Positions 1 to 64,000 of a stretch of DNA of 64,000 nucleotides are shown one piece after another. Position 1 is the first letter of the stretch; each line of letters begins with the position of its first letter. Source of the stretch: Cytophagales bacterium (GTDB taxonomy: Bacteria; Bacteroidota; Bacteroidia; Cytophagales; Microscillaceae); assembly GCA_004293905.1 (NCBI GenBank), contig RDZE01000016.1, forward strand, positions 1-64,000, written 5' to 3'. The translations under genes and the position numbers were made by a program. The notes under the pieces are model-generated. The model was given only the letters and a program-made list of their open reading frames with translations. It did not search any database and was not told the DNA's origin.

Positions 1-536
1 TACAAGTCTTTTTCGTCTTTGACGATGTGTTTTTGGTATTTTCCTGTGTCGTCTAATACATAAAGTCTTAGTTTTTCTTTGGAAAGGTACTGATAGGGGT
101 CTTGGATAATGTAGTATTTAACGCCCATTTTGGCATAAATATCGAGTTTTAGGGTGTCTTCATCACCTACTTTGTTAGATACGATTTCTAAGACCAATTC
201 TGGGGGTTTTCCCATTACCCAAGTGAAGTAGGCTTTGTGTTTTTTCTCAAACCAGTCTTTGATGGTTGGTACATCGAAGCTCAAAAACATATCGGGGACT
301 ACGGCTGTCATTATGTTTTTTTCGAGTATGTCTATGCTGAGTCTTTGCTGTTTTTCAGAAAATATATTGTCCACAGGTTCATCGGTTTCGGTTACATATT
401 TTTCATAGTCAATGTCCTCCAATTCGTAGTAAACGGTATGTGCATAGACGATTTTACCCTTGTCTTGTGCTACGATCTCGATGTTGTTTTTGAGTCCTAA
501 CTCGTCTATCAAGGAAATGTCTGTTGGTTGTTCCAT
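1..536 (-). CDS. Uma2-family (DUF820) PD-(D/E)XK nuclease-like protein, partial
   Basis: The minus-strand frame opens with ATG at 536 and stays open to the window edge, so 178 N-terminal residues are visible and the C-terminus is missing. The segment PELVLEIVS, then a lysine in KLDIYAKMGVKYYIIQDP, matches the Uma2/DUF820 pattern (P-[DE]-LV-x-E-[IV]-x-S, then K..YA..GV..YWIVDP), a restriction-endonuclease-like fold. These proteins are abundant in Cyanobacteria and some Bacteroidota and their role is unsettled. The gene follows the gasdermin/STAND operon on the same strand but is separated by an inverted repeat, so co-transcription is not certain. Confidence 0.75.
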   Translation of the reverse strand, partial: MEQPTDISLIDELGLKNNIEIVAQDKGKIVYAHTVYYELEDIDYEKYVTETDEPVDNIFSEKQQRLSIDILEKNIMTAVVPDMFLSFDVPTIKDWFEKKHKAYFTWVMGKPPELVLEIVSNKVGDEDTLKLDIYAKMGVKYYIIQDPYQYLSKEKLRLYVLDDTGKYQKHIVKDEKDL

Positions 537-601
537 AATGTTTATTTTTGGGCTAAGATAATGATTTTGTTGGAAAAATGCAATTTTTTTTGATTATTTC
601 T

Positions 602-710
602 ACCTCGGCAGTGGCTTTTGCCCTGCCGATGGTTGAATGACTAAAACCGAACCATTTTTATATTTACCCAAACCCCAACCATCGGCAAGGTCTGCGACCA
701 TTGCCGAGGT
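602..710. repeat. Imperfect inverted repeat, about 33 bp arms
   Basis: The left arm at 602-634 (begins ACCTCGGCA, ends CCGATGGTT) and the right arm at 677-710 (begins AACCATCGGCAAGG, ends CCGAGGT) are near-complementary, separated by about 42 AT-rich bases. The arms diverge mainly in their middles. It fills the gap between the LRR gene stop (721) and the Uma2 start (536). It could be a large terminator/processing hairpin or a copy of a REP- or MITE-like interspersed repeat. No transposase is nearby. Confidence 0.65.
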
Positions 711-720
711 GGGCTTTACC

Positions 721-2301
721 TTAAAATTGTACATAACAATTTGGCAGTAGTTTTTTTATTTTTGTTTTTTCTTCTTCTGAGAATGTATTGGGGTTCTTTT
801 TGTCTTCATCATAGTTTGTTAGATATAGTTCTTTGAGTTTAGAAAGTTGAAAAACCGCCTCGGGAAGTTGGTTTAAGCCCAAATCTCCTAAAAATAATCT
901 TTCTATATTGGGTAATAGCCATAGGGTTTGGTTGATTTGTTCCGAAGAAAGTGGATTATTGTTCAAAGTTGACACTGTCAAATTTTTCAACTGCCCTATC
1001 TCCACAGGCAAACGACTCAGTTGATTACCTGATAACCGCAACACTGTCAAATTTTTCAACTGCCCTATCTCAACAGGCAAACGACTCAGTTGATTATTTC
1101 GCAAATCTAATGTTGTCAAATTTTTCAACTGCCTTATCTCTGCTGGTAGTTCTTTAATTTGGCAACTACCTAAATTGAGGTAGTTTAGGTTTTGGAGGGC
1201 GAAGAGAGTGGGCGGGAGGGGGAAGAATTGGTTTCGGTTGTCATAACCACGATCCGCACTCAAATCGAGGTAGCGGAGTTGTTGCTGCGCAAGGAGATTT
1301 TCGGGAATGGCTGTCAGTCCGTTTTGTAGTATTTCAACTCCTGTGATTTGTTTCCAATAGCTACTGTCTATGGCTGAGAGGTCATTGACGGATACGTAGA
1401 TAGAGTGGAGTTGGGGCAAACCTTTGAGCCTTTGCATACTTGTCCAGTCTATTTCGGGGTTTTGGAGCAGGTTGAGGTGTGTGAGGCGGGGGCATTGTGC
1501 AAGTTCTTGAGGGAGGGCAGTGAGGGCATTGCCGCTGAGGTCTAAGCTGTCTATCTGCCCTAAAATTTTATCTCTTTCGGCTTTTTCTTGGCTATTGTTT
1601 GAATTGTAATTACTATAGCTCTTCCATTCAGGGAAACGGTTTTTTACTGCCTTGTCAAATACGGCGGTTTCCATTTTAGTTTGCATTGTTTTGGCAAAAT
1701 CAAGTGCATCTTCGGTAATCTGCCATTGCCAAAGAGCAAAAATACTTACCCTCAAAAGTATTATCACAAAAATAGCAACCCCTATGCGTTCATTTCTTGT
1801 TCTTTGTTTTTGACCTTTCTGTTGTCTTTGTAGTTTAGTTTGGCTATCGTATATGAGTTTTATTTCCTCTTTGGTTAGTTTTAGCTTGTTTTGGTAGGGC
1901 AAGATGATGTCGAGTTGTTTTTCCGAAAAGAGGTCTTTACCAAAAGCCAGTTGATTTTTGATGAGCCTGTCTATTTCGAGCAGGGCAATTTCTTCATCAG
2001 AGCGTTTGGCGGCTATCTGTTTGGCGAGTGTATCGTGGCTCACTTCGTAGAGTGCGTCTTTTTCGGTATAGCGCAAAATGCGAACATTGGCAAATTTTTC
2101 TACTGCTTGGTCTAAGAGATGAGGAGGTAGTTCGGGCAGTTTTCCTTGTAGATTTTCCAAAGAAAGAGGTTCTTTGGTGCCTTCTAAGGTCGCAAAAGGC
2201 GAGAGGATTTTCCAAAGTGTTTCAGGGCTTTGTTGCAAGTCTTTGGCTATTATGGTAACTTGTTCTTCCAAAAAATCGCGCAGCACGTTGCCTATGTCCA
2301 A
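721..2301 (-). CDS. Winged-helix, transmembrane and LRR part of an nSTAND receptor (frame-split from the NTPase)
   Basis: This open frame of 526 residues has no ATG near its start; the first possible initiator is TTG at 2301, inside the end of the upstream NTPase frame. Residues 1-100 (NVLRDFLEEQV ... YEVSHDTLAKQI) match the helical/winged-helix region that follows the NTPase in nSTAND proteins. A hydrophobic segment at about 173-192 is a predicted membrane anchor. From about 250 to the end lie leucine-rich repeats of the LPxEIGQLKNLTxLxLxxNQL type. In family terms the LRRs are the likely ligand-sensing superstructure. I infer this and the upstream NTPase frame were, or are, one protein. If it is translated alone from TTG it would lack a P-loop. 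Confidence 0.75.
   Translation of the reverse strand: MDIGNVLRDFLEEQVTIIAKDLQQSPETLWKILSPFATLEGTKEPLSLENLQGKLPELPPHLLDQAVEKFANVRILRYTEKDALYEVSHDTLAKQIAAKRSDEEIALLEIDRLIKNQLAFGKDLFSEKQLDIILPYQNKLKLTKEEIKLIYDSQTKLQRQQKGQKQRTRNERIGVAIFVIILLRVSIFALWQWQITEDALDFAKTMQTKMETAVFDKAVKNRFPEWKSYSNYNSNNSQEKAERDKILGQIDSLDLSGNALTALPQELAQCPRLTHLNLLQNPEIDWTSMQRLKGLPQLHSIYVSVNDLSAIDSSYWKQITGVEILQNGLTAIPENLLAQQQLRYLDLSADRGYDNRNQFFPLPPTLFALQNLNYLNLGSCQIKELPAEIRQLKNLTTLDLRNNQLSRLPVEIGQLKNLTVLRLSGNQLSRLPVEIGQLKNLTVSTLNNNPLSSEQINQTLWLLPNIERLFLGDLGLNQLPEAVFQLSKLKELYLTNYDEDKKNPNTFSEEEKTKIKKLLPNCYVQF
961..1150 (-). repeat. 69-bp direct repeats encoding 23-residue LRR units
   Basis: Two nearly identical copies and a third partial copy of a 69-bp unit (containing GTCAAATTTTTCAACTGCC) run head to tail inside the LRR gene, each encoding one leucine-rich repeat. 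The near-identity at DNA level, against far more divergent flanking LRRs, suggests recent unit duplication or gene conversion. Confidence 0.8.
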
Positions 2302-3095
2302 ACGGCTTCTTTTTGGTGCGTTTCATCTTGGGTGATTCGCCTATAGAGTCTGTCTAAAAACACTTGCAGATAAGGCAGTTGTATAAAGAGGGATTTTTCT
2401 TCACCTTTAATTTTGTTGAAAATTTCTTCGGCAATTTGTTCTTTTTCTCCTTCTTTGAGTTTTACGTTCGTGTGTGGGTTTTGGTCTATACCGTTGAGCA
2501 CATGGTTTATTTTATCAAGGTTCATCGGTTCTACCCTTAGTTTTTTGCGCAACAGTTCGGGTACGGCTTTTTCAAATTCATATAAGTAGCCTAAGTATTC
2601 TTCTCTGATAGAAAACAGCATTTTGATAGGTAAAGGACTTGCATAAATTTGTTTTATGGCTTGTATAAATTCTTTTTGTTCTGTTTCACTACCCAAAATA
2701 TAAAGTTCTTCAAGTTGGTCAAAAATCAAATAAATAGGAGATAGGTATAGTATATGAACTGTTTCCAATTTTTTAAGTAATTGGTCTAAGGCTTTATCTT
2801 TATTAAAAAGATACTCCCCTTCAGAAGCCTCGCACAAGGTTTTATCCAATGAATGATTAAAATTGTCTCCTCGTCTGATAAAAAATGCTTTCCAGTCGTA
2901 ACTTTTAAACTGATTTGCCAAACCGCAATCTATCAAACTTGTTTTGCCTGTACCCGAAGCCCCATAGAGCCATACCATTTTGGATTGATGCACCAAATTA
3001 TATAATTGCTCGGTTTCCTCTTCTCTACCAAAAAAAATGTCTTTGTCTTTGAGGGCATAAGCATCTAAAAATTTAAAGGGATATATTTTTGTCAT
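2292..3095 (-). CDS. nSTAND NTPase domain protein (sensor/switch of the gasdermin operon)
   Basis: 267 residues from ATG 3095. FFGREEETEQL (21-31) is the typical entry of STAND NTPases. Walker A is GASGTGKTSL (45-54), Walker B is YLIFDQLEEL (122-131), and a sensor-1-like strand MLFSIREEYLG is at 159-169. STAND NTPases act as NTP-driven oligomerising switches in animal, fungal and bacterial immunity. The frame stops at 2292 right after AVWT, where the helical region should continue; that region lies in the -1 frame (721-2301). Gap to the upstream 540-residue gene is 20 bases, so it is in the operon. I infer a role in sensing and in activating the CHAT protease or gasdermin arm. Confidence 0.88.
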   Translation of the reverse strand: MTKIYPFKFLDAYALKDKDIFFGREEETEQLYNLVHQSKMVWLYGASGTGKTSLIDCGLANQFKSYDWKAFFIRRGDNFNHSLDKTLCEASEGEYLFNKDKALDQLLKKLETVHILYLSPIYLIFDQLEELYILGSETEQKEFIQAIKQIYASPLPIKMLFSIREEYLGYLYEFEKAVPELLRKKLRVEPMNLDKINHVLNGIDQNPHTNVKLKEGEKEQIAEEIFNKIKGEEKSLFIQLPYLQVFLDRLYRRITQDETHQKEAVWT

Positions 3096-3115
3096 TTTAT
3101 TTCTATTTGATAGTA

Positions 3116-4738
3116 TTATAAATTGTCAAAATTTTCATTTGTTGAGTCAGACTTGGGTGGTTCTATATCGAAACTTTGGAATATTTTTTTGATGAGCTTG
3201 AACAAATTATCTTTTTTGACATCTTCCTCCTGATTAGGCTTAAAAGTTTGCTTGTCCCCCAATGTATCCTCAAATTTTATGTACTCAGTCTTTTCTTTTT
3301 CAATTATGAAGAATTCTAGTTGCTCCTGTGATAAATCGTGATCCTTAGTCATTTTGTGAGCTTCAAATACACCCAAAAGGGGTTCTTGTTGGTTAGAGAA
3401 AGCATTGATATCAATCACAAAAGGGGATAGATTGATAAGTGTTGTCTTATTCTGCATAAAAATAGAGAAGGCATCAATAGGCTTATCATCTAATTTGAGT
3501 AATTGATTATTACTTTCCAATCCCAGTAATTGCATATTTTTGATGTACAGTGGAACTTCTTTTTTATAGTTGATTAGTTTCACATCTTTTACTGATACTA
3601 ACTTGTAATTGAACCAAAAATCGAAAATGGGCAAAATAATGGTGAGGCAATCTTCCGCTTTCTGACAGTTTTCTATGCCTTGGTCATTGATGTTACTAAC
3701 ACTTTCCATTGCCAAACAAGTTTTGTAAAACTCACTGTTTTCTTTGAGATGTGCTGCCAATCGCTCAAGCTCTAAATCTGTGAATGGATTAGGAATATTG
3801 TCTTTTAAGTGTGTATCTATGAGTTCTTTGAGCAATTCACGCCAGTCGCTTGGGTATAGTTTTGTACCTGAGTGTAACCACTTTTGTAATTTATTGGAGG
3901 TATTTGCTATCTTATCTTGATGGTCTAAGCGTACAGAAAGCAAGGCGAAACAAGTGAGTTGCAGGCACAACTTATACACCTCTTGGCAAAGTAAAATATA
4001 GATATCCTCATTCACTTTTCTTTCAAAACCTGTGTTATAGAGCCTTTGTAAATACCTCCCGATAATACTCCCAAATCCCTTTCCAATAATGTTTTGAACC
4101 TCTCTTATTTTTTTGATGTCCAAAGTCCAAGAATCATCTTGCTGGTTCGTAATAAAAGTTTTTAAATCTATGTTATCATATCTCCTTAGACTCGTAACAA
4201 GTTTATATGTGAGTGATAAGTTAAGTCTTACCTTGGCAGTAAGTAATCCAAAATTAGCTTCACTAATAGACCCAATATTGTAAATCTTATCAACCTGTTG
4301 GATAGTATTAGCATTAAGTTCAAGCAACAGTTCTTTTAGAGCCGAAAACTCCTTGCGTAGGTCTTTGATGACCCCATTCAGACTCAAAAACAGGGTGTCG
4401 TCAGTGCTTTGCAAGATGAGATTTTGGTTTTCTATGTAAGTACTTCCATCTCCCATATTGATTTGCTTGCCTATTTTATCTCTAATGACCTCCGTTTTTT
4501 CTTTCACAAGGCTACCGAGTGCTGCTGCTTCTAAATCAGGGTTTCCGACATTGACAGCAAAGACCGAGAGTTGTTGGTAGTAGTCCCAAGATGTTCTTCC
4601 TGAAATCATCATCATCTTTAAGGAACTATACAGCGGTTTTAGTTTGGTAGGTATTTCCACCTTATCCATTTCCTCAAAATAGCCTTCAATATTGGCTTTC
4701 TCGAGGTGTTTGAGGGCATTTTCAATCTGTTCTTTCAT
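3116..4738 (-). CDS. Adaptor-domain protein of the gasdermin operon, function unknown
   Basis: 540 residues from ATG 4738. Residues 1-80 form a helical module resembling effector-associated adaptor domains (EADs) found at N-termini of bacterial conflict proteins. Residues 86-106 contain a linker (QINMGDGSTYIE core) that is 16/21 identical to residues 102-122 of the CHAT protease encoded two genes upstream. The middle is alpha-helical with no motif I recognise. A C-terminal segment (LINLSPFVIDINAF, then FFIIEKEKTEYIKFED) looks like a small beta-rich domain. No signal peptide or membrane helix. The shared linker and operon position (11 bases after the gasdermin stop) suggest it pairs with the protease, as regulator, substrate or second effector; that is inference. 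Confidence 0.7.
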   Translation of the reverse strand: MKEQIENALKHLEKANIEGYFEEMDKVEIPTKLKPLYSSLKMMMISGRTSWDYYQQLSVFAVNVGNPDLEAAALGSLVKEKTEVIRDKIGKQINMGDGSTYIENQNLILQSTDDTLFLSLNGVIKDLRKEFSALKELLLELNANTIQQVDKIYNIGSISEANFGLLTAKVRLNLSLTYKLVTSLRRYDNIDLKTFITNQQDDSWTLDIKKIREVQNIIGKGFGSIIGRYLQRLYNTGFERKVNEDIYILLCQEVYKLCLQLTCFALLSVRLDHQDKIANTSNKLQKWLHSGTKLYPSDWRELLKELIDTHLKDNIPNPFTDLELERLAAHLKENSEFYKTCLAMESVSNINDQGIENCQKAEDCLTIILPIFDFWFNYKLVSVKDVKLINYKKEVPLYIKNMQLLGLESNNQLLKLDDKPIDAFSIFMQNKTTLINLSPFVIDINAFSNQQEPLLGVFEAHKMTKDHDLSQEQLEFFIIEKEKTEYIKFEDTLGDKQTFKPNQEEDVKKDNLFKLIKKIFQSFDIEPPKSDSTNENFDNL

Positions 4739-4749
4739 AAGTTTTATCT

Positions 4750-5482
4750 TTATTCCTCAAAATCCATCATTTCTGTTTCTATCATTTCACCAGTGCTATC
4801 CAAATCGGCAGTATTGCGTACTTGTCTGAGTATTACCTTACTCAAAGAATAGCGGTCTTTCTCTGCTTGGTAGATGATTCTATAGGCTTTCAAGGCAAAA
4901 GTAACAGGTACATCGCTTTGGTAACTGAGTTGGTCGTCTTGTTCTTTTTTGAGGTTTTGGCTGAGTTCGGCAAGCTGTTCGGCACTGAGGTCATTTTGTC
5001 TGTAGCACCTCCGTAACTACGTAGATACTACCCTTATGCACCTTTTCCATAAAACCAGTGAGGGTTTCAGGCTTTTTGTGTAGGTTGAGGTAGTCTTCCA
5101 AAAGCACTACATTGGTATCTATGCGCTTGGGTTGTTCAAAAGAATACAGTAGCTTTTTGGCTTGACTGAGTTTTGCCTCCGCATTGCCTATTTTTTTGAA
5201 GACATCAAGTTTCAAACCTGCATCACTTTCCAAAATATCGTGCCCTTTGAAGTTGGGAATTTCTTGTTCCGAGTTGATTTTTGGAAGTACTCCACGCCCA
5301 CTTTTTTGAGGAAATAAATCAAAAAGACCAGCACTGAGCGATTCGGCATTGTCTTCTCCTCCAAAGATTTTTTTGAAGAAACCTCTTTCAGTCCTCTCTA
5401 AAATACTTAGGGGCAAAAGGTTAGGTTTGGGTAAGGCTACCCATGTGTAGCCTAATTTGTTGATGATATTGGGTTGTTTCAT
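4750..5482 (-). CDS. Bacterial gasdermin (bGSDM), pore-forming death effector, interrupted by an apparent frameshift
   Basis: The N-terminal frame (ATG 5482) encodes 163 residues and ends at TGA 4991-4993. Coding potential continues in the +1 frame to TAA 4750-4752, adding 81 residues. Joined, about 243 residues, close to the usual bacterial gasdermin length. Gasdermin signatures: LGYTWVALPKPNLLPLSIL at the N-terminus; GSIYVVTEVLQT (151-162), strikingly like the YVVTEVLQT strand of mammalian gasdermin D; and VPVTFALKAYRIIYQ downstream, like the mammalian LAFRVxQLxI strand. Family knowledge: proteolytic removal of a short C-terminal tail frees the N-terminal part to form membrane pores. The tail here would be the acidic last 20-30 residues. 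A CHAT protease lies immediately upstream (12-base gap). No cysteine is present, so the N-terminal palmitoylated cysteine reported for some bacterial gasdermins is absent. The frame break is at an A4 run just after VLQT. Confidence 0.85.
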
Positions 5483-5494
5483 TTTGATAAGGGT

Positions 5495-6469
5495 TTAAAG
5501 GTCTAATTTTTCGCCGTTTTTCCAGATTTCGGGGACAAGTTCCATGTTAGGATATGTAGTGCTTATCACAATCATCGCATCATCAAAAGCCTTTTCTATG
5601 CTTTTGCCTGCTCCTAAGCCGATATACAATCCACCCGCAAAACTAATGGCAGCCTCATCTGCAATTTCTACGTGCATACCTATGACATAAATCCCAAATT
5701 CAGAAATGACCTTCGCCTGTTCTGCCGAGTAGCAAGCATTCAAGACTACGAGTTTTGTACTGTCTTTATGCTGTTTAAACAAACGCTTGATGGCGTCAGT
5801 GGGCATTACTTGCGCTTCATTTTGGGCATTGGTGATGATGATACCATCTAAAGAGCCGTGTCCAGAAAAATGCACAATTTCGGGTTTTTGGTTCATCGCT
5901 TCTATCAAATCCTCCACTTGCATACTCAAAACTGGTTTTAGTAACTCAAATTTATCTCTTTCTTGTGATGCTTTGAGGCGTTGCATTATTGTGGCATATT
6001 CTTTATCAGTTTGCAGTCGAGCTTCATTGGTAGGATTGGCAGCCAAGAAAAGGATTTTTTGTTTGGCTTGGCTTTTGGCTTGCTGGATACTTTCCTGTTG
6101 ATTGTTTTGGCTTTCAATATAGGTGCTGTTATCTCCCAGATTTATTTGTCTATCAATTTTATCTCTGCCTATGATGTCGCTTGTAATGTTTGTAATGTTT
6201 GATTTCTTTTGTTGATTCAAATGATTTTCAAGCATCCCTAATGCCCCCAAAAATTGCGCAGTAATTTTATTGAATTGGGTAGTTGCTTCGCTTGTACTCA
6301 TTTCAGGTATTTTCAAGAGATAGTTATTAAATTGTGTTTTGATACTTAATAGCATATTTTCGGTATCTTTGTCCTGTTGTTTTGCCAAAGCAATGGCTTC
6401 CTCTATGGCTTGCTTTTGTTTGTTTTCACCTCCTGAGGCAAAAAGGTCTTTTATTTCTTGGATAGTCAT
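5495..6469 (-). CDS. CHAT-domain (caspase-like) protease with N-terminal adaptor domain
   Basis: I place the start at ATG 6469 (324 residues); a longer frame begins only with TTG 6484. Residues 1-85 form a helical domain with the pattern of effector-associated domains (LLSIKTQFNNY ... MSTSEATTQFNKITAQFLGALGMLE). Residues 102-122 are a polar linker shared with the 540-residue protein downstream. Residues 138-324 are a CHAT peptidase: catalytic His204 in VHFSGHG and Cys246 in VVLNACYSA. CHAT proteases are clan CD relatives of caspases and separases, and several bacterial gasdermin loci encode one as the activating protease. It is the first gene of the minus-strand operon, so I infer that it cleaves the gasdermin. 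Confidence 0.9.
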   Translation of the reverse strand: MTIQEIKDLFASGGENKQKQAIEEAIALAKQQDKDTENMLLSIKTQFNNYLLKIPEMSTSEATTQFNKITAQFLGALGMLENHLNQQKKSNITNITSDIIGRDKIDRQINLGDNSTYIESQNNQQESIQQAKSQAKQKILFLAANPTNEARLQTDKEYATIMQRLKASQERDKFELLKPVLSMQVEDLIEAMNQKPEIVHFSGHGSLDGIIITNAQNEAQVMPTDAIKRLFKQHKDSTKLVVLNACYSAEQAKVISEFGIYVIGMHVEIADEAAISFAGGLYIGLGAGKSIEKAFDDAMIVISTTYPNMELVPEIWKNGEKLDL

Positions 6470-6568
6470 TGGATAAAGAAACAAATTTTTGGGGTGAATT
6501 TTAATAGGGTTAAAAGAAGATGCATTGAATCAATCTTCCCTCAAAATACCAAAACGATGAAAAATCTC

Positions 6569-6599
6569 TTTGCCTATTCGGATAGGATTATTAATTTTA
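6569..6599 (+). promoter_or_regulatory. Putative Bacteroidota-type promoter for dapB
   Basis: TTTG at 6569-6572, a 19-base spacer and TAATTTTA at 6592-6599 fit the Bacteroidota primary-sigma consensus TTTG-N19-TAnnTTTG with one mismatch. The box lies about 22 bases upstream of the dapB ATG. No equally clear promoter was seen for the divergent CHAT/gasdermin operon. Confidence 0.5.
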
Positions 6600-6621
6600 C
6601 AATTTCTAACACAAAAAAATT

Positions 6622-7302
6622 ATGAATATTATTCTGCTTGGATACGGAAAAATGGGGAAAGCCATAGAGCAAATCGCGCTGCAAAGAAACCATCAAATCG
6701 TTGCACGTATAGACAAAGACAACCCCCAAGATTTAGAGCAATGTGCAGGCAAAGAGGCTGTAGCCATTGAGTTTAGCCAACCCGAAGCCGCTGCCGAAAA
6801 CATAAAACAATGCCTTCGCTTAAAAATACCTGTCGTGAGTGGTACTACAGGCTGGCTGGAGCAAAAAACAGCAATAGAAAAATATTGCGAAGCACAACAA
6901 GGGGCTTTTTTCTATGCTTCTAATTATAGCATAGGCGTAAATTTGTTTTTTCAACTGAACCAATATTTAGCCCAACTGATGCAGCCCTATCCCAACTACG
7001 CCGTAGACATCATAGAAGTACACCACACCGAAAAGAAAGACGCACCCAGTGGCACAGCCATCACCTTAGCCGAAGGCATAGAAAGCATTGACCCTACCAA
7101 AAATGACATACCCATTGAGTCTGTCCGCACAGGAACAGTACCCGGTACGCACACCATACGCTACAATTCCATCATAGACACCCTCGAAATCACACACATC
7201 GCCCACAATCGCGAAGGTTTTGCCTTAGGCGCGGTCATTGCCGCAGAATGGCTCAAAGACAAAAAAGGTTGTTTTGGCATGAAAGATATGCTCAAATTTT
7301 AA
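6622..7302 (+). CDS. dapB: 4-hydroxy-tetrahydrodipicolinate reductase
   Basis: 226 residues, short but usual for Bacteroidota DapB. It reduces 4-hydroxy-tetrahydrodipicolinate to tetrahydrodipicolinate with NAD(P)H in lysine and diaminopimelate (peptidoglycan) synthesis in the cytosol. Visible: Rossmann GYGKMGKAI at the N-terminus, VSGTTGW, and the catalytic/substrate region VHHTEKKDAPSGTA with the conserved His pair, Lys and DAPSGT. Followed 18 bases later by the Nif3 gene, probably co-transcribed. The dapD gene of the same pathway is elsewhere in the window (29899-30711), so the pathway is not in one operon. Confidence 0.95.
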   Translation: MNIILLGYGKMGKAIEQIALQRNHQIVARIDKDNPQDLEQCAGKEAVAIEFSQPEAAAENIKQCLRLKIPVVSGTTGWLEQKTAIEKYCEAQQGAFFYASNYSIGVNLFFQLNQYLAQLMQPYPNYAVDIIEVHHTEKKDAPSGTAITLAEGIESIDPTKNDIPIESVRTGTVPGTHTIRYNSIIDTLEITHIAHNREGFALGAVIAAEWLKDKKGCFGMKDMLKF

Positions 7303-7320
7303 TAAAAAAAACCAATTACA

Positions 7321-8430
7321 ATGAATACTCCTATCAGCATCGCGCAAGTCATCAAAGTATTAGAAACCCTTGCGCCCCCTTCTCACCAAGAAGACTATGA
7401 CAATGCGGGGCTCATAGTAGGCAATCCACAACAAGCACTTACAGGCGTACTCATTGCCTTAGATAGCCTCGAGAGTGTAGTAGAAGAAGCCATTGCTTGC
7501 AAAGCCAATCTTATCGTGGCGCATCACCCCATTGTATTCAGAGGATTGAAAAAACTCAATGGCAAAAACTACATAGAGCGCACCCTCCTGAAAGCCATCA
7601 CCCACCAAATAGCCCTCTATGCCATTCATACCAATTTAGACAACATAAGCAAAGGTGTGAACCTGAAAATATGCCAAAAATTAGGCTTGCAAAATTGCCA
7701 GATACTACAGCCCAAAAGCCAAACCCTGATGAAACTCACCACTTTTGTACCTACTACCCACACCCAAACACTGCTCACCGCATTGGGCAATGCAGGGGCA
7801 GGGCAAATAGGCAATTATCAAAATTGTAGCTTTAGAGTGCAAGGCGTAGGCACGTTTCAGCCCAACGACCAAGCAACGCCTTTTATAGGGCAGGCAAACC
7901 AATACGAAGAAGTAACAGAAGACAGAATAGAAGTATTGTTTGAACAACACCAACAACACCAAATCCTAAAAACACTTCGCCAAGCGCACCCCTACGAAGA
8001 GGTAGCCTATTATTTGCATCGGTTAGAAAACGAAAACCAAGAAGTAGGCGCGGGAATGATAGGAGAACTCACAGAGGCACTTCCTGAAAAAGATTTTTTG
8101 GCATACCTCAAAGCAAAAATGAACCTCAAAGTCATCAGACACACCCAACCGACAGGGCAGCCCATCAAACGTGTAGCCGTTTGCGGAGGCGCGGGAAGTT
8201 TTTTACTTGGCAAAGCCCAACAAAAAGGTGCGCAAGCATTCGTAAGTGCTGATTTTAAGTACCACGAATTTTTCGATGCCGAAAACAAACTCATCATTGC
8301 CGACATAGGGCACTACGAAAGCGAAATTTATACTTGCGAACTGCTAAAAGACACCTTATTCAGCCATTTTCCAACACTTCCGCTGCAAATTACACAAACC
8401 AATACCAACCCCATTGACTATTATTTTTAA
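7321..8430 (+). CDS. Nif3-like dinuclear metal center protein (YbgI/GTP cyclohydrolase 1 type 2 homolog)
   Basis: 369 residues with the two metal-binding halves of the NIF3 family: VAHHPIVFRGLKKLNG and HTNLDN in the N-terminal half, and SADFKYHEFFDAE and DIGHYESE near the C-terminus. The middle (about 130-235) is the inserted CutA/PII-like domain of the long form. The fold forms a toroidal hexamer with a dimetal site; the physiological substrate is not established. Frequently beside unrelated housekeeping genes; here it follows dapB on the same strand. Confidence 0.92.
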   Translation: MNTPISIAQVIKVLETLAPPSHQEDYDNAGLIVGNPQQALTGVLIALDSLESVVEEAIACKANLIVAHHPIVFRGLKKLNGKNYIERTLLKAITHQIALYAIHTNLDNISKGVNLKICQKLGLQNCQILQPKSQTLMKLTTFVPTTHTQTLLTALGNAGAGQIGNYQNCSFRVQGVGTFQPNDQATPFIGQANQYEEVTEDRIEVLFEQHQQHQILKTLRQAHPYEEVAYYLHRLENENQEVGAGMIGELTEALPEKDFLAYLKAKMNLKVIRHTQPTGQPIKRVAVCGGAGSFLLGKAQQKGAQAFVSADFKYHEFFDAENKLIIADIGHYESEIYTCELLKDTLFSHFPTLPLQITQTNTNPIDYYF

Positions 8431-8532
8431 GACTTGAGGTAGCTTTTTTTGTACTTTACATAAAAATTATAGAACTTTACTCAACTATTAGAAAAAGAAA
8501 GTTTAAGTAAAACACTCAAAACCTTATTATTT

Positions 8533-10674
8533 ATGTTGAAAAAATTACTATTTAGTGTATGTTTCTTCCTAATTTCGGCAGCTTCTTTTGCCGATGAAGG
8601 TATGTGGCTACTGATGTTTTTGAAGCAATACAATTTTGCAGATATGCAGAAAAAAGGCTTAAAACTCACTGCCGAGCAAATTTATAATGTGAATGGTTCG
8701 AGCCTGAAAGATGCCGTAGTACGTATGGGCGGAGGCTTTTGCACAGGCGAAATCATCTCGAAAGATGGCTTATTGCTCACCAATCACCATTGCGGTTATG
8801 GACAAATACAATCGCATAGCACCGTAGAAAAAGACTACCTCACCAATGGTTTTTGGGCTATGAACCGCCAAGAAGAATTACCCAATAAAGGACTTACGGT
8901 TTCTTTTTTAGTACGCATAGAAGATGTTTCTAAAGATGTAAATGCCAGCCTCAACGACCAAATGACCGAAGACCAAAGACGTGCCAAAATCAATGAGGTA
9001 ATGGAGCAAATCAAGAAAAAAGCCGTAGAAGGTACGCATTATGATGCCGATGTAAGAAGTTTTTTTGGAGGCAATGAGTTTTACTTGCTCGTGTACGAAA
9101 CCTTCAAAGATGTACGTTTAGTAGGCACGCCCCCCGAATCGATAGGTAAATTTGGAGGCGATACTGACAACTGGATGTGGCCTCGTCATACAGGCGACTT
9201 TTGCCTTTTCAGAGTGTACGCAGGCAAAGATGGCAAACCCGCTGAATATTCCCCCGACAATGTTCCCCTCAAACCAAGACATTATTTCCCTATTTCCCTC
9301 AAAGGAGTAAAAGAAGGTGATTTCACGATGGTAATGGGCTACCCCGGACGCACACAACGCTACCTTACTTCTTTTGGAGTGAAAGAAGCCATAGAAATGA
9401 CCAACCCTGCACGTGTAAAACTACGCGAAACGCGCCTCAATACCATGAAAGAATTTATGGACAAAGACGCTGCCGTGAGAATACAATATGCATCTAAATA
9501 TGCGTCTATCAGCAACTATTGGAAATATTTCATTGGCGAAACACAAGGTTTGCAACGCCTAAAAGTACAAGCCAAAAAAGAAGCCGAAGAAAATGCATTA
9601 GGGCAATGGATAAAAGCCGATAATACAAGAACTGCAAAGTATGGCAATGTGCTCAGCGAATACAAAACCATTTATACAGAAGCTGCCAAAATAAACCTCA
9701 CTGTTGCCTATTTCGGTGAATGTTTGTTTGCTCCCGAATTTGTAGGTTTGGCACAGCGATTTATCATCTTACAACAAGCCCTACAAGGTACTGATGCCGA
9801 AAAAATAAAGCAAACTGCCGAAGCACTCAAAGCACGTTTAGACCCGTTCTTCAAAGACTATAACACCAATATAGACCAAAAAATAACGGCGGCAATGTAC
9901 CAAATGTATTTCCAAGCCATAGACCAACGCCCCGATTTCTTCAAAACCATAGAAACCGAATATGGCAATGACTTTGCTAAATACGCCAATGCTATTTTTG
10001 CCAACTCTATGTTCGTAGATAAAGCAAAACTACAAGCATTCTTACAAAGCCCTACACTTGATAAACTCAACAACGACATAGGGTTCAAAACGATGTTCTC
10101 TACCATCACTTTTATACAAACATTTAACAGTGCCAATGCAAAACCGTATTTGGATAGATTAGAGAAAAACAACCGATTGTTCATTGCTGCCACACGCGAA
10201 ATGAACAACAATAAAAACTACTATCCCGATGCCAACTCTACCATGCGACTTACCTATGGCGATGTAGGCGATTATAGCCCCAAAGATGGTATCTTGTACA
10301 ATTTCTACACTACCTTAGAGGGTATCATAGAAAAAGAAGACCCTACCAACCCCGAATTTATAGTGCCTGCACGCCTCAAAGAACTCTATCAGAAAAAAGA
10401 CTATGGCGACTATGCCATGAATGGTAGCCTGCCCGTAGCTTTTATCACAAACAACGATATTACAGGCGGAAACTCAGGAAGTCCTGTCCTCAATGCCGAA
10501 GGACATCTCATCGGTACTGCTTTCGATGGTAACTGGGAAGCCATGAGCGGCAACATAGCCTTTGAGCCTAACTATCAAAGATGCATCAACGTAGATATTC
10601 GTTATGTGTTATTTATTATAGACAAATACGCAGGAGCTAAACATTTAGTAGATGAAATGACCATCATGCGCTAA
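8533..10674 (+). CDS. S46-family dipeptidyl-peptidase (DPP7/DPP11-like)
   Basis: 713 residues with a cleavable signal peptide ending near ASFA. The chymotrypsin-like S46 triad is visible: His near residue 86 in LLLTNHHCGYG, Asp in the GGDTDNWMWPRHTGDF block, and Ser in ITGGNSGSPVLN. S46 enzymes remove dipeptides from oligopeptides in the periplasm and are common in asaccharolytic Bacteroidota. The S1-pocket region reads AFDGNWEAMSG, with glycine where DPP11 has arginine, so DPP7-like preference for hydrophobic P1 residues is inferred. Monocistronic, ending at a strong hairpin. Confidence 0.95.
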   Translation: MLKKLLFSVCFFLISAASFADEGMWLLMFLKQYNFADMQKKGLKLTAEQIYNVNGSSLKDAVVRMGGGFCTGEIISKDGLLLTNHHCGYGQIQSHSTVEKDYLTNGFWAMNRQEELPNKGLTVSFLVRIEDVSKDVNASLNDQMTEDQRRAKINEVMEQIKKKAVEGTHYDADVRSFFGGNEFYLLVYETFKDVRLVGTPPESIGKFGGDTDNWMWPRHTGDFCLFRVYAGKDGKPAEYSPDNVPLKPRHYFPISLKGVKEGDFTMVMGYPGRTQRYLTSFGVKEAIEMTNPARVKLRETRLNTMKEFMDKDAAVRIQYASKYASISNYWKYFIGETQGLQRLKVQAKKEAEENALGQWIKADNTRTAKYGNVLSEYKTIYTEAAKINLTVAYFGECLFAPEFVGLAQRFIILQQALQGTDAEKIKQTAEALKARLDPFFKDYNTNIDQKITAAMYQMYFQAIDQRPDFFKTIETEYGNDFAKYANAIFANSMFVDKAKLQAFLQSPTLDKLNNDIGFKTMFSTITFIQTFNSANAKPYLDRLEKNNRLFIAATREMNNNKNYYPDANSTMRLTYGDVGDYSPKDGILYNFYTTLEGIIEKEDPTNPEFIVPARLKELYQKKDYGDYAMNGSLPVAFITNNDITGGNSGSPVLNAEGHLIGTAFDGNWEAMSGNIAFEPNYQRCINVDIRYVLFIIDKYAGAKHLVDEMTIMR

Positions 10675-10698
10675 AAAACATAAACTCTATATACTTTC

Positions 10699-10728
10699 AA
10701 AGCCCTCAATCATTGGGGGCTTTTTTTG
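10699..10728 (+). terminator. Rho-independent terminator between convergent genes
   Basis: AAGCCCTCAAT pairs with ATTGGGGGCTT across a very short loop and is followed by a T run. It terminates the S46 gene; its right arm overlaps the last codons of the convergent glycosyltransferase gene. Confidence 0.8.
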
Positions 10729-11924
10729 TGCAAAAGATGGTTGTATACTTGTTCGTATTTTTCTATGCCATTTTCCAAACTGAAATATGCCAAAGCCACC
10801 GCGCGATAGTGTGCTTTATCACGGCTCAATAAATGAGGAATTTGTGCTATTGCCTTTTGGTACTCATCTGTGTTAAAAGCATTGACAAGACAACCAAAAT
10901 CGTATTTTTCTTGCAAAAAAGCCTGATCGCCTGTGTGTATATTACTAATTACAGGCAAGCCCATTGCCAATAGTTCCCCTAATTTAGTAGCCGAAGAAGC
11001 AATCTTAGCAAATGAAGGCTGAATAAAAAACAAGGCAATATCCGCTTTTTCTAACAGTGTGGGCATGGCTTGGCGTTGCGCCGATTGTATGGTCATTGCT
11101 TGGCGTGGTATACCAATGCTATCCGTATAAAAATAAACTTTTTCGGGTGCATCGGGTGTGATAATTTGCCAAATACTTTCAGGGTTTTGTTGCCAAAATT
11201 GGTAAAAAAACATAGCCATTTCTCTCACCAAATACCAAGTACCCAAAGAGCCAACATAAACCACGCGAAAAGCTGATTTTTCAGGAAGCGTACGCCGCAT
11301 AGTAGTAGGGCAAAAAAAATCAGTCGCTACACAACAAGGGATTACGCTAATTGGTTTTGTAGTCCATTGATTGTCAAGCATATATGTTTTTGCTTTTTCA
11401 GTCAGTGAAATAATTGCATCGGCTTCTTGCAAAAGTTTTTTTTCTTTTCGTTTGAAAAAGCGATAAATGAGCCCAAAAATCGGATTTTTAGTATTCCACA
11501 AGCCACTTTCTTTGCGCTCGTCTGCCCAAAAGCCGCGCATATCGAACAAAGTAGCCAAAGGAAAATGTTTTTTCAGTGCCAAAGCCGCCATCATAGGCAG
11601 GTAACTACGCGAATGAACAATATGAAAAGGGGAGTTTTGGTTTTTTTTCAATACCTGATAAGCCTTCCGATACAAACGCTGATAATTGAACCAAGCATGG
11701 AAAATAGGGGGAAAGGTAGCATAAAAGCAAGGCTCCCAAATGATGTTTACTTCACTAAGCATCGTTTTGATATGAGAAGCCTGCATTGCGTATCGTTCTT
11801 TTTTCTCCACACTGACGATGGTAAAATGATGCCCTCTTTTTGCTAAGCCAATCAAATAAGGTAAAATTTGTGATTGCCCCAAATTATCCGTAAGCCCATC
11901 ATAAGTGAGGTACAAAATACGCAT
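10710..11924 (-). CDS. Family 4-type glycosyltransferase
   Basis: 404 residues. N-terminal MRILYLTYDGLTDNLGQSQILPYL with the GQSQ loop, and C-terminal VYVGSLGTWYLVREM plus ATKLGELLAMGLPVISN, are the two Rossmann halves of a GT-B (GT4) enzyme. Likely transfers a sugar during surface polysaccharide or glycolipid synthesis; donor and acceptor cannot be read from sequence. Last gene of a minus-strand run (PadR, GldA-like, DinB, GT) with a 10-base gap from the DinB gene, although the functions look unrelated. Confidence 0.85.
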   Translation of the reverse strand: MRILYLTYDGLTDNLGQSQILPYLIGLAKRGHHFTIVSVEKKERYAMQASHIKTMLSEVNIIWEPCFYATFPPIFHAWFNYQRLYRKAYQVLKKNQNSPFHIVHSRSYLPMMAALALKKHFPLATLFDMRGFWADERKESGLWNTKNPIFGLIYRFFKRKEKKLLQEADAIISLTEKAKTYMLDNQWTTKPISVIPCCVATDFFCPTTMRRTLPEKSAFRVVYVGSLGTWYLVREMAMFFYQFWQQNPESIWQIITPDAPEKVYFYTDSIGIPRQAMTIQSAQRQAMPTLLEKADIALFFIQPSFAKIASSATKLGELLAMGLPVISNIHTGDQAFLQEKYDFGCLVNAFNTDEYQKAIAQIPHLLSRDKAHYRAVALAYFSLENGIEKYEQVYNHLLHKKSPQ

Positions 11925-11934
11925 AATAACAAAA

Positions 11935-12507
11935 TTAGGCTTTTGGGAACAAATCTTGTTGCATTACGCGCATAGCCTGTTGAAAATGTCGTATTTGGTG
12001 AAATACTTCTAATTGGCAATACTCTGCCAAGTTAAATTGCAAAAGGCTTAAAGCAGGCGAGTGTATGTATATTTTGTTCAAATTCAGCATACTGCAATCT
12101 TTCATAAATTGCGCTAATTTTTGAAGATGCGCCAAAAAATCTTCTATCAATGAAAGTTGGTATTGGCTTTGGGTAGGTCTGAAAAGTTTTGGAGCGGGTA
12201 TTTTAGATATTTTTTTCTTGTGCGGATTGACCATATTCATCATCAGTTGCCCACCTATAGTCGTTTTATTGGGCTTGCCTTCGTCTTTGGGCAATGTGCC
12301 AAAATCAGCAAATTTTTTCTTGATTTGTGGTTGGTAGGCTTCCGAAGTGAGCATCAAATGTGTAAAACACTCTGCAATACTCCATTGCTTTTCAGAAGGT
12401 TTCCAATTAAATTGTTTTTCGTTAAGGTCTTTGAATTGCTCCTTAACATCTTGTTGAAGATTTTGAAGGTCATGAATCAGCGTTTCTAAATATTGCTTTG
12501 CACTCAT
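11935..12507 (-). CDS. DinB-like domain protein
   Basis: I place the start at ATG 12507, giving 190 residues; the longer frame to 12582 lies inside the ABC ATPase gene. The start forms an ATGA overlap with the ATPase stop (12504-12507), a classic translational-coupling arrangement. The segment NWKPSEKQWSIAECFTHLMLTSEAY is typical of DinB_2/DUF664 four-helix bundles, which often carry a three-His metal site; His of FTHL and HQIRHFQQA near the C-terminus are candidates. Such proteins are putative thiol-dependent transferases or hydrolases; no substrate is known here. Confidence 0.85.
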   Translation of the reverse strand: MSAKQYLETLIHDLQNLQQDVKEQFKDLNEKQFNWKPSEKQWSIAECFTHLMLTSEAYQPQIKKKFADFGTLPKDEGKPNKTTIGGQLMMNMVNPHKKKISKIPAPKLFRPTQSQYQLSLIEDFLAHLQKLAQFMKDCSMLNLNKIYIHSPALSLLQFNLAEYCQLEVFHQIRHFQQAMRVMQQDLFPKA

Positions 12508-13427
12508 ACATTTGAGGAGGTTAATAGTTGGAATACAGTTTCTAAACTTATTTCTTCTTGTTTCATTTCCACAACAATCCATTGATGTTGTAGAGCTATT
12601 TTGGCTATTTCTGCCCTTACTTCGCGGTCAGCGGGGCAAAGTACTTCGTAGCGCAGGGGCGAGTCAGTTGTATTGATTTGCACTTCGGGGAGTGCATTTT
12701 GGAGTAAGGCTATTTCTATGGGTTTTTCAAAAGCTATCCAGATTCTATTCTGTTTAGTAGGCATGGTTTGTAGTTCTTGCACGGCATTGTTGGCTACGAT
12801 ATTGCCTTGGTGAATAATGATGGCGCGGTCGCAAATGGCTTGCACTTCTTGCATAATGTGGGTAGAAAACAAAACCGTTTTCTCTTTGCCTATCTCACGA
12901 ATAAGATTCCTGATTTCTACAATTTGGTTGGGGTCTAAGCCTGTGGTTGGCTCGTCTAAAATCAATACAGGAGGGTTATGAATGAGTGCTTGCGCCAACC
13001 CCACACGCTGTCGGTAACCTTTTGAAAGAGAGCCTATTTTCTTATGTTGTTCTTTGGTTAAGCCACAAAGTTGAATCATTTCAGATACACGTTGTTTTTT
13101 ATCTTTGGCTTTTAGTTGGTGCAATGAGGCTATGAAATACAGATATTCTTTTACGTACATATCCAAATAAAGTGGATTATGCTCGGGGAGGTAACCTATA
13201 CTTTTGCGCACTTGCATGGGTTGTTTTATTACATCATAGCCGCATACTTGTACACTGCCCGAAGTAGGCGGAATATAAGTAGTGATGATTTTCATAGTAG
13301 TGCTTTTGCCTGCTCCGTTGGGTCCTAAGAAACCTACAATCTGCCCTGTATTTACTTCAAAAGAAATATCATTGACAGCTTTTTGCTTGGCATATTGCTT
13401 AGTAAGATTACTGATAATAATAGACAT
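12504..13427 (-). CDS. gldA: GldA-like ABC transporter ATP-binding protein
   Basis: 307 residues with Walker [10 protein letters not shown], signature [14 protein letters not shown], Walker [16 protein letters not shown] and switch STHIMQEV. Length, the [16 protein letters not shown] region and the 90-residue C-terminal extension resemble GldA, the ATPase of the GldAFG exporter needed for gliding motility in flavobacteria. The permease genes gldF and gldG are not in this window, so the assignment rests on sequence feel and the lineage. Preceded by a PadR regulator with a 3-base gap, as is common for drug or stress ABC exporters, which is the alternative reading. Confidence 0.8.
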
Positions 13428-13430
13428 GCG

Positions 13431-13766
13431 TTAAGAGTTTTTATGAATAATTTGCTGTGTAGCACTGACAAGCCCCTGCCAAGTTTGGCGCATCTCTTCC
13501 AAAAAATCACGTCCTTCTGCCGTGATGGTATAGTGTTTTTGAGGAGGACCCGCCGAAGATTCTTGCCAAGTATATTGTAAGAAGCCTGCTTTTAATAAAC
13601 GTGTAAGCATAGGATATAGTGTACCTTCGGAAATACTCAGGCGCGCTTCTTTGAGCTCTTTGAGAATAGTAATTGCATACACATCATCGCGTGCAATGAT
13701 TTGCAGTACACAAAACTCTATGATTCCTTTGCGCATTTGGATAAGTGTATTGTCTAAATTTTTCAT
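13431..13766 (-). CDS. PadR-family transcriptional regulator
   Basis: 111 residues, the short PadR form. MRKGIIEFCVLQIIA, then ARDDVYAITILKEL and LSISEGTLYPMLTRLLKAGFLQYTWQESSAGPPQKHYTIT, is the PadR winged helix with its GTLYP recognition helix and the GPPRKYY-type wing. PadR proteins are usually repressors that sense small molecules. It is the first gene of the operon and most likely controls the downstream ABC ATPase. Confidence 0.92.
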   Translation of the reverse strand: MKNLDNTLIQMRKGIIEFCVLQIIARDDVYAITILKELKEARLSISEGTLYPMLTRLLKAGFLQYTWQESSAGPPQKHYTITAEGRDFLEEMRQTWQGLVSATQQIIHKNS

Positions 13767-13821
13767 GCGTCATTCTTTTTATTACAACAATAGTATTTAT
13801 AGGGGGACAAATATAATAGTT

Positions 13822-14223
13822 TTAAGACAAAAATCTTGCTTTTAGCTCTGGAGTGGGAAGCCAACAAGATTCTTTTTTTCCAAACCAATGATAACGATTG
13901 CGTGCTATGAAGTTATAGAGTACATCGCGGAGGGGCTTAGGGACTATAAATCCTGCATAGCCTATTATTTTCCAAATGCCTGATAGCTGTTGTGCTATCC
14001 GTAAAGCAGCAGTGGAGTGTGTATAGCATTTTTCGCCTTCTACTAATACTATAGACTGCAATTCTTTGGTAGGGAGTGAGAATTTGGCTAAAAGAGCCTG
14101 CCCATGAGCAGATTGCAAAGAGGCAAATTGAAATTGAGAGGTTTTATCTCTTTTTATAATAAATTGTACGCTACCTTGACAAAGATTACAAACCCCATCG
14201 AAGAGAACAATAAACTGCTTCAT
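13822..14223 (-). CDS. DCC-family thiol-disulfide oxidoreductase-like protein (DUF393)
   Basis: 133 residues. The N-terminal VLFDGVCNLCQGSVQFIIKRD carries the CxxC thioredoxin-like motif of the DCC (DUF393/YuxK) family. The remainder, with LRIAQQLSGIWKIIGY and NRYHWFGKKESCW, is family-typical. Cytosolic; the redox partner is unknown. Transcribed divergently from queE. Confidence 0.9.
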   Translation of the reverse strand: MKQFIVLFDGVCNLCQGSVQFIIKRDKTSQFQFASLQSAHGQALLAKFSLPTKELQSIVLVEGEKCYTHSTAALRIAQQLSGIWKIIGYAGFIVPKPLRDVLYNFIARNRYHWFGKKESCWLPTPELKARFLS

Positions 14224-14309
14224 ATTCTTTATTTTTGTGTTTTATAAAGTAACGTTTTTATCTCTTTTGTTGTTCTCTTTGAGAAAGAAAGCATAAATAT
14301 TTGGACTTA

Positions 14310-14924
14310 ATGAATAGTATTACAGAAACAACTTTGCCTCTCATGGAGGCTTTTTATACCCTACAAGGAGAAGGATTTCACCAAGGAAAAGCAGCCTATT
14401 TTATTCGGTTAGGAGGGTGCGATGTCGGTTGTCATTGGTGCGATGTCAAAGAATCTTGGGACGCAAAACAACACCCTGCCATTTCTATTTCCGAGATAGT
14501 AAGCCAAGCCGAACAGTACCCCGCTCGATTGGCTGTCATTACTGGCGGCGAACCTTGCATGTACGATTTAGAAGAGCTATGCGAAGCACTGCATAAGGCT
14601 GGTTTTCAGGTAAATATAGAAACCTCAGGCGCATATCCTTTGAAAGGTGATATTGATTGGATTTGTTTTTCACCCAAAAAATTTAAGCCTGCTTTAGAGT
14701 CTTTTTATCAAGAAGCCCACGAATTGAAAGTAGTAGTGTACCATCTAAGCGATTTGCAATGGGCAGAAAGCCATGCTACACGTATGCACCCAAAGGCTTT
14801 GCTCTATTTACAACCCGAATGGAGTCGCGCGGAAAGTATCACACCCGCCATTATAGACTATGTAAAGGCACACCCTCAGTGGCGCATTTCTCTACAAACG
14901 CATAAATATCTACAAATCCCTTAG
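14310..14924 (+). CDS. queE: 7-carboxy-7-deazaguanine synthase
   Basis: Start taken as ATG 14310 (204 residues); the frame extends to a TTG at 14301, which I reject. Radical-SAM enzyme converting 6-carboxy-tetrahydropterin to 7-carboxy-7-deazaguanine for queuosine tRNA modification. The 4Fe-4S cysteines are in GGCDVGCHWCDVKESW (C-x3-C-x2-C), preceded by the substrate-site YTLQGEGFHQGKAAYFIRLG. ITGGEPCMYDLEEL is the SAM-binding strand. The other queuosine genes are not here. Ends 3 bases from the convergent OmpA gene. Confidence 0.93.
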   Translation: MNSITETTLPLMEAFYTLQGEGFHQGKAAYFIRLGGCDVGCHWCDVKESWDAKQHPAISISEIVSQAEQYPARLAVITGGEPCMYDLEELCEALHKAGFQVNIETSGAYPLKGDIDWICFSPKKFKPALESFYQEAHELKVVVYHLSDLQWAESHATRMHPKALLYLQPEWSRAESITPAIIDYVKAHPQWRISLQTHKYLQIP

Positions 14925-14927
14925 CAT

Positions 14928-16874
14928 TTATAATATTTTGAACTCAATGCGTCTGTTGCGCGCGCGTCCTTCTTCAGTGCCATTGTCAGCGTCAGGTTTT
15001 GTATCGCCATAACCTTTGTATTCTAAACGGTTAGGAGCGATGCTCGCAGCCACTAAAAAGTCATACACGGCTTTGGCTCTATTTTCGGAGAGTGTAACAT
15101 TGGCTTGTGCCTGCCCTATATTGTCTGTATGCCCCGATATTTCGCCGCGTACATTGGGGTTGGCTTTCATAAAAGTAACCAATTCGTTGAGTTCAGTTTT
15201 AGAAGTTTCCTTGAGGTCATATTTGCCATACTCGAAAAAGATATTTTCCAAGCGAAAGACCGTCCCCGTAACAATAGGTTCAAGTGGAATATCTATTTCG
15301 GTGGCTACATTGTTTTCATCAGGTTGAAAAGATAAACTCTTGAAAGCAAAACCGGGTTTTAATACTTGCAAGCCATATTGCGTTTTTTCATTCAATACAA
15401 TCAGATAAGTACCATTTTTTTCGTCAGAACTGACCGAAGATTGTTTTATGTTATTATTGAGGTCATATAAATCTATATCTGCTTTGAGGGGCTCTTTAGT
15501 TTGGGCATTGTAAACCTTGCCTTTCACATACCTACTCACAACACTTGGGCGCATTTCGGGAGGCAGGTCAAAGGAATATAAAATACTACTTTTGAGAGTA
15601 CCATTTTCTATTTTTTCTACGGAATAAAAGCCCTTAGTGCCATCGGTAGTGATAAAAAGCCCTACTTGGTCTTCGTGTGTATTGAGTGGGTAGCCCATAT
15701 TTTTAGGAGCAGTCCAAGAAAGATTGGCTTGTCTTTCTGCCGAAAATATATCGTAGCCACCAAAACCCGTATGCCCATTAGAGGAAAAAAAGAGGGTTTT
15801 TCCGTTCACATGTATCAAAGGTGAAACCTCATCAAAAACCGTATTGACTACATTCCCCAAGTTTTTGGGCATTGTCCATCGGTTATCTGTTCCCAAATAA
15901 CTTACCCAAATATCTTTCCCACCAAGCCCTCCGGGTCTGTTAGAAACGAAGTAGAGCGTTTTGCCATCAGCACTTAAGGAGGGTTGTGATTCCCACGCGA
16001 CCGAGTTGATAGGCGCGCCTATGTTCACGGGTTTTGTCCATTCATCTCCTATTTTTCGGGTGATGTAAAGGTCGCATTTTCCTAAATTATCGGGGGTGCT
16101 ATTGCAAGAAGTAAAAACTATAGTACGTCCGTCTGCCGATATGCTACAGGTGCCTTCATTTTCAGCCGTGTTGATTTGGTTAGAAATACTTGTAGGGTTG
16201 CTCCACTGCCCATTGTTCCATTGGCTGATGTACATATCTTCATCACCGCTTGGTCGTTGTGGGTTGTTGGTTGCTTTTCTACCCGTAAATATCAAGTATT
16301 GGTTATCGGCAGTAAGAGCAGGAAAATATTGTAAATACAATTGATTGATTGGTGCAGGCAAGGCGATGGCATTATAGGGTAGTACAGTGTTAATGTGTTC
16401 TTTAGCATACAAACAATCTCCTTTTACTTTTTTGGCATATTGCAAAGCAGCCGCATCATCAGGTTTTAGCTGTATGAATTGCTCACAATATTGTAAGGTT
16501 TTGTCATAGTCTGCCGTTAGTAAGGTGAAGTATATAAGCATAGGATAAGCCCTTGCAAATGCTTTTTTAGTAGGTGCATTTTGTACTGCTTTTTCAAAAT
16601 GAAATAACATTTTCGCTTCATTTTTGTATAATTCATGGATAGTAGCCAAACGAAAATGCGCTTCTGCAAAATTAGCGTCTTTTTCAAGAGCTTGGCTAAA
16701 TAGGTCTTTTGCTTCGTCATAATAACGCGCATTGTATTTTTCTAAGCCTTTTTCATACAATTTTATTGCTTGTACGTTGGTAGAGTTGTATATATTTTGG
16801 GCAAAAATGCCATTTACAATGAAAAATGTTAATAAAATGAAAAAAAAGTACTTATTTTTGCAAAGTTTACTCAT
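14928..16874 (-). CDS. PorE-like outer-envelope protein: TPR, beta-propeller, carboxypeptidase-regulatory-like domain and OmpA domain
   Basis: 648 residues with signal peptide (cut near GIFAQ). Order: TPR helices (about 30-150), WD40/PD40-like propeller repeats (about 175-430, e.g. LSADGKTLYFVSNRPGG), a carboxypeptidase-regulatory-like beta domain (KGKVYNAQTKEPL..ADI), and a C-terminal OmpA peptidoglycan-binding domain (EISGHTDNIG, LSENRAKAVYDFL, RARNRRIEF). This is the architecture of PorE, a type IX secretion component that binds peptidoglycan. Cytophagales carry several paralogs, so PorE itself is not proven. A type IX-tailed subtilase at the right end shows the system is in use. Confidence 0.88.
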   Translation of the reverse strand: MSKLCKNKYFFFILLTFFIVNGIFAQNIYNSTNVQAIKLYEKGLEKYNARYYDEAKDLFSQALEKDANFAEAHFRLATIHELYKNEAKMLFHFEKAVQNAPTKKAFARAYPMLIYFTLLTADYDKTLQYCEQFIQLKPDDAAALQYAKKVKGDCLYAKEHINTVLPYNAIALPAPINQLYLQYFPALTADNQYLIFTGRKATNNPQRPSGDEDMYISQWNNGQWSNPTSISNQINTAENEGTCSISADGRTIVFTSCNSTPDNLGKCDLYITRKIGDEWTKPVNIGAPINSVAWESQPSLSADGKTLYFVSNRPGGLGGKDIWVSYLGTDNRWTMPKNLGNVVNTVFDEVSPLIHVNGKTLFFSSNGHTGFGGYDIFSAERQANLSWTAPKNMGYPLNTHEDQVGLFITTDGTKGFYSVEKIENGTLKSSILYSFDLPPEMRPSVVSRYVKGKVYNAQTKEPLKADIDLYDLNNNIKQSSVSSDEKNGTYLIVLNEKTQYGLQVLKPGFAFKSLSFQPDENNVATEIDIPLEPIVTGTVFRLENIFFEYGKYDLKETSKTELNELVTFMKANPNVRGEISGHTDNIGQAQANVTLSENRAKAVYDFLVAASIAPNRLEYKGYGDTKPDADNGTEEGRARNRRIEFKIL

Positions 16875-16953
16875 GACGATTTATTTTTAATGAATTTTAA
16901 AATTACTCAATTTTGATTAGAAACACAAAATAATAAAATGACTTTTTACAACC

Positions 16954-17442
16954 ATGAAACAATTATCACTCGTTAGACACGCACATTCACTCTCTACACA
17001 AAACGGACAAACTGACTACGAACGTATACTCAGCCCTATCGGGTTGGAGGAAATAGAAACGATGAGCACTTGGTTGGGTAGCCAAAAAACAATAGACTGC
17101 CTTATAGCAAGTGCCGCTGTAAGAACTACTCAAACTGCAGATTTTTTCGCAAAAATTTTGAATTATCCAAAAGAAAATATCATATTTGAAAGAAAAATCT
17201 ACCAAGCTACCTTAGAAAGTCTACTTTCGTTCATTCAACAAATAGATAAAAAATACGACAGCGTGTTATTGATAGGGCACAACCCTACCATAACGCACTT
17301 AGCAGAGTATCTTACAGGTTTTGGCTTACGCGATATGCCTACTTGTAGTATCGTAACGATGAATTTTGAAACCAACGAATGGGCAGATATAGACAAAAAT
17401 CAAGGTAATTTAATTACTTTTAAACACCCACAAAGTACATAA
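16954..17442 (+). CDS. SixA-like histidine phosphatase
   Basis: 162 residues. The N-terminal LSLVRHAHS carries the RHx catalytic motif of the histidine phosphatase superfamily, and LLIGHNPTITHLAEYL holds the second catalytic His. The short single-domain form resembles SixA, which dephosphorylates histidine-phosphotransfer proteins; a role on small-molecule phosphates is also possible. Followed by two small membrane-protein genes on the same strand (29-base gap to the first). Confidence 0.88.
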   Translation: MKQLSLVRHAHSLSTQNGQTDYERILSPIGLEEIETMSTWLGSQKTIDCLIASAAVRTTQTADFFAKILNYPKENIIFERKIYQATLESLLSFIQQIDKKYDSVLLIGHNPTITHLAEYLTGFGLRDMPTCSIVTMNFETNEWADIDKNQGNLITFKHPQST

Positions 17443-17471
17443 ATATAATTCAAACACCAAAAACTAAAAAA

Positions 17472-17819
17472 ATGCTTTTTTTATTCATTGCCATACTCCT
17501 ATTCATCACCCAATATCTTTTTGATGCGTGGTGGCTCATTTTGGTTTGCCCCTTTTTTATGTCTGTGTTGCTCTCACGTGGCTATGTACATGCATTCTTC
17601 TCAGGCTTTTTTGCCGTAGGAATCGTTTGGTTCAGTATGGCTTTTTATCTCAATTACCAAAATGAAAGCCTATTACTTAATCGTGTAGGTACTATGTTTA
17701 GTTTGCCCGCAGGCTATTGGCTTTTTGTCATTACCTTCCTCATAGGCGGAATTGCTGGCGGAATTTCTTCACAAACAGGCTATTCGCTCAAAGCACTTTG
17801 GACAAGAGCAAATAAATAA
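17472..17819 (+). CDS. Small three-helix membrane protein, unknown
   Basis: 115 residues, nearly all hydrophobic. Three or four predicted membrane helices: LFIAILLFITQYLF/AWWLILVCPFFMSVLL, AFFSGFFAVGIVWFSMAFYL and GYWLFVITFLIGGIAGGISS. A small C-terminal tail of basic residues is cytosolic by the positive-inside rule. No family recognised. Lies between sixA-like and another single-pass small protein. Confidence 0.7.
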   Translation: MLFLFIAILLFITQYLFDAWWLILVCPFFMSVLLSRGYVHAFFSGFFAVGIVWFSMAFYLNYQNESLLLNRVGTMFSLPAGYWLFVITFLIGGIAGGISSQTGYSLKALWTRANK

Positions 17820-17828
17820 AACTTTTTT

Positions 17829-17860
17829 TTTGGATATAAAAAAGAAAGCCATTACTTTTG
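17829..17860 (+). promoter_or_regulatory. Putative Bacteroidota-type promoter
   Basis: TTTG at 17829-17832, 20-base spacer, then TACTTTTG at 17853-17860, a perfect TAnnTTTG box. It lies 29 bases upstream of the ATG at 17890, so the small anchored protein probably has its own transcript. Confidence 0.65.
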
Positions 17861-17889
17861 TAACATATAAATATAAATAATCGCGCAAT

Positions 17890-18249
17890 ATGAAAAACTT
17901 CTTTGCACTTCTTTACACCATCATAACCGTATTAAGTTTAGGTTATTTCTTCTTCTTTGGGTTTAACAATTATAACCAATCTGACCTCAAAAAACTCAAA
18001 GACCGCAACGAAGGCAATATCAATATCTATGGTATCAAAGGGCAACCCGCTCGCCAAACACTTAACAAGTACACTAATACTACTGAAAGTGGTAAAGTTG
18101 CCGAAGAAATAAGAACTAAATTCTTCAGAGGCAAGGGTCTTCCTGAAACGACTAACCCCTCTACTGCCGATACTACTTCCACCAAAAAAGAAACTAAAGA
18201 CGAAACTAAAAAAGAAGAAGTGAAAAAAGACGAGAAAAAAAGTGCTTAA
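17890..18249 (+). CDS. Small membrane-anchored protein with Lys/Glu-rich tail, unknown
   Basis: 119 residues. One N-terminal membrane helix (FALLYTIITVLSLGYFFFFGF) is followed by a polar region and a very charged C-terminal stretch (ETKDETKKEEVKKDEKKSA) that should be disordered. The start is supported by the promoter box at 17853. No recognised family. A 9-bp stem (AAAACCTTA / TAAGGTTTT, 277-316 of the 18,000s) lies downstream and could end the transcript. Confidence 0.72.
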   Translation: MKNFFALLYTIITVLSLGYFFFFGFNNYNQSDLKKLKDRNEGNINIYGIKGQPARQTLNKYTNTTESGKVAEEIRTKFFRGKGLPETTNPSTADTTSTKKETKDETKKEEVKKDEKKSA

Positions 18250-18276
18250 ATTTCACTGATTTATTTTCCTTACATT

Positions 18277-18316
18277 AAAACCTTATCTGCCATTTCTCAA
18301 TGCTGGGTAAGGTTTT
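18277..18316 (+). terminator. Possible weak terminator hairpin
   Basis: AAAACCTTA and TAAGGTTTT form a 9-bp stem with a 20-base loop between the small anchored-protein gene and the fumarylacetoacetase gene. There is no long T run, so termination is uncertain. Confidence 0.4.
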
Positions 18317-18356
18317 GAAATTATAATACAGACCTTTATTTTAAACTAAATTTTTT

Positions 18357-19646
18357 ATGCTAACTCCTATTAACGCAGATACACACCCCGATTTGAAAAC
18401 TTGGCTTCCTATTTCCCCTCAAAGCGATTTTTCCATTCACAATATCCCCTTTGGTATCTTTTCAGTAGGCAATAGCAGCCCAAGAGTAGGCACACGCATC
18501 GGCGACCACATCATAGACCTAAGCGTATTAGCCGAAGAAGGTTTCTTTGATGACCTTCCCCTCAGTGATATGTCTGTGTTTTATGAAAACATCCTTAATT
18601 TTTTTATAGAACAAGGCAAAACAGCCACCAATGCAGTACGTAACCGAATCATAGAAATATTCACACAAACCGATTACAAAGAAAAAGTTACTGCCTTAGA
18701 AGGTCAAAGTAAAGGAATGTACGAAAGTACTTCTGTTCGTATGCATCTCCCTTTGCGTATCGGCGACTATACCGACTTTTATTCAAGCATAGAACACGCC
18801 ACCAACGTAGGCGCAATGTTCCGCCCCGATAATCCACTACTGCCCAATTGGAAACACCTCCCCGTAGGCTATCACGGAAGAGCCTCCTCTATTGTAGTAT
18901 CGGGCACGCCCATATACCGCCCCTTAGGGCAAACCAACCCACAAGATGCCGAAATGCCACTTTTTGGTGCTTCCAAAAGAGTAGATTTCGAATTAGAACT
19001 TGCTTTTGTGGTAGGTAAAAATACCCATTTAGGACAACGCATAAACACACAAGATGCCGAAGAGTACATATTCGGATTTACACTCTTCAATGATTGGTCT
19101 GCACGCGATATACAGCGTTGGGAATATGTACCCTTAGGACCTTTTCTCTCTAAAAATTTTGGCTCCGTGATTTCTCCTTGGATTGTTACCTTAGAAGCAA
19201 TTACCCCCTTTCGCACCGAAGCACCTCCACACCAAGTAGAAGTATTGCCTTATTTGAAAGCACAAGCCAATAAAAATTTTGACATCTCCTTAGAAGTCAT
19301 TTTGCAAGCCAAAGAAGGAGAAGAAAATATCATCACAAAGACCAATTTTAAGCACATGTACTGGAGCATACATCAACAATTGGCGCACCATACTATCAAT
19401 GGTTGCAATATCAATATTGGCGACTTGTATGCCTCTGGCACGATTAGTGGAAAAGAAAACAATGCCTATGGTTCTTTATTAGAACTGACTTGGGGAGGAA
19501 AAAATCCAATTCAACTCAACAATGGGCAACAAAGAACTTTCATAGAAGATTATGATACTATCATTATAAGAGGGTTTGCCTCAAAAAACAATATAAGAGT
19601 AGGTTTTGGAGAAGCGCGCTCTCAATTGTTGCCTGTGATAGAATAA
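18357..19646 (+). CDS. fahA: Fumarylacetoacetase
   Basis: 429 residues, full family length. It hydrolyses fumarylacetoacetate to fumarate and acetoacetate, the last step of tyrosine/phenylalanine (homogentisate) degradation. N-terminal FAA_hydrolase_N (IPFGIFSVGNSSPRVGTRIGDHIIDL), then the catalytic domain with DFYSSIEHATNVGAMFRP, VGYHGRASSIVVSGTP, FELELAFVVG and LFNDWSARDIQRWEYVPLGPFLSKNFG, which supply the metal ligands and catalytic His. Other homogentisate-pathway genes are not in the window. Ends at a clear hairpin terminator. Confidence 0.95.
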   Translation: MLTPINADTHPDLKTWLPISPQSDFSIHNIPFGIFSVGNSSPRVGTRIGDHIIDLSVLAEEGFFDDLPLSDMSVFYENILNFFIEQGKTATNAVRNRIIEIFTQTDYKEKVTALEGQSKGMYESTSVRMHLPLRIGDYTDFYSSIEHATNVGAMFRPDNPLLPNWKHLPVGYHGRASSIVVSGTPIYRPLGQTNPQDAEMPLFGASKRVDFELELAFVVGKNTHLGQRINTQDAEEYIFGFTLFNDWSARDIQRWEYVPLGPFLSKNFGSVISPWIVTLEAITPFRTEAPPHQVEVLPYLKAQANKNFDISLEVILQAKEGEENIITKTNFKHMYWSIHQQLAHHTINGCNINIGDLYASGTISGKENNAYGSLLELTWGGKNPIQLNNGQQRTFIEDYDTIIIRGFASKNNIRVGFGEARSQLLPVIE

Positions 19647-19649
19647 AAA

Positions 19650-19682
19650 AAACCGCCTGTTGGGGCGGTCTGAAAAATTTTT
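19650..19682 (+). terminator. Rho-independent terminator
   Basis: ACCGCC (19652-19657) pairs with GGCGGT (19664-19669), flanked by an A run upstream and by AAAAATTTTT downstream. Sits between convergent fahA and the 67-residue gene and can serve both. Confidence 0.8.
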
Positions 19683-19684
19683 AT

Positions 19685-19888
19685 CTATACAGAGTAACTA
19701 AAACGAAAACACTTGTCTAAAACATTTCGCAACTCTTTGGAAGTTTTGAATTGTTGGTAGCACCAATTTTGTAAAGTGTCTACCTCATGAGGCTGCAAGT
19801 ACACGCGGATAGATTTTTGTAACTCTTTTTCAAAAAGGTTTCTATCAAAACTTACTTTTTGAAGGATAGTTTTTACATACTCTAACAT
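19685..19888 (-). CDS. Small conserved cytosolic protein, unknown
   Basis: 67 residues from ATG 19888. Mixed charged helical protein (YVKTILQKVSFDRNLFEKELQKSI, then LQPHEVDTLQNWCYQQF). It resembles a small uncharacterised protein family that I recall from Bacteroidota genomes, with a helix-rich body and one WC pair. The shared terminator with fahA and the clean start support a real gene. No function can be assigned. Confidence 0.68.
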   Translation of the reverse strand: MLEYVKTILQKVSFDRNLFEKELQKSIRVYLQPHEVDTLQNWCYQQFKTSKELRNVLDKCFRFSYSV

Positions 19889-19975
19889 AATGAAATTGTC
19901 AATTTTGTAAATTTTGTTGTAATTAAAAATAGTTAAGTGATAAGAATAATTTGGGGACGAAGTTAATTAGTTTTT

Positions 19976-21445
19976 ATGAATATTTTGATAAAAAATAATA
20001 TTTTTTTTAGTTTTTTTTTATTGATAATTACATTTGGTTCTACGCAATTTGCTTTAAAAAGTTTTGCGCAGAACGCCAAAATTGAAATAGAAAAAACAGA
20101 AATTTACCAAGATGAGCCTTTTGTTATTTCTATCATAGCCGAAGGAGATGAGATTATTCATAGTAATTTTCCAGAAATCGAAAATTTTGTGAAAAAAAGT
20201 TCTGCTTCTTTCTCCTCTGAACAGATTGTGGCAGGCAAAAAAAAACAAAGTAAAACGATTAGTCAAAACTATTATGCCTCTCAAATAGGTACTTTCAAAC
20301 TTCCACCTTTTTCCATAGAAATCAATGGTAAATTAATCAACTCGCCAGGGGCTACCATTAAAGTAAAGGCTACAGATGCTTCGCGTAAAAAAGAAAAACT
20401 AAACTTAGAAGATTTCTTTATCACTGAAGAAGAAATAGATTTTTCTGATGTAAAAGAAGATGCCTTTTTAGGACTTACCGTAGAAACAGACGAAGTATAT
20501 GTAGGAGAGGGTTTTACGCTTACACTTTCATTTTTTATGGCTCTCGAGAACAAAGCCTATTTAGATTGGCCTCAAGATTTAGGAGGTAAAATCACGGCTA
20601 TTCACAAAAAAATACAACCCGATAACTGTTGGGAAGAAGATTTTGACATCAAAGAAGTACAAAAAACAGAGATAAAAATTAATAATAAAACATACTTCCA
20701 ATACAAACTTTTCCAAGCGGTATACTATCCGCTAAATACCAACACCATTATTTTTCCAGAAGTAGGGCTGGAAATGCTCAAATATAAATATATCAAAGAT
20801 TTACAAACAGGGGGCAATGTAAGAACTGCCGAAAAGAAAATGTTTTACACAACTGCCAAAAGCATCAAAGTAAAAGAACTCCCCCCGCACCCCCTGCGCG
20901 ACAAAGTGCCCGTTGGCGAGTTTGCCCTACAAGAAAGCATCACAAAATTGAAATTACAGACAGGCGAAACCTTTGACTATAATTTTACAATCGTAGGGAA
21001 GGGGAACTTCTCTGCCATTCAAACCTTAGAAATAGCCAATGCTACTACCGATTTCGAGTTCATCTTGGCAGATACACGCCAAATTATTCAGCGTTTAGGC
21101 AATACCGTAACAGGCTCAAAATCTTTTGCTTACTCCGCCCTACCCAAAGAAGCAGGCAAACACCCGCTAAAAAAATATTTTCAATGGGTATATTTTGACC
21201 CTGCAAAAGGCAAATACGATACCTTACAGTCCGATTTAGTATTAGAAATATCAGGGAGTAGCCTAAAAAATTTAGAACTCTATGCTGACGGGCTTTATGG
21301 TATTTATAAACAAATAGAAAACCCTGATAGCGACCAAGAAACCACTTGGTTTGCCTACCACCAATCGGGTAGGTGGGTTACTAATATCTTTTTAGGAGTG
21401 CTTAGTATTGTAAGTGTTTATTTTATGTGGAAGCGTAAAAAGTAA
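19976..21445 (+). CDS. BatD-like (aerotolerance) membrane-anchored beta-sandwich protein
   Basis: 489 residues: signal peptide (ends SFAQN), repeated immunoglobulin-like segments, and one C-terminal membrane helix (NIFLGVLSIVSVYFMW) followed by a basic tail. IEIEKTEIYQDEPFVISI, the SKTISQNYYASQIGTFKLPPFSIEINGK region and VYVGEGFTLTLSFF match BatD, part of the Bacteroides aerotolerance operon with VWA-domain BatA/B. Here it stands alone, without batA, batB or the MoxR ATPase, so its partners must be encoded elsewhere. Confidence 0.85.
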   Translation: MNILIKNNIFFSFFLLIITFGSTQFALKSFAQNAKIEIEKTEIYQDEPFVISIIAEGDEIIHSNFPEIENFVKKSSASFSSEQIVAGKKKQSKTISQNYYASQIGTFKLPPFSIEINGKLINSPGATIKVKATDASRKKEKLNLEDFFITEEEIDFSDVKEDAFLGLTVETDEVYVGEGFTLTLSFFMALENKAYLDWPQDLGGKITAIHKKIQPDNCWEEDFDIKEVQKTEIKINNKTYFQYKLFQAVYYPLNTNTIIFPEVGLEMLKYKYIKDLQTGGNVRTAEKKMFYTTAKSIKVKELPPHPLRDKVPVGEFALQESITKLKLQTGETFDYNFTIVGKGNFSAIQTLEIANATTDFEFILADTRQIIQRLGNTVTGSKSFAYSALPKEAGKHPLKKYFQWVYFDPAKGKYDTLQSDLVLEISGSSLKNLELYADGLYGIYKQIENPDSDQETTWFAYHQSGRWVTNIFLGVLSIVSVYFMWKRKK

Positions 21446-21449
21446 TGCT

Positions 21450-22187
21450 TCAATGTTTTGGATAAGATTGTATTTTGGCTGATACCATTCTTTCTATGTC
21501 TTCATAAGATATTTGCCTGATCTTGAGCGGAAAACGACCATACTTGGTTTCCACCTGAAACATACATCTTTGTAACACTGCCCAATCTTTATGCTCAAAG
21601 AAAGGAATAAGATGTTTTTCCCAAAACTGTGCATCAAAACCGGGCAAACGCACAATCACCAACCAAAGTAAGCGCAAAATCATGATTCTTTGCTTCTCTG
21701 AAAAAGCATTCAGATTGACAATTTTTCGCGATGCACAACTCTGTTGTATCGTATCAAAAATGGCAACTTCTTGGATATTTTCCTTGTGCAAATCTGTGAA
21801 TAGTTCTTCATAATATTGCCCATTCAAATAAACAGGCGATTTTGCAAATACTTTCTTAATGATTTCATAAAGTTCCTCTTTTGTGAAACCATTTTTTTGA
21901 GCAAAATCAACACACAAATCCATCTCTTTTTTATAGATACGTCTATCTGCCATCAGCAGCAGTATCATGTCTTCTAATTGCTCTACGCGCTCATCGTAGG
22001 AGGCAGAAGGAACTACAGTCAAGTCATATTGTTTAGACAAATGTTGTATGGCTTCTTCATAATCCAAACCTATATTATGTGCCATCTCTTTCAATAAAAA
22101 CTCTTCTGTAATAGAAAAATGCTCATCAGCCATTGCCATTGCATAGAGGTTTTGGAAGTAAGCCATCTTTTTTTCTTGAGTACGCAT
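21450..22187 (-). CDS. TerB-like helical domain protein
   Basis: 245 residues from ATG 22187 (an internal ATG eight codons on is also possible). The N-terminal 110 residues, with YAMAMADEHFSITEEFLLKEMAHNIGL, then EQLEDMILLLMADRRIYKKEMDLCVDFAQKNGF, show the paired acidic helices of TerB-like domains, which bind divalent metal in tellurite-resistance proteins. The C-terminal half is unrecognised. Convergent with the BatD-like gene (4 bases apart). Confidence 0.7.
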   Translation of the reverse strand: MRTQEKKMAYFQNLYAMAMADEHFSITEEFLLKEMAHNIGLDYEEAIQHLSKQYDLTVVPSASYDERVEQLEDMILLLMADRRIYKKEMDLCVDFAQKNGFTKEELYEIIKKVFAKSPVYLNGQYYEELFTDLHKENIQEVAIFDTIQQSCASRKIVNLNAFSEKQRIMILRLLWLVIVRLPGFDAQFWEKHLIPFFEHKDWAVLQRCMFQVETKYGRFPLKIRQISYEDIERMVSAKIQSYPKH

Positions 22188-22241
22188 GCTATTTTATACG
22201 TTTAAATTTTAGTTTTGCGTATTAGTTTTCAAAATTATTTT

Positions 22242-23324
22242 ATGGAATATCAAATAATAAGTATCGAACGACTATTTTCTTTTTGTAAAGGAGTATTCGT
22301 AAAAATGGGTTTTTCGGAAGAAAAAGCCCAAAAAGCTGCCCATGTATTGCTCAGTGCAGATAAAAGAGGCATAGACTCTCATGGGGTGGCGCGTTTATCG
22401 GGCTACGTCAAACAATGGGATATGGGCAAACTACAAAGCCAGAGTCAAAGTCAAATCATTCACCAAACGCCCTCTACTGCCACCTTAGATGGGCAGGCGG
22501 GTTTGGGCTTGGTCATTGCTCAAGAAGCGATGGAAATAGCCATAAAAAAAGCCCAACAAGTAGGTACTGGGTGGGTAGCAGTGCAAAATTCAGGGCATTT
22601 TGGCATCGCAGGCTACCATGCAATGTTGGCTTTACCACACGATATGATAGGTATCGTTACCACACATGCCTCCGGTTTGGTCGCGCCTACCTTTTCTTTG
22701 GAAAAACTATTGGGCACTAATCCTTTTGCAGTAGCTATTCCTGCATTAGAAGAGCCTCCCTTCGTAGCTGATTTTGCTACTACGGCGGTGGCTTATGGAA
22801 AATTACAAATCTTGCAACGAAAAAATGAACAAGCACTTGAGGGTTGGATGCAAGATGCCAACGCAAACCCTACTACTAACCCGCATGCGCCCAAAGAAGG
22901 AGGCGCACTCTTGCCATTAGGAAGTACACGCTTACATGGTAGCCATAAAGGATATGCACTTGGTGCCATTGCTGATATACTTTCTGGGGTGCTTTCGGGT
23001 GCCAACTACGGACCTTGGGTGCCTCCTTTTGCCACAGCAGGCAGCACCTCAGAACGAACGCCCCCTGTAGGGAAAGGCACAGGGCATTTTTTAGGGGCTA
23101 TGCGTATAGATGCTTTCAGAGAAGCAGACGAGTTTAAGAGGGCTATGGATCATTGGATACGTACTTTCAGAAGTGCAAAAGCCATAGAAGGGGAACAAGT
23201 GTTGATACCCGGTGACCCAGAGCGAATATTAGAAGAAAAACGCCTTTTAGAAGGAGCTCCTATACACAAGGCTGTTATGACAGATTTGGAACAATTAGCG
23301 CAACGTTTCGAAATACCATTATGA
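22242..23324 (+). CDS. Ldh-family (malate/L-lactate type) NAD(P)-dependent oxidoreductase
   Basis: Start taken at ATG 22242 (360 residues); the frame extends to a TTG at 22215. LSADKRGIDSHGVARLSGYV holds the catalytic His-Gly, GWVAVQNSGHFGIAGYHAM the second motif, and LLGTNPFAVAIPA plus HKGYALGAIADILSGVLSGA are family markers of the Ldh2/YlbC superfamily, distinct from classical Rossmann dehydrogenases. The exact 2-hydroxyacid (malate, lactate, ureidoglycolate or sulfolactate) cannot be decided. Its stop overlaps the convergent penicillin acylase gene by 6 bases. Confidence 0.92.
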   Translation: MEYQIISIERLFSFCKGVFVKMGFSEEKAQKAAHVLLSADKRGIDSHGVARLSGYVKQWDMGKLQSQSQSQIIHQTPSTATLDGQAGLGLVIAQEAMEIAIKKAQQVGTGWVAVQNSGHFGIAGYHAMLALPHDMIGIVTTHASGLVAPTFSLEKLLGTNPFAVAIPALEEPPFVADFATTAVAYGKLQILQRKNEQALEGWMQDANANPTTNPHAPKEGGALLPLGSTRLHGSHKGYALGAIADILSGVLSGANYGPWVPPFATAGSTSERTPPVGKGTGHFLGAMRIDAFREADEFKRAMDHWIRTFRSAKAIEGEQVLIPGDPERILEEKRLLEGAPIHKAVMTDLEQLAQRFEIPL

Positions 23325-25793
23325 GCCTTTTGAAAAAGTAATACGGCTGATGATTTGCTCGCTGTCGTCAGTCGGCTTTTTCATAAATAACAACTCTGCT
23401 AATTCTCCTTTGCGCCACATCTCTATCATATTGGCATAGAAAAAGCTACCCGGATTGCCCGATTGCCCTCCCGGATAGATACCATAACCTTTCGGATTGC
23501 GTCCTAAGGCTACAACCATACGCCAAGAGGGTCCGTGAGTGCTTGTGGTAGCATTTACACAAACATTGTCGCCATTGGTCATTAAACCTTCTACGCTAAA
23601 TCCGGGAATACGTGCTAAGTGTCTGATGTTGGTGCGACGTGCAGAACCCCACTTCCATTTATCTCCCCAAGTTCCGTGTTTTTTCTGGAGTGTGTCTACG
23701 GCGGCTTGGAATGTTTTATTGAGGATTTGCCTTAGGTCTTCTTTTTGTATGGTATTGTTGTCATCGAACCATTTTGCGGGCAAACTGTCATTGACAAGTG
23801 CCAACTCGCCCAATAAGTCAGGGTCTGGGTAAATCATTGCCTCGTCTTCTGTATTTTTAAAATCATCTTCCCATGTAGCATTGGTAAAGTTTGCCCACCA
23901 AAGTTTGAAGATAGTAGGGCTTATTTTATCAGCATCACTATAAAAATCCCATTTTTTCATTTCGCTGTAAGCACTTTTATAAGTTCCTTTCAGATTTTCA
24001 GCATTGATGTAAGAGAGCATTTTTGGCAGAAAATCTCTTGCTCTTAGGTTAAGATTATCATTTTGTAAGGCAATAAAAGTTTTATAAGTGGCTTTTTGCA
24101 TAGTTGCCAATACATCATTGATGCGCATACCTCTTTCATAACTTGCAAAGTGCCAATGTAAGTAGTAGGGGTAAAGCGTGTCAGCAGAAAATTGATTGGC
24201 TGAACTGATGAAGCCACGCGCAGGGTTTTTGGTATGTGGATTGTGCTCATTGGGTATCCAGCCTTGCCAGTCGTGTTGTGGATTGCTGCCGTCCAACAAG
24301 AATTTCCCTTGCTCTTTCCATTTCAACGGAAATTTCCCATTAGGTGTGATGGCTATATCGTTGTTTACATCAGCAAAGGCAAAATTTTGGGCAGGGCAAA
24401 CATAAAAAGTAAGTGCTTTGCGATAATCTTTATAATTTTTTGCTTTGTTCAGAAGGTAAAAAGTCATCAATTCATTAGATACATCATGGGCAACCCAACG
24501 CATAGCATAGCCCGCAGGTTGAGGCGAACGTGCTACATCGAAAGGTTTTTCGCCCGGCTTCACCACAATAGGACCGTGATGTGTAAAATACATGGTATCT
24601 ACTATTGTTTTTCCTTCTTTGGTTTTGATGGTTTCGAGGCGTGTTGTAGTTTTTTTCCATTGGTTATCGTGCCAATATTCTTGTAAGGCAGCCCCTTCTT
24701 TGAATTTAAGTTTGTACCAATCCAATACATCTGATTCTACATTGGTAACACCCCAAGCGACCTCATTGTTGAAGCCAATCACTACACAAGGTGCGCCGGG
24801 TAGACTTACGCCATAGACATTCATATCGGGGGTTACGAGTTGAATTTCGAACCATATCGAAGGCAAGCTCAGTGATAGGTGAGGGTCGTTTGCCAAGATA
24901 GGATAACCTGAGTCTGATTTTTCGCCACTGATAGCCCAGTTATTACTCCCAATACCTTTGGGGTTGTCTTTACTTTCTTTGCTGTTTACTTCTTTTCCGA
25001 GCAAAGCCGAGATTTGTTTAGGAATTTTGGGAATTTGATTGGGTTTAAAGTCCCATTTAGTTTCTCTGGGTACGATAGGGTCGTGGCGTTTTGGATAATT
25101 AGGGAATAGTTCATCTACGGTTTTTTTGCCATATTTCGCCAATATATTACTCATGGCTACATCTTCATTGACGATGGAAAGGTCATAAGCCATGTATTTG
25201 AAAAGCAAGGCGGTTTTGAGTTCAGTCCATTTTTCGGGTGCATAGTCCAGTATTTTGTATTCTATGGGATAATCTTTGGGTTGTAATTGTTCTATATAAG
25301 CATTCACCCCTTTGACATAGGCATCTAATATTTTCTTCGTTTTTTCATTTTCCAATAATCCTTTAAGGGCTTGTTCGGCAGCATATACCATTCCTATTCG
25401 GCGTTGGTGTAGGTCATATTGTATATATTGGTCATTTTCGCCTGCGCCCAAAATTTCTGATAAACGCCCCGCCGCCGCATAAGAAATAAATTCCATTTGC
25501 CAAAGGCGGTTTTTGGCTGTAATATATCCTTGCACAAAGTATAAGTCTTGTTCATTTTGGGCAAAAATATGTGGTACTAAACGTTCGTCAAATGCAACTT
25601 GCACTTCTCCCTGCAAACCATTGATTTTGAGTTGCTCGGTTGCGGTAGGGTTTTTCGCCTCTGCATTTTGCCAAAAACCTCCAAAAGGATTGAAAAAAGA
25701 ACCTAAGGGTGGCATAGGGTCAAATTTATTATCTAAGCCATAATAAAGCAGACCTGTGAGAGTGAGCATCAATAAAAGACGAATAATTTTCAT
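23319..25793 (-). CDS. Penicillin acylase-family N-terminal nucleophile hydrolase
   Basis: 824 residues with N-terminal hydrophobic export signal. The precursor is expected to self-cleave before Ser283 in GIGSNNWAISG, exposing the nucleophile of the beta chain. NDPHLSLSLPSIWFEIQL, LPGAPCVVIGFNNEVAWGVTNV and QNDNLNLRARDFLP are S45 peptidase family blocks. Such periplasmic amidases act on beta-lactams, acyl-homoserine lactones or other N-acyl compounds; the substrate here is unknown. Stands alone, upstream of and divergent from an Lrp regulator. Confidence 0.93.
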   Translation of the reverse strand: MKIIRLLLMLTLTGLLYYGLDNKFDPMPPLGSFFNPFGGFWQNAEAKNPTATEQLKINGLQGEVQVAFDERLVPHIFAQNEQDLYFVQGYITAKNRLWQMEFISYAAAGRLSEILGAGENDQYIQYDLHQRRIGMVYAAEQALKGLLENEKTKKILDAYVKGVNAYIEQLQPKDYPIEYKILDYAPEKWTELKTALLFKYMAYDLSIVNEDVAMSNILAKYGKKTVDELFPNYPKRHDPIVPRETKWDFKPNQIPKIPKQISALLGKEVNSKESKDNPKGIGSNNWAISGEKSDSGYPILANDPHLSLSLPSIWFEIQLVTPDMNVYGVSLPGAPCVVIGFNNEVAWGVTNVESDVLDWYKLKFKEGAALQEYWHDNQWKKTTTRLETIKTKEGKTIVDTMYFTHHGPIVVKPGEKPFDVARSPQPAGYAMRWVAHDVSNELMTFYLLNKAKNYKDYRKALTFYVCPAQNFAFADVNNDIAITPNGKFPLKWKEQGKFLLDGSNPQHDWQGWIPNEHNPHTKNPARGFISSANQFSADTLYPYYLHWHFASYERGMRINDVLATMQKATYKTFIALQNDNLNLRARDFLPKMLSYINAENLKGTYKSAYSEMKKWDFYSDADKISPTIFKLWWANFTNATWEDDFKNTEDEAMIYPDPDLLGELALVNDSLPAKWFDDNNTIQKEDLRQILNKTFQAAVDTLQKKHGTWGDKWKWGSARRTNIRHLARIPGFSVEGLMTNGDNVCVNATTSTHGPSWRMVVALGRNPKGYGIYPGGQSGNPGSFFYANMIEMWRKGELAELLFMKKPTDDSEQIISRITFSKGS

Positions 25794-25929
25794 AGGGATA
25801 ATCAGTAATTTCGGTGCGTGTATACAAAATTCGCTTCGAAATAATACTAAAAAGTTCTTTTTTCAAAGTAACTTGCTAAATTATTTCACTTTTTTTATAA
25901 TATTTATCACAAATGTAATTTTTAAAATA

Positions 25930-26400
25930 ATGGAAATAGACCAAGTAGATTTGAAAATATTGGAAATTCTGACCCAAAACGCAGATACTCCTTACACCGA
26001 AGTAGCCAAAAGACTACAAGTTTCCGATGGTACTATTCACGTCAGAATGAGGCGTATGAAAGAAATGGGCATCATCAAAGGGGCTCAATTAGTAATAGAC
26101 TATAGTAAGTTGGGTTGGGATATCGATGCTTTTTTAGGAATTTATTTAGACCGAAGTTCTTTGTATGATGAGGTAGTAACAGAGCTAAAAAAAATACCAG
26201 AAGTGGTAGAAATGCACTACACTACAGGAGCATATAGTATTTTTGTAAGGATTATCTGCCAAGATACCAAACATCTAAAATCAGTTTTGCACGATAAGAT
26301 ACAGAAAGTCAATGGAATACAACGCACCGAAACTTTTATTACCTTAGATAAAAGCCTTGTTAGAAGTATCCAGTTTGAAGCCATACAACAAGGGCAATGA
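25930..26400 (+). CDS. Lrp/AsnC-family transcriptional regulator
   Basis: Start taken at ATG 25930 (156 residues); the preceding open stretch back to 25756 is poor in coding features. N-terminal HTH (VDLKILEILTQNADTPYTEVAKRLQVSDGTIHVRMRRMKEMGII), then the RAM ligand-binding ferredoxin-like domain (LGIYLDRSSLYDEVVTELKKIPEVVEMHYTTGAYSIFVRIIC). Octameric amino-acid-responsive regulators of this family control amino-acid and energy metabolism. Divergent from the penicillin acylase gene, which it may control. Confidence 0.95.
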   Translation: MEIDQVDLKILEILTQNADTPYTEVAKRLQVSDGTIHVRMRRMKEMGIIKGAQLVIDYSKLGWDIDAFLGIYLDRSSLYDEVVTELKKIPEVVEMHYTTGAYSIFVRIICQDTKHLKSVLHDKIQKVNGIQRTETFITLDKSLVRSIQFEAIQQGQ

Positions 26401-26482
26401 ACAAATTTCTTTTTTCTGAACAAATGAGCTAAAAGTGATGTTTTGCTTAAATAGTGTCAATTTTATTTATTATTCTAAATGG

Positions 26483-27061
26483 ATGAAAACAATGATTAAT
26501 CTTATACTTTCTTTAGCTCTTTTGTGGGCTTGCAATCCCAAACAAATTAATTCAAAACCCGATAATATGACAACAGATAACACAGTTACAACTTTCTATG
26601 ATTTTAAAATGAAAACCATAGAAGGCAAAGAAATTAGCTTTGAACAATATAAAGGCAAAAAAGTATTGCTTGTAAATGTAGCCTCTAAATGTGGCTATAC
26701 ACCTCAATATGAAAAATTACAAGCACTACACGAGCAGTATGGTGATAAAGTGGTTATTTTGGGCTTTCCTGCCAATAATTTTGGCGGTCAGGAGCCGGGC
26801 TCTAATAGCGAAATAGCTTCTTTTTGTCAAAAAAATTATGGCGTAAGTTTCCAAATGTTCGAAAAAATATCTGTCAAAGGAAGTGATATGCACCCTCTCT
26901 ATCGTTGGCTTTCTACCAAAAGTGAAAACGGATGGAATGAGCAAGCCCCTTCTTGGAATTTTTGCAAATATTTAATCAATGAAAAAGGCGAATTGGTGAA
27001 ATTTTTTGCCTCTGGCATCGACCCTATGGGTGATGAAATGCGCAACGCCATTGCTCAATAA
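26483..27061 (+). CDS. Glutathione peroxidase-like thiol peroxidase lipoprotein
   Basis: Start taken at ATG 26483 (192 residues). This gives a signal peptide ending in LALLWAC, a lipobox, so the protein is likely a periplasm-facing lipoprotein. Catalytic sites: peroxidatic Cys in NVASKCGYTPQY, Gln in GFPANNFGGQEPGS, and Trp/Asn in WNFCKYLI. Cysteine rather than selenocysteine form; most bacterial members use thioredoxin as reductant. A stem formed by GTTTTGC/GCAAAAC (27079-27110) lies downstream but has no T run. Confidence 0.93.
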   Translation: MKTMINLILSLALLWACNPKQINSKPDNMTTDNTVTTFYDFKMKTIEGKEISFEQYKGKKVLLVNVASKCGYTPQYEKLQALHEQYGDKVVILGFPANNFGGQEPGSNSEIASFCQKNYGVSFQMFEKISVKGSDMHPLYRWLSTKSENGWNEQAPSWNFCKYLINEKGELVKFFASGIDPMGDEMRNAIAQ

Positions 27062-27134
27062 AAGTAACAATAATTTTTGTTTTGCTTGTCTTTTCTAAGG
27101 CAGGCAAAACATTATAGAACTACACAAACCCTCT

Positions 27135-28160
27135 ATGAAAAATATATTCATAACAGGCATTAACGGATTCATTGGCTCTCATTTAGTACCCTTGCTTTTG
27201 GCAAAAGGCTACTCCGTCAAAGGATTGGTGTTGCCCAATGAAACCCTCTCGCCTTCCTTAGCCAATGCGCCTGTGGAAATCATAAGGGGAAATCTTTCAC
27301 AACCCGAAACCTTCCTGAATGCACTCAATGGCATAGATACTGTCATACATCTTGCTGCGCGCGTAACCGATTGGGGCAAACGGAAACTATTTTATGAAAG
27401 TATTTATGTAGCCACTGAAAATTTACTAAAAGCGGCACAAACCGCACAAGTAAAACACTTCGTGCATGCAAGCTCAATCGCTGCTTGTGGTATGGGAAAA
27501 CACCTGCAATACCCAGACGAAAACACTCCCACACAACCTTTGGGCATACCCTATAACGATTACAAACACGAAAGCGAAATATTAGTAAAAAAATACAGCG
27601 AACACACTCACGCAGCGATGAAATATACCATTTTTCGCCCTTGTAATGTCATTGGCGCAGGAAGCCCATGGGTAAAAAATGCCATAGAAAATCTTAACTC
27701 AATCATAGGCTTGCCTTTCATAGACGGAGGAAAATACGATGCTGCATTGATTGATGTGAATAATTTAGTAGAAGGCATAACAAGAATAGTAGATACAGAA
27801 AAAGCCTACCAACAAATCTATTTTTTTATGGACGATTGGGAAGCCACATGGCAAAATTTCTTCGGAGATTTGGGAGCTATGATAGGTAAAAAACCCAAAG
27901 GGAATTTATCTTTTGAAACCGCCTTTGCTTTGGCAAAATGGGTAGAGCCCATCTTCAATCAGTTCAATATACGCCCACCACTTTCAAGATTAGGGCTTGC
28001 CTTAGTAGGGCGCGACATCAGGGCGAATACCCAAAAAGCAAGAACAGAATTGGGCTGGAGCAGTCAAGTAAGTTATGCTACCTCTATGCAACGCATTGCA
28101 GAAAGTTTAGGCATAAAAAATTTTTCGCCATCTGTGCCTAAAAAGCAAAATAACTCTTAG
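27135..28160 (+). CDS. NAD-dependent epimerase/dehydratase (extended SDR)
   Basis: 341 residues. ITGINGFIGSHLV is the TGxxGxxG cofactor loop, VIHLAARVTDWG the SDR Asn/Ala region, and the YNDYK stretch is the catalytic YxxxK. The C-terminal third varies and sets the substrate. Likely acts on a nucleotide sugar, a steroid-like alcohol or a dihydroflavonol-type ketone; context does not decide. Followed by the DUF4230 gene 31 bases downstream. Confidence 0.9.
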   Translation: MKNIFITGINGFIGSHLVPLLLAKGYSVKGLVLPNETLSPSLANAPVEIIRGNLSQPETFLNALNGIDTVIHLAARVTDWGKRKLFYESIYVATENLLKAAQTAQVKHFVHASSIAACGMGKHLQYPDENTPTQPLGIPYNDYKHESEILVKKYSEHTHAAMKYTIFRPCNVIGAGSPWVKNAIENLNSIIGLPFIDGGKYDAALIDVNNLVEGITRIVDTEKAYQQIYFFMDDWEATWQNFFGDLGAMIGKKPKGNLSFETAFALAKWVEPIFNQFNIRPPLSRLGLALVGRDIRANTQKARTELGWSSQVSYATSMQRIAESLGIKNFSPSVPKKQNNS

Positions 28161-28191
28161 CTTTGCCTAAAGAATACAATTAATAAAAAAC

Positions 28192-28794
28192 ATGAAATAC
28201 GTAATTTGGGCAGTCATTTTCATTTTTACCATCGTATTGGGTGCATTGGCTTGGGAAACCATTCGCGCCAATCTTTTTGCCAAAGAAACTCAAGAAATTG
28301 TAGAAAATCACAATATTGTGCTCGAAGAAATCGAGAAAATGGGTAAAATAGAATTAGTACGCTACAAATTCAAAGATATTTTAGAACACCAAGTAAAATA
28401 CAAATGGGTGCCCAATTCAAAAGCCATACTCATCATCAGTGGCGAAGCCGTAGGTTGTATTGATTTGCAAAAAGTAAAGCTCAACAACATTAAAGAAGGA
28501 AAAGACACCATCACTGTCCATCTTCCTGCTCCTGAATTGTGTTATGCAAAAATCAATCATAAAGAATCAAAAGTATATGACACCGAGTATACTTATTTCA
28601 AAGATGCCGAAATCATAGACCAAGCCTACAAAGAAGCTGAAAATGCTATTCAGAAAATAGCCCTCCAATCGAATATACTCGAACAAACACGCATCAATGC
28701 GCAGCAAATCTTAAAGCCACTTTTAGAAAATATCACCAAGAAAAAAGTGATACTTATTTTTGAATTGGAAAATAAAGAAATTAAGAAGCAGTAA
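28192..28794 (+). CDS. DUF4230-domain membrane-anchored protein
   Basis: 200 residues with one N-terminal helix ([18 protein letters not shown]). The body, with [74 protein letters not shown], matches DUF4230, a family of unknown function in Bacteroidota and Firmicutes. It should face the periplasm. Its 3' end overlaps the convergent aroC gene by 14 bases. Confidence 0.88.
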
Positions 28795-29881
28795 ACAAAT
28801 CGGTGCTATTGCGCAACTGTAACAAATAAAAATCTACCAATACCAATGCTGCCATTGCTTCTACTATAGGCACTGCACGCGGTACAACACAAGGGTCATG
28901 TCTGCCTTTGCCTTTTATTTCAGTTGGATTGCCTTCTTGGTCTATGCTTGTTTGTGATTGCATCAAAGTAGCTACAGGTTTGAACGCCACCCTAAAGTAA
29001 ATATCTTCACCATTGCTGATACCACCTTGTATACCCCCTGAATAGTTGGTATGGGTTTTTACTTTTTCGCCTTCTCTGTAGAATAAATCATTGTGCGCCG
29101 AGCCGCGCATGCTCACTCCACCAAAACCACTTCCGTACTCAAAACCTTTGACCGCATTGATACTCAACATTGCTTTGCCCAACTCGGCATGTAATTTATC
29201 AAATATAGGCTCTCCCAAGCCTACAGGCGTATTTTGAATAATACAATTGACTACGCCTCCAATAGAATCGCCTTCTTTTCTTACTTCTTTTATCAGTTGT
29301 ACCATTGCCTCTGCTTTATCGGCTTCAGGGCATCTTACTATATTACTTTCTATAGTTTCAGTCCTCATATTTTTAGGAAAAGCCTCTTTGATGGCAATAT
29401 CTCCAATTTGAGAAGTATAAGCAATGACAGAAGTCCCTAACTTTTGTAAAATCAACTTAGCAACTGCCCCCGCCGCTACTCTTGCCGCTGTTTCGCGTGC
29501 CGAACTACGTCCGCCACCTCTATAATCATAATGTTGTTGGTACTTGGCAAAATAGGTATAATCGGCATGCGAAGGTCGAAAACTATGACTTATATGGCTG
29601 TAATCTTGGCTTTTAGCATCTTCATTCCAAAGCATGAGGGCAATAGGAGTGCCTGTAGTTTTTCCCTGCCAAACCCCCGATAATACTTCTATTTGGTCAT
29701 TTTCTTTGCGTTGTGTAACAATAGCAGACTGCCCCGGCTTACGCCTATTCATTTCATTTTGAATAAAATCAAGGTCAAAAGGTAAATTAGGTGGGCAGCC
29801 ATCTATCACCACGCCTATAGCCTTGCCATGCGACTCGCCGAAGGTAGCAATGCGAAAAATCGTACCCCAAGAGTTTCCCAT
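28781..29881 (-). CDS. aroC: Chorismate synthase
   Basis: 366 residues. Converts 5-enolpyruvylshikimate-3-phosphate to chorismate using reduced FMN, the last common step to aromatic amino acids, folate and quinones. Diagnostic blocks: [23 protein letters not shown] (signature 1), [19 protein letters not shown] (signature 2), and [20 protein letters not shown] (signature 3). Follows dapD on the same strand (17-base gap), so the two biosynthetic genes are probably co-transcribed. Confidence 0.97.
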
Positions 29882-29898
29882 ATTATTGTTTAGATAAA

Positions 29899-30711
29899 TT
29901 AAACAGATACGCCATGTTCGCGAAGTGCCTCGTTGAGCGAAGTTTTAAGGTCTGTACTTTCTTTGCGTTGCCCAATAATGAGCGCGCAAGGTACTTGGTA
30001 CTCACCCGCAGGAAATTTTTTAGTATAAGAACCCGGAATCACTACCGAGCGTGGCGGCACAAAACCTTTGTATTCTACGGCTTCTGCTTGGCTCACATCT
30101 ATAATTTTAGTACTACCTGTCAGTACTACATTGGCTCCCAAAACGGCTTCTTTGCCCACTCTTACGCCTTCTACTACTATGCAGCGCGAACCAATAAAAG
30201 CACCATCTTCAATAATAACAGGGGAGGCTTGCACTGGTTCTAACACTCCGCCAATACCTACGCCACCACTAAGATGCACATTTTTGCCTATCTGCGCACA
30301 ACTGCCCACAGTAGCCCAAGTATCTACCATTGTGTTTTCATCTACATAAGCACCTATATTCACATAAGAGGGCATCAGAACGACCCCACGTCCTAAAAAG
30401 GCACCATAACGCGCAGTAGCAGGAGGGACTACACGGACGCCAAACGCTGGATAATTGCGTTTTAGAGGAATTTTATCGTAATATTCAAAAATTTTAAGTT
30501 CTGTTGATTGCATCTCGCGGGTAGAAAAATAAAGCAATACTGCTTTTTTTACCCATTCATGCACTACCCAACCATCACCTTGAGGTTCTGCAACACGCAA
30601 AGTCCCTCTGTCTAAACTTCCTATGATGGTTTCTATGGCTTCTATAGTTCTACTTTTTTTCAATTCGCTACGGTCTTCCCAAGCCGTTTCTACAATTTTT
30701 TTGATTTCCAT
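29899..30711 (-). CDS. dapD: 2,3,4,5-tetrahydropyridine-2,6-dicarboxylate N-succinyltransferase
   Basis: 270 residues. Succinyl- or acetyl-transferase of the lysine/diaminopimelate route that follows DapB. Left-handed beta-helix hexapeptide repeats occupy about residues 100-210 ([51 protein letters not shown]). The N-terminal helical domain ([16 protein letters not shown]) is typical. It heads a minus-strand pair with aroC. Confidence 0.96.
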
Positions 30712-30771
30712 TGCGAGATATACTTAAATTTTCTTTCAAATTTAGTGCTTTTGTTGTCTTTTGCAAAGTAT

Positions 30772-30804
30772 TTTGATAAAATTGCGTATAAATAAATACT
30801 TTTG
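30772..30804 (+). promoter_or_regulatory. Putative Bacteroidota-type promoter for the LRR-TPR gene
   Basis: TTTG (30772-30775), 21-base spacer and TACTTTTG (30797-30804, perfect TAnnTTTG), 16 bases before the ATG at 30821. The dapD gene is divergent from it. Confidence 0.6.
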
Positions 30805-30820
30805 AAAATGAGAATGTAGT

Positions 30821-32149
30821 ATGGGGAAAAACAATGTTAATTATTATTTGCTTTCTGATGAAAATGAAGAAAGTCGCGAAATGCGCGAAAAAATTAAAAT
30901 ACTATTAGAATCAAAAGAAGTTTCTAACCTGCTTTTAGCCGCACAAATTATGAAGAGTGCAGGTATTCCCTTAACATTAATACCCTTCGCTTGGGTATAT
31001 GCGTATTGGCATCGTTCATCAGAGGTAAGAAAATTATACCAAGTGATTTTTAAGAAATTTGCTTCGCAAAGCCTCCAACAATACAATAAAGAACATTGGA
31101 AATGGAAATACCGTACCATTGCAAGGGAAAGTGTACTTCAAAATAATTTAGAAAAAATTTGCCAACACGAAGACCTCAATCCCAATGTCGTAGGTAGTAC
31201 TATTTTAGGGCTTTATGAAGGACAAAAAGCAGTGCGGTTTTGTCTTTTGCACCCTAAAGTAGAAAAATTACCCATCTTGAAGTTGCTTTTGGAGAAAGGA
31301 AATGGTACATCGTTACATTTAGTGAATTTAGAACTGACCAGCTTACCCGAAGAAATAGGACAACTCCAAGAACTCACCGAATTAGATATTTCGGGTAACC
31401 AATTAGAAGTGCTGCCTGAGGGTTTTTTTCAACTATCTAAACTCAGACGTTTGCATTACCATTATACCCCGCTCAATAGCGAAACACTCGCCAAAATAGA
31501 AAAATACCACCCCAAAGTAGTTGCCGAACAATGGTATGATAAAGGCGTAAGAAACTACTATGCAGGAGAATACAAAATATCTGTTAAAAATTTCAAAGAA
31601 TGCCTCAAATTCTTCCCTGAACACGCCGAAGCATGGAATCGTTTGGGGTATAGCTACCGCTTTTTGAACCAGCATGGAAAATCAGTAGAGTGCTATGAAA
31701 AAAGTCTTGCTTTAGACCAAGACAATGCATTCGCATGGGCAAATTTAGTAGAGGCGTATTGTCAAATACAGAAGTACGAGGAAGCCCTCAATATATGTGA
31801 AGAAAAAATAAAAAATTGGCAAAAACTCAACCATCAATCAACTACCGACTATGCCAATATGTGGTTTATCAAAGGGCTCGCGCTGTTTTATTTGGATAGG
31901 CACGAGGAAAGTATGAACGCCAATGATGAGTGCATCAAAGTAAATAACTATGCAGGGGCTTGGTACAACAAGGCTTGTTCATCTGCCAAATTAAATCGAA
32001 AAGAAGATATGTTTCTTTTTTTAAAGGAAGCCATCAAACTTGACAAGGAATATATCAAAATGGCAACTAAAGACAAAGACCGCGATTTTGAAAACTTTTA
32101 TGAAGACCCAGATTTTAAGTCTTTTTTACTACACATAAAAAAACACTAA
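30821..32149 (+). CDS. LRR-TPR repeat protein, unknown role
   Basis: 442 residues, cytosolic (no signal peptide). The N-terminal 160 residues are helical and unassigned. Residues about 165-215 contain two leucine-rich repeats (LTSLPEEIGQLQELTELDISGNQLEVLPEGF). From about 230 to the end run TPR units (WYDKGVRNYYAGEYKISVKNFKECLKFFPEHAEAWNRLGYSYRF and similar). Both repeats bind proteins, so a scaffold role is inferred. The LRR units share the LPEEIGQL pattern of the STAND-linked LRR protein at 721-2301. Transcribed alone between a promoter and a strong terminator. Confidence 0.88.
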   Translation: MGKNNVNYYLLSDENEESREMREKIKILLESKEVSNLLLAAQIMKSAGIPLTLIPFAWVYAYWHRSSEVRKLYQVIFKKFASQSLQQYNKEHWKWKYRTIARESVLQNNLEKICQHEDLNPNVVGSTILGLYEGQKAVRFCLLHPKVEKLPILKLLLEKGNGTSLHLVNLELTSLPEEIGQLQELTELDISGNQLEVLPEGFFQLSKLRRLHYHYTPLNSETLAKIEKYHPKVVAEQWYDKGVRNYYAGEYKISVKNFKECLKFFPEHAEAWNRLGYSYRFLNQHGKSVECYEKSLALDQDNAFAWANLVEAYCQIQKYEEALNICEEKIKNWQKLNHQSTTDYANMWFIKGLALFYLDRHEESMNANDECIKVNNYAGAWYNKACSSAKLNRKEDMFLFLKEAIKLDKEYIKMATKDKDRDFENFYEDPDFKSFLLHIKKH

Positions 32150-32190
32150 AACAACCCACCATATTTATTCTGCATGGTGGATTGTTTTAT
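32148..32190. terminator. Bidirectional terminator
   Basis: A 15-base arm AAAACAACCCACCAT (32148-32162) pairs with ATGGTGGATTGTTTT (32174-32188) with one mismatch, between the convergent LRR-TPR and HNH genes. T/A runs on both sides support use in both directions. Confidence 0.85.
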
Positions 32191-32712
32191 TTAGTATATT
32201 TTTGTTTTTTTGCCCAAATAAGTCAACCAACTTTCATCTATATTGCCCGAAAAATCGCGCAGAAACATGATAAAAGAGGGTTTAAAAGGCTTACGCGATA
32301 GCTTCATTTGGGCTTCATCAGGCGTAAAATCTCCTTTTTTAGAGTTACATTGCCTACAAGCAGTTACAAGATTATCCCAAGATGACAACCCACCACGCGA
32401 GCGTGGCAACACGTGGTCAAGTGTAAGGTCTTGAGTAGAACCACAATACTGGCATTTATTACCATCGCGTCTGAAAATATTATGCCTACTCAAAATAACA
32501 CCTTTATAAGGCAAATGTACATATTTGAACAATCGAATAATAGAAGGCATAGGGTAAGTTGATGAAATAGTATGCAATTGTACTCCTGCTGCCTCTGCCA
32601 CCATCTCGGCTTTACTTAAATACAAAAGGATAAAAGCTTTCTGCACACTACAGATGGTCAAGGCACTGTAGTCCTGATTGAGAATGAGTACTTTTCTGTT
32701 CTGAACTTTCAT
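32191..32712 (-). CDS. HNH endonuclease-domain protein
   Basis: 173 residues. The C-terminal zinc-type HNH domain reads CQYCGSTQDLTLDHVLPRSRGGLSSWDNLVTACRQCNSKKGD: two CxxC pairs and the DH of the active site. The N-terminal 70 residues (VLILNQDYSALTICSVQKAFILLYLSKAEMV) are typical of a housekeeping HNH family conserved in Bacteroidota and Cyanobacteria, not of a homing endonuclease. Biological role unknown. Downstream of atpF but separated by a terminator. Confidence 0.92.
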   Translation of the reverse strand: MKVQNRKVLILNQDYSALTICSVQKAFILLYLSKAEMVAEAAGVQLHTISSTYPMPSIIRLFKYVHLPYKGVILSRHNIFRRDGNKCQYCGSTQDLTLDHVLPRSRGGLSSWDNLVTACRQCNSKKGDFTPDEAQMKLSRKPFKPSFIMFLRDFSGNIDESWLTYLGKKTKIY

Positions 32713-32772
32713 AAATCTGTTTTCACTTATAAACCCATAATGAACGCAAAAATGTTTCCAAATGTTCTACAT

Positions 32773-32807
32773 AAAAAAAGCCTTACAACAATGTGTAAGG
32801 CTTTTTT
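32773..32807 (-). terminator. Rho-independent terminator downstream of atpF
   Basis: AAAAAAGCCTTACA (32774-32787) pairs perfectly with TGTAAGGCTTTTTT (from 32793) around a 5-base loop, with T runs on both strands. Separates atpF from the HNH gene. Confidence 0.88.
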
Positions 32808-32832
32808 GAATATATCACACGATTGTATTGTA

Positions 32833-33327
32833 TTAACCTAAACTTATATCTTTTACCAAACTTTCAACCAACTCTTTTTGTTTTTGAGGGTTGTCTAATT
32901 GAGTTCTTATAATTTTTTCAGCTATTTCTATAGACATAATAGAGATTTGCTTTTTCATATCTGCTACCGCATTTTGTTGTGCCATCTGTATAGCATTGCG
33001 TGCTTCATCAAGCATTCTATTCACCTCAGCGGCAGTTTTTTCTTTTGCTTCTTGGCGAATTGTTTCAGCAACTTGATAGGCATCTTTGAGCACTTTATCT
33101 CTTTCGCTACGTGCTTCATCAAGTAGTTTTTCGTTGCTCGCCGTAAGGTTTTGCATCTCTTGTCTTGCTTTTTCTGCCGATGCCAACGCATCAGCTATGG
33201 AGTTTTCGCGGTCTTTGAGTGCCTGAGTGATAGGCTTCCAAGCCACACGCGAAAGAATAAGAACAATAGTCAAAAAAACGACTGTTTGCCAAAATATAAG
33301 TCCGAAACCGGGGGTTACTAAATCCAT
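32833..33327 (-). CDS. atpF: F-type ATP synthase subunit b, isolated gene
   Basis: 164 residues. One N-terminal membrane helix (PGFGLIFWQTVVFLTIVLILS) followed by the charged dimerising helix rich in Glu, Lys and Ala (WKPITQALKDRENSIADALASAEKARQEMQNL), the peripheral stalk that ties F1 to F0. Normally atpF lies between atpE and atpH; here it stands between a divergent DUF4175 gene and an HNH gene with its own terminator. No other atp gene is in the window. Confidence 0.93.
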   Translation of the reverse strand: MDLVTPGFGLIFWQTVVFLTIVLILSRVAWKPITQALKDRENSIADALASAEKARQEMQNLTASNEKLLDEARSERDKVLKDAYQVAETIRQEAKEKTAAEVNRMLDEARNAIQMAQQNAVADMKKQISIMSIEIAEKIIRTQLDNPQKQKELVESLVKDISLG

Positions 33328-33361
33328 AGAAATATCTTTTGATTATTTTTCAACTGCAAAT

Positions 33362-33369
33362 CAAATATA
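33362..33369 (-). promoter_or_regulatory. Putative -7 box for atpF
   Basis: On the minus strand TATATTTG matches TAnnTTTG, 35 bases upstream of the atpF ATG. No matching TTTG box at the usual distance, so support is partial. Confidence 0.35.
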
Positions 33370-33443
33370 TTTTTGTGAAAATAAAAAGGAAAAATAAAAA
33401 AAATCTTTCTTGCAACAAAAAGACATATTTATAAGTATACCTC

Positions 33444-36400
33444 ATGAATAAATTGAACTATAGTATGGAAAAGAGTCGCGCTTTCAACGATTTGCTTTTG
33501 GCAATTCAACAATACAAACAAAAATACTATCTCAACCATTTACTCAAAGGAGTATTAGTAGCATTAGCCATTATTACGGCTACTTATACCTTCTTCAACT
33601 TATTAGAATACTTTGGTAGGTTTGATACTTGGGTGAGAGCTACTTTTTTCTTCACTTTTATGGCTGCACTCGCCATCGTTGTTTTTCAAGGGGTGCTCAT
33701 TCCTTTATCTTATATTATTCGACTTAATAAACAAATTTCTGACGAAAAAGCCGCAGAACAAATAGGGCTTTTTTTTCCTGATATACAAGACAAACTACTC
33801 AATACATTACAATTACAACAACATCTCGATACTAATAACTCACTTTTAATTGCAAGCATATCACAGCGCACGCAAACATTGGCAGTAGTACGCTTCTCAG
33901 AAGCCATTCGTTTAGAAGAAAATAAAAAATACCTAAAATACGTACTCCCACCCCTATTTTTATTCTTTGTCATACTCATCATCAGTCCTAATATTTTTAC
34001 TGAAAGTTCTACACGCATACTCAACTACCATTTACAATACGCAGAACCCGCACCATTCCAATTCTACCTCAATACCAAAAATTTAGACGGTTTCAAAAAC
34101 GAAGACATCACACTAAGCCTTCAAATTAAAGGTACAGCCCTACCACAAGAAGTATATTTATGGGTAGGCGAAAGGCAATATAAAATGGAAAAACAAAACC
34201 AAAATACCTATACCTACACCTTTAAAAAATTACAAAAAAATACACTCTTTCACTTCGAAGCCGCAGGCTACTCCTCCGATAGCTACGAAATAAACCTCAA
34301 AGAAAGACCCAATATGCTCTCCTTTGATGCCTACCTCGAATACCCTGCCTATTTGGGGAAAACCCCCGAAACTTGGAACAACATAGGAAACCTGATTGTG
34401 CCCGAAGGAACAAAAATCACTTGGCGTTTTAATACCGAACAAACCGAAGAGCTATCTCTCATTTTTGGAAAAAAAGAAAACCTAAAGGCAATTCAACAAA
34501 ATAACAAGCAGTTTGAGTTCAAAAGAATGGCTTCCAAATCGGAGAACTACCAAATAAAACTCAAAAATCAACACAGCGAAAATAAAGAAGACATCAACTA
34601 CTTTATCAATGTAGTACCCGACCAATATCCCAAAATATCTATTCAAACTTTCAAAGACGAAACCACTTTCCAAGCCATTGCCGTAGCAGGTAACATCAGC
34701 GACGATTACGGATTTTCTGCCCTCAAATTTTTCTATAGAATAGACCGAAACGGAAAAGAAGGCAGTTATCAAACCATCAATATACCCTTACAACAAGGAC
34801 AAACCATTCAGAATTACTCCCAACAGCTCAATTTAGAAAGCCTTGCCCTACAACCCGGCGACAAACTCTATTATTTTGTACAAGTATGGGACAATGACGG
34901 TGTCAATGGAGCTAAAGCCGCCAGAACCTCACCACAACTTTTAGACATACCCTCGAATGCAGAACTCAAAAATGAAATTAACAATAGTATAGAAAAAACA
35001 GAAAATCAAATCAACAAAGCAATTCAAAAAAGTCAAGAAATACAACAGACCATAGAAAATGCAGAGAAAAAACTGCAAAGTAAAAATACTATGGACTACC
35101 AAGACAAGAAAACCCTCCAAGAAATCATCAAAAAAAGAGAAGAACTCAAGCAAGAAATACAACAACTACAAGAACAAAACGAGCAACTCAAAGAGCAACA
35201 AGACCGATTTGATGAGCAAAAAAGTGAAGAACTTCAGAAAAAAATGGAGCAACTCCAAAAGTTAATGGACGAACTCATGGACGAGGAAACCAAAAAACTA
35301 TACGAAGAACTGCAAAAACTACTTGAGCAAAATAGAAGCAATGATGAAATATTAAAGCAACTCGATAAAATTCAATTCAAAGAAGACAACCTTGAAAACG
35401 AAATTAAAAGAGCATTAGAGATGTTCAAACAAATACAATTTGAACAAAAACTCGAACAAACTACCGAAGAACTCAAAGAACTTGCCGAACAACAACAAGA
35501 ACTATCCGAGCAAACTACCGATAAAAAACAAGACATGCAGGAGCTTATGCAAGAGCAGGAGCAAATCAATCAAAAATTTGAAGACCTACAAAAAGAACTT
35601 GACCAACTCCAAGAAATGAATGAAGAACTCGAAGAACCTAATTCTATGCAAGATACTGAACAACAAGAACAAGAAATAGAGCAAGAGCAGCAAAATAGCA
35701 TGCAACAAATGCAAAATAACCAAAGAAAAGAAGCACAAAAATCACAACAGAATTCAGCCCAAAAGATGAAAGAAATGAGCCAACAACTCGAAGAAATGCA
35801 GCAGGAGCAGGAACAAGAGCAAAGCCAAGAAAACATAGATGACCTCCGCGCAATACTCGAAAATCTACTAAGCCTCTCTTTCAACCAAGAAAAACTAATG
35901 AAAGACCTCCGAAACGTAGCCACTACAGACCCTCGATACCTCAAACTCGCACAAGAACAAATAAAACTAAAAGACGATGCCAAAATCATAGAAGATAGCC
36001 TATTAGCATTAGCCAAAAGAGTATTCGAAATAGAATCTTTCGTAACAAGGGAAGTGAGCCAAATGAAACAATATATGAATGAAAGTAGCGACAACATAAA
36101 AACCCGAAGAATATCCATCGCCACAGGCAAACAACAACTCGCTATGACCTCTATGAATAACCTTGCCCTAATGCTCAATGATGCCCTACAGCAAATGCAA
36201 CAAGCAATGGCAAATGCACAAATGAACGCAAAAGGGAAAGGAAAAAAACAAAGCAAGAGTATGAGCCAAATGCAACAACAACTCAATCAACAAATACAAC
36301 AACTCCAACAATCTCAAAAATCGGGGCGACAACTCTCCGAAGAATTGGCTAAACTTGCCGCCGAACAAGAACGCATCAGAAAAATGATACAAGAAATGGA

Positions 36401-36770
36401 AGGAAAAATGAATAACTTAGATGGAAAAGCCAAAGACGAACTAAGCAAACAACTCCAAGACCTCAAGAAAATGATGGAAGAAACCGAAAAAGATTTAGTA
36501 AACAAAAATCTAAATCAAAACACACTCAACCGACAACAAGAAATCATCACAAGGCTACTCGAATCTGAAAAAGCAATGAAAGAACAAGGAGAAGAAGAAC
36601 AACGAAAAGCCGAAACCGCAAAAACACAAGAAAAAACCATCATACCCGACCTTAATAAAATAGTGAAACAAAAAGAAAAGCAGATAGAAATGCTCAAAAC
36701 CGTTCCGCCAGCACTATCACCCTACTATAAAAAAGAAATTGACGAATATTTTGAAAAAATAGGAGAATAA
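33444..36770 (+). CDS. DUF4175-family protein with two membrane helices and a long Gln/Glu/Lys coiled coil
   Basis: 1108 residues, the largest protein here. Two N-terminal membrane helices (about 35-55 and 65-90) and a third near 170, then a region of beta structure (about 190-500), then about 550 residues of highly charged heptad coiled coil extremely rich in Gln, Glu, Lys and Met (e.g. QQMQQAMANAQMNAKGKGKK). This is the DUF4175 layout of Bacteroidota. Function unknown; it resembles an envelope-spanning structural protein. The coil codes use low-complexity CAA/GAA/AAA codons, which causes many spurious open frames on the other strand. Confidence 0.85.
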   Translation: MNKLNYSMEKSRAFNDLLLAIQQYKQKYYLNHLLKGVLVALAIITATYTFFNLLEYFGRFDTWVRATFFFTFMAALAIVVFQGVLIPLSYIIRLNKQISDEKAAEQIGLFFPDIQDKLLNTLQLQQHLDTNNSLLIASISQRTQTLAVVRFSEAIRLEENKKYLKYVLPPLFLFFVILIISPNIFTESSTRILNYHLQYAEPAPFQFYLNTKNLDGFKNEDITLSLQIKGTALPQEVYLWVGERQYKMEKQNQNTYTYTFKKLQKNTLFHFEAAGYSSDSYEINLKERPNMLSFDAYLEYPAYLGKTPETWNNIGNLIVPEGTKITWRFNTEQTEELSLIFGKKENLKAIQQNNKQFEFKRMASKSENYQIKLKNQHSENKEDINYFINVVPDQYPKISIQTFKDETTFQAIAVAGNISDDYGFSALKFFYRIDRNGKEGSYQTINIPLQQGQTIQNYSQQLNLESLALQPGDKLYYFVQVWDNDGVNGAKAARTSPQLLDIPSNAELKNEINNSIEKTENQINKAIQKSQEIQQTIENAEKKLQSKNTMDYQDKKTLQEIIKKREELKQEIQQLQEQNEQLKEQQDRFDEQKSEELQKKMEQLQKLMDELMDEETKKLYEELQKLLEQNRSNDEILKQLDKIQFKEDNLENEIKRALEMFKQIQFEQKLEQTTEELKELAEQQQELSEQTTDKKQDMQELMQEQEQINQKFEDLQKELDQLQEMNEELEEPNSMQDTEQQEQEIEQEQQNSMQQMQNNQRKEAQKSQQNSAQKMKEMSQQLEEMQQEQEQEQSQENIDDLRAILENLLSLSFNQEKLMKDLRNVATTDPRYLKLAQEQIKLKDDAKIIEDSLLALAKRVFEIESFVTREVSQMKQYMNESSDNIKTRRISIATGKQQLAMTSMNNLALMLNDALQQMQQAMANAQMNAKGKGKKQSKSMSQMQQQLNQQIQQLQQSQKSGRQLSEELAKLAAEQERIRKMIQEMEGKMNNLDGKAKDELSKQLQDLKKMMEETEKDLVNKNLNQNTLNRQQEIITRLLESEKAMKEQGEEEQRKAETAKTQEKTIIPDLNKIVKQKEKQIEMLKTVPPALSPYYKKEIDEYFEKIGE

Positions 36771-36786
36771 TTTTTTTATATTTACA

Positions 36787-36794
36787 TAAATTTG
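36787..36794 (+). promoter_or_regulatory. Putative -7 box for the RsbW-like operon
   Basis: TAAATTTG matches TAnnTTTG and precedes the ATG at 36851 by 56 bases. No good TTTG partner at 19-21 bases upstream, so moderate support only. Confidence 0.4.
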
Positions 36795-36850
36795 CAAAGC
36801 ATCTAAAAACAATTGAATCACCCAAAAAACCAAAGCCTGCTCAAGCAGTC

Positions 36851-37249
36851 ATGAAGTCATTTAAAATAAAAATACCCTCTATTGTCGAAAACATACGAAT
36901 GGTCGAAAGTTTTATAGACAACGCACGCGAAAAATTCTCTATCGATGACGACATCTACGGCAACATCATGATTGCCATTACAGAAGCCGTAAACAATGCC
37001 ATCAAACACGGCAACAAAGAAGAAAAAGGTAAAAACGTACAACTCAGCGTCATTTTTAACGACAAAAGCCTACGATTCCTCATAGAAGATGAGGGAAAAG
37101 GCTTCGATTACAAAAATTTAGCAGACCCTACTGCTCCTGCCAATATTAACAAACCCGGCGGAAGAGGTATATTTCTTATCAAACACCTCAGCGATGAAGT
37201 CAATTTTTCTAAAAATGGAAGCCTCGTTGAAATCGTCTTTTATATGTAA
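36851..37249 (+). CDS. RsbW/SpoIIAB-like anti-sigma-factor serine kinase (HATPase_c)
   Basis: 132 residues, a single GHKL ATPase domain. ITEAVNNAIKHGNKEEKGKNV is the N box, FLIEDEGKGFDY the G1 box, and NINKPGGRGIFLIKHLSDEV the G2 box of the RsbW group. In partner-switching systems these kinases phosphorylate an anti-anti-sigma STAS protein and are countered by SpoIIE/PP2C phosphatases such as the one at 57107-59515; whether the two are linked is not shown. Eight bases from ybeY, so in one operon with ybeY and pncB. Confidence 0.9.
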   Translation: MKSFKIKIPSIVENIRMVESFIDNAREKFSIDDDIYGNIMIAITEAVNNAIKHGNKEEKGKNVQLSVIFNDKSLRFLIEDEGKGFDYKNLADPTAPANINKPGGRGIFLIKHLSDEVNFSKNGSLVEIVFYM

Positions 37250-37257
37250 TACAACCC

Positions 37258-37698
37258 ATGAAAATTCATTTTTTTTCCGAAAATACACCCTTTGAACTCC
37301 CAAAAACAGAGGCGAAGAATATAAAAAAATGGATAGAAACCATCATCAAACAAGAAAAATATACGCTCATAAATCTCAATTATATTTTTTGTGATGACCA
37401 ATACCTGCACCAAATCAATTGGCAATATTTAGAACACGATACTTATACAGATATTATCACCTTTGACAACGCCGAAGAGCCCCAAACCATCGAAGGAGAT
37501 ATTTTTATCAGCATAGAGCGCGTGCAAGAAAATGCACAACAATTCAATCAACCTTTTCAAGAAGAACTTTATAGAGTGTTAGCTCACGGCATACTACACC
37601 TCATCGGCTACCAAGACAAAACCCAAGAACAGAGCCAATTGATGAGGCAAAAAGAAAATGAAGCCCTCCGGTTATTTAAAAATATAACACTAACCTAA
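37258..37698 (+). CDS. ybeY: Endoribonuclease YbeY, 16S rRNA maturation
   Basis: 146 residues, UPF0054 family. The zinc motif region reads VLAHGILHLIGYQDKTQEQ: the first two His are present but the third canonical His (GYDH) is replaced by QDK. As I recall, Bacteroidota YbeY commonly has K/Q-D-K at this point, so this is probably a lineage form and not a dead enzyme. EGDIFISIERVQENA is the conserved strand ahead of it. YbeY processes the 3' end of 16S rRNA and is used in ribosome quality control. Confidence 0.93.
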   Translation: MKIHFFSENTPFELPKTEAKNIKKWIETIIKQEKYTLINLNYIFCDDQYLHQINWQYLEHDTYTDIITFDNAEEPQTIEGDIFISIERVQENAQQFNQPFQEELYRVLAHGILHLIGYQDKTQEQSQLMRQKENEALRLFKNITLT

Positions 37699-37704
37699 AA
37701 ATCC

Positions 37705-39174
37705 ATGAAACTACATAAAGATTTATACGGTGCTTCCTTAGCACTCCTTACCGACCTCTACCAACTCACTATGTCCTATGGTTATTGGAAAGCAGGCATG
37801 GCTGAAAAAGAAGCTGTTTTTCATCTGTATTTCCGTAAAAACCCTTTCCAAGGAGGATTCACCATAGCCTGCGGCTTGGAATATGTAATTCACTATCTTC
37901 AAAATTTTGCTTTCACCCCCGATGATATACAATACCTTGCCTCATTGCAAGGAAACGATGATAAACCTCTCTTCGAAAAAGGATTCTTAGACTATTTGCA
38001 ACAAATAGAATTTAGCTGCGATATAGATGCCATACCCGAAGGAACAGTTATTTTCCCTCATGAGCCTCTCATAAGAGTACAAGGCAGTATCGTACAATGC
38101 CAAATCTTAGAAACAGCCCTGCTCAATATCATCAATTTCCAATCGCTCATCGCTACTAAAGCCGCAAGAATGTTCATAGCTACCAAAGGCGAGCCCGTTT
38201 TAGAATTTGGACTCAGACGCGCGCAAGGCATAGACGGTAGTCTTGCTGCCAGCCGTGCCGCTTATATTGGTGGTTGTTCTGCCACTTCTAATGTATTAGC
38301 AGGCAAACTCTTCGACATACCTGTCAAAGGTACGCACGCACATAGTTGGGTGATGTCTTTTGATACTGAAATAGAAGCCTTCGATACTTATGCACAACAT
38401 CTTCCCAATAATTGTGTGTTTTTGGTAGATACTTACGATACGCTCGAAGGAGTAAAAAATGCCATAGAAGTAGGAAAAAAACTCCAAGCCAAAGGATACA
38501 AAATGGTGGGTATCAGACTTGACTCTGGCGACTTAGCATACCTCAGCATAGAAGCCCGCAAACTATTAGACGAAGCAGGATTCCAAGAGGCTACCATTGT
38601 AGCAAGTAACGATTTAGACGAAAATATCATCATTTCTTTGAAAGAACAACAAGCAACCATTAATGTATGGGGAGTAGGTACAAAACTCGTAACTGCCTAC
38701 GACCAGCCTGCCTTGGGGGGGGTGTACAAAATAGCAGCTATCAAAAACAATCAGAACCAGTGGAATTATAAAGTGAAGCTATCAGAGCAAAGCATTAAAA
38801 TTTCAAACCCCGGTATTTTACAAGTAAGACGATTCAAAGACGATAAGGAATTTACTGCCGATATGATTTTTAGCCTTACCAGCGAACCCGAAAACCCTAA
38901 CACTATAGTAGACCCTATGGATTTTACTCGCCGAAAAAGTATTAGCCAAAATTCTACTTATGAAGACCTTTTAGTGCCTATTTTCAAAAAAGGGAAATTG
39001 GTGTATCAAAATCCTACCATACACCAAATCAGACAGCGTGCTTCTGAGCAACTTAATGGATTTCATAGCGGTATCAAACGATTTGTGAATCCTCACAGCT
39101 ACCCTGTAGGCTTGGAAAAAGGTTTACATGACTTCAAAACCAATCTTATCCTTAAATTAAGAGAGCAGAATTAA
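37705..39174 (+). CDS. pncB: Nicotinate phosphoribosyltransferase
   Basis: 489 residues. Makes nicotinate mononucleotide from nicotinate and PRPP in NAD salvage. [18 protein letters not shown] at the N-terminus, [23 protein letters not shown] (substrate loop), and [26 protein letters not shown] plus IWGVGTKL-type [22 protein letters not shown] are diagnostic. Third gene after the RsbW-like kinase and ybeY (6-base gap). Convergent with the CarH-like gene, 15 bases apart. Confidence 0.96.
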
Positions 39175-39189
39175 TAGAAACTAATTTTT

Positions 39190-40074
39190 CTACTCTTCTT
39201 CATCAATCAAATGTACCAAGTCGGCTACTTTGTTGATGATGGTAAGTTTAGGGTGTGGTCGTATGTCTTGCCCCACTACCTGCAATCCACTGACTAAAAG
39301 TTTGGAATCGGGGAAGGTTTCCAAGAGTGTATGTAAATAATTTTCTGCCTCGAACTGATTGGGAACAGAACTGATAATGGTAAGTAAATACTCTGGTTTG
39401 TGTAGTTGATAAGCAACTTGCAAATCGTGATGTGGGAGGCTTTGCCCAAAATAATATACTTTGTGTCCGCGTGTTTTTATTAAATAACAAGCAAATAGTA
39501 ATCCTATTTCGTGTAATTCACCTTCGGGCAAAAATAATAAGTATTTTTTTGCTTTTTCGGTTTTTGGAGTCATCTGACCATCAATAGCCACAATTAGTTT
39601 TTGGCGTACTAAGTGAGAGATAAAATGCTCTTGTGCGGTATTGATAGAATCGGTTTGCCATAAATAGCCCACCCTTACCAAAAAAGGATAAATAATATTA
39701 ATCATCGTCTTCTCAAAACCCAATTGCAATACATTGATAGAAAGTATTTTTTCAAATCTTTCCTCATCTAAATCTATCATTGCTAAGGTAAGAGCCTGAA
39801 TTTGGTCGTGGTAGTTATTACTTTTTTCAGTAATGGTAATGACCTCATTTTTCATATCATCTAAGGTCATTTTTGCTATGGACGATATTTTATACCCATG
39901 GTCTTTAAGTAAAGATACATTGAGTATAAATTTCAGGTCTTCGTCATCATAAAAACGAATATTTGTGTCTGTTCTTTTAGGAGAAACCAATTTGTAGCGT
40001 TGCTCCCAAATGCGCAAAGTATGGGCTTTGATACCCGATAAGTGCTCTAAATCTTTGATAGAATATGTACTCAT
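39190..40074 (-). CDS. MerR-type regulator with B12-binding domain (CarH/LitR-like photoreceptor repressor)
   Basis: 294 residues. Residues 1-70 are a MerR winged helix (YSIKDLEHLSGIKAHTLRIWEQRY). The middle helical bundle has W then nine residues then EH (WQTDSINTAQEH), the adenosylcobalamin-capping motif of CarH. The C-terminal Rossmann domain contains EGELHEIGLLFACYL (E-x-H-x-x-G, with the His that ligates cobalt in the light state). In known CarH proteins, dark tetramers repress carotenoid genes and light breaks the Co-C bond. The upstream neighbour is a carotenoid gene, consistent with that role. Confidence 0.92.
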   Translation of the reverse strand: MSTYSIKDLEHLSGIKAHTLRIWEQRYKLVSPKRTDTNIRFYDDEDLKFILNVSLLKDHGYKISSIAKMTLDDMKNEVITITEKSNNYHDQIQALTLAMIDLDEERFEKILSINVLQLGFEKTMINIIYPFLVRVGYLWQTDSINTAQEHFISHLVRQKLIVAIDGQMTPKTEKAKKYLLFLPEGELHEIGLLFACYLIKTRGHKVYYFGQSLPHHDLQVAYQLHKPEYLLTIISSVPNQFEAENYLHTLLETFPDSKLLVSGLQVVGQDIRPHPKLTIINKVADLVHLIDEEE

Positions 40075-40184
40075 AATCGTATTGCCTTCTGTTCTAAGTT
40101 CTTATCTTGTGTTGTTTAAATTTTTAACTGTTTTTCGTAAGGTCTTCATTATTATTTCAATCTAATCATCTGCTGATTCTTTCT

Positions 40185-40829
40185 TCAAGGAAACAGATAA
40201 AAAAGTAGGTTTAAGATGGCAAAAAATGAAAATTGAAGTGCCAAAAGGAGGGGCGCAATGGTATTTTTCTTTTCAAAACCTTTATGATAGTGTAGCACCA
40301 TCGCAACTATGATAGAAACTAAAAACCAAGCCAAATAGTTTTGAAAAGGGACAAGATTATTTTTCCAATACCAAAAATGGAGTGCAATGGCTATGGGTTC
40401 TATACAAACATCGAGCAGCGTCATGAGGGTTGCCGTAGAAAGTATCTTTTGCCAATCGTACTGCATATATTTTTCGCTTACGATAGCCGCACAATAGCCC
40501 AACAACCACCAATTGACACCAATAAGCAATGGTACTTGCAAGACCTGTATTCCCAAAACAGTAGAGTACCAATATTCGCCAAAAATGACCCCCGTAGCCA
40601 CGCCTGCCACTTCTACGCCATAGCCCAAAGCATAAACAAGAGCTGTAGCTGTCCAAAAATATCGATTGCGCTGTGGTTGAAAATAAACCAACACCCAAGC
40701 ACTAAACAGTAAATTGAGCGGCACTAAATACAAAAATAAATCACGTGTAAGTGATATTTTCAATCCTATTGCCCCTGCTACATACATAGCAATCAATAAT
40801 ATTTTGACAGAAAATATATCATTTTTCAT
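40185..40829 (-). CDS. Carotenoid biosynthesis membrane protein (CruF-like 1,2-hydratase family)
   Basis: 214 residues with about six membrane helices. It fits the DUF422/CruF family of carotenoid 1',2'-hydratases: AALVYALGYGVEVAGVATGVIFGEYWYSTVLG contains the conserved E-x-x-G and GEYxY features, and LLDVCIEPIAIALHFWYWKNNL a second conserved block. It would hydrate the psi end of carotenoids as in myxol or flexirubin-associated pigments. Lies 110 bases upstream of the CarH-like regulator on the same strand, so it could be co-regulated by it. Confidence 0.85.
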   Translation of the reverse strand: MKNDIFSVKILLIAMYVAGAIGLKISLTRDLFLYLVPLNLLFSAWVLVYFQPQRNRYFWTATALVYALGYGVEVAGVATGVIFGEYWYSTVLGIQVLQVPLLIGVNWWLLGYCAAIVSEKYMQYDWQKILSTATLMTLLDVCIEPIAIALHFWYWKNNLVPFQNYLAWFLVSIIVAMVLHYHKGFEKKNTIAPLLLALQFSFFAILNLLFYLFP

Positions 40830-40893
40830 GCTTATAAAAAGCAGTTTTATTTGAAAAAGTTTGTACTTTTACGAAAAAAAAAGTTACTGAACT

Positions 40894-41748
40894 ATGAAAA
40901 AAATTCTTGTACCTACCGACTTTTCAGACAATGCCTCTGCTGCAATGCGTTATGCACTCCAATTGAATGAAAAAATGAGTGCCGAAATTATTTTCATGCA
41001 TGCCTTAGATCCACTCATGCGTACCGATTTGCCCAAAGCAGAATATGAAAAAGAAGTGGAGCATTATAAAAAAGAAGCACAAAACCAATTAATAGCGCAA
41101 ATCAGAGCTGTTTTTACCCAATTAGGACGCGCAGCTGATGCCGAAAATGCCAAGTTTGTAGTCAGAAGCGAAGACAACGCCATACAAGACATATTACAAA
41201 CCGCTACGGACTTAGCCATAGATTTAATCATCATGGGTACAGTGGGGGCTACAGGGCTGAAGAAACTCCTTTTCGGAAGCAACACCACACAAATCATTCG
41301 CCGTGCCACTTGCCCTGTTTTGAGCGTTCCTGCTAACTATGATTTTCAACCTATCCATAAAATAGGTTATGCTTCTGACCTTACGCAACCTTTACCAGAG
41401 TTAAGAAGCGTTTTACCTTTTGCAAGCCTTTTGGGTGCTACTATTGAAGTATTTCACGTGTATCCTGTTTATCCTCAATACGTTGATGTAAAAACTTTTG
41501 ACAATGAAGGCGTATTGCAGGAATGGAAAAAAGACCTACAGTACGATAAAATCAATTTACACTTTGTACACACAGAAAATGACAACGATGTAGACGCAGG
41601 GATAGAATTATACAGACAATCTTACAAGCCCGATTGTATGGCAATGTTTAGGCACGACAGAAATTTCTTTGACACTTTGTTAGATATTAGTTTTACCGAT
41701 AACTATGCCTTTCAGCCTTCTGTGCCTTTATTGAGTTTAAAAGTATGA
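40894..41748 (+). CDS. Universal stress protein with two Usp domains
   Basis: 284 residues. The first Usp domain (1-150) has VPTDFSDNASAAMRYAL and the ATP-binding GTVGATGLKKLLFGSNTTQIIRRATCPVLSVP motif (G-x2-G-x9-GS/T). The second (155-284) is degenerate and lacks the glycine loop. Its stop overlaps the ABC transporter start by 4 bases (ATGA), so the two are translated together. Confidence 0.9.
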   Translation: MKKILVPTDFSDNASAAMRYALQLNEKMSAEIIFMHALDPLMRTDLPKAEYEKEVEHYKKEAQNQLIAQIRAVFTQLGRAADAENAKFVVRSEDNAIQDILQTATDLAIDLIIMGTVGATGLKKLLFGSNTTQIIRRATCPVLSVPANYDFQPIHKIGYASDLTQPLPELRSVLPFASLLGATIEVFHVYPVYPQYVDVKTFDNEGVLQEWKKDLQYDKINLHFVHTENDNDVDAGIELYRQSYKPDCMAMFRHDRNFFDTLLDISFTDNYAFQPSVPLLSLKV

Positions 41749-43541
41749 GCAAACAAGAACTGAACGAAGAAGACAAAAAAAGAAAAATCCGTTGGAAAGA
41801 TTTCAAACAAACTTTTCAAATCTTTAGGTTCATTGTGCCTTATCGCTGGCATTTTGTTGCTGGAATGTTGTTTTTAGTACTTTCTACCCTCACCGCACTC
41901 AGTTTTCCTTATTTCGCGGGGCGTTTGGTAGATGCTTCACAACATAAAACGGCACAATCAATCCAAGAAATAGCCTTAGTATTGCTTTTTATTTTGGCAA
42001 CACAAGCTATTTTTTCTTTCTTTCGTATATTGTTGTTTACTTATGTAAGCGAAAAAGCACTCAAAGATGTCAGAAATGCACTCTATCAAAAAATGATTTG
42101 CCTGCCAATGACTTTCTTTGAGCAGAGGCGCGTAGGGGAGCTCAATAGCCGATTGAGTGCCGATGTAACACAATTACAAGATGTACTTTCATTTACCTTA
42201 GCAGAGTTTTTCAGACAAATAGCGACCCTCATCATTGGCATAAGTGTACTTTTGTTTACCTCCTTACAACTTACTTTGTTGATGATTAGCACTTTCCCTG
42301 TATTGATTATCGTTGCTATCTTTTTTGGGCGTTATATTCGTACTTTTGCCAAAAAAAGCCAAGACATTCTTGCCGAATCAGCCACGATTGTAGAAGAAAC
42401 ACTACAGGCGATTAGTGTAGTAAAGAGTTTTGCCAATGAAAAATACGAAGCCGAACGCTACAATCATTCGCTGCAAAGCCTGCTTAGTATGGCATTAAGA
42501 ACGGCACAATTACGCGGTTTTTTTGTTTCATTTATCATTTTCGCACTCTTTGGGGCTATAGTTTTGGTGTTGTGGTATGGGGCATTTATGGTAGAGCAAA
42601 ACCTCATCACTATAGGCGAACTCACATCTTTCATCATTTATACCGCATTCATTGGTGGGGCAGTAGGAGGAATGGGCGAATTGTATGCGCAGTTGCAGCG
42701 TACCGTAGGGGCTTCGGAGCGCATTTTGGAAATTTTGGCTGAAAAAACTGAATCTGAACAAGATAACCCCTTAGCCGCACCTATAGATATACAAGGTGAT
42801 ATTGTATATGAAAATGTGGCTTTTGCCTACCCTACGCGCCCCGATGTAGAAGTGCTCAAAAATATTTCATTGCGCATAGCCTCAGGGCAAAAAGTAGCCT
42901 TAGTAGGGCACAGTGGCGCAGGAAAATCTACTATTGTTCAACTACTCAATAGGTTTTATGCTTTAGAAAAAGGAAGCATCAGCATAGATCACCAAAATAT
43001 TCAAAACTATAGCATTCATTCGTTGCGCCGACAGATTGGAGTTGTTCCGCAAGACATTATTCTTTTTGGAGGCACTATAGCCGATAATATTCGCTATGGA
43101 AAGCCAGAGGCTACTGAAGAGGAAATCGTACAAGCGGCTCAAAAAGCACATGCTTGGCAGTTTATCAGTCAATTTCCAGAAGGGCTCAAAACCATCGTAG
43201 GCGAAAGAGGCATTAAACTTTCGGGTGGGCAACGACAACGCATAGCCATCGCAAGGGCTATACTGAAAAATCCAAGTATATTGATACTCGATGAAGCAAC
43301 TTCTTCGTTAGATGCCGAATCAGAACAAGCAGTGCAAGAAGCCTTAGATACACTGATGCAAAACAGAACGACCATCATCATTGCGCATAGGTTGGCTACT
43401 ATTCGCAAGGTAGATACGATTTATGTAATCAATGATGGGCAAATTGTGGAGCAAGGCACTCACGAAAGCCTTATTTTGCAAGAAAAGGGAATTTATAGCC
43501 ACTTGGTAAAACTTCAATTTGAGGCAGTCAATGAGTCTTGA
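41745..43541 (+). CDS. ABC exporter, fused membrane and ATPase domains (MsbA/multidrug type)
   Basis: 598 residues. The first 310 form a six-helix type IV exporter domain; the ATPase has Walker A GHSGAGKSTIVQLLNRFY, signature LSGGQRQRIAIARAIL, Walker B ILILDEATSSLDAESE and switch His AHRL. Homodimeric half-transporters of this type export lipids, drugs or peptides. Coupled to the Usp gene upstream and overlapping the DUF2279 gene downstream by 11 bases, so a three-gene operon. Confidence 0.94.
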   Translation: MSKQELNEEDKKRKIRWKDFKQTFQIFRFIVPYRWHFVAGMLFLVLSTLTALSFPYFAGRLVDASQHKTAQSIQEIALVLLFILATQAIFSFFRILLFTYVSEKALKDVRNALYQKMICLPMTFFEQRRVGELNSRLSADVTQLQDVLSFTLAEFFRQIATLIIGISVLLFTSLQLTLLMISTFPVLIIVAIFFGRYIRTFAKKSQDILAESATIVEETLQAISVVKSFANEKYEAERYNHSLQSLLSMALRTAQLRGFFVSFIIFALFGAIVLVLWYGAFMVEQNLITIGELTSFIIYTAFIGGAVGGMGELYAQLQRTVGASERILEILAEKTESEQDNPLAAPIDIQGDIVYENVAFAYPTRPDVEVLKNISLRIASGQKVALVGHSGAGKSTIVQLLNRFYALEKGSISIDHQNIQNYSIHSLRRQIGVVPQDIILFGGTIADNIRYGKPEATEEEIVQAAQKAHAWQFISQFPEGLKTIVGERGIKLSGGQRQRIAIARAILKNPSILILDEATSSLDAESEQAVQEALDTLMQNRTTIIIAHRLATIRKVDTIYVINDGQIVEQGTHESLILQEKGIYSHLVKLQFEAVNES

Positions 43542-44427
43542 TGTCAAAAAAATAACTCTTGTAATTTACTTTTTAGCTTTTGGAATACTACCACTAAAAG
43601 CACAAGACAGCTTACTGAATCAGAAAAATAAACGCCTCAATACCTTAATTTATACCTCTACCATTGGTTATACGGCAGCAATGTCGGGCTTGTCGTTGGC
43701 TTGGTATGCCGATAATTGGCGCGGTGAGTTTCACTTTTTTGATGATAGCCAAGAATGGTTGCAAATAGACAAAATAGGGCACGCCTATACTACTTTCCAT
43801 CTTACCCAAGCATTTGCAAAGGCATTGCGCTGGGCAAATATTCCTCCAAAAAAGGCGAACCTTCATGCACTTTGGATAAGTACAGCGGCTATGACAAGTA
43901 TAGAGATTTTAGATGGTTTTTCAGAGCGTTATGGTGCTTCGTGGAGCGATTGGGGGGCAAATGCAGGAGGCGCTTTTTTGTATTGGGGGCAGATGGCACT
44001 TTGGAATGAGGTGCGTTTAGTGCCTAAGTTTTCATTTTTTCCTACTCCTTTTGCCGAACAGCGTCCTGAGTTGTTGGGTAAAAATATTTCGCAGCAATGG
44101 CTCAAAGATTACAACGGGCAAACGTATTGGCTTTCGGTGGATATAGATAAGTTTTTGCCTGAAAAAAAATTCCCGCGCTGGCTCAATGTAGCAGTTGGCT
44201 ATAGTGCCGAACAGATGATTTTTGCGCAATATAAGCAAAATACTGCCGTAGGATTACAACCTACTCGCTATTATCATCTGAGCCTTGATTGGGATTTAGG
44301 GGCTTTCAAAACCAAACGAGGTTGGCTGAAAGCTATTTTATATATAGGTAATCTTATCAAACTACCTGCCCCTACACTACGCATATCGGAAAGAGGAGAT
44401 TTAGATTTTTTTATGTGGTATTTTTAA
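43531..44427 (+). CDS. DUF2279-family envelope protein
   Basis: Start at ATG 43531 (298 residues); the track back to TTG 43519 lies inside the ABC gene. A hydrophobic N-terminal segment ends in PLKAQ, a signal peptide. DKIGHAYTTFHLTQAFAKALRW, TAAMTSIEILDGFSERYGASWSDWGANAGGAFLYW and the LPKFSFFPTPFAEQRPELLG region are DUF2279 blocks, a Bacteroidota periplasmic/outer-membrane family without known function. Hydrophobic and glycine-rich helices suggest it is membrane-embedded. Last gene of the Usp-ABC run. Confidence 0.87.
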   Translation: MSLDVKKITLVIYFLAFGILPLKAQDSLLNQKNKRLNTLIYTSTIGYTAAMSGLSLAWYADNWRGEFHFFDDSQEWLQIDKIGHAYTTFHLTQAFAKALRWANIPPKKANLHALWISTAAMTSIEILDGFSERYGASWSDWGANAGGAFLYWGQMALWNEVRLVPKFSFFPTPFAEQRPELLGKNISQQWLKDYNGQTYWLSVDIDKFLPEKKFPRWLNVAVGYSAEQMIFAQYKQNTAVGLQPTRYYHLSLDWDLGAFKTKRGWLKAILYIGNLIKLPAPTLRISERGDLDFFMWYF

Positions 44428-44431
44428 CATA

Positions 44432-44470
44432 AAAAAAAGAAGCTATCCAAAAATCGGATAACTTCTTTTG
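44432..44470. terminator. Terminator hairpin between convergent genes
   Basis: AAGAAGCTATCC pairs with GGATAACTTCTT (one internal mismatch) around a 6- to 7-base loop, with an A run before and T-rich sequence after. Serves the DUF2279 gene and the convergent BNR-propeller gene. Confidence 0.75.
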
Positions 44471-44489
44471 GTTTAATCATAGCTTATGT

Positions 44490-47400
44490 TTAGTCTTTCG
44501 CCTTGAACTCTTCCCAAGTCAATAGTTTTATTTCGGGTTGTCCTGCTTTGCTAAGTTGGCTATTAATGCTGGGTAGTTTTTTAGTTTTGAGTTCCTCTCC
44601 TTTTTTCTTAGCGGCACTCAGTTCTTCTTCCAAAATGGTAAGACTTTCTACTTGCGCATTGCCGGGCTTGCCAGGGTAAGTCCATACTGCCATATAAAGG
44701 TTAGAAATACGCTCACGAAGTTTGTCTTCTTGAGTTTCGGTGTACCAATTTCCTTTTGTGATTACTAAGGTTTGATTGAACTCGTCTAACTCTTTGGCAA
44801 AAGCCTCTAAATTTTTGGCAAGTTTAGGGTCTTTTTGGGCTCTGTCTTGAGCTTCGCGTTGCATCGTTTGTACGTTATCAGCCAAGTAAGCCAATTCTTC
44901 CATCATTTCGTAGAGTCGCATTCCTACTCTTTGGCGTTCCTGAATTTCCTCTTTGCTATAGGGCATTTTGCTGTCCAATTGTAGCACAAGGGTACTGGTG
45001 TAGGTTTCTTTGCCTTTGGTCATTTTTACGGTATAAGTGCCTTCGGGGGCAGCAGGGGCAAAAAGTCCTCCGAAAGTGATGGTTTGTCCTATGGCTGTTT
45101 TGGGCACTTTGAGGTTAGGTTGCCATTCTACGATATTTAAACCTATATTTTTGCTGGCAGGCAGTTTAGAGATTACTTTTCCATTGGCATCTAAAATTTC
45201 TAAGAACATATCGCCGAAATTATGCCTTTTTTTGAGGTAGTAAATAATTTTTACACTGTTGCTCTTGCTTGCGCCTACATATTCGCCGGGGTTGGAGTAT
45301 ACCTCCGCGCCTATGGGGTTGCCTATGAGTGTGGGTTTGGTTTCGAAGAAGTGTACTTCCTTATTGAAAACCTCTTTGTTCATTTGTTGTAAAGGTGAAA
45401 TATCATCGATGATAATAATTCCTCTTCCGTGTGTAGCCATTACTAAGTCGTTATCGCGAGGGTGAATTACCATATCGAAAACGGGTACAGGAGGCATATT
45501 ATTGGTGAATTGTGTCCAATTAGCCCCTCCGTCTATGGTTACGAATAAGCCAAGTTCTGTACCTAAAAATAGTAAGTTCGGGTTTTTAAGGTCTTCTTTG
45601 ATTACACGTGCAAAAATGGGTAAGTCGGCAGTTACCAATGATGTCCAAGTTTTGCCCAAGTCAGTAGTTTTGTATACATAGGGTTTCATATCGCCTTGCA
45701 TGTGTCCCTCAAAAACTACATAAGCAGTGTTTTTATCATATCGGCTGGGTTCTATGTGCGATACCCAAGTATTTTTGGGCAATCCTACTACATTGGCTAC
45801 TACATTTGTCCATTTTGCTCCTCCGTCAGCAGTAACTTGCAGGTTGCCATCGTCTGTGCCTGCCCATACGATTTTTTCGTCTTTGGGCGATTCGGCAATG
45901 GCAAAAATAGTACAGTGGCTTTCGGCACTACTATTGTCTTGAGTAAGCCCTCCTGAACCTTCACGGTCTTGTTTGATAGGGTCGTTGGTGGTGAGGTCGG
46001 GAGAGATTTTTTTCCAAGTTTCGCCTAAATCTTCAGAAGTATGGACAAATTGACTGCCGTAGTATATTCTGTTAGGGTTGTTGGGGCTTATGTGTATAGG
46101 AGAGTTCCAATTGAAACGGAGTTTGGGGTCGCCTTTTTGTGCGTAGGGTTTTACATCTTTCATTTGTTTGGTAGAGATGCTGTAGCGTTTCATTTCACCG
46201 CCTTGGAACTCGCAAAAGATATAATCTTTGTGTATGGGGTGTCGTATAGTGTGAAAACCATCACCGCCAAAGATGCCTTTCCAATCTCTATTTTCTACAC
46301 CTCCGGGTCGGCTTGAAGGTCCGTACCAACATTGGTTGTCTTGCAAACCTCCGTATACATTGTAGGGCATTTCGTCATCTACACTCACGTGGTAGAATTG
46401 TGAAACGGGTAGGTCATTAATCATTTCGAAGTTATACCCTTTGTCCATAGTGCGGTATACGCCCCCGTCTGTGCCTACATATACGATGTCTGTATTCTGA
46501 GGATTTACCCAAAAAGCGTGAATATCGGAGTGCATTCCGCCCGGTTCGCGGTAGCTATTGCCGCCGTCTATAGTTACAATCATATTAAGCCCTGCTTTGT
46601 ACACGATACTGTCGTTTTTAGGGTCAATGGTAAGGCGCGAGAAGTAGAAAGGTCTTACGCTGAGGTTGAAGGAGTTTCCTACTTTTTTCCAGTTATTGCC
46701 TGCATCATCGGAGCGATACATACCGCGTAGGTCTTTATTGGCTACTTCCACACTTGCATATAGTACATTAGGGTTTGAAGGTGCAGATTCAATGGCTATT
46801 CTTCCGAGTGTTTCTTGTGGTAGTCCGTTGTGTATTTTGTTCCAAGTTTTGCCCCCGTCAGTAGATTTATAAAGGGCACTGCCTTTTCCGCCAGATAAAA
46901 ATTTATAGGGCATCCTGCGGAATTCCCACATAGAAGCATAGATTACATTGGGATTTTTGGCATCTATGGACATATCGGCGCAACCTGTTTTTGCGTCTAC
47001 ATAGAGTATTTTGTTCCAAGTTTTGCCCCCGTCTTCGGTCTTGTAAACGCCTCTTTCTTCGCTGTCGCTCCAGAGTGCGCCCATTACTCCTACATATACA
47101 ATGTCTGAATTGTTGGGGTCTATGATGATGTCGCTAATACGTTCTGATTTGGGTAAGCCCATGAGTTGCCAATCGGTGCCTCCGTTGGTCGATTTATAAA
47201 GACCATTGCCTACGGAGGTGCTATTGCGTACCCATACTTCGCCCGTGCCTACCCATATTGTTTGTGGGTTGCGTTGGTCTACGGTTACTTTTCCTATAGA
47301 TTGTATGTATTTATCAAAGATAGGACGAAAAGACCCTCCTCCGTTGATTGACTTCCACACGCCACCACCTGCTGTAGCTACGTAGATAATTTTAGGGTCA

Positions 47401-47591
47401 TTATTTACACCGTCTATGTCAGTAACGCGTCCACTCATGATGGCAGGTCCTATTTGTCGTGCTATCATAGAGCCGAATAAGCCTTGTCCTTTGAGGGTCG
47501 TAATCTCTTGGGCTTTGAGGTTTCCTGCGAGGGTGATGAGGAAGCACCAAACCCATAATGATTTGAGTGTTAATAGATTATTTATTTTCAT
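44490..47591 (-). CDS. Large BNR/sortilin-type beta-propeller secreted protein
   Basis: 1033 residues with signal peptide (TLAGNLKAQ). About ten BNR/VPS10-like blades fill the first 750 residues, marked by repeated YKSTDGGKTWNKI, VYVGTDGGVYRT and SxDxGxTW Asp-boxes. A beta-sandwich (about 800-880) and a helical C-terminal tail follow. No type IX sorting domain is seen, so it probably stays in the periplasm or is otherwise anchored. Family members are annotated as glycosyl hydrolases, but catalytic residues of sialidases are not visible, so this may be a binding scaffold. Confidence 0.88.
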   Translation of the reverse strand: MKINNLLTLKSLWVWCFLITLAGNLKAQEITTLKGQGLFGSMIARQIGPAIMSGRVTDIDGVNNDPKIIYVATAGGGVWKSINGGGSFRPIFDKYIQSIGKVTVDQRNPQTIWVGTGEVWVRNSTSVGNGLYKSTNGGTDWQLMGLPKSERISDIIIDPNNSDIVYVGVMGALWSDSEERGVYKTEDGGKTWNKILYVDAKTGCADMSIDAKNPNVIYASMWEFRRMPYKFLSGGKGSALYKSTDGGKTWNKIHNGLPQETLGRIAIESAPSNPNVLYASVEVANKDLRGMYRSDDAGNNWKKVGNSFNLSVRPFYFSRLTIDPKNDSIVYKAGLNMIVTIDGGNSYREPGGMHSDIHAFWVNPQNTDIVYVGTDGGVYRTMDKGYNFEMINDLPVSQFYHVSVDDEMPYNVYGGLQDNQCWYGPSSRPGGVENRDWKGIFGGDGFHTIRHPIHKDYIFCEFQGGEMKRYSISTKQMKDVKPYAQKGDPKLRFNWNSPIHISPNNPNRIYYGSQFVHTSEDLGETWKKISPDLTTNDPIKQDREGSGGLTQDNSSAESHCTIFAIAESPKDEKIVWAGTDDGNLQVTADGGAKWTNVVANVVGLPKNTWVSHIEPSRYDKNTAYVVFEGHMQGDMKPYVYKTTDLGKTWTSLVTADLPIFARVIKEDLKNPNLLFLGTELGLFVTIDGGANWTQFTNNMPPVPVFDMVIHPRDNDLVMATHGRGIIIIDDISPLQQMNKEVFNKEVHFFETKPTLIGNPIGAEVYSNPGEYVGASKSNSVKIIYYLKKRHNFGDMFLEILDANGKVISKLPASKNIGLNIVEWQPNLKVPKTAIGQTITFGGLFAPAAPEGTYTVKMTKGKETYTSTLVLQLDSKMPYSKEEIQERQRVGMRLYEMMEELAYLADNVQTMQREAQDRAQKDPKLAKNLEAFAKELDEFNQTLVITKGNWYTETQEDKLRERISNLYMAVWTYPGKPGNAQVESLTILEEELSAAKKKGEELKTKKLPSINSQLSKAGQPEIKLLTWEEFKAKD

Positions 47592-47627
47592 AAATGTTGA
47601 TTTAATAAAAGATGTTGAATTGATAGA

Positions 47628-47670
47628 AAAGAACCCAATTTTATTTTGGGTATAAAATCGGGTTCTTTGG
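47628..47670 (-). terminator. Terminator hairpin downstream of the LolA-like gene
   Basis: AAAGAACCC (47628-47636) and GGGTTCTTT (47662-47670) pair, with further A/T pairing inside. On the minus strand it is followed by a T run. Lies just after the LolA-like stop and before the BNR gene. Confidence 0.7.
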
Positions 47671-47686
47671 GTATTTTTATGAAGGC

Positions 47687-48412
47687 TTAGTTGCTGGGCA
47701 TTACGAAGATTTTATCATCGATAGCATCTGTAGTAGATATTTTTTCTATTACTAAGGCAGCCGCTACTTGTCCGCCTACTTTGGTTGTGATAGAGTGAGG
47801 GAAATAAAGTCCATTGGCTTCTTTGTAGTCGCTGAGGAAAGTTTCGACTACTTGTCCTTTAGCAGCACCTGTTTTGATGGTAGTACGTTGCATGATAAGT
47901 ACATAGTCTTGGTCGAAGAAACTCCACTCTTCCTCTCCATTTTTCTTAGTGAGTTTTATTTTGAAACACTCTGTGCCCTCGATGGTTTCTTTGCCTTCTA
48001 ATACTACTTTGTGTCCTTTTGCGGCATAGTCTATCAATTCATCTTCGAACATTTCTTCTTTTTTCTCTTTGTTTTGTTCGTCTGTGTAGGCTTCTGCTTT
48101 GCCAGTAGCCATAGGGTTGACAGCCCAACCTTTTTCGCCATCAAAGGCATCTATGAATTGCTTTCCTTGAAATTCTACGACTACTTTTTCTTTGTTAGGA
48201 TATTTACGGTACATAGTCATAGGAAATTCCATACCTTGTTGGTTGAATTTGACATTCATGGTAAGAGTGCGGAGTGCTTTCCATTTCTCTAAACCGCCTG
48301 TACTTTCAAAGTATTGTTTTAAAATTTCATCGGCAGTTTGTGCTTTTGCGGGGTTAAGGCTTAATATAAATGCTAAACCCAGCGCGAGAGTAAATAATTG
48401 TATTCGTTTCAT
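47687..48412 (-). CDS. LolA-like outer-membrane lipoprotein-sorting family protein
   Basis: 241 residues with signal peptide (LNPAKAQ). ADEILKQYFESTGGLEKWKALRTLTMNVKFNQQGMEFPMTMYRKYPNKEKVVVEFQGKQFIDAFDGEKGWAVNP is the LolA/DUF4292-like half-barrel used to hold lipoprotein acyl chains. The C-terminal half (LSDYKEANGLYFPHSITTKVGGQ) is usual for Bacteroidota members. A true LolA is likely elsewhere; this may be a paralog for another lipid or lipoprotein. Confidence 0.82.
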   Translation of the reverse strand: MKRIQLFTLALGLAFILSLNPAKAQTADEILKQYFESTGGLEKWKALRTLTMNVKFNQQGMEFPMTMYRKYPNKEKVVVEFQGKQFIDAFDGEKGWAVNPMATGKAEAYTDEQNKEKKEEMFEDELIDYAAKGHKVVLEGKETIEGTECFKIKLTKKNGEEEWSFFDQDYVLIMQRTTIKTGAAKGQVVETFLSDYKEANGLYFPHSITTKVGGQVAAALVIEKISTTDAIDDKIFVMPSN

Positions 48413-48473
48413 GTGTTTTTAAAAGTATTTAATTTGGGATTTGATAAAATAAGTAGATAAAAGTAAATAAAAA

Positions 48474-49097
48474 TTACAAATAAAGTGAGTAAAAATAAGA
48501 TGCTTGTTTTGCAACATCATCGTAAGTAACAAGTTGTTTGGATTTATTTTCGTGAAAAAAACTCAATAGTCCGAAATCGCCGCCACACAGCAATGAATGA
48601 ACAAATGTAAGCCCTAAACAAGCATAAGCTCCAGTAGTAGGCAGTACTAAAAAGAGGATAATATTTACTAAGTAGACGACCAAAAAAGGGGCTAATGCAA
48701 CAATGATAAACTCTTTGTAGGAAACTACAAATTTATCGGCTAAGGCATAAAAGATAAATTTTTTGAGGTTTGCTCCATAGCTTACTTTTTTAGCACCTAC
48801 CAATCGATACGCCAATCCATGAATGAGTTCATGCAGTGGTATGAGCAAAAAAGCAATGCTAAATCCATAGAAAAACGACAATAACTCTGCATTGTATGTT
48901 CCTCTTCCCCAATGAAAACCTATCATACCCAACCAAACTACTAAGGGCAGAAAAGTACTTAGGTGATAGTTGATTATATAAGGGTTCATTTTTTTCATAT
49001 AGGGTCTGATGAAGGTTGCAATGTCATTGTGTGGTAAGGTAGCGAATGGCTGATAACCTTGTGCTGAAAGTTGTTCTGTGCTGATATTCATAATCAT
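48474..49097 (-). CDS. DUF3267 membrane metalloprotease-like protein, copy 1
   Basis: 207 residues from ATG 49097 (a second ATG lies two codons on). Four or five membrane helices; the zinc HExxH motif HELIH lies in a helix (LLIPLHELIHGLAYRLVGAKKVSYG). DUF3267 is part of the M50-like membrane protease group, but activity is unproven. A paralog (49295-49828) and a tiny membrane ORF lie upstream on the same strand. The stop of the tiny ORF (49100) is two bases from this start, which suggests translation from one transcript. Confidence 0.85.
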   Translation of the reverse strand: MIMNISTEQLSAQGYQPFATLPHNDIATFIRPYMKKMNPYIINYHLSTFLPLVVWLGMIGFHWGRGTYNAELLSFFYGFSIAFLLIPLHELIHGLAYRLVGAKKVSYGANLKKFIFYALADKFVVSYKEFIIVALAPFLVVYLVNIILFLVLPTTGAYACLGLTFVHSLLCGGDFGLLSFFHENKSKQLVTYDDVAKQASYFYSLYL

Positions 49098-49099
49098 TG

Positions 49100-49189
49100 T
49101 TAGATAATATGTAGCCCCAATAAGAGTAAAGCTGTTCCTATCAGCAGTGGAAAAATATGTATTGTGTTTGTGATTATTTTTGTTTTCAT
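49100..49189 (-). CDS. 29-residue predicted single-pass membrane microprotein
   Basis: ATG at 49189, TAA at 49100; the frame has a short basic start and one hydrophobic helix (IFPLLIGTALLLLGLHII). It lies between the operator-like repeat copy 1 (49206-49290) and the DUF3267 gene, 2 bases from the latter. The distance from the repeat to this ATG (17 bases) nearly equals that from repeat copy 2 to the other DUF3267 start (20 bases), which supports this as the first translated frame. No homologs recognised. Confidence 0.5.
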   Translation of the reverse strand: MKTKIITNTIHIFPLLIGTALLLLGLHII

Positions 49190-49205
49190 CTTTTTTATAT
49201 GTTTT

Positions 49206-49290
49206 ATTTTTCTTACAAAATACGTCATTATGTGGCAGTAAGTAGTTTAAAAAAAACTTAAATAAAACTTAAAAAAAACTTAAAATTTTG
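49206..49290 (-). promoter_or_regulatory. Operator-like repeat region, copy 1 (four 11-bp units)
   Basis: Near-identical to 49848-49921 but longer by one 11-bp unit. On the plus strand it ends with four units of CTTAAAAAAAA (variants TTTAAAAAAAA and CTTAAATAAAA) in exact 11-bp phase, the periodicity of OmpR/PhoB-family direct-repeat sites. A TATTTTG box follows on the minus strand before the microprotein ATG. A response regulator of that family is encoded nearby (51462-52166). Confidence 0.7.
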
Positions 49291-49294
49291 GTTC

Positions 49295-49828
49295 TTAATC
49301 TAAAATAGTAACACCAGCTTCTGTAGGATGGTCTTGTACTTTTTTGTCTTTTGCAATATCTTTTGTTATCCAAAGTATCATTAAATCGCCAATAGCGGCA
49401 AAACTAAAAAATAAACTAAAACCCATTACGATAGCATTTTGAATTGCAAGAGAGTAAATATATGGAAGTAAACCTAAAATTAAGAACGGCATCAGAGTTC
49501 CTATTCTATAAGCAACAATATTGATGGGTACTTTGCAATGAGCAAAAGGCGTCAATGTTTTGACTTGAAAGCCAAACTTTATTTCAGTAATCGGAATCTT
49601 CGCGGCGATTGCCCATGCAATACCATGAATAGCTTCATGCACAATAATTCCAATAATGATAGAGGGAATAAAAGTGTTGAATATAAAAAAATGCCTTATT
49701 TCTTTGGTGCTTTCAATACCATACATGAAATAATAGGGTAGAAGCAAGATTACAGTGAAAGGAATTCCAAATATGAGCCCTATCAGATTAGCTTTTCCCA
49801 TTCCGAATGTTTTTTTATTTTCTGTCAT
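49295..49828 (-). CDS. DUF3267 membrane metalloprotease-like protein, copy 2
   Basis: Start set at ATG 49828 (177 residues). The frame runs on to 49870, but that extension lies in the duplicated upstream repeat and codes for no plausible protein. HEAIH in IIVHEAIHGIAWAIAAK is the HExxH metal site; four membrane helices and a Pro-rich charged tail follow. Paralogous to the product of 48474-49097, sharing family but not close sequence. Control by the repeat at 49848-49921 is likely. Confidence 0.84.
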   Translation of the reverse strand: MTENKKTFGMGKANLIGLIFGIPFTVILLLPYYFMYGIESTKEIRHFFIFNTFIPSIIIGIIVHEAIHGIAWAIAAKIPITEIKFGFQVKTLTPFAHCKVPINIVAYRIGTLMPFLILGLLPYIYSLAIQNAIVMGFSLFFSFAAIGDLMILWITKDIAKDKKVQDHPTEAGVTILD

Positions 49829-49847
49829 AAATAATTGATTTTTATAT

Positions 49848-49921
49848 ATTTTTCTTACAAAATACGTCATTATGTGGTAGTAAGTAGTTTAAAAAAAACT
49901 TAAAAAAAACTTAAAATTTTG
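49848..49921 (-). promoter_or_regulatory. Operator-like repeat region, copy 2 (three 11-bp units)
   Basis: Same sequence as copy 1 apart from a T/C change (49878) and one fewer 11-bp unit. Units TTT-A8, CTT-A8 and CTT-A4TTTT occupy 49888-49920. It sits 20 bases from the DUF3267 ATG at 49828 and, on the other side, 43 bases from the kinase ATG at 49965, so it could also act on the divergent kinase gene. Confidence 0.7.
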
Positions 49922-49964
49922 AGACTTTGGGGACATTTTTTGGGTTTTCTGTATTTTTGTTTCT

Positions 49965-51440
49965 ATGACTTCTAAAAAACTTAAAATAACGCCTTTTTTA
50001 ATCATTCTTGCCCTTATTGGTTTGCCTGCGGGTTTGATGGTTGGTTTGCAAATAGGCACTATAGAAAAGCAATACAAAAATGCACAAGAAAACTTTGAGA
50101 TAAAACTCAAAGAAGTAGTAAAAAATGTACAAAAACAATATACAATCTGGAATTCTCATACTTCATCGGTAGGAAGCCCAAATAGGTATAATACAGAATA
50201 TAACAATCAAGATTCAAGTTTTACATTAATCATAGCACAAAGTGTACAACCCTACCCAAAATTGGATTTTCGTGCCGATACTGCCCTGCAAAAGTTAAGG
50301 AAAGAACAATTTTTGGATTTTCAGAAACTACTTGAGCAAACACGCCACAAAGAAAACAAACGCCTAAGGGAAGTATATGTATTGAGAGGTATACAATTTT
50401 GCATAGATTGTGAGGAAAAGGATTTAGGCGTAGCACAGATTTTTAATATGGATTCACTCTTGCGGTATCATCTCAAAAAACAAGACATAGAAACTGAAGT
50501 CATTATCGGCTTCTACACACCCAAACGAGAAAAATATACCTTTTTGAGTGATAGTACTTACCAAGAAGCACTCAATACAAGTAGGTATCATTTTGAGTTT
50601 AATGAAAATGAACAAATACGGTTTTTCTTTCCAAAACATGCCCAAAATATCCTCTACCAAATGCTCATACCCTTAGTAGCTTCCATAGGTTTAATCATTA
50701 TTTCAGTGTTTTGTTATGTAGTTGCGGCTTATTTGGTATTAAAGCAAAAGAAAATATCGGCACTAAAAAATGACTTTATCAATAATGTAACACACGAGCT
50801 AAAAACTCCTATAGCGACTATTCACTTTGCGATTGCTAACATAGAAACAGAAGCCGTAATTCATAATACTGAATTGATTAAAAAATTTACGCAGGTAATC
50901 AAAGAAGAAAACAAACGCCTCAACGAACAAGTAGAAAAAGTATTACAAACGGCTGTTTCCGAAAATCAAGGGTTACATTTGGGAAAAGAAGCCATCAATG
51001 TGCACCAATTACTCAATGACATTGCCGATAGTTATGAAATAAAAATACAAGGGAAAGGCAATATCAGTAGAAAGTTGAATGCTTCAAGAGCACAAATCAT
51101 AGGCGATTTGTTTCACCTAAAAAACACTTTCTCTAATTTGTTAGATAATGCAGTCAAATATGCCAAGCCCGATTTTATAGATATTTTAATTACTACCCAA
51201 AATAATGAAAAAGGTATTATCATTAAAATAATAGATAAGGGTATTGGTATCAGCCGTGAAAATCAGCAACTTATTTTTGAGAAATTTTACCGTGTTTCGC
51301 AAGGCAACCTGCACAATGTCAAAGGGTTTGGTTTAGGATTGAGCTATGTAAAAGAAATAATACAAGCCCATAAGGGAAGCATACACGTAAAAAGCAAACT
51401 CAAACAAGGTACAACTTTTACTATTTTTTTGAAAATATAA
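49965..51440 (+). CDS. Membrane sensor histidine kinase
   Basis: 491 residues. One N-terminal membrane helix, a 200-residue periplasmic sensor domain with no recognised fold, a second helix (LIPLVASIGLIIISVFCYVVAAYLVL), then HisKA with FINNVTHELKTPIATIHF (H box) and HATPase_c with NLLDNAVKYAK (N), GIGISRENQQLIFEKFYR (G1) and VKGFGLGLSYVKEI (G2). Pairs with the response regulator 21 bases downstream. Divergent from the DUF3267 cluster. Confidence 0.95.
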   Translation: MTSKKLKITPFLIILALIGLPAGLMVGLQIGTIEKQYKNAQENFEIKLKEVVKNVQKQYTIWNSHTSSVGSPNRYNTEYNNQDSSFTLIIAQSVQPYPKLDFRADTALQKLRKEQFLDFQKLLEQTRHKENKRLREVYVLRGIQFCIDCEEKDLGVAQIFNMDSLLRYHLKKQDIETEVIIGFYTPKREKYTFLSDSTYQEALNTSRYHFEFNENEQIRFFFPKHAQNILYQMLIPLVASIGLIIISVFCYVVAAYLVLKQKKISALKNDFINNVTHELKTPIATIHFAIANIETEAVIHNTELIKKFTQVIKEENKRLNEQVEKVLQTAVSENQGLHLGKEAINVHQLLNDIADSYEIKIQGKGNISRKLNASRAQIIGDLFHLKNTFSNLLDNAVKYAKPDFIDILITTQNNEKGIIIKIIDKGIGISRENQQLIFEKFYRVSQGNLHNVKGFGLGLSYVKEIIQAHKGSIHVKSKLKQGTTFTIFLKI

Positions 51441-51461
51441 TCTCTTTCACCTTTTAAAACC

Positions 51462-52166
51462 ATGAAAGCAAAAATACTACTCGCCGAAGATGACAATAAC
51501 TTTGCAATGATGCTAAAATTTTTTTTAGAAACACATCATTTCGAGGTTGTTTGGTGCGAAAATGGAGAATTGGCTATTCAACAATTACAATCAAATTTAT
51601 TTGACCTTTGCATACTCGATATCATGATGCCCCAAAAAGATGGGTTTATGGTAGCCGAAAAACTCAATAAAATACCCAATCCTATTCCTTTTGTGTTTCT
51701 TTCTGCCAAAGCCCTCAAAGAAGACCAAATCAAGGGCTATCAATTAGGGGCAACGGACTACCTCATTAAACCCTTCGACCCCGAAATATTACTCTATAAA
51801 ATACAAGCACTCGTCAAAAAGCAGACCGAAAAAACAACTGTAAAATCCTTTTTTCATATTGGTAGTTATGTTTTTGACCCCGAAAAAAGGCTGCTCAAAA
51901 TCAATGAGAAACAACAAAAACTAAGCCCCAAAGAAAGTAAATTACTTGAGCTACTTTGCGAAGCAAAAGGCGAAATACTACACCACCAAGAAGCTATGTT
52001 AAAAATATGGCAAAAAGATGATTATTTCACCAAACAAAGTATGAATGTATTCATCACCAAACTAAGAAAATATTTGAGCGAAGACCCTCAGCACGAAATC
52101 AGCATTGAAAGTCTTCATAGTAAAGGAATTTCATTGAAAATATCCCTTACCAATCCTCCTGATTAA
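51462..52166 (+). CDS. OmpR/PhoB-family response regulator
   Basis: 234 residues. Receiver with AEDD acidic patch, phospho-acceptor Asp in LCILDIMMPQKDGF, Thr/Ser in FVFLSAK and Lys in DYLIKPF; C-terminal winged helix (LSPKESKLLELLCEAKGEILHHQEAMLKIW, SMNVFITKLRKYLSEDP). Such domains bind direct repeats spaced 11 bp, matching the repeats at 49206-49290 and 49848-49921. The 3' end overlaps the convergent gene by 20 bases. Confidence 0.94.
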   Translation: MKAKILLAEDDNNFAMMLKFFLETHHFEVVWCENGELAIQQLQSNLFDLCILDIMMPQKDGFMVAEKLNKIPNPIPFVFLSAKALKEDQIKGYQLGATDYLIKPFDPEILLYKIQALVKKQTEKTTVKSFFHIGSYVFDPEKRLLKINEKQQKLSPKESKLLELLCEAKGEILHHQEAMLKIWQKDDYFTKQSMNVFITKLRKYLSEDPQHEISIESLHSKGISLKISLTNPPD

Positions 52167-52842
52167 TGGCTTTCAGTATAGCATTTGTTCCCTTTAGTGG
52201 CATAGAGGTTTTGTATTCATTGTTTTGGAAAGTACGCAAGCGAAAACTGAGTCCTTCGCAATGAGTGTAGCCTCTGCTTAAAACGCTTTCATCACTTTCT
52301 TGGCAGTGCTGAGAAGTAGTGTACCAAAAAAAATCAGCTTGCACTATATCATAGTAAATATCTTGATCATAATAAATCAAAAAAGCATTGCCCGTATAGC
52401 CCCCCGACTCACCATATACAATATAACAAAGCAAGCTATGGCATTGAATAGTCCCTTTGTTTTTGTTATATAAATACAGATAGGTTACGCAGCCCATTTG
52501 TACAACATACCCTACATGCGAATCATCAACTTCAAAACGTCCTAAAGGCAGGACTTTATTTTTGTTAAAATAATCGCAATAGCCTTCTACATCTAAACTA
52601 TCTCTTGGGACATTTACCGTGCTATCAGGCTCTAATGCAAAAAAAAGAGCCTCAGATTTTTTGAAACGTTTGAGTGTTTTTGTGTCTTTGCTAAGTGCTT
52701 CTATGTTGATAGGCGAATTTTGGAGCAATGGAAAATGATTGTCCCATTGGCTATCCCATTGGGTTTGTGCACTAAGAAGATGCGAATGAAACATCAGGGA
52801 CAGCAAAAACAGCACTAAAGGTAGTTTGTTCTTTTTATGCAT
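52147..52842 (-). CDS. Exported protein of unknown function
   Basis: Start set at ATG 52842 (231 residues), giving a clean signal peptide (LVLFLLSLMFHSHLLSAQ); the longer frame to 52899 lies in the rhomboid gene. Body is Tyr- and Asp-rich (CYIVYGESGGYTGNAFLIYYDQDIYYDIVQADFFWYTTSQHC) with four cysteines and no family I recognise. Start overlaps the rhomboid stop by 8 bases, so co-translated with it. Confidence 0.78.
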   Translation of the reverse strand: MHKKNKLPLVLFLLSLMFHSHLLSAQTQWDSQWDNHFPLLQNSPINIEALSKDTKTLKRFKKSEALFFALEPDSTVNVPRDSLDVEGYCDYFNKNKVLPLGRFEVDDSHVGYVVQMGCVTYLYLYNKNKGTIQCHSLLCYIVYGESGGYTGNAFLIYYDQDIYYDIVQADFFWYTTSQHCQESDESVLSRGYTHCEGLSFRLRTFQNNEYKTSMPLKGTNAILKAINQEDW

Positions 52843-53422
52843 TACTACTATTAGGTTTGGGAGTAGCGGCAAAGTAGCCAAAAATAGCCCCAAAGACACC
52901 TCCTATAATATGGGCAAATTCGGAAACGTTATTAGTAACAACCAAAGTAGTATAAATCTCTTTACCCAAAAACAATGCAGCTACTAAAATGAAAGTAAGC
53001 GGAATAACACCTGCGCGCATGTTGGTAAAAGAAGAAAGCAAAATGAGCATAAACACTACGCCACTCGCTCCTAAAAGGGCATTGTTAAACAAAAGTGCAT
53101 TGAGAATACCTGTAATAAGAGCTGTTACGAAAGACATACTCAGTAGTTGTTTGGTGCCATATTTCTCTTCCAAAATAGGACCTAAGAGCAATATAAGCGA
53201 GAAGTTACCCAAAAAATGTTCCCAACCCCCATGCCCCATTGCATGCGAGAATAAGCGAAAATAAGTAAGTGGATTGCTAAATTCCATATAAGCCGTATTG
53301 AAAGGGTATACCATAAAAAAACTTTCTGCAAAATTGGGGTCAGTTGATTGGTCTATGGCAGTAATAGCTAAACAAACAAAAGTATAAGTAAGAATAAAAG
53401 GGGCGTTATAAGTGAGTTTCAT
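52835..53422 (-). CDS. Rhomboid-family intramembrane serine protease
   Basis: 195 residues, six membrane helices. Catalytic Ser lies in LLGASGVVFMLI (GxSG) and His in EFAHIIGGVFGAIFGY; the first-loop HFLGNFSLILLLGPILEEKYG has the family HxxxN oxyanion and GxxxExxxG features. Cleaves membrane proteins within the bilayer; substrate unknown. The downstream exported-protein gene overlaps it, a possible substrate or partner. Confidence 0.93.
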   Translation of the reverse strand: MKLTYNAPFILTYTFVCLAITAIDQSTDPNFAESFFMVYPFNTAYMEFSNPLTYFRLFSHAMGHGGWEHFLGNFSLILLLGPILEEKYGTKQLLSMSFVTALITGILNALLFNNALLGASGVVFMLILLSSFTNMRAGVIPLTFILVAALFLGKEIYTTLVVTNNVSEFAHIIGGVFGAIFGYFAATPKPNSSNA

Positions 53423-53479
53423 AGTTTTGCCAATGCGTTTTGAATTAATGAATGATTACAAATATATAAATAATTTTGA

Positions 53480-54673
53480 TTATTTCAAACTTACATTTTT
53501 TCTAAATAGCAAGAATAAATAGGTAGCGCGCAAAGCAACAATAAGCACCACAGGATACAGCGCATAATGCAATGCTTGCGGAAACCACCACCAATTGAGC
53601 AACAAAAGTGCATTGAGCAGAGCAGTAGCCAAAAAGTAATAAGCCACCCAAAGGTTGTTTCTAATTTTGAAAAACAACACAATTCCTATAAAAGCATGCG
53701 TAGGCAAAGCCCAAACCATATTCAGATTTTGGGCTAAAGCCTTGTGTTCAGTAGCCACCCAAAGCAATAAGAAGAACATTCCTATGAGCCCTATTTTAAT
53801 AAACATAGACTTATCGAACCATAAACTTTGACTTCCTTGTTTCCATTGTTTGTAAGTAAGCCAAGCAACCGCTACAAAGGCAATCCAAAAAATGATGGCA
53901 GGCAAGGGCAATGCAGTAACTTTTCGTGGGTCAGGCTCTACCAATGTTTTAGTCTTTTTGACCAAAGGAATTTTTCGCCCATCGCGTTCTATAGTTGCTT
54001 TTTTTAAGCCCTCCATTACATATTCGGGCAAAAACATATACTGTTCGGGTGTAGCAATTTGGTCAGCACGCAAACCCAAAATAAGGTCTATGCCAAGGTC
54101 TATCCATACTTTTTTTTCTATGGAAGGGTTTATGAGTTGTCGGAAGGTTTTTTTCGGGGGAAAATTACTATAGTCAAGTTGTAGTTTTTTGCCCAACACT
54201 TTTTGCAGTGCATCTCTGATGCGTGTAGCACAATTATCATAAAAAAAATCGTAGGCATAGTATCTATTTTGTGGCTTCAGATTTTCGCCCAAAAAATCGA
54301 ACAAGGCTTGCACTTCTTCGGGCGTAAGGTTGAGGTCTTGTTCATAGAGTGCCCTTCGCTCCTCACGATAGGCTTGACTGAGCCAGCCTATTTGCCCTAT
54401 TGCCAATTGGTAGGGAAGCCGTCCTCTGACAAATTTGGTATAAAAATCGGGGGTATCAAAATCAAAAACGCCATAGTTATAGACAATATCTATAGCTAAA
54501 ACGGGATCGTGCAGCCTAATGGCAGCATGCCCAAAAGCGGCGTAAAGTGGCTCACCAGCCGAACCTATAAGTATGCTAAACTTTGCTTGTGAAGAAAGTT
54601 GCATTTTAGGTTGCGCTGTAGTCTTTTGTACAAAAAATAATAAAAATAGCGTAATGAAGAAGATAAATCTCAT
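53480..54673 (-). CDS. DUF4105-family envelope protein (candidate lipoprotein N-acyltransferase, Lnb-like)
   Basis: Start set at ATG 54673 (397 residues), giving a signal peptide (FITLFLLFFVQKTTAQ); the longer frame starts with TTG. FSILIGSAGEPLYAAFGHAAIRLHD has the conserved His, and FFYDNCATRIRDAL the conserved Cys of DUF4105; the C-terminal third has four or five membrane helices. I recall that DUF4105 proteins were recently linked to lipoprotein N-acylation in Bacteroides (Lnb); this was not checked. Alone on the minus strand, divergent from the TonB receptor. Confidence 0.82.
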   Translation of the reverse strand: MRFIFFITLFLLFFVQKTTAQPKMQLSSQAKFSILIGSAGEPLYAAFGHAAIRLHDPVLAIDIVYNYGVFDFDTPDFYTKFVRGRLPYQLAIGQIGWLSQAYREERRALYEQDLNLTPEEVQALFDFLGENLKPQNRYYAYDFFYDNCATRIRDALQKVLGKKLQLDYSNFPPKKTFRQLINPSIEKKVWIDLGIDLILGLRADQIATPEQYMFLPEYVMEGLKKATIERDGRKIPLVKKTKTLVEPDPRKVTALPLPAIIFWIAFVAVAWLTYKQWKQGSQSLWFDKSMFIKIGLIGMFFLLLWVATEHKALAQNLNMVWALPTHAFIGIVLFFKIRNNLWVAYYFLATALLNALLLLNWWWFPQALHYALYPVVLIVALRATYLFLLFRKNVSLK

Positions 54674-54766
54674 ACCAATCAGTTTTAAAAGTTCAAAATT
54701 GTTCAAAAAACTATTTTTTTCCAAGTGCTTTGTCTATTTATTTCTACCTAAATGCAATATAAGCAT

Positions 54767-54774
54767 TAATTTTG
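54767..54774 (+). promoter_or_regulatory. Putative -7 box for the TonB receptor
   Basis: TAATTTTG matches TAnnTTTG and lies 15 bases before the ATG at 54789. No TTTG at the usual distance. Confidence 0.4.
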
Positions 54775-54788
54775 CTTTTTAATTTTTT

Positions 54789-57107
54789 ATGATGAAATCT
54801 ATTGTACTTAATTTTGTTTTATTATTCGCTATTTTAGGAACATTGCACGCGCAAAACGACTCTCTACAACGCGATGTAATGGACATAGACGACATCGTGG
54901 AGGCAGAGGACAATGATGCCATAAAAGTTGTTTCTGCGAGCCGTTCCAGCAAATCAATAGACGACCTACCTATCACCATTGAGGTAATTACACACGAAGA
55001 AATTGTACGCAATGGCTATACTACCTTAGTAGATGTATTGAAAGGTGTGGCGGGCATACGAGTTTCGCAACCGGGCAATGGAGTTGATGGGCAAACTTTT
55101 TTGATGCGGGGTTTGATTGGAAATTATTATACCAAAATTTTACTCAATGGTATCCCTTTGCAACCTTCGGTTTCGGGAGCATTGGCTATTGCGGAACAAC
55201 TGCCTATAGCACAAGCTGAACGCATAGAAATCATCTTTGGACCCGCTTCGGCAGTTTATGGAGCAGATGCGATGGCAGGTATCATCAACATCATCACTAC
55301 TACACCTGAAAATAATACGATTGCCGAAACCAATATCATCACGGGAGATTATGGATACAAACACATCAATTTTCTTTCAGGGGGAAAATTTGGGAAAGAC
55401 GATAAAGTGGTGCGTTATACACTTTTTGCAAATTTTGGCGAGCGCGAAGACCTCAATGTAAAATACGATGATGACAATTATAATCCACTTACTTATTCGT
55501 TATTCACCCCACAAGAACGAATATCGGCTTTTCGTGACCCCAACCGCTTTCTTTCACAAGTAATCCTTACCAACTATCCCTACTACAAAGGCACTACTTT
55601 CAAAGCAGAAGCCAATCAAATGCCCGAAAGAAGCTATCTTTTTGGGCTTCAGTTACAATACAAACGTTGGCAATTTTCATACTTCGAGATGTATCGCCGC
55701 AATTTTTCTTCTATTGGGCTACACCCTTTAGTTTTTTCGCATCACAATCCCGATATTTTCATAGGCGACCGCATCAGGCGCGCCACAGCCGCCTACCAAG
55801 TAGATTGGCAATGGGGGTCTTTTATTAGCAATGTTTCAGTAAATAGTTATCGTGTAGACCCACAATCGGCACGCGCTTCTACTTATGATGGTTTTGGAGG
55901 ACGTTCGTATAAATATGCCGCCTCTGACGATGTTTTTTTGGAGTTTTTACTTCGTTTAGGAACAAATAAAAATTGGGAGTTTACTTTGGGCACTTCGGTT
56001 ACTTTTTCGTCTATTTTGCCTCAAACGAACGACTTAGAACGTCCATTCCGCAACGATGTCATTACTTTGTATCAGGGCGTACCTTTTAGCCCGCATCCTG
56101 TTTATGGTACTTTTGGCTTTAACCCCTATAATTATATCAATGGTTCTGTATTTGCCCAAATTTATAAATCTAAAGAACGTTGGTCGCGTATTTTGGGCGC
56201 ACGCTTTGACCGCAACTCCGATTTTGAGGCAAACATACAAGCGCGCATTGCTTTACAATATAAACTAAGTGATAAAATTAGCATTAGAGGCTCATTGGGC
56301 AATGCTTTCAGAGCACCTTCTCCTAATGATACTTATTCTTCTACAGCTTTGTCTTTTACACAAGGCAACCAAACATTTATTAGCTATCAACAAGTTCCTA
56401 ATGAAGACCTAAGACCAGAAGTATCAAGCTCTTTTGAAGTGGCAGCACGTTATAAAATCAATAGTCGTATTTCTACAGAACTCATATATTTTACAAACAA
56501 TGTTTTACAAAGTATCACAGGGCGTTTAGTACCCGTAGACACGCTTCGATATCCTAACGCAGCACTTACTGATAGTAGGTTTAATATTCCTGTTACTCGT
56601 GCCTTTATCAATGACGAAAACTCACGCTCTTCTTTGATAAGTTTGCAATCTATTTGGCGTTTTCGAAACATTATCCCTTCTATGAAAATGGACATAGATG
56701 CACATTTTACTTTTGCCAGTGGCGAAGAAGTACTCCCCGATACCGCAGGCACTATCAATAGTTATCGTATGGTGCCTGATATGATGGCACAAATCAACTT
56801 TAGTTTTTACCCCACTAAAAAACTTTACTTGCGCGTATCACAAGTGATGATGACAGGCTGGCAACGTAGGTTCATACAATCTGCTGGACAAACCGAATTT
56901 GAACGCAACAGAATAGAAGGATACTATACACTTGATTTTTTGGCGCGTTATTCTATGAACAAAAATTTGAGTATCTTTGCCAAAGTTACCAATGTCTTTA
57001 ACACACAATATGGGGGCATAGATGCCACAGGTTTAGACATAGATATGCGCTCTAATCCTCAATTAGGGCTCAATACACAAGTAGGCGTTACCTTTAAACT
57101 CAACTAA
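54789..57107 (+). CDS. TonB-dependent outer-membrane receptor
   Basis: 772 residues with signal peptide (FAILGTLHAQ). Plug domain (about 45-160) with IDDLPITIEVITHEEIVRNGYTTLVDVLKGVAGIRVSQPGNGVDGQTFLMRG and RIEIIFGPASAVYGADAMAGIINIIT; 22-stranded barrel with LGNAFRAPSPNDTYSS and a C-terminal QVGVTFKLN. No carboxypeptidase-like N-terminal domain and no paired SusD gene. ColI/CirA-like shape suggests iron chelate, cobalamin or metal uptake. Its stop overlaps the SpoIIE gene start by one base (TAATG). Confidence 0.95.
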   Translation: MMKSIVLNFVLLFAILGTLHAQNDSLQRDVMDIDDIVEAEDNDAIKVVSASRSSKSIDDLPITIEVITHEEIVRNGYTTLVDVLKGVAGIRVSQPGNGVDGQTFLMRGLIGNYYTKILLNGIPLQPSVSGALAIAEQLPIAQAERIEIIFGPASAVYGADAMAGIINIITTTPENNTIAETNIITGDYGYKHINFLSGGKFGKDDKVVRYTLFANFGEREDLNVKYDDDNYNPLTYSLFTPQERISAFRDPNRFLSQVILTNYPYYKGTTFKAEANQMPERSYLFGLQLQYKRWQFSYFEMYRRNFSSIGLHPLVFSHHNPDIFIGDRIRRATAAYQVDWQWGSFISNVSVNSYRVDPQSARASTYDGFGGRSYKYAASDDVFLEFLLRLGTNKNWEFTLGTSVTFSSILPQTNDLERPFRNDVITLYQGVPFSPHPVYGTFGFNPYNYINGSVFAQIYKSKERWSRILGARFDRNSDFEANIQARIALQYKLSDKISIRGSLGNAFRAPSPNDTYSSTALSFTQGNQTFISYQQVPNEDLRPEVSSSFEVAARYKINSRISTELIYFTNNVLQSITGRLVPVDTLRYPNAALTDSRFNIPVTRAFINDENSRSSLISLQSIWRFRNIIPSMKMDIDAHFTFASGEEVLPDTAGTINSYRMVPDMMAQINFSFYPTKKLYLRVSQVMMTGWQRRFIQSAGQTEFERNRIEGYYTLDFLARYSMNKNLSIFAKVTNVFNTQYGGIDATGLDIDMRSNPQLGLNTQVGVTFKLN

Positions 57108-59515
57108 TGAAAATACACTATCTACATATCATATTGCTTTTGGGGATAGTTGGGATAGGCATTTTTTCAAAAGCAAATGCTCAAAACAATGATAGCTTAC
57201 TCATACAAGCCCGCTTTTATAAAGAGAAAGGCGATTTTGTAAATGCATTGCGTTATTATTTACAAATTATTAAAAAAGAAGAAAATAACACCGATAAGAA
57301 AATTTATTTATCTCAAATCTATACAGAAGTAGGTATTGTTTATAAAGATGGAAACCTCTATGAAAAAGCCTTAGAATACTTTGACAAAAGCCAAGAGATA
57401 TACCCACAAACCAATACCCTAACGCTAATAGCAGATGCCTTAGCAAAAATGCGCCGCTACCAAGAAGCCATCAATGCCTACCTCAAAATACTCAATGAAC
57501 TCCAACAACAATATCCCGAAGACCAACTCAAAACCCTCCCTATTCTGAGGAAGATAATTCTTACTTATCAAAACCTCAATCAATACGAGGACGCTATGGT
57601 TTATAACCAAAAAATATTGGAAATTCAGCAAAAAATAAACAACCAAGAAGGAATTATCATTGCTAAAAACAACATAGGCTACAACTATAAATTCCTCAAA
57701 AAATACAACGAAGCCATTCGCACTTTTCAGGAAGTACTCACACTCGAAGCCAATGAACCCAACCCCATTACGCTCATTAATATCGGTATCTGTTATCAAA
57801 ACAAAGGAGATAATGCTCAAACGCTCAATTATTTGCTAAAAGCCAATAATATAATAGAAAAAACAGGCAACCCACGCGAAAAAGCACAAATGTACGATTT
57901 ACTTTCTGTTGTTTATTACCACATGAAAGACTATTACAATGCCCGCTATTATAACGACAAAGCCTTAGAAACCGCCCAAAATAACAATGATAAACTTACC
58001 TTAGGACGCATCTACGAAACCACCTCATTACTCTTTCAAGCCGAAGAGAAATACGACAAAGCCTTAGATTATTTCAAAAAACACTTAGCCATTCGCGATT
58101 CCCTTTTGATAGAAGAAAGGCTCAAACAACAAGAACTTTTACAACAACAATTTATCATAGAACGAACCGAAAAAGAACTCAAACTCCTACTTGTAGGCGA
58201 AGAGGTAAAAGATTTGGCACTGAAACAAAAAGAAAAAGAACTGCAATTATTACAAAATGAAAAAGAACTGCAAAATGCAAAACTTTCGCAAGAGGAGTTA
58301 CAAAAAAAACGCGCACTCCAAGAACTATTATTGCTAAAACAAAAAGCCGACTCTGAGAAAAAAGAACGCGAAATCAACGAACTTGTGCAAAAACAAACCC
58401 TCAAAGATTTAGAATTGCAACGAAAATCAGCCTTAGAAAAACAGAAAGAAAACGAAATAAAGCTACTCACCCAAAACAAACAACTACAAGATTTACAACT
58501 TAAAAAAAACGAAGAAGAACTCAAGCAACAACGTGATTTACAAAATGCAATTTTTGGGATAGGGGCATTAGGGGCATTGGTGTTTGTGCTCATCGTCATT
58601 AGTTGGGGCATCACTCGCCGAAAAAATTTACTCTTGGCAGAACAACAAAAGGTAATAGCCGAAAAAAACGCTGAACTCATACAAACCAACGAAGAAATAG
58701 CCACACAACGCGATACTGCCGAAGCACTCAGCAAACTCATAGCCGAAAAAAATGCCGATATTACAGATAGTATCAACTATGCCCAAAGAATACAACAAGC
58801 CATGTTGCCTACTACAGAAGAAATTAGCCAATATTTGCCCCATCATTTTATCTTATTCAAACCGCGCGACATCGTATCGGGCGATTTTTATTGGTTTGCA
58901 CAAAAAGAAAATAAAATCATTGTCGCTGCCGCTGATTGTACAGGGCACGGTGTTCCGGGTGGTTTTATGAGTATGATAGGCAACGACCTCATAGGGCAAA
59001 TCGTCCATGACAAAGAAATTCATGAGCCACACCTCATTCTCAACGAACTACACAAAGGCATCAGAAAAGCACTCAAACAATCAGATACGGACAATCGCGA
59101 TGGTATGGATATTTCCTTAGTAGTTATCAACACAGATACTAAAACCATTGCTTATGCAGGTGCCAAAAACCCTTTGATTTATGTGCAGAAGGAGCAAATA
59201 TTTACCATCAAAGCAGATAAACACAGCATAGGAGGAGGTTTGGCAGGGCAAGAAATTTCTTTTACCACTAAAGAAATCAACTATGAAACGCCTACCACTC
59301 TCTACCTCTTTTCAGATGGTTACCAAGACCAATTCGGAGGAGCTAATGATAAAAAATTTATGGTAACGCGAATGAGGGAACTTTTTTTAGCAATTCATTC
59401 AGAGCCATTGCCCCAACAAAAAGAAAAACTACAAACCGCCATAGAACAGTGGATAGCGGAAGGAGAGGAAGAACAAACCGACGACATACTCGTCATTGGG
59501 CTAAAAATGCAATAA
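57107..59515 (+). CDS. TPR-containing sensor with SpoIIE-type PP2C phosphatase
   Basis: 802 residues. Signal/anchor at the N-terminus, TPR units in the periplasmic part (about 30-345), a long coiled coil (about 350-480), one membrane helix (AIFGIGALGALVFVLIVISWGI), a second coil, and a C-terminal SpoIIE/PP2C domain (INYAQRIQQAMLPTTEE, LFKPRDIVSGDFYW, AADCTGHGVPGGFMSMIG, MDISLVVINT). Metal-binding Asp residues are in the DFYWF and DCTGHG blocks. Dephosphorylates partner Ser/Thr proteins in RsbU-type cascades. Co-translated with a TonB receptor. Confidence 0.92.
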   Translation: MKIHYLHIILLLGIVGIGIFSKANAQNNDSLLIQARFYKEKGDFVNALRYYLQIIKKEENNTDKKIYLSQIYTEVGIVYKDGNLYEKALEYFDKSQEIYPQTNTLTLIADALAKMRRYQEAINAYLKILNELQQQYPEDQLKTLPILRKIILTYQNLNQYEDAMVYNQKILEIQQKINNQEGIIIAKNNIGYNYKFLKKYNEAIRTFQEVLTLEANEPNPITLINIGICYQNKGDNAQTLNYLLKANNIIEKTGNPREKAQMYDLLSVVYYHMKDYYNARYYNDKALETAQNNNDKLTLGRIYETTSLLFQAEEKYDKALDYFKKHLAIRDSLLIEERLKQQELLQQQFIIERTEKELKLLLVGEEVKDLALKQKEKELQLLQNEKELQNAKLSQEELQKKRALQELLLLKQKADSEKKEREINELVQKQTLKDLELQRKSALEKQKENEIKLLTQNKQLQDLQLKKNEEELKQQRDLQNAIFGIGALGALVFVLIVISWGITRRKNLLLAEQQKVIAEKNAELIQTNEEIATQRDTAEALSKLIAEKNADITDSINYAQRIQQAMLPTTEEISQYLPHHFILFKPRDIVSGDFYWFAQKENKIIVAAADCTGHGVPGGFMSMIGNDLIGQIVHDKEIHEPHLILNELHKGIRKALKQSDTDNRDGMDISLVVINTDTKTIAYAGAKNPLIYVQKEQIFTIKADKHSIGGGLAGQEISFTTKEINYETPTTLYLFSDGYQDQFGGANDKKFMVTRMRELFLAIHSEPLPQQKEKLQTAIEQWIAEGEEEQTDDILVIGLKMQ

Positions 59516-61588
59516 AAATGCATAAATAAAAGCCCAATCGCGCAGTGCTTCATAACGCCCCGAACTACCTCCATGCCCAGCACCCATATAAGTCCGCAGA
59601 AGCAATGTATGATTGTCTGTTTTATAGGCGCGTAACTTTGCCACCCATTTGGCAGGCTCCCAATACTGCACTTGAGAATCTTGATAACCCGCAATGACCA
59701 AAATATGAGGGTAGTCTTGTGCCTTCACTTGGTCATAAGGGGAGTAAGAAAGCATATAAGTATAATCTGCCTCCTGAGTAGGATTGCCCCATTCGTCATA
59801 CTCAAAAGTAGTCAAAGGAATTTCATCGTCTTGCATAGTAGTTACTACATCTACAAAAGGCACATCAGCGACTACACTCCTAAACAAATCAGGACGCATA
59901 TTCAATACAGCCCCCATTAATAACCCACCTGCACTTGCTCCATAAGCACTCAAAAGAGAAGATTGTGTATATTTTTCAGCAATCAGATACTCTGCGCAAG
60001 CAATAAAATCTTCAAAAGTATTCATTTTGGCTTGCATTTTACCCTGCACATACCATTGATGCCCCATCTCTTGCCCACCCCGTACATGGGCAATAGCATA
60101 TACAAATCCTCTATCCAAAAGACTGAGTACATCAGCATTAAACTCCGTAGAAGAATTTGCCCCATAAGCACCATAACCTGTCAATAGACAATGATTTTGC
60201 CCATTTTGTAGAAATTTATCTTTCCTATATACCAAAGAAATGGGTATCCTTGCGCCGTCTTTGGCAGTAGCCCATACGCGTGCTGTTTCATAATGATTGG
60301 CATCAAAATCGACTCCTGCAAATTGTTGTTTGAGTAGTTTCTTTTCTCCTGTTTTTAGGTGAATATCATATTGTGTAAAAGGTTCTTTGAGAGAAGACTC
60401 TCCTAAACGCAACCAATCAGTATGATAATCTACATTGCTGAGCAATACAAAAGTATGCGTAGGGTCATCTTTCGTAATAAGATAATCTGTGCTGTCTTGC
60501 CAATTTTTTATTCTTAATCTCTGTAGCCCATCATAACGCTCTAACACAACCCAATAATGTTCGAAAAACTCTATTTCTTCTATCAAAGTATGCGTATTGT
60601 GAGGCAACACAGTCTGCCAATTCACTTTGGCAGTTTTGGAATGATGCGTTTGCATTATTTGATAGTTTTCTGCTTGCCAATTTGTAAGAATATAAAAATA
60701 ATCGCCATGTTGTTCCAATAAATATTTTAGCCCTTTTTCGCGGGGTTGAAAACAAGTGAAAACACTATCATTTTCGGCATCAGTTGCCAAGTACCAATAT
60801 TCATCGGAAAGTGTAGAAGAGCTATTAATGAAAATATAATCTTCTGATTTTGAGTGAGAAAGAAAAAGGTCATAGGTGTTATCTTTTTCTTCATACACCA
60901 AAGTTGGAGCTTGCTGACTGCCTATTTTATACCTAAAAACCTGAAAAGTACGCAAAGTTTCAGGGTCTTTGCGTGTAAAATAAATAGTATTTTCTTTGCG
61001 CGAAAAAACAAACTCTGAAACATCTTCCAACCTATCGGGTAAAATTTGATTTTTCTCCAAATCCTTAAAATAAAGTGTGTACCGATACCTTCCTACAGTA
61101 TCAACAAGGAAAGCCAACAAATTATTATTCGTATGAATATCAGCATCGGCAAAATCGTAGTAGGAGTTTTTTTGGGCTAATTCGGGAAAATTGAGTAGTA
61201 TTTCCTCAGGCGATTCTATAGTTTTTCTCTTTCTGCAAAGCAAAGGATACTCCGCTTTTGCCTCATAGCGTATATACCAATAATCGCCATTTTTACGAAA
61301 AGGAAGTGTCATCATTTCGTCTTCTACTCTGCTCCGCATCTCTTCAAAAAGTGTATTTTGAAGCGATTGAGTAGCCTTCATTTGTTTTTGTGTATATTTA
61401 TTTTCTTCTTCTAAGTATTGCAATACAGCTTTATCATCGCGGTTGCGTAACCAAAAATAGTCATCAGTGCGGTCGCCAAAAGGAGATGTAAGGCGTGTAG
61501 GTATTTGCATTGCCTTCGGAGGTGTTTGCCCGTTGCAAAACAAGGGTATTGCAATCACCAACCAAATCATTTTTTTATAATAATACAT
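59501..61588 (-). CDS. S9A prolyl oligopeptidase-family (oligopeptidase B-like) peptidase
   Basis: 695 residues with signal peptide (PLFCNGQ). N-terminal propeller (about 60-400) and C-terminal alpha/beta-hydrolase. Catalytic Ser in SAYGASAGGLLMGAVLN, Asp in VIAGYQDSQVQYWEPAKW, His in TYMGAGHGGSSGRYE. WLRNRDDKAVLQYLEEEN near the N-terminus is typical of the S9A family. Oligopeptidase B cleaves short peptides after basic residues; this form is exported. Convergent overlap of 15 bases with the SpoIIE gene. Confidence 0.94.
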   Translation of the reverse strand: MYYYKKMIWLVIAIPLFCNGQTPPKAMQIPTRLTSPFGDRTDDYFWLRNRDDKAVLQYLEEENKYTQKQMKATQSLQNTLFEEMRSRVEDEMMTLPFRKNGDYWYIRYEAKAEYPLLCRKRKTIESPEEILLNFPELAQKNSYYDFADADIHTNNNLLAFLVDTVGRYRYTLYFKDLEKNQILPDRLEDVSEFVFSRKENTIYFTRKDPETLRTFQVFRYKIGSQQAPTLVYEEKDNTYDLFLSHSKSEDYIFINSSSTLSDEYWYLATDAENDSVFTCFQPREKGLKYLLEQHGDYFYILTNWQAENYQIMQTHHSKTAKVNWQTVLPHNTHTLIEEIEFFEHYWVVLERYDGLQRLRIKNWQDSTDYLITKDDPTHTFVLLSNVDYHTDWLRLGESSLKEPFTQYDIHLKTGEKKLLKQQFAGVDFDANHYETARVWATAKDGARIPISLVYRKDKFLQNGQNHCLLTGYGAYGANSSTEFNADVLSLLDRGFVYAIAHVRGGQEMGHQWYVQGKMQAKMNTFEDFIACAEYLIAEKYTQSSLLSAYGASAGGLLMGAVLNMRPDLFRSVVADVPFVDVVTTMQDDEIPLTTFEYDEWGNPTQEADYTYMLSYSPYDQVKAQDYPHILVIAGYQDSQVQYWEPAKWVAKLRAYKTDNHTLLLRTYMGAGHGGSSGRYEALRDWAFIYAFLLHF

Positions 61589-61711
61589 AGAATGTGTGTT
61601 TGTCTGATTTTCTTTTTTTATAAACGAGTAGTTAGTACTAAAAATGATAATTGAAACAAAGTAGCTCTATAAAAAGTATAAAAAAGGTATACCAAGCTCA
61701 CAAAAAATACA

Positions 61712-61719
61712 TAACTTTG
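61712..61719 (+). promoter_or_regulatory. Putative -7 box for the BlaI-like gene
   Basis: TAACTTTG matches TAnnTTTG, 11 bases before the ATG at 61731, so the leader would be very short. No TTTG at -33 position. Confidence 0.45.
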
Positions 61720-61730
61720 TAATAAAAAAC

Positions 61731-62126
61731 ATGAGAGACCTTACTAAAGCCGAAGAACAAATCATGCAAGTGCTTTGGAAATTAGAAAAAGCATTTGTAA
61801 AAGAAATCATAGAAGAACTTCCTGAGCCCAAGCCTGCTTATAATACCGTTTCGACCGTAGTGCGTATCTTAGAAGAAAAACAAGTTGTAGGGCATATCGC
61901 TCATGGCAAAACGCACCAATACTATCCTCTTTTTTCGAAGAAAGACTACCAAAATTTTTATATGAAAAACTTTATCAAAAACTATTTTGGGGGTTCTTTT
62001 CAAAAAATGGTATCTTTTTTTGTCAAAGAAAACCAAGTCAACTTGAACGACATGGAAGACCTATTGCAATACATGGACAATCTGCCACCAATAGTTGATG
62101 AAGAGGAACAAAATCCATCACAATAG
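61731..62126 (+). CDS. BlaI/MecI/CopY-family transcriptional repressor
   Basis: 131 residues. LTKAEEQIMQVLWKLEKAFVKEIIEELPEPKPAYNTVSTVVRILEEKQVVGH is the MarR-like winged helix and the following FSKKDYQNFYMKNFIKNYFGGSFQKMVSFFVKEN the dimerisation helix of BlaI. Classical partners are the sensor protease BlaR1/MecR1, which cleaves the repressor. No BlaR1 is next to it here; the next gene (21 bases away) is a secreted subtilase. Confidence 0.93.
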   Translation: MRDLTKAEEQIMQVLWKLEKAFVKEIIEELPEPKPAYNTVSTVVRILEEKQVVGHIAHGKTHQYYPLFSKKDYQNFYMKNFIKNYFGGSFQKMVSFFVKENQVNLNDMEDLLQYMDNLPPIVDEEEQNPSQ

Positions 62127-62147
62127 CGATTTTTAGCATAGCGATAT

Positions 62148-64000
62148 ATGAAAAAAATCTATCTATATCTTTGGGCTATGAGTGGATTTTTTGCGTGGAC
62201 AAATGCCCAAAATATAACGCCAACAGCACGCCTTATTGATGAAATAAATGCACAAGAGGCACAAACCAATGCCCTACGCTGGCGTTTCCCAATACAAAAT
62301 AACTTTGCTACACTCCACCATATAGAACCCAACGGAACGCCTATTTACTACTCCACACGTAGCAATTGGGCTGCTGCCAAAAGCATTGGTATAGAAGCCC
62401 TACAAAACAATGTAAATCAGTTTTTTGGAAAAAATCTTACTATAGGTGTTTGGGACATAGGCACAGTACGTACAACTCATCAAGAATTATCGCCACGCAT
62501 TGCCCTCCGCGACAATGCCGTTTTTCCGTCTAACATTAGTAGTAACGACCACCATGCTACGCATACAATTGCCACGATGGTAGCACAAGGGAAAAATGCT
62601 CAAGTAAAAGGGCTTGCTTCTGCGGCTTCAGTAGATTATTACAATACCGAAAACGATTTACAAGAGCTTTTACAAGCGGCACAAAATGGCTTGTTAGTAT
62701 CCTGCCATGCCTACGGACCTGCTTTCCCAAGCACTACTGAGGCTTGGCGTTTGGGTTATTATGATGCAGAGGCACGCCGCTGGGACTTACTCACCGAAGC
62801 CGCGCCCTATTGCCTGCCTATCAATGCTTGTGGTAATGATGGAGATGGCACTCAGTATGATAGACTTATTGGGCTGAGTACCGCTAAAAACCCTTTGATG
62901 GTAGGTGCTTGTGCTATCAATAACCAATCTTTTTTAGCTCCTTTCACCAGCTTCGGACCTACAGATGATGGCAGAATCAAACCCGACTTGGTAGCACCCG
63001 GCATAGATATTTTTTCGGCACGGAGCAATGCAGACGATGCTTATTTTTCGCTTAGTGGTACTTCTATGGCGAGTGCTGTAGTCGCAGGAGGGGCTATTCT
63101 TTTGCAAGAAATGTATTTTGCTCAAAATCAGAAATATATGCGTGCCGCCACTCTAAAGGCTCTTCTTATACACACTGCTAACGAGGTAGGCAATACACAA
63201 GGTCCTGATTATCAGGCAGGTTGGGGAGCAATCAACTTAGAAAAAGCAACACAAATGCTCTGTAATGAACAAATAGACCAAACTTTTATAGAAACTTCAC
63301 TCTCTAATAAAACTGAATTTAGTTATACCTTTAATACCAGTACTGCCTCACAACTCAAAATTACACTCTCTTGGACAGACCCCGCCGCCGATGTGTTGCC
63401 ACCAAGCAATGCATCGCGCAATGATAGAAATGCGCGCTTGGTCAATGATTTAGACCTTAGACTCTATGATGCGCAAGGAAAATTACTCGATTTGCCTTGG
63501 GTTTTAGACCCCGAGAACCCTCAGAAAGGAGCACAAAAAGCCGATAATACTGTAGATGTAATAGAGCAAATTGTACAAGAAAATATCCAGCCTTTTGCCC
63601 AATATACCCTTAAAGTGAGTCATAAAAAAAAACTTATCGGAACGACACAACCTTTTTCCTTGCTGATTTCTAATGTACAAAAAGAATGGGTAAAAGCAAA
63701 TGATAATGCGCTTTTTAGCACTATAAAAGCCACTCAATACCAATGGCTGCAAAAAGACAATACCCTCATCGAAGGGGCGCAAAGTGCTACCTATGTTCCT
63801 GAAAAAGCGGGTTATTATCGTCTGAAAATACGCAATGCTTGTGGAGAAGAAAAAATCTCGACTTGGGTGGCTTGGCAGAGCAATCAGCAAGCAAATTTTT
63901 GGGAAGGCATACAGCTAACACCCAATCCTATTACAACTTTTTTAGAAATAGCCCTTCCTAAAAAAACCGCTGTTGAGGTGGTAGTGATGGATTTACAAGG
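62148..64000 (+). CDS. Secreted subtilisin-like (S8) protease with type IX sorting domain, partial
   Basis: Frame from ATG 62148 is open to the window end (over 617 residues). Signal peptide to about residue 20, then the S8 domain: Asp103 in GVWDIGTV, His136 in the HHATH region (canonical HGTH, here A for G), oxyanion Asn230 in NACGND, Ser306 in SGTSMASAVVAGG. Then a beta-sandwich (about 360-560) and the start of a type IX secretion tail (LTPNPITTFLEIALPKKTAVEVVVMD). So it is exported by the type IX system and either surface-bound or released. C-terminus is cut off. Sits 21 bases after the BlaI-type repressor. Confidence 0.93.
   Translation, partial: MKKIYLYLWAMSGFFAWTNAQNITPTARLIDEINAQEAQTNALRWRFPIQNNFATLHHIEPNGTPIYYSTRSNWAAAKSIGIEALQNNVNQFFGKNLTIGVWDIGTVRTTHQELSPRIALRDNAVFPSNISSNDHHATHTIATMVAQGKNAQVKGLASAASVDYYNTENDLQELLQAAQNGLLVSCHAYGPAFPSTTEAWRLGYYDAEARRWDLLTEAAPYCLPINACGNDGDGTQYDRLIGLSTAKNPLMVGACAINNQSFLAPFTSFGPTDDGRIKPDLVAPGIDIFSARSNADDAYFSLSGTSMASAVVAGGAILLQEMYFAQNQKYMRAATLKALLIHTANEVGNTQGPDYQAGWGAINLEKATQMLCNEQIDQTFIETSLSNKTEFSYTFNTSTASQLKITLSWTDPAADVLPPSNASRNDRNARLVNDLDLRLYDAQGKLLDLPWVLDPENPQKGAQKADNTVDVIEQIVQENIQPFAQYTLKVSHKKKLIGTTQPFSLLISNVQKEWVKANDNALFSTIKATQYQWLQKDNTLIEGAQSATYVPEKAGYYRLKIRNACGEEKISTWVAWQSNQQANFWEGIQLTPNPITTFLEIALPKKTAVEVVVMDLQ

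Follow-up and report, generated by a model that had tools for sequence, protein, structure and literature searches.

Organization of the operon

The window analysed here, a 64 000-nucleotide stretch of a Cytophagales contig, carries on its minus strand an operon at positions 721–6469. The operon is real and has four genes, which encode a CHAT protease, a gasdermin, an adaptor of 540 residues (P540) and one nSTAND1-TM-LRR protein. A preliminary description had reported five genes in tightly spaced minus-strand frames; the frames lie where it placed them, separated by 12, 11 and 20 bases and with an overlap at the last junction, but the gene count differs. Five separate proteins are ruled out because relatives have a single STAND gene, of which the frames of 267 and 526 aa are the two halves. 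As read from the sequence, the operon joins two modules that elsewhere recur apart. Recurrence of the whole set, on which the earlier proposal had depended, was not borne out: the four-gene set was sighted once in everything searched, and it is its two halves that recur.

The CHAT protease and the gasdermin

The caspase-like CHAT protease (5495–6469) has 324 aa counted from the ATG at 6469; a TTG at 6484 is a possible alternative start. Its match to Pfam CHAT (5e-13, 49.6 bits) lies above the cut-off of 24, and the dyad proposed earlier, His204 and Cys246, was found at these positions in the translation. The N-terminal part (6230–6469) resembles the adaptor EAD11 (PF19964), with scores of 17.6 and 21.4 bits in two scans, both below the cut-off of 26.

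The gasdermin is encoded in two pieces. The first (4991–5482, 163 aa) matches the PADLOC family bGSDM at 3.6e-12 and the PDB entries 9v2s and 7n52 at about 4e-05; the second, in another frame (4750–4998), matches bGSDM at 2.2e-05. The gasdermin similarity noticed previously is confirmed for both pieces, at values where chance is not an issue, and an intact relative reaches 2.3e-25. The NCBIfam bGSDM equivalog cut-off of 100 bits is missed by both the window piece (40.7) and the intact relative (68.3); by these profile scores, the window gasdermin is a divergent bGSDM member. Among the 15 genomes of the window's family, a CHAT gene lies immediately upstream of all three gasdermins, those of the window and of the genomes G738 and G746 (the G746 CHAT scores 22.2 bits against the cut-off of 24). 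Two further bGSDM matches from the class sample are doubtful and were set aside: L072, by eye an unrelated enzyme, and L069, where the gasdermin frame is absent at the match.

The sensor gene and the two lesions

The first half of the STAND gene (2292–3095, 267 aa) encodes the nSTAND1 NTPase (2e-34; 120.3 bits against the Pfam cut-off of 27.1), and its Walker A and B motifs, at residues 45 and 122, are confirmed in the translation. The second half (721–2301, 526 aa) carries a winged-helix-like part, a predicted transmembrane segment and leucine-rich repeats, the last supported by Pfam LRR_4 at 1.3e-20. The transmembrane segment (1729–1785) has a mean hydropathy of 2.58 and is preceded by a charge of +5 and followed by −2. 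Of 42 full-length STAND relatives, 35 have such a segment, and in 32 of these the positive side faces inwards. A simple LRR pattern is passed by only 3 of 62 STAND relatives, so LRRs are not the usual sensor of this group.

The LRR frame, previously taken for a protein of its own, is the 3′ half of a single broken gene. The relatives L016 and L145 have STAND as a single frame (760 and 705 aa). At the join in the window, 28 nt are absent by comparison with L145, which shifts the frame and leaves the nSTAND1 frame not intact; the residues missing there are carried by all ten aligned relatives. The gasdermin frame is likewise not full-length: DNA alignment with the intact 257-aa gasdermin of the G738 locus L144 reveals 41 nt missing at the join of the two pieces, again with a frame shift. 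One-base homopolymer slips, considered as the cause of the lesions, are discarded in view of these two longer absences.

With two of its four genes broken, the operon is probably dead in this genome. Inspection by eye of the ORFs listed for the 64-kb window showed no other broken gene, which makes general sequencing noise unlikely. It is nevertheless conceivable, at a low probability, that the lesions arose in assembly and that the organism itself carries a functional operon with all four genes intact. The genome consists of 50 contigs at 90% completeness and may be a metagenome assembly; the lesions were read in the assembled sequence; and dN/dS relative to the L144 locus is low, at 0.069 for CHAT and, in the two parts of the gasdermin, 0.055 and 0.18 (the STAND NTPase piece was saturated, as was CORE, and neither yields a value). 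Clean gaps of 41 and 28 nt within 5.7 kb, together with the otherwise unbroken window, argue against assembly errors, and we infer that both lesions are genuine. The lesions affect the gasdermin and the sensor while CHAT and P540 remain open, a pattern that would be compatible with a costly suicide system being lost.

An alternative in which the two STAND frames form a natural two-protein sensor, like those of Saprospira and Aureispira, appears very improbable. Natural splits do occur, at about residue 355, with a second protein whose start lies just ahead of an ELxHD-like motif (L101–L104, L108, L112, L129 and others), but the window break comes earlier, at residue 267, and is missing residues that each of the ten aligned relatives has. 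Moreover, the sole start of the second frame is a TTG overlapping the first, and a natural split of the sensor would not rescue the gasdermin.

P540 and the CORE–nSTAND1 module

P540 (3116–4738) is an open frame of 540 aa combining an adaptor with a domain that we call CORE. The adaptor domain P540N (about 73 aa; 4520–4738), defined by a seven-row alignment, occurs in one copy in its own genome and is common to P540 and the G738 CHAT. CORE (3119–4228) is delimited by the family alignment and by a structure model of high confidence from about residue 171; residues 1–170 of the model are too weak for use. Pfam, NCBIfam and PADLOC scans of CORE matched nothing. In the relative L047, the CORE part scores 16.5 with Pfam Ctf19_RWD1, below the cut-off of 26. 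A fold search with CHAT-CORE also listed a yeast enzyme, 3rm5 (1.3e-04, rmsd 22), which is unrelated. The same three collections gave no match to a named death-fold in the operon proteins; the P540N part of the model is of low confidence.

An nSTAND1 gene follows CORE in 60 of 63 cases; the remaining three stop at a contig end, and there are no exceptions. In 43 of the 63 relatives CHAT and CORE form a single fusion protein, and the catalytic His and Cys are invariant in all 38 aligned fusions. These patterns point to a recurring sensor pair, CORE–nSTAND1, that takes different killer proteins and is apparently unnamed.

Gasdermins were found neither by profile in the flanks of 82 CORE loci nor, with our own profile, among all proteins of the CORE loci (E ≤ 1); a first version of this profile, from six sequences, missed the G746 gasdermin, and the profile was rebuilt from nine. 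In a PADLOC scan of 115 of 126 small neighbours, bGSDM was absent from the families listed (25 of 43). P540 and the gasdermin had no match in a plasmid collection, nor had the L144 gasdermin in viral contigs, in a single-protein pattern search that detects close relatives only.

Matching motifs and the proposed connection between the modules

A short motif is common to CHAT (residues 98–124; 6098–6178) and P540 (residues 83–109; 4412–4492), with 76% identity over 21 residues, the third best pair among the 57 window proteins. Across the 15 family genomes, no protein matches it apart from the three that supplied the motif, the one outside the window being the G738 CHAT. The adaptors ahead of the motif differ, being EAD11-like on CHAT and P540N on P540. 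A comparable arrangement, with different motifs, is found at eight of the 20 CORE genes that have no CHAT fusion: there, an effector encoded upstream (TIR/DUF4062-like, caspase, cyclase-like or small) ends in a short motif that is also present at the N-terminus of the CORE protein. In carrying a short motif in both the effector and its sensor-side neighbour, the window CHAT and P540 and these eight loci resemble amyloid signalling pairs.

The operon might instead consist of two systems side by side, a CHAT–gasdermin pair under another sensor and a CORE–nSTAND1 pair with another effector, which we consider unlikely though worth weighing. CHAT–gasdermin pairs can have other sensors, since those of G738 and G746 are without CORE or STAND in the stretch examined, and CORE–nSTAND1 pairs exist without gasdermin. 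A candidate for the other sensor is an LRR-Roc-COR-EAD11 protein on contig C21 of the same genome, which could be the CHAT partner: EAD11 occurs on it and, weakly, on the window CHAT, and a COR-B-like tail (24.6 bits, cut-off 27) lies in frame ahead of the G738 CHAT. Against two independent systems stand the operon gaps of 11–20 bases on one strand, the CHAT–P540 motif, restricted as it is in the family genomes, the frequent fusion of CHAT to CORE and the P540N domain shared by P540 and the G738 CHAT.

Proposed mechanism

We somewhat favour the reading that the locus is a cell-suicide operon, made up of two modules and inactivated only recently, and its working cycle can be proposed for the intact ancestor. 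The sensor module would comprise the membrane nSTAND1 NTPase, its LRR end probably outside the cytoplasm, and its constant partner CORE, here in P540; the execution module would be the CHAT protease and the gasdermin. A trigger at the LRR end would cause the NTPase to assemble and, through CORE, to cluster or open P540, which would recruit CHAT by the matching motif. Crowding may then activate CHAT, so that the gasdermin is cut near its C-terminus and forms pores that kill the cell, probably to stop phage. CHAT and CORE, one polypeptide in most relatives, would in the window be split and bridged by the motif. That the STAND arm activates CHAT and CHAT frees the gasdermin had already been suggested; the gene order, the CHAT-CORE fusions beside nSTAND1 genes, the position of CHAT directly before the gasdermin in the family and the common motif agree with these connections, and the activation steps stay predictions. 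The low dN/dS of CHAT and of the gasdermin pieces and the transmembrane segment of most STAND relatives also speak for this reading. Against it weigh the single sighting of the whole set, the differing adaptors on CHAT and P540, the small number of STAND relatives that pass the LRR pattern and the CHAT–gasdermin pairs that have neither CORE nor STAND nearby; no link to phage came to light.

A wider reading is more tentative. CORE–nSTAND1 pairs may represent unnamed bacterial 'inflammasomes' with a membrane-anchored sensor and interchangeable killers, either fused (CHAT, C14 caspase, TIR/DUF4062-like) or encoded separately. Separate killers would be joined by a motif found at their own end and again where the CORE protein begins, the matching motifs assembling homotypically, perhaps amyloid-like, and the window lineage might have acquired a CHAT–gasdermin pair with its own dedicated motif.

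Comparison with known systems

As in the bacterial gasdermin–protease systems (commentary PMC9079055), the gasdermin gene adjoins a gene for a caspase-like protease; the window adds the CORE–nSTAND1 arm. Most bacterial gasdermins are reported to have a conserved palmitoylated Cys3 (PMC9079055), whereas neither the first gasdermin piece nor the first 50 residues of the L144 gasdermin contain a cysteine.

The Lysobacter CARD-NLR gasdermin system (PMC13236601) likewise places an NLR-like NTPase, an adaptor, a protease and a gasdermin in one operon and is predicted to act by abortive infection, as we predict for the window operon. It uses trypsin-like proteases, of which Pfam, PADLOC and NCBIfam scans found none among the operon proteins; the window has CHAT, nSTAND1 with LRRs, and the unnamed CORE and P540N. 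The operon suggests how an NLR-like sensor might be wired to a gasdermin with no trypsin-like protease in between. Among fungal gasdermins, which are controlled by CHAT or subtilisin-like proteases (PMC12881547), a CHAT protease may also adjoin the gasdermin, but in fungi CHAT belongs to a TPR or NLR receptor, while sensor, adaptor and protease are separate genes in the window.

The EAD/STAND conflict systems (Kaur et al. 2021, PMC8195603; PMC10907252) also combine STAND NTPases with small adaptor domains and bring in a protease effector through homotypic contact, as proposed here; the sections of these descriptions consulted mention neither a gasdermin effector nor a CORE-like partner. The NLR-associated amyloid signalling motif pairs, as covered by the parts of PMC8086366 and PMC9815663 consulted, resemble the window in having a short motif in an effector and in a sensor-side protein. 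In several relatives the placement is also theirs, with one copy at the extreme C-terminus of the effector and the other at the N-terminus of its partner; in the window the motif lies internally, and the sequences were matched here to no named motif. The operon also draws attention to CORE and nSTAND1 as a two-gene module that recurs and seems to swap killers by fusion or by short matching motifs, which makes a general rule of bacterial death signalling testable.

Organization of the gasdermin operon

The minus-strand block at 721–6469, read from the ORF lists and the sequence, is a real operon, as the preliminary description held; the gene count given there was a misreading, since the five frames amount to four genes. 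First in transcription order is a CHAT protease (5495–6469; Pfam CHAT, E = 5e-13; His204 and Cys246). The gasdermin follows in two pieces, at 4991–5482 (PADLOC bGSDM, 3.6e-12; solved bGSDM chains at about 4e-05) and 4750–4998 (PADLOC bGSDM, 2.2e-05). The third gene (3116–4738) encodes P540, a protein of 540 residues with an N-terminal adaptor domain (P540N) and a C-terminal domain, here called CORE; Pfam gives DUF2863 alone, below the cut-off (E = 0.095), and no PADLOC or NCBIfam profile matches at E ≤ 1. The nSTAND1 protein occupies two frames, at 2292–3095 (Pfam nSTAND1, 2e-34) and 721–2301 (Pfam LRR_4, 1.3e-20). The operon is a new variant of the bacterial gasdermin systems. Recurrence of the four-gene set was not borne out, the full set having been seen once; the more general find is a CORE–nSTAND1 module with exchangeable effectors, or killers.

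The window opens contig C22 of a genome of 3.29 Mb in 50 contigs, 90 per cent complete. A Uma2-like gene at 3–536 (Pfam, 7.8e-09) is truncated by the contig start, and contig C49 ends in a second copy with 93–98% DNA identity. Positions 598–710 are a dispersed repeat, pieces of which are found at many genome sites, several in contig C34.

Lesions in two of the four genes

The nSTAND1 protein is a single frame in the relatives L016 (760 residues) and L145 (705 residues). Residues common to all 10 aligned relatives are missing from the window at the break, and 28 nt are absent at the join by comparison with L145; the supposed separate LRR protein is thus part of one broken nSTAND1 gene. The gasdermin is intact (257 residues) in locus L144 of G738, a genome of the same family, with which the CHAT–gasdermin stretch shares 78% DNA identity; 41 nt are absent at the gasdermin join of the window. 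Two of the four operon genes are therefore broken in this genome. Inspection by eye of the ORFs listed for all 64 kb of the window showed no further broken gene, which leads us to prefer putative decay to sequencing noise.

Nei–Gojobori dN/dS ratios were calculated for the window against L144 (gasdermin, CHAT) or L145 (STAND, CORE). The low values for the two gasdermin pieces (0.055 and 0.18) and the CHAT domain (0.069) indicate that these proteins were under selection until recently. The ratio is 0.28 for the second STAND piece; dS is saturated for the STAND NTPase piece and CORE.

The CORE–nSTAND1 module

A first CORE profile, of two rows from the C-terminal part of P540, found matches in 14 of 395 class genomes, that of the window included. 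An nSTAND1 gene adjoins CORE in 16 of 19 fetched loci; in L039 a contig-cut gene resembling the second half of the STAND protein lies beside it, and in L046 and L056 nSTAND1 is absent. Scanning one genome per species with a pattern yielded 63 loci, and a profile check found 63 CORE proteins in 61 of them (none in L121 and L131). A same-strand nSTAND1 gene follows CORE in 60 of the 63 cases and the other three reach the contig end, leaving no exceptions; the gap is at most 190 bases in 58 of 60, and 22 are 4-base overlaps. As the locus sets overlap (e.g. L126/L016, L080/L039, L130/L052, L133/L047) and are heavy in Saprospiraceae, the counted loci are not independent events.

CHAT is fused ahead of CORE in 43 of 63 proteins, with its His and Cys invariant in all 38 aligned fusions; in L114 a C14 caspase takes its place. 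No protein of the CORE loci matched a nine-sequence gasdermin profile at E ≤ 1. The scanned CORE proteins had no PADLOC or NCBIfam match, and six without CHAT (L016, L044, L049, L056, L145, L093) had above-cut-off Pfam matches only in fused parts. The P540 model was built from 59 rows (mean pLDDT 77.6), with high confidence starting at residue 171 and low confidence before it; it gave 378 matches in the PDB, none reaching E = 0.001. In the model of the L133 CHAT–CORE fusion (83.7), the CHAT part matched SAVED-CHAT 8tl0 (9.6e-08) and caspase-7 (1.1e-03); one unrelated enzyme likewise passed 0.001.

The window STAND protein has a hydrophobic segment (2.58) with a charge of +5 before and −2 after it. 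Such a segment follows residue 330 in 35 of 42 STAND relatives of at least 560 residues, and the preceding side is the more positive in 32 of these 35. These features suggest that the protein sits in the membrane, with the sensor outside the cytoplasm. A simple LRR pattern is passed by only 3 of 62 STAND relatives; LRRs are thus one kind of sensor among several.

Several variants were observed among these loci. The nSTAND1 gene is naturally in two, split at about residue 355, in L101, L102, L103, L104, L108, L112 and L129, the second protein beginning just before an ELxHD-like motif. The nSTAND1 proteins of L100, L105, L106, L109, L110 and L122 have about 625 residues and two STAND matches per chain. 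L090, from a record named KSB1 (outside Bacteroidota), carries two CHAT-CORE/nSTAND1 pairs in tandem.

Killers with a matching motif

Fused CHAT is missing from 20 of the 63 CORE proteins. A gene whose product ends in an A-D/E-K-I-Y/F-N-I type motif, present also close to the N-terminus of the CORE protein, is directly upstream of CORE in seven of these 20 loci and about 2.9 kb upstream in an eighth, L073; the remainder have no motif-ended gene that we could see, or a fused N-terminal part instead. The killers of L073, L074, L075, L086 and L087 are DUF4062/TIR-like (sub-cut-off Pfam or profile likeness), that of L085 is a C14 caspase (1.8e-16), that of L081 is cyclase-like by eye and that of L083 is a protein of 124 residues. 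In L016, L076 and L126 a DUF4062/TIR-like killer and CORE form one protein (profile about 1e-49).

A loose motif pattern, composed after the motif-ended killers had been seen, occurs at 25 places in 1141 proteins: 9 protein ends, 15 CORE proteins and 1 elsewhere. All nine ends are those of genes that neighbour CORE or lie upstream of it; L148 repeats L081. Mean tail-to-CORE similarity is 59.9 for cognate pairs versus 47.2 after re-pairing, and 391 of 40,320 re-pairings reach the cognate mean (100 of 5,040 without L075); shuffled tails score 22.3, at most 28.5. The matching is partly due to relatedness of the loci.

In the window, P540 holds a killer-type motif, VDKIYNIGSISEANFG, and no protein ends in one. 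Another stretch is common to CHAT and P540 (76% identity over 21 residues, E = 9.6e-06), the third-best pair in an all-against-all comparison of 57 window proteins, behind an ABC-transporter pair and an LRR pair. A profile of the 28-residue form of this stretch recovered, from 15 family genomes at E ≤ 0.1, only its three sources: the window CHAT, P540 and the G738 CHAT. The domain ahead of it is P540N in the latter two and, below the cut-off, EAD11-like (an adaptor domain, PF19964) in the window CHAT. Elsewhere in the family P540N stands at the N-terminus of nSTAND3-LRR (L150:1015–3570), EAD1 (L153:4629–5156) and cyclase-like (L154:5115–6407) proteins. A P540N-plus-motif unit may once have been common to CHAT and P540, the domain on CHAT having been swapped later.

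Two further proteins with an EAD11 or EAD11-like C-terminus were noted in the same genome. A 1108-residue LRR-Roc-COR protein in contig C21 (L163:58–3384), with an EAD11-like C-terminus resembling the start of the window CHAT, is possibly another sensor for CHAT. In contig C23 (L162:1064–5655), a SIR2-like protein with a C-terminal EAD11 (1.5e-17) is directly followed by an nSTAND1-WD40 protein.

The CHAT–gasdermin module

Of the 15 family genomes, 3 have a match to the PADLOC bGSDM profile: that of the window, G738 and G746. Each carries a CHAT gene immediately ahead of the gasdermin; the G746 CHAT falls just under the Pfam cut-off (22.2 versus 24). No CORE or STAND gene lies within the stretches fetched for G738 and G746. 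Ahead of the G738 CHAT is a COR-B-like tail (L144:10325–11224; 24.6 bits against a cut-off of 27). Further upstream its frame is interrupted by stop codons, and it is probably the remnant of a decayed Roc-COR gene.

Larger samples, in which the genome of the window was counted, gave profile matches in 3 of 395 phylum and 11 of 395 class genomes. Among the 10 other class loci, a C14 caspase gene adjoins the gasdermin in three (L066, L067, L070), a CHAT gene lies about 2 kb downstream in L065 and no recognizable protease is present in four (L017, L018, L068, L071); the matches in L069 and L072 were judged apparently false. CORE was matched in none of the 10. About 5 kb from the L067 caspase–gasdermin pair, on the opposite strand, is a CHAT-STAND protein of 1682 residues (14868–19916) with CHAT, a STAND part and repeats.

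Proposed mechanism and known systems

A trigger would act at the LRR end of the STAND protein, which may then assemble; CORE and the motif would gather CHAT, which would cut the gasdermin and so allow pores to form. Bacterial gasdermins are released by protease (PMC9079055), and the accessible part of another report places a fungal gasdermin under CHAT control (PMC12881547). A search of literature listings and of main-text passages from mostly open-access articles turned up neither CORE paired with nSTAND1 nor the four-gene set, so either may already be in print. Judging from the accessible part of its description, the CARD-NLR system of Lysobacter is the nearest analogue of the window operon (PMC13236601).
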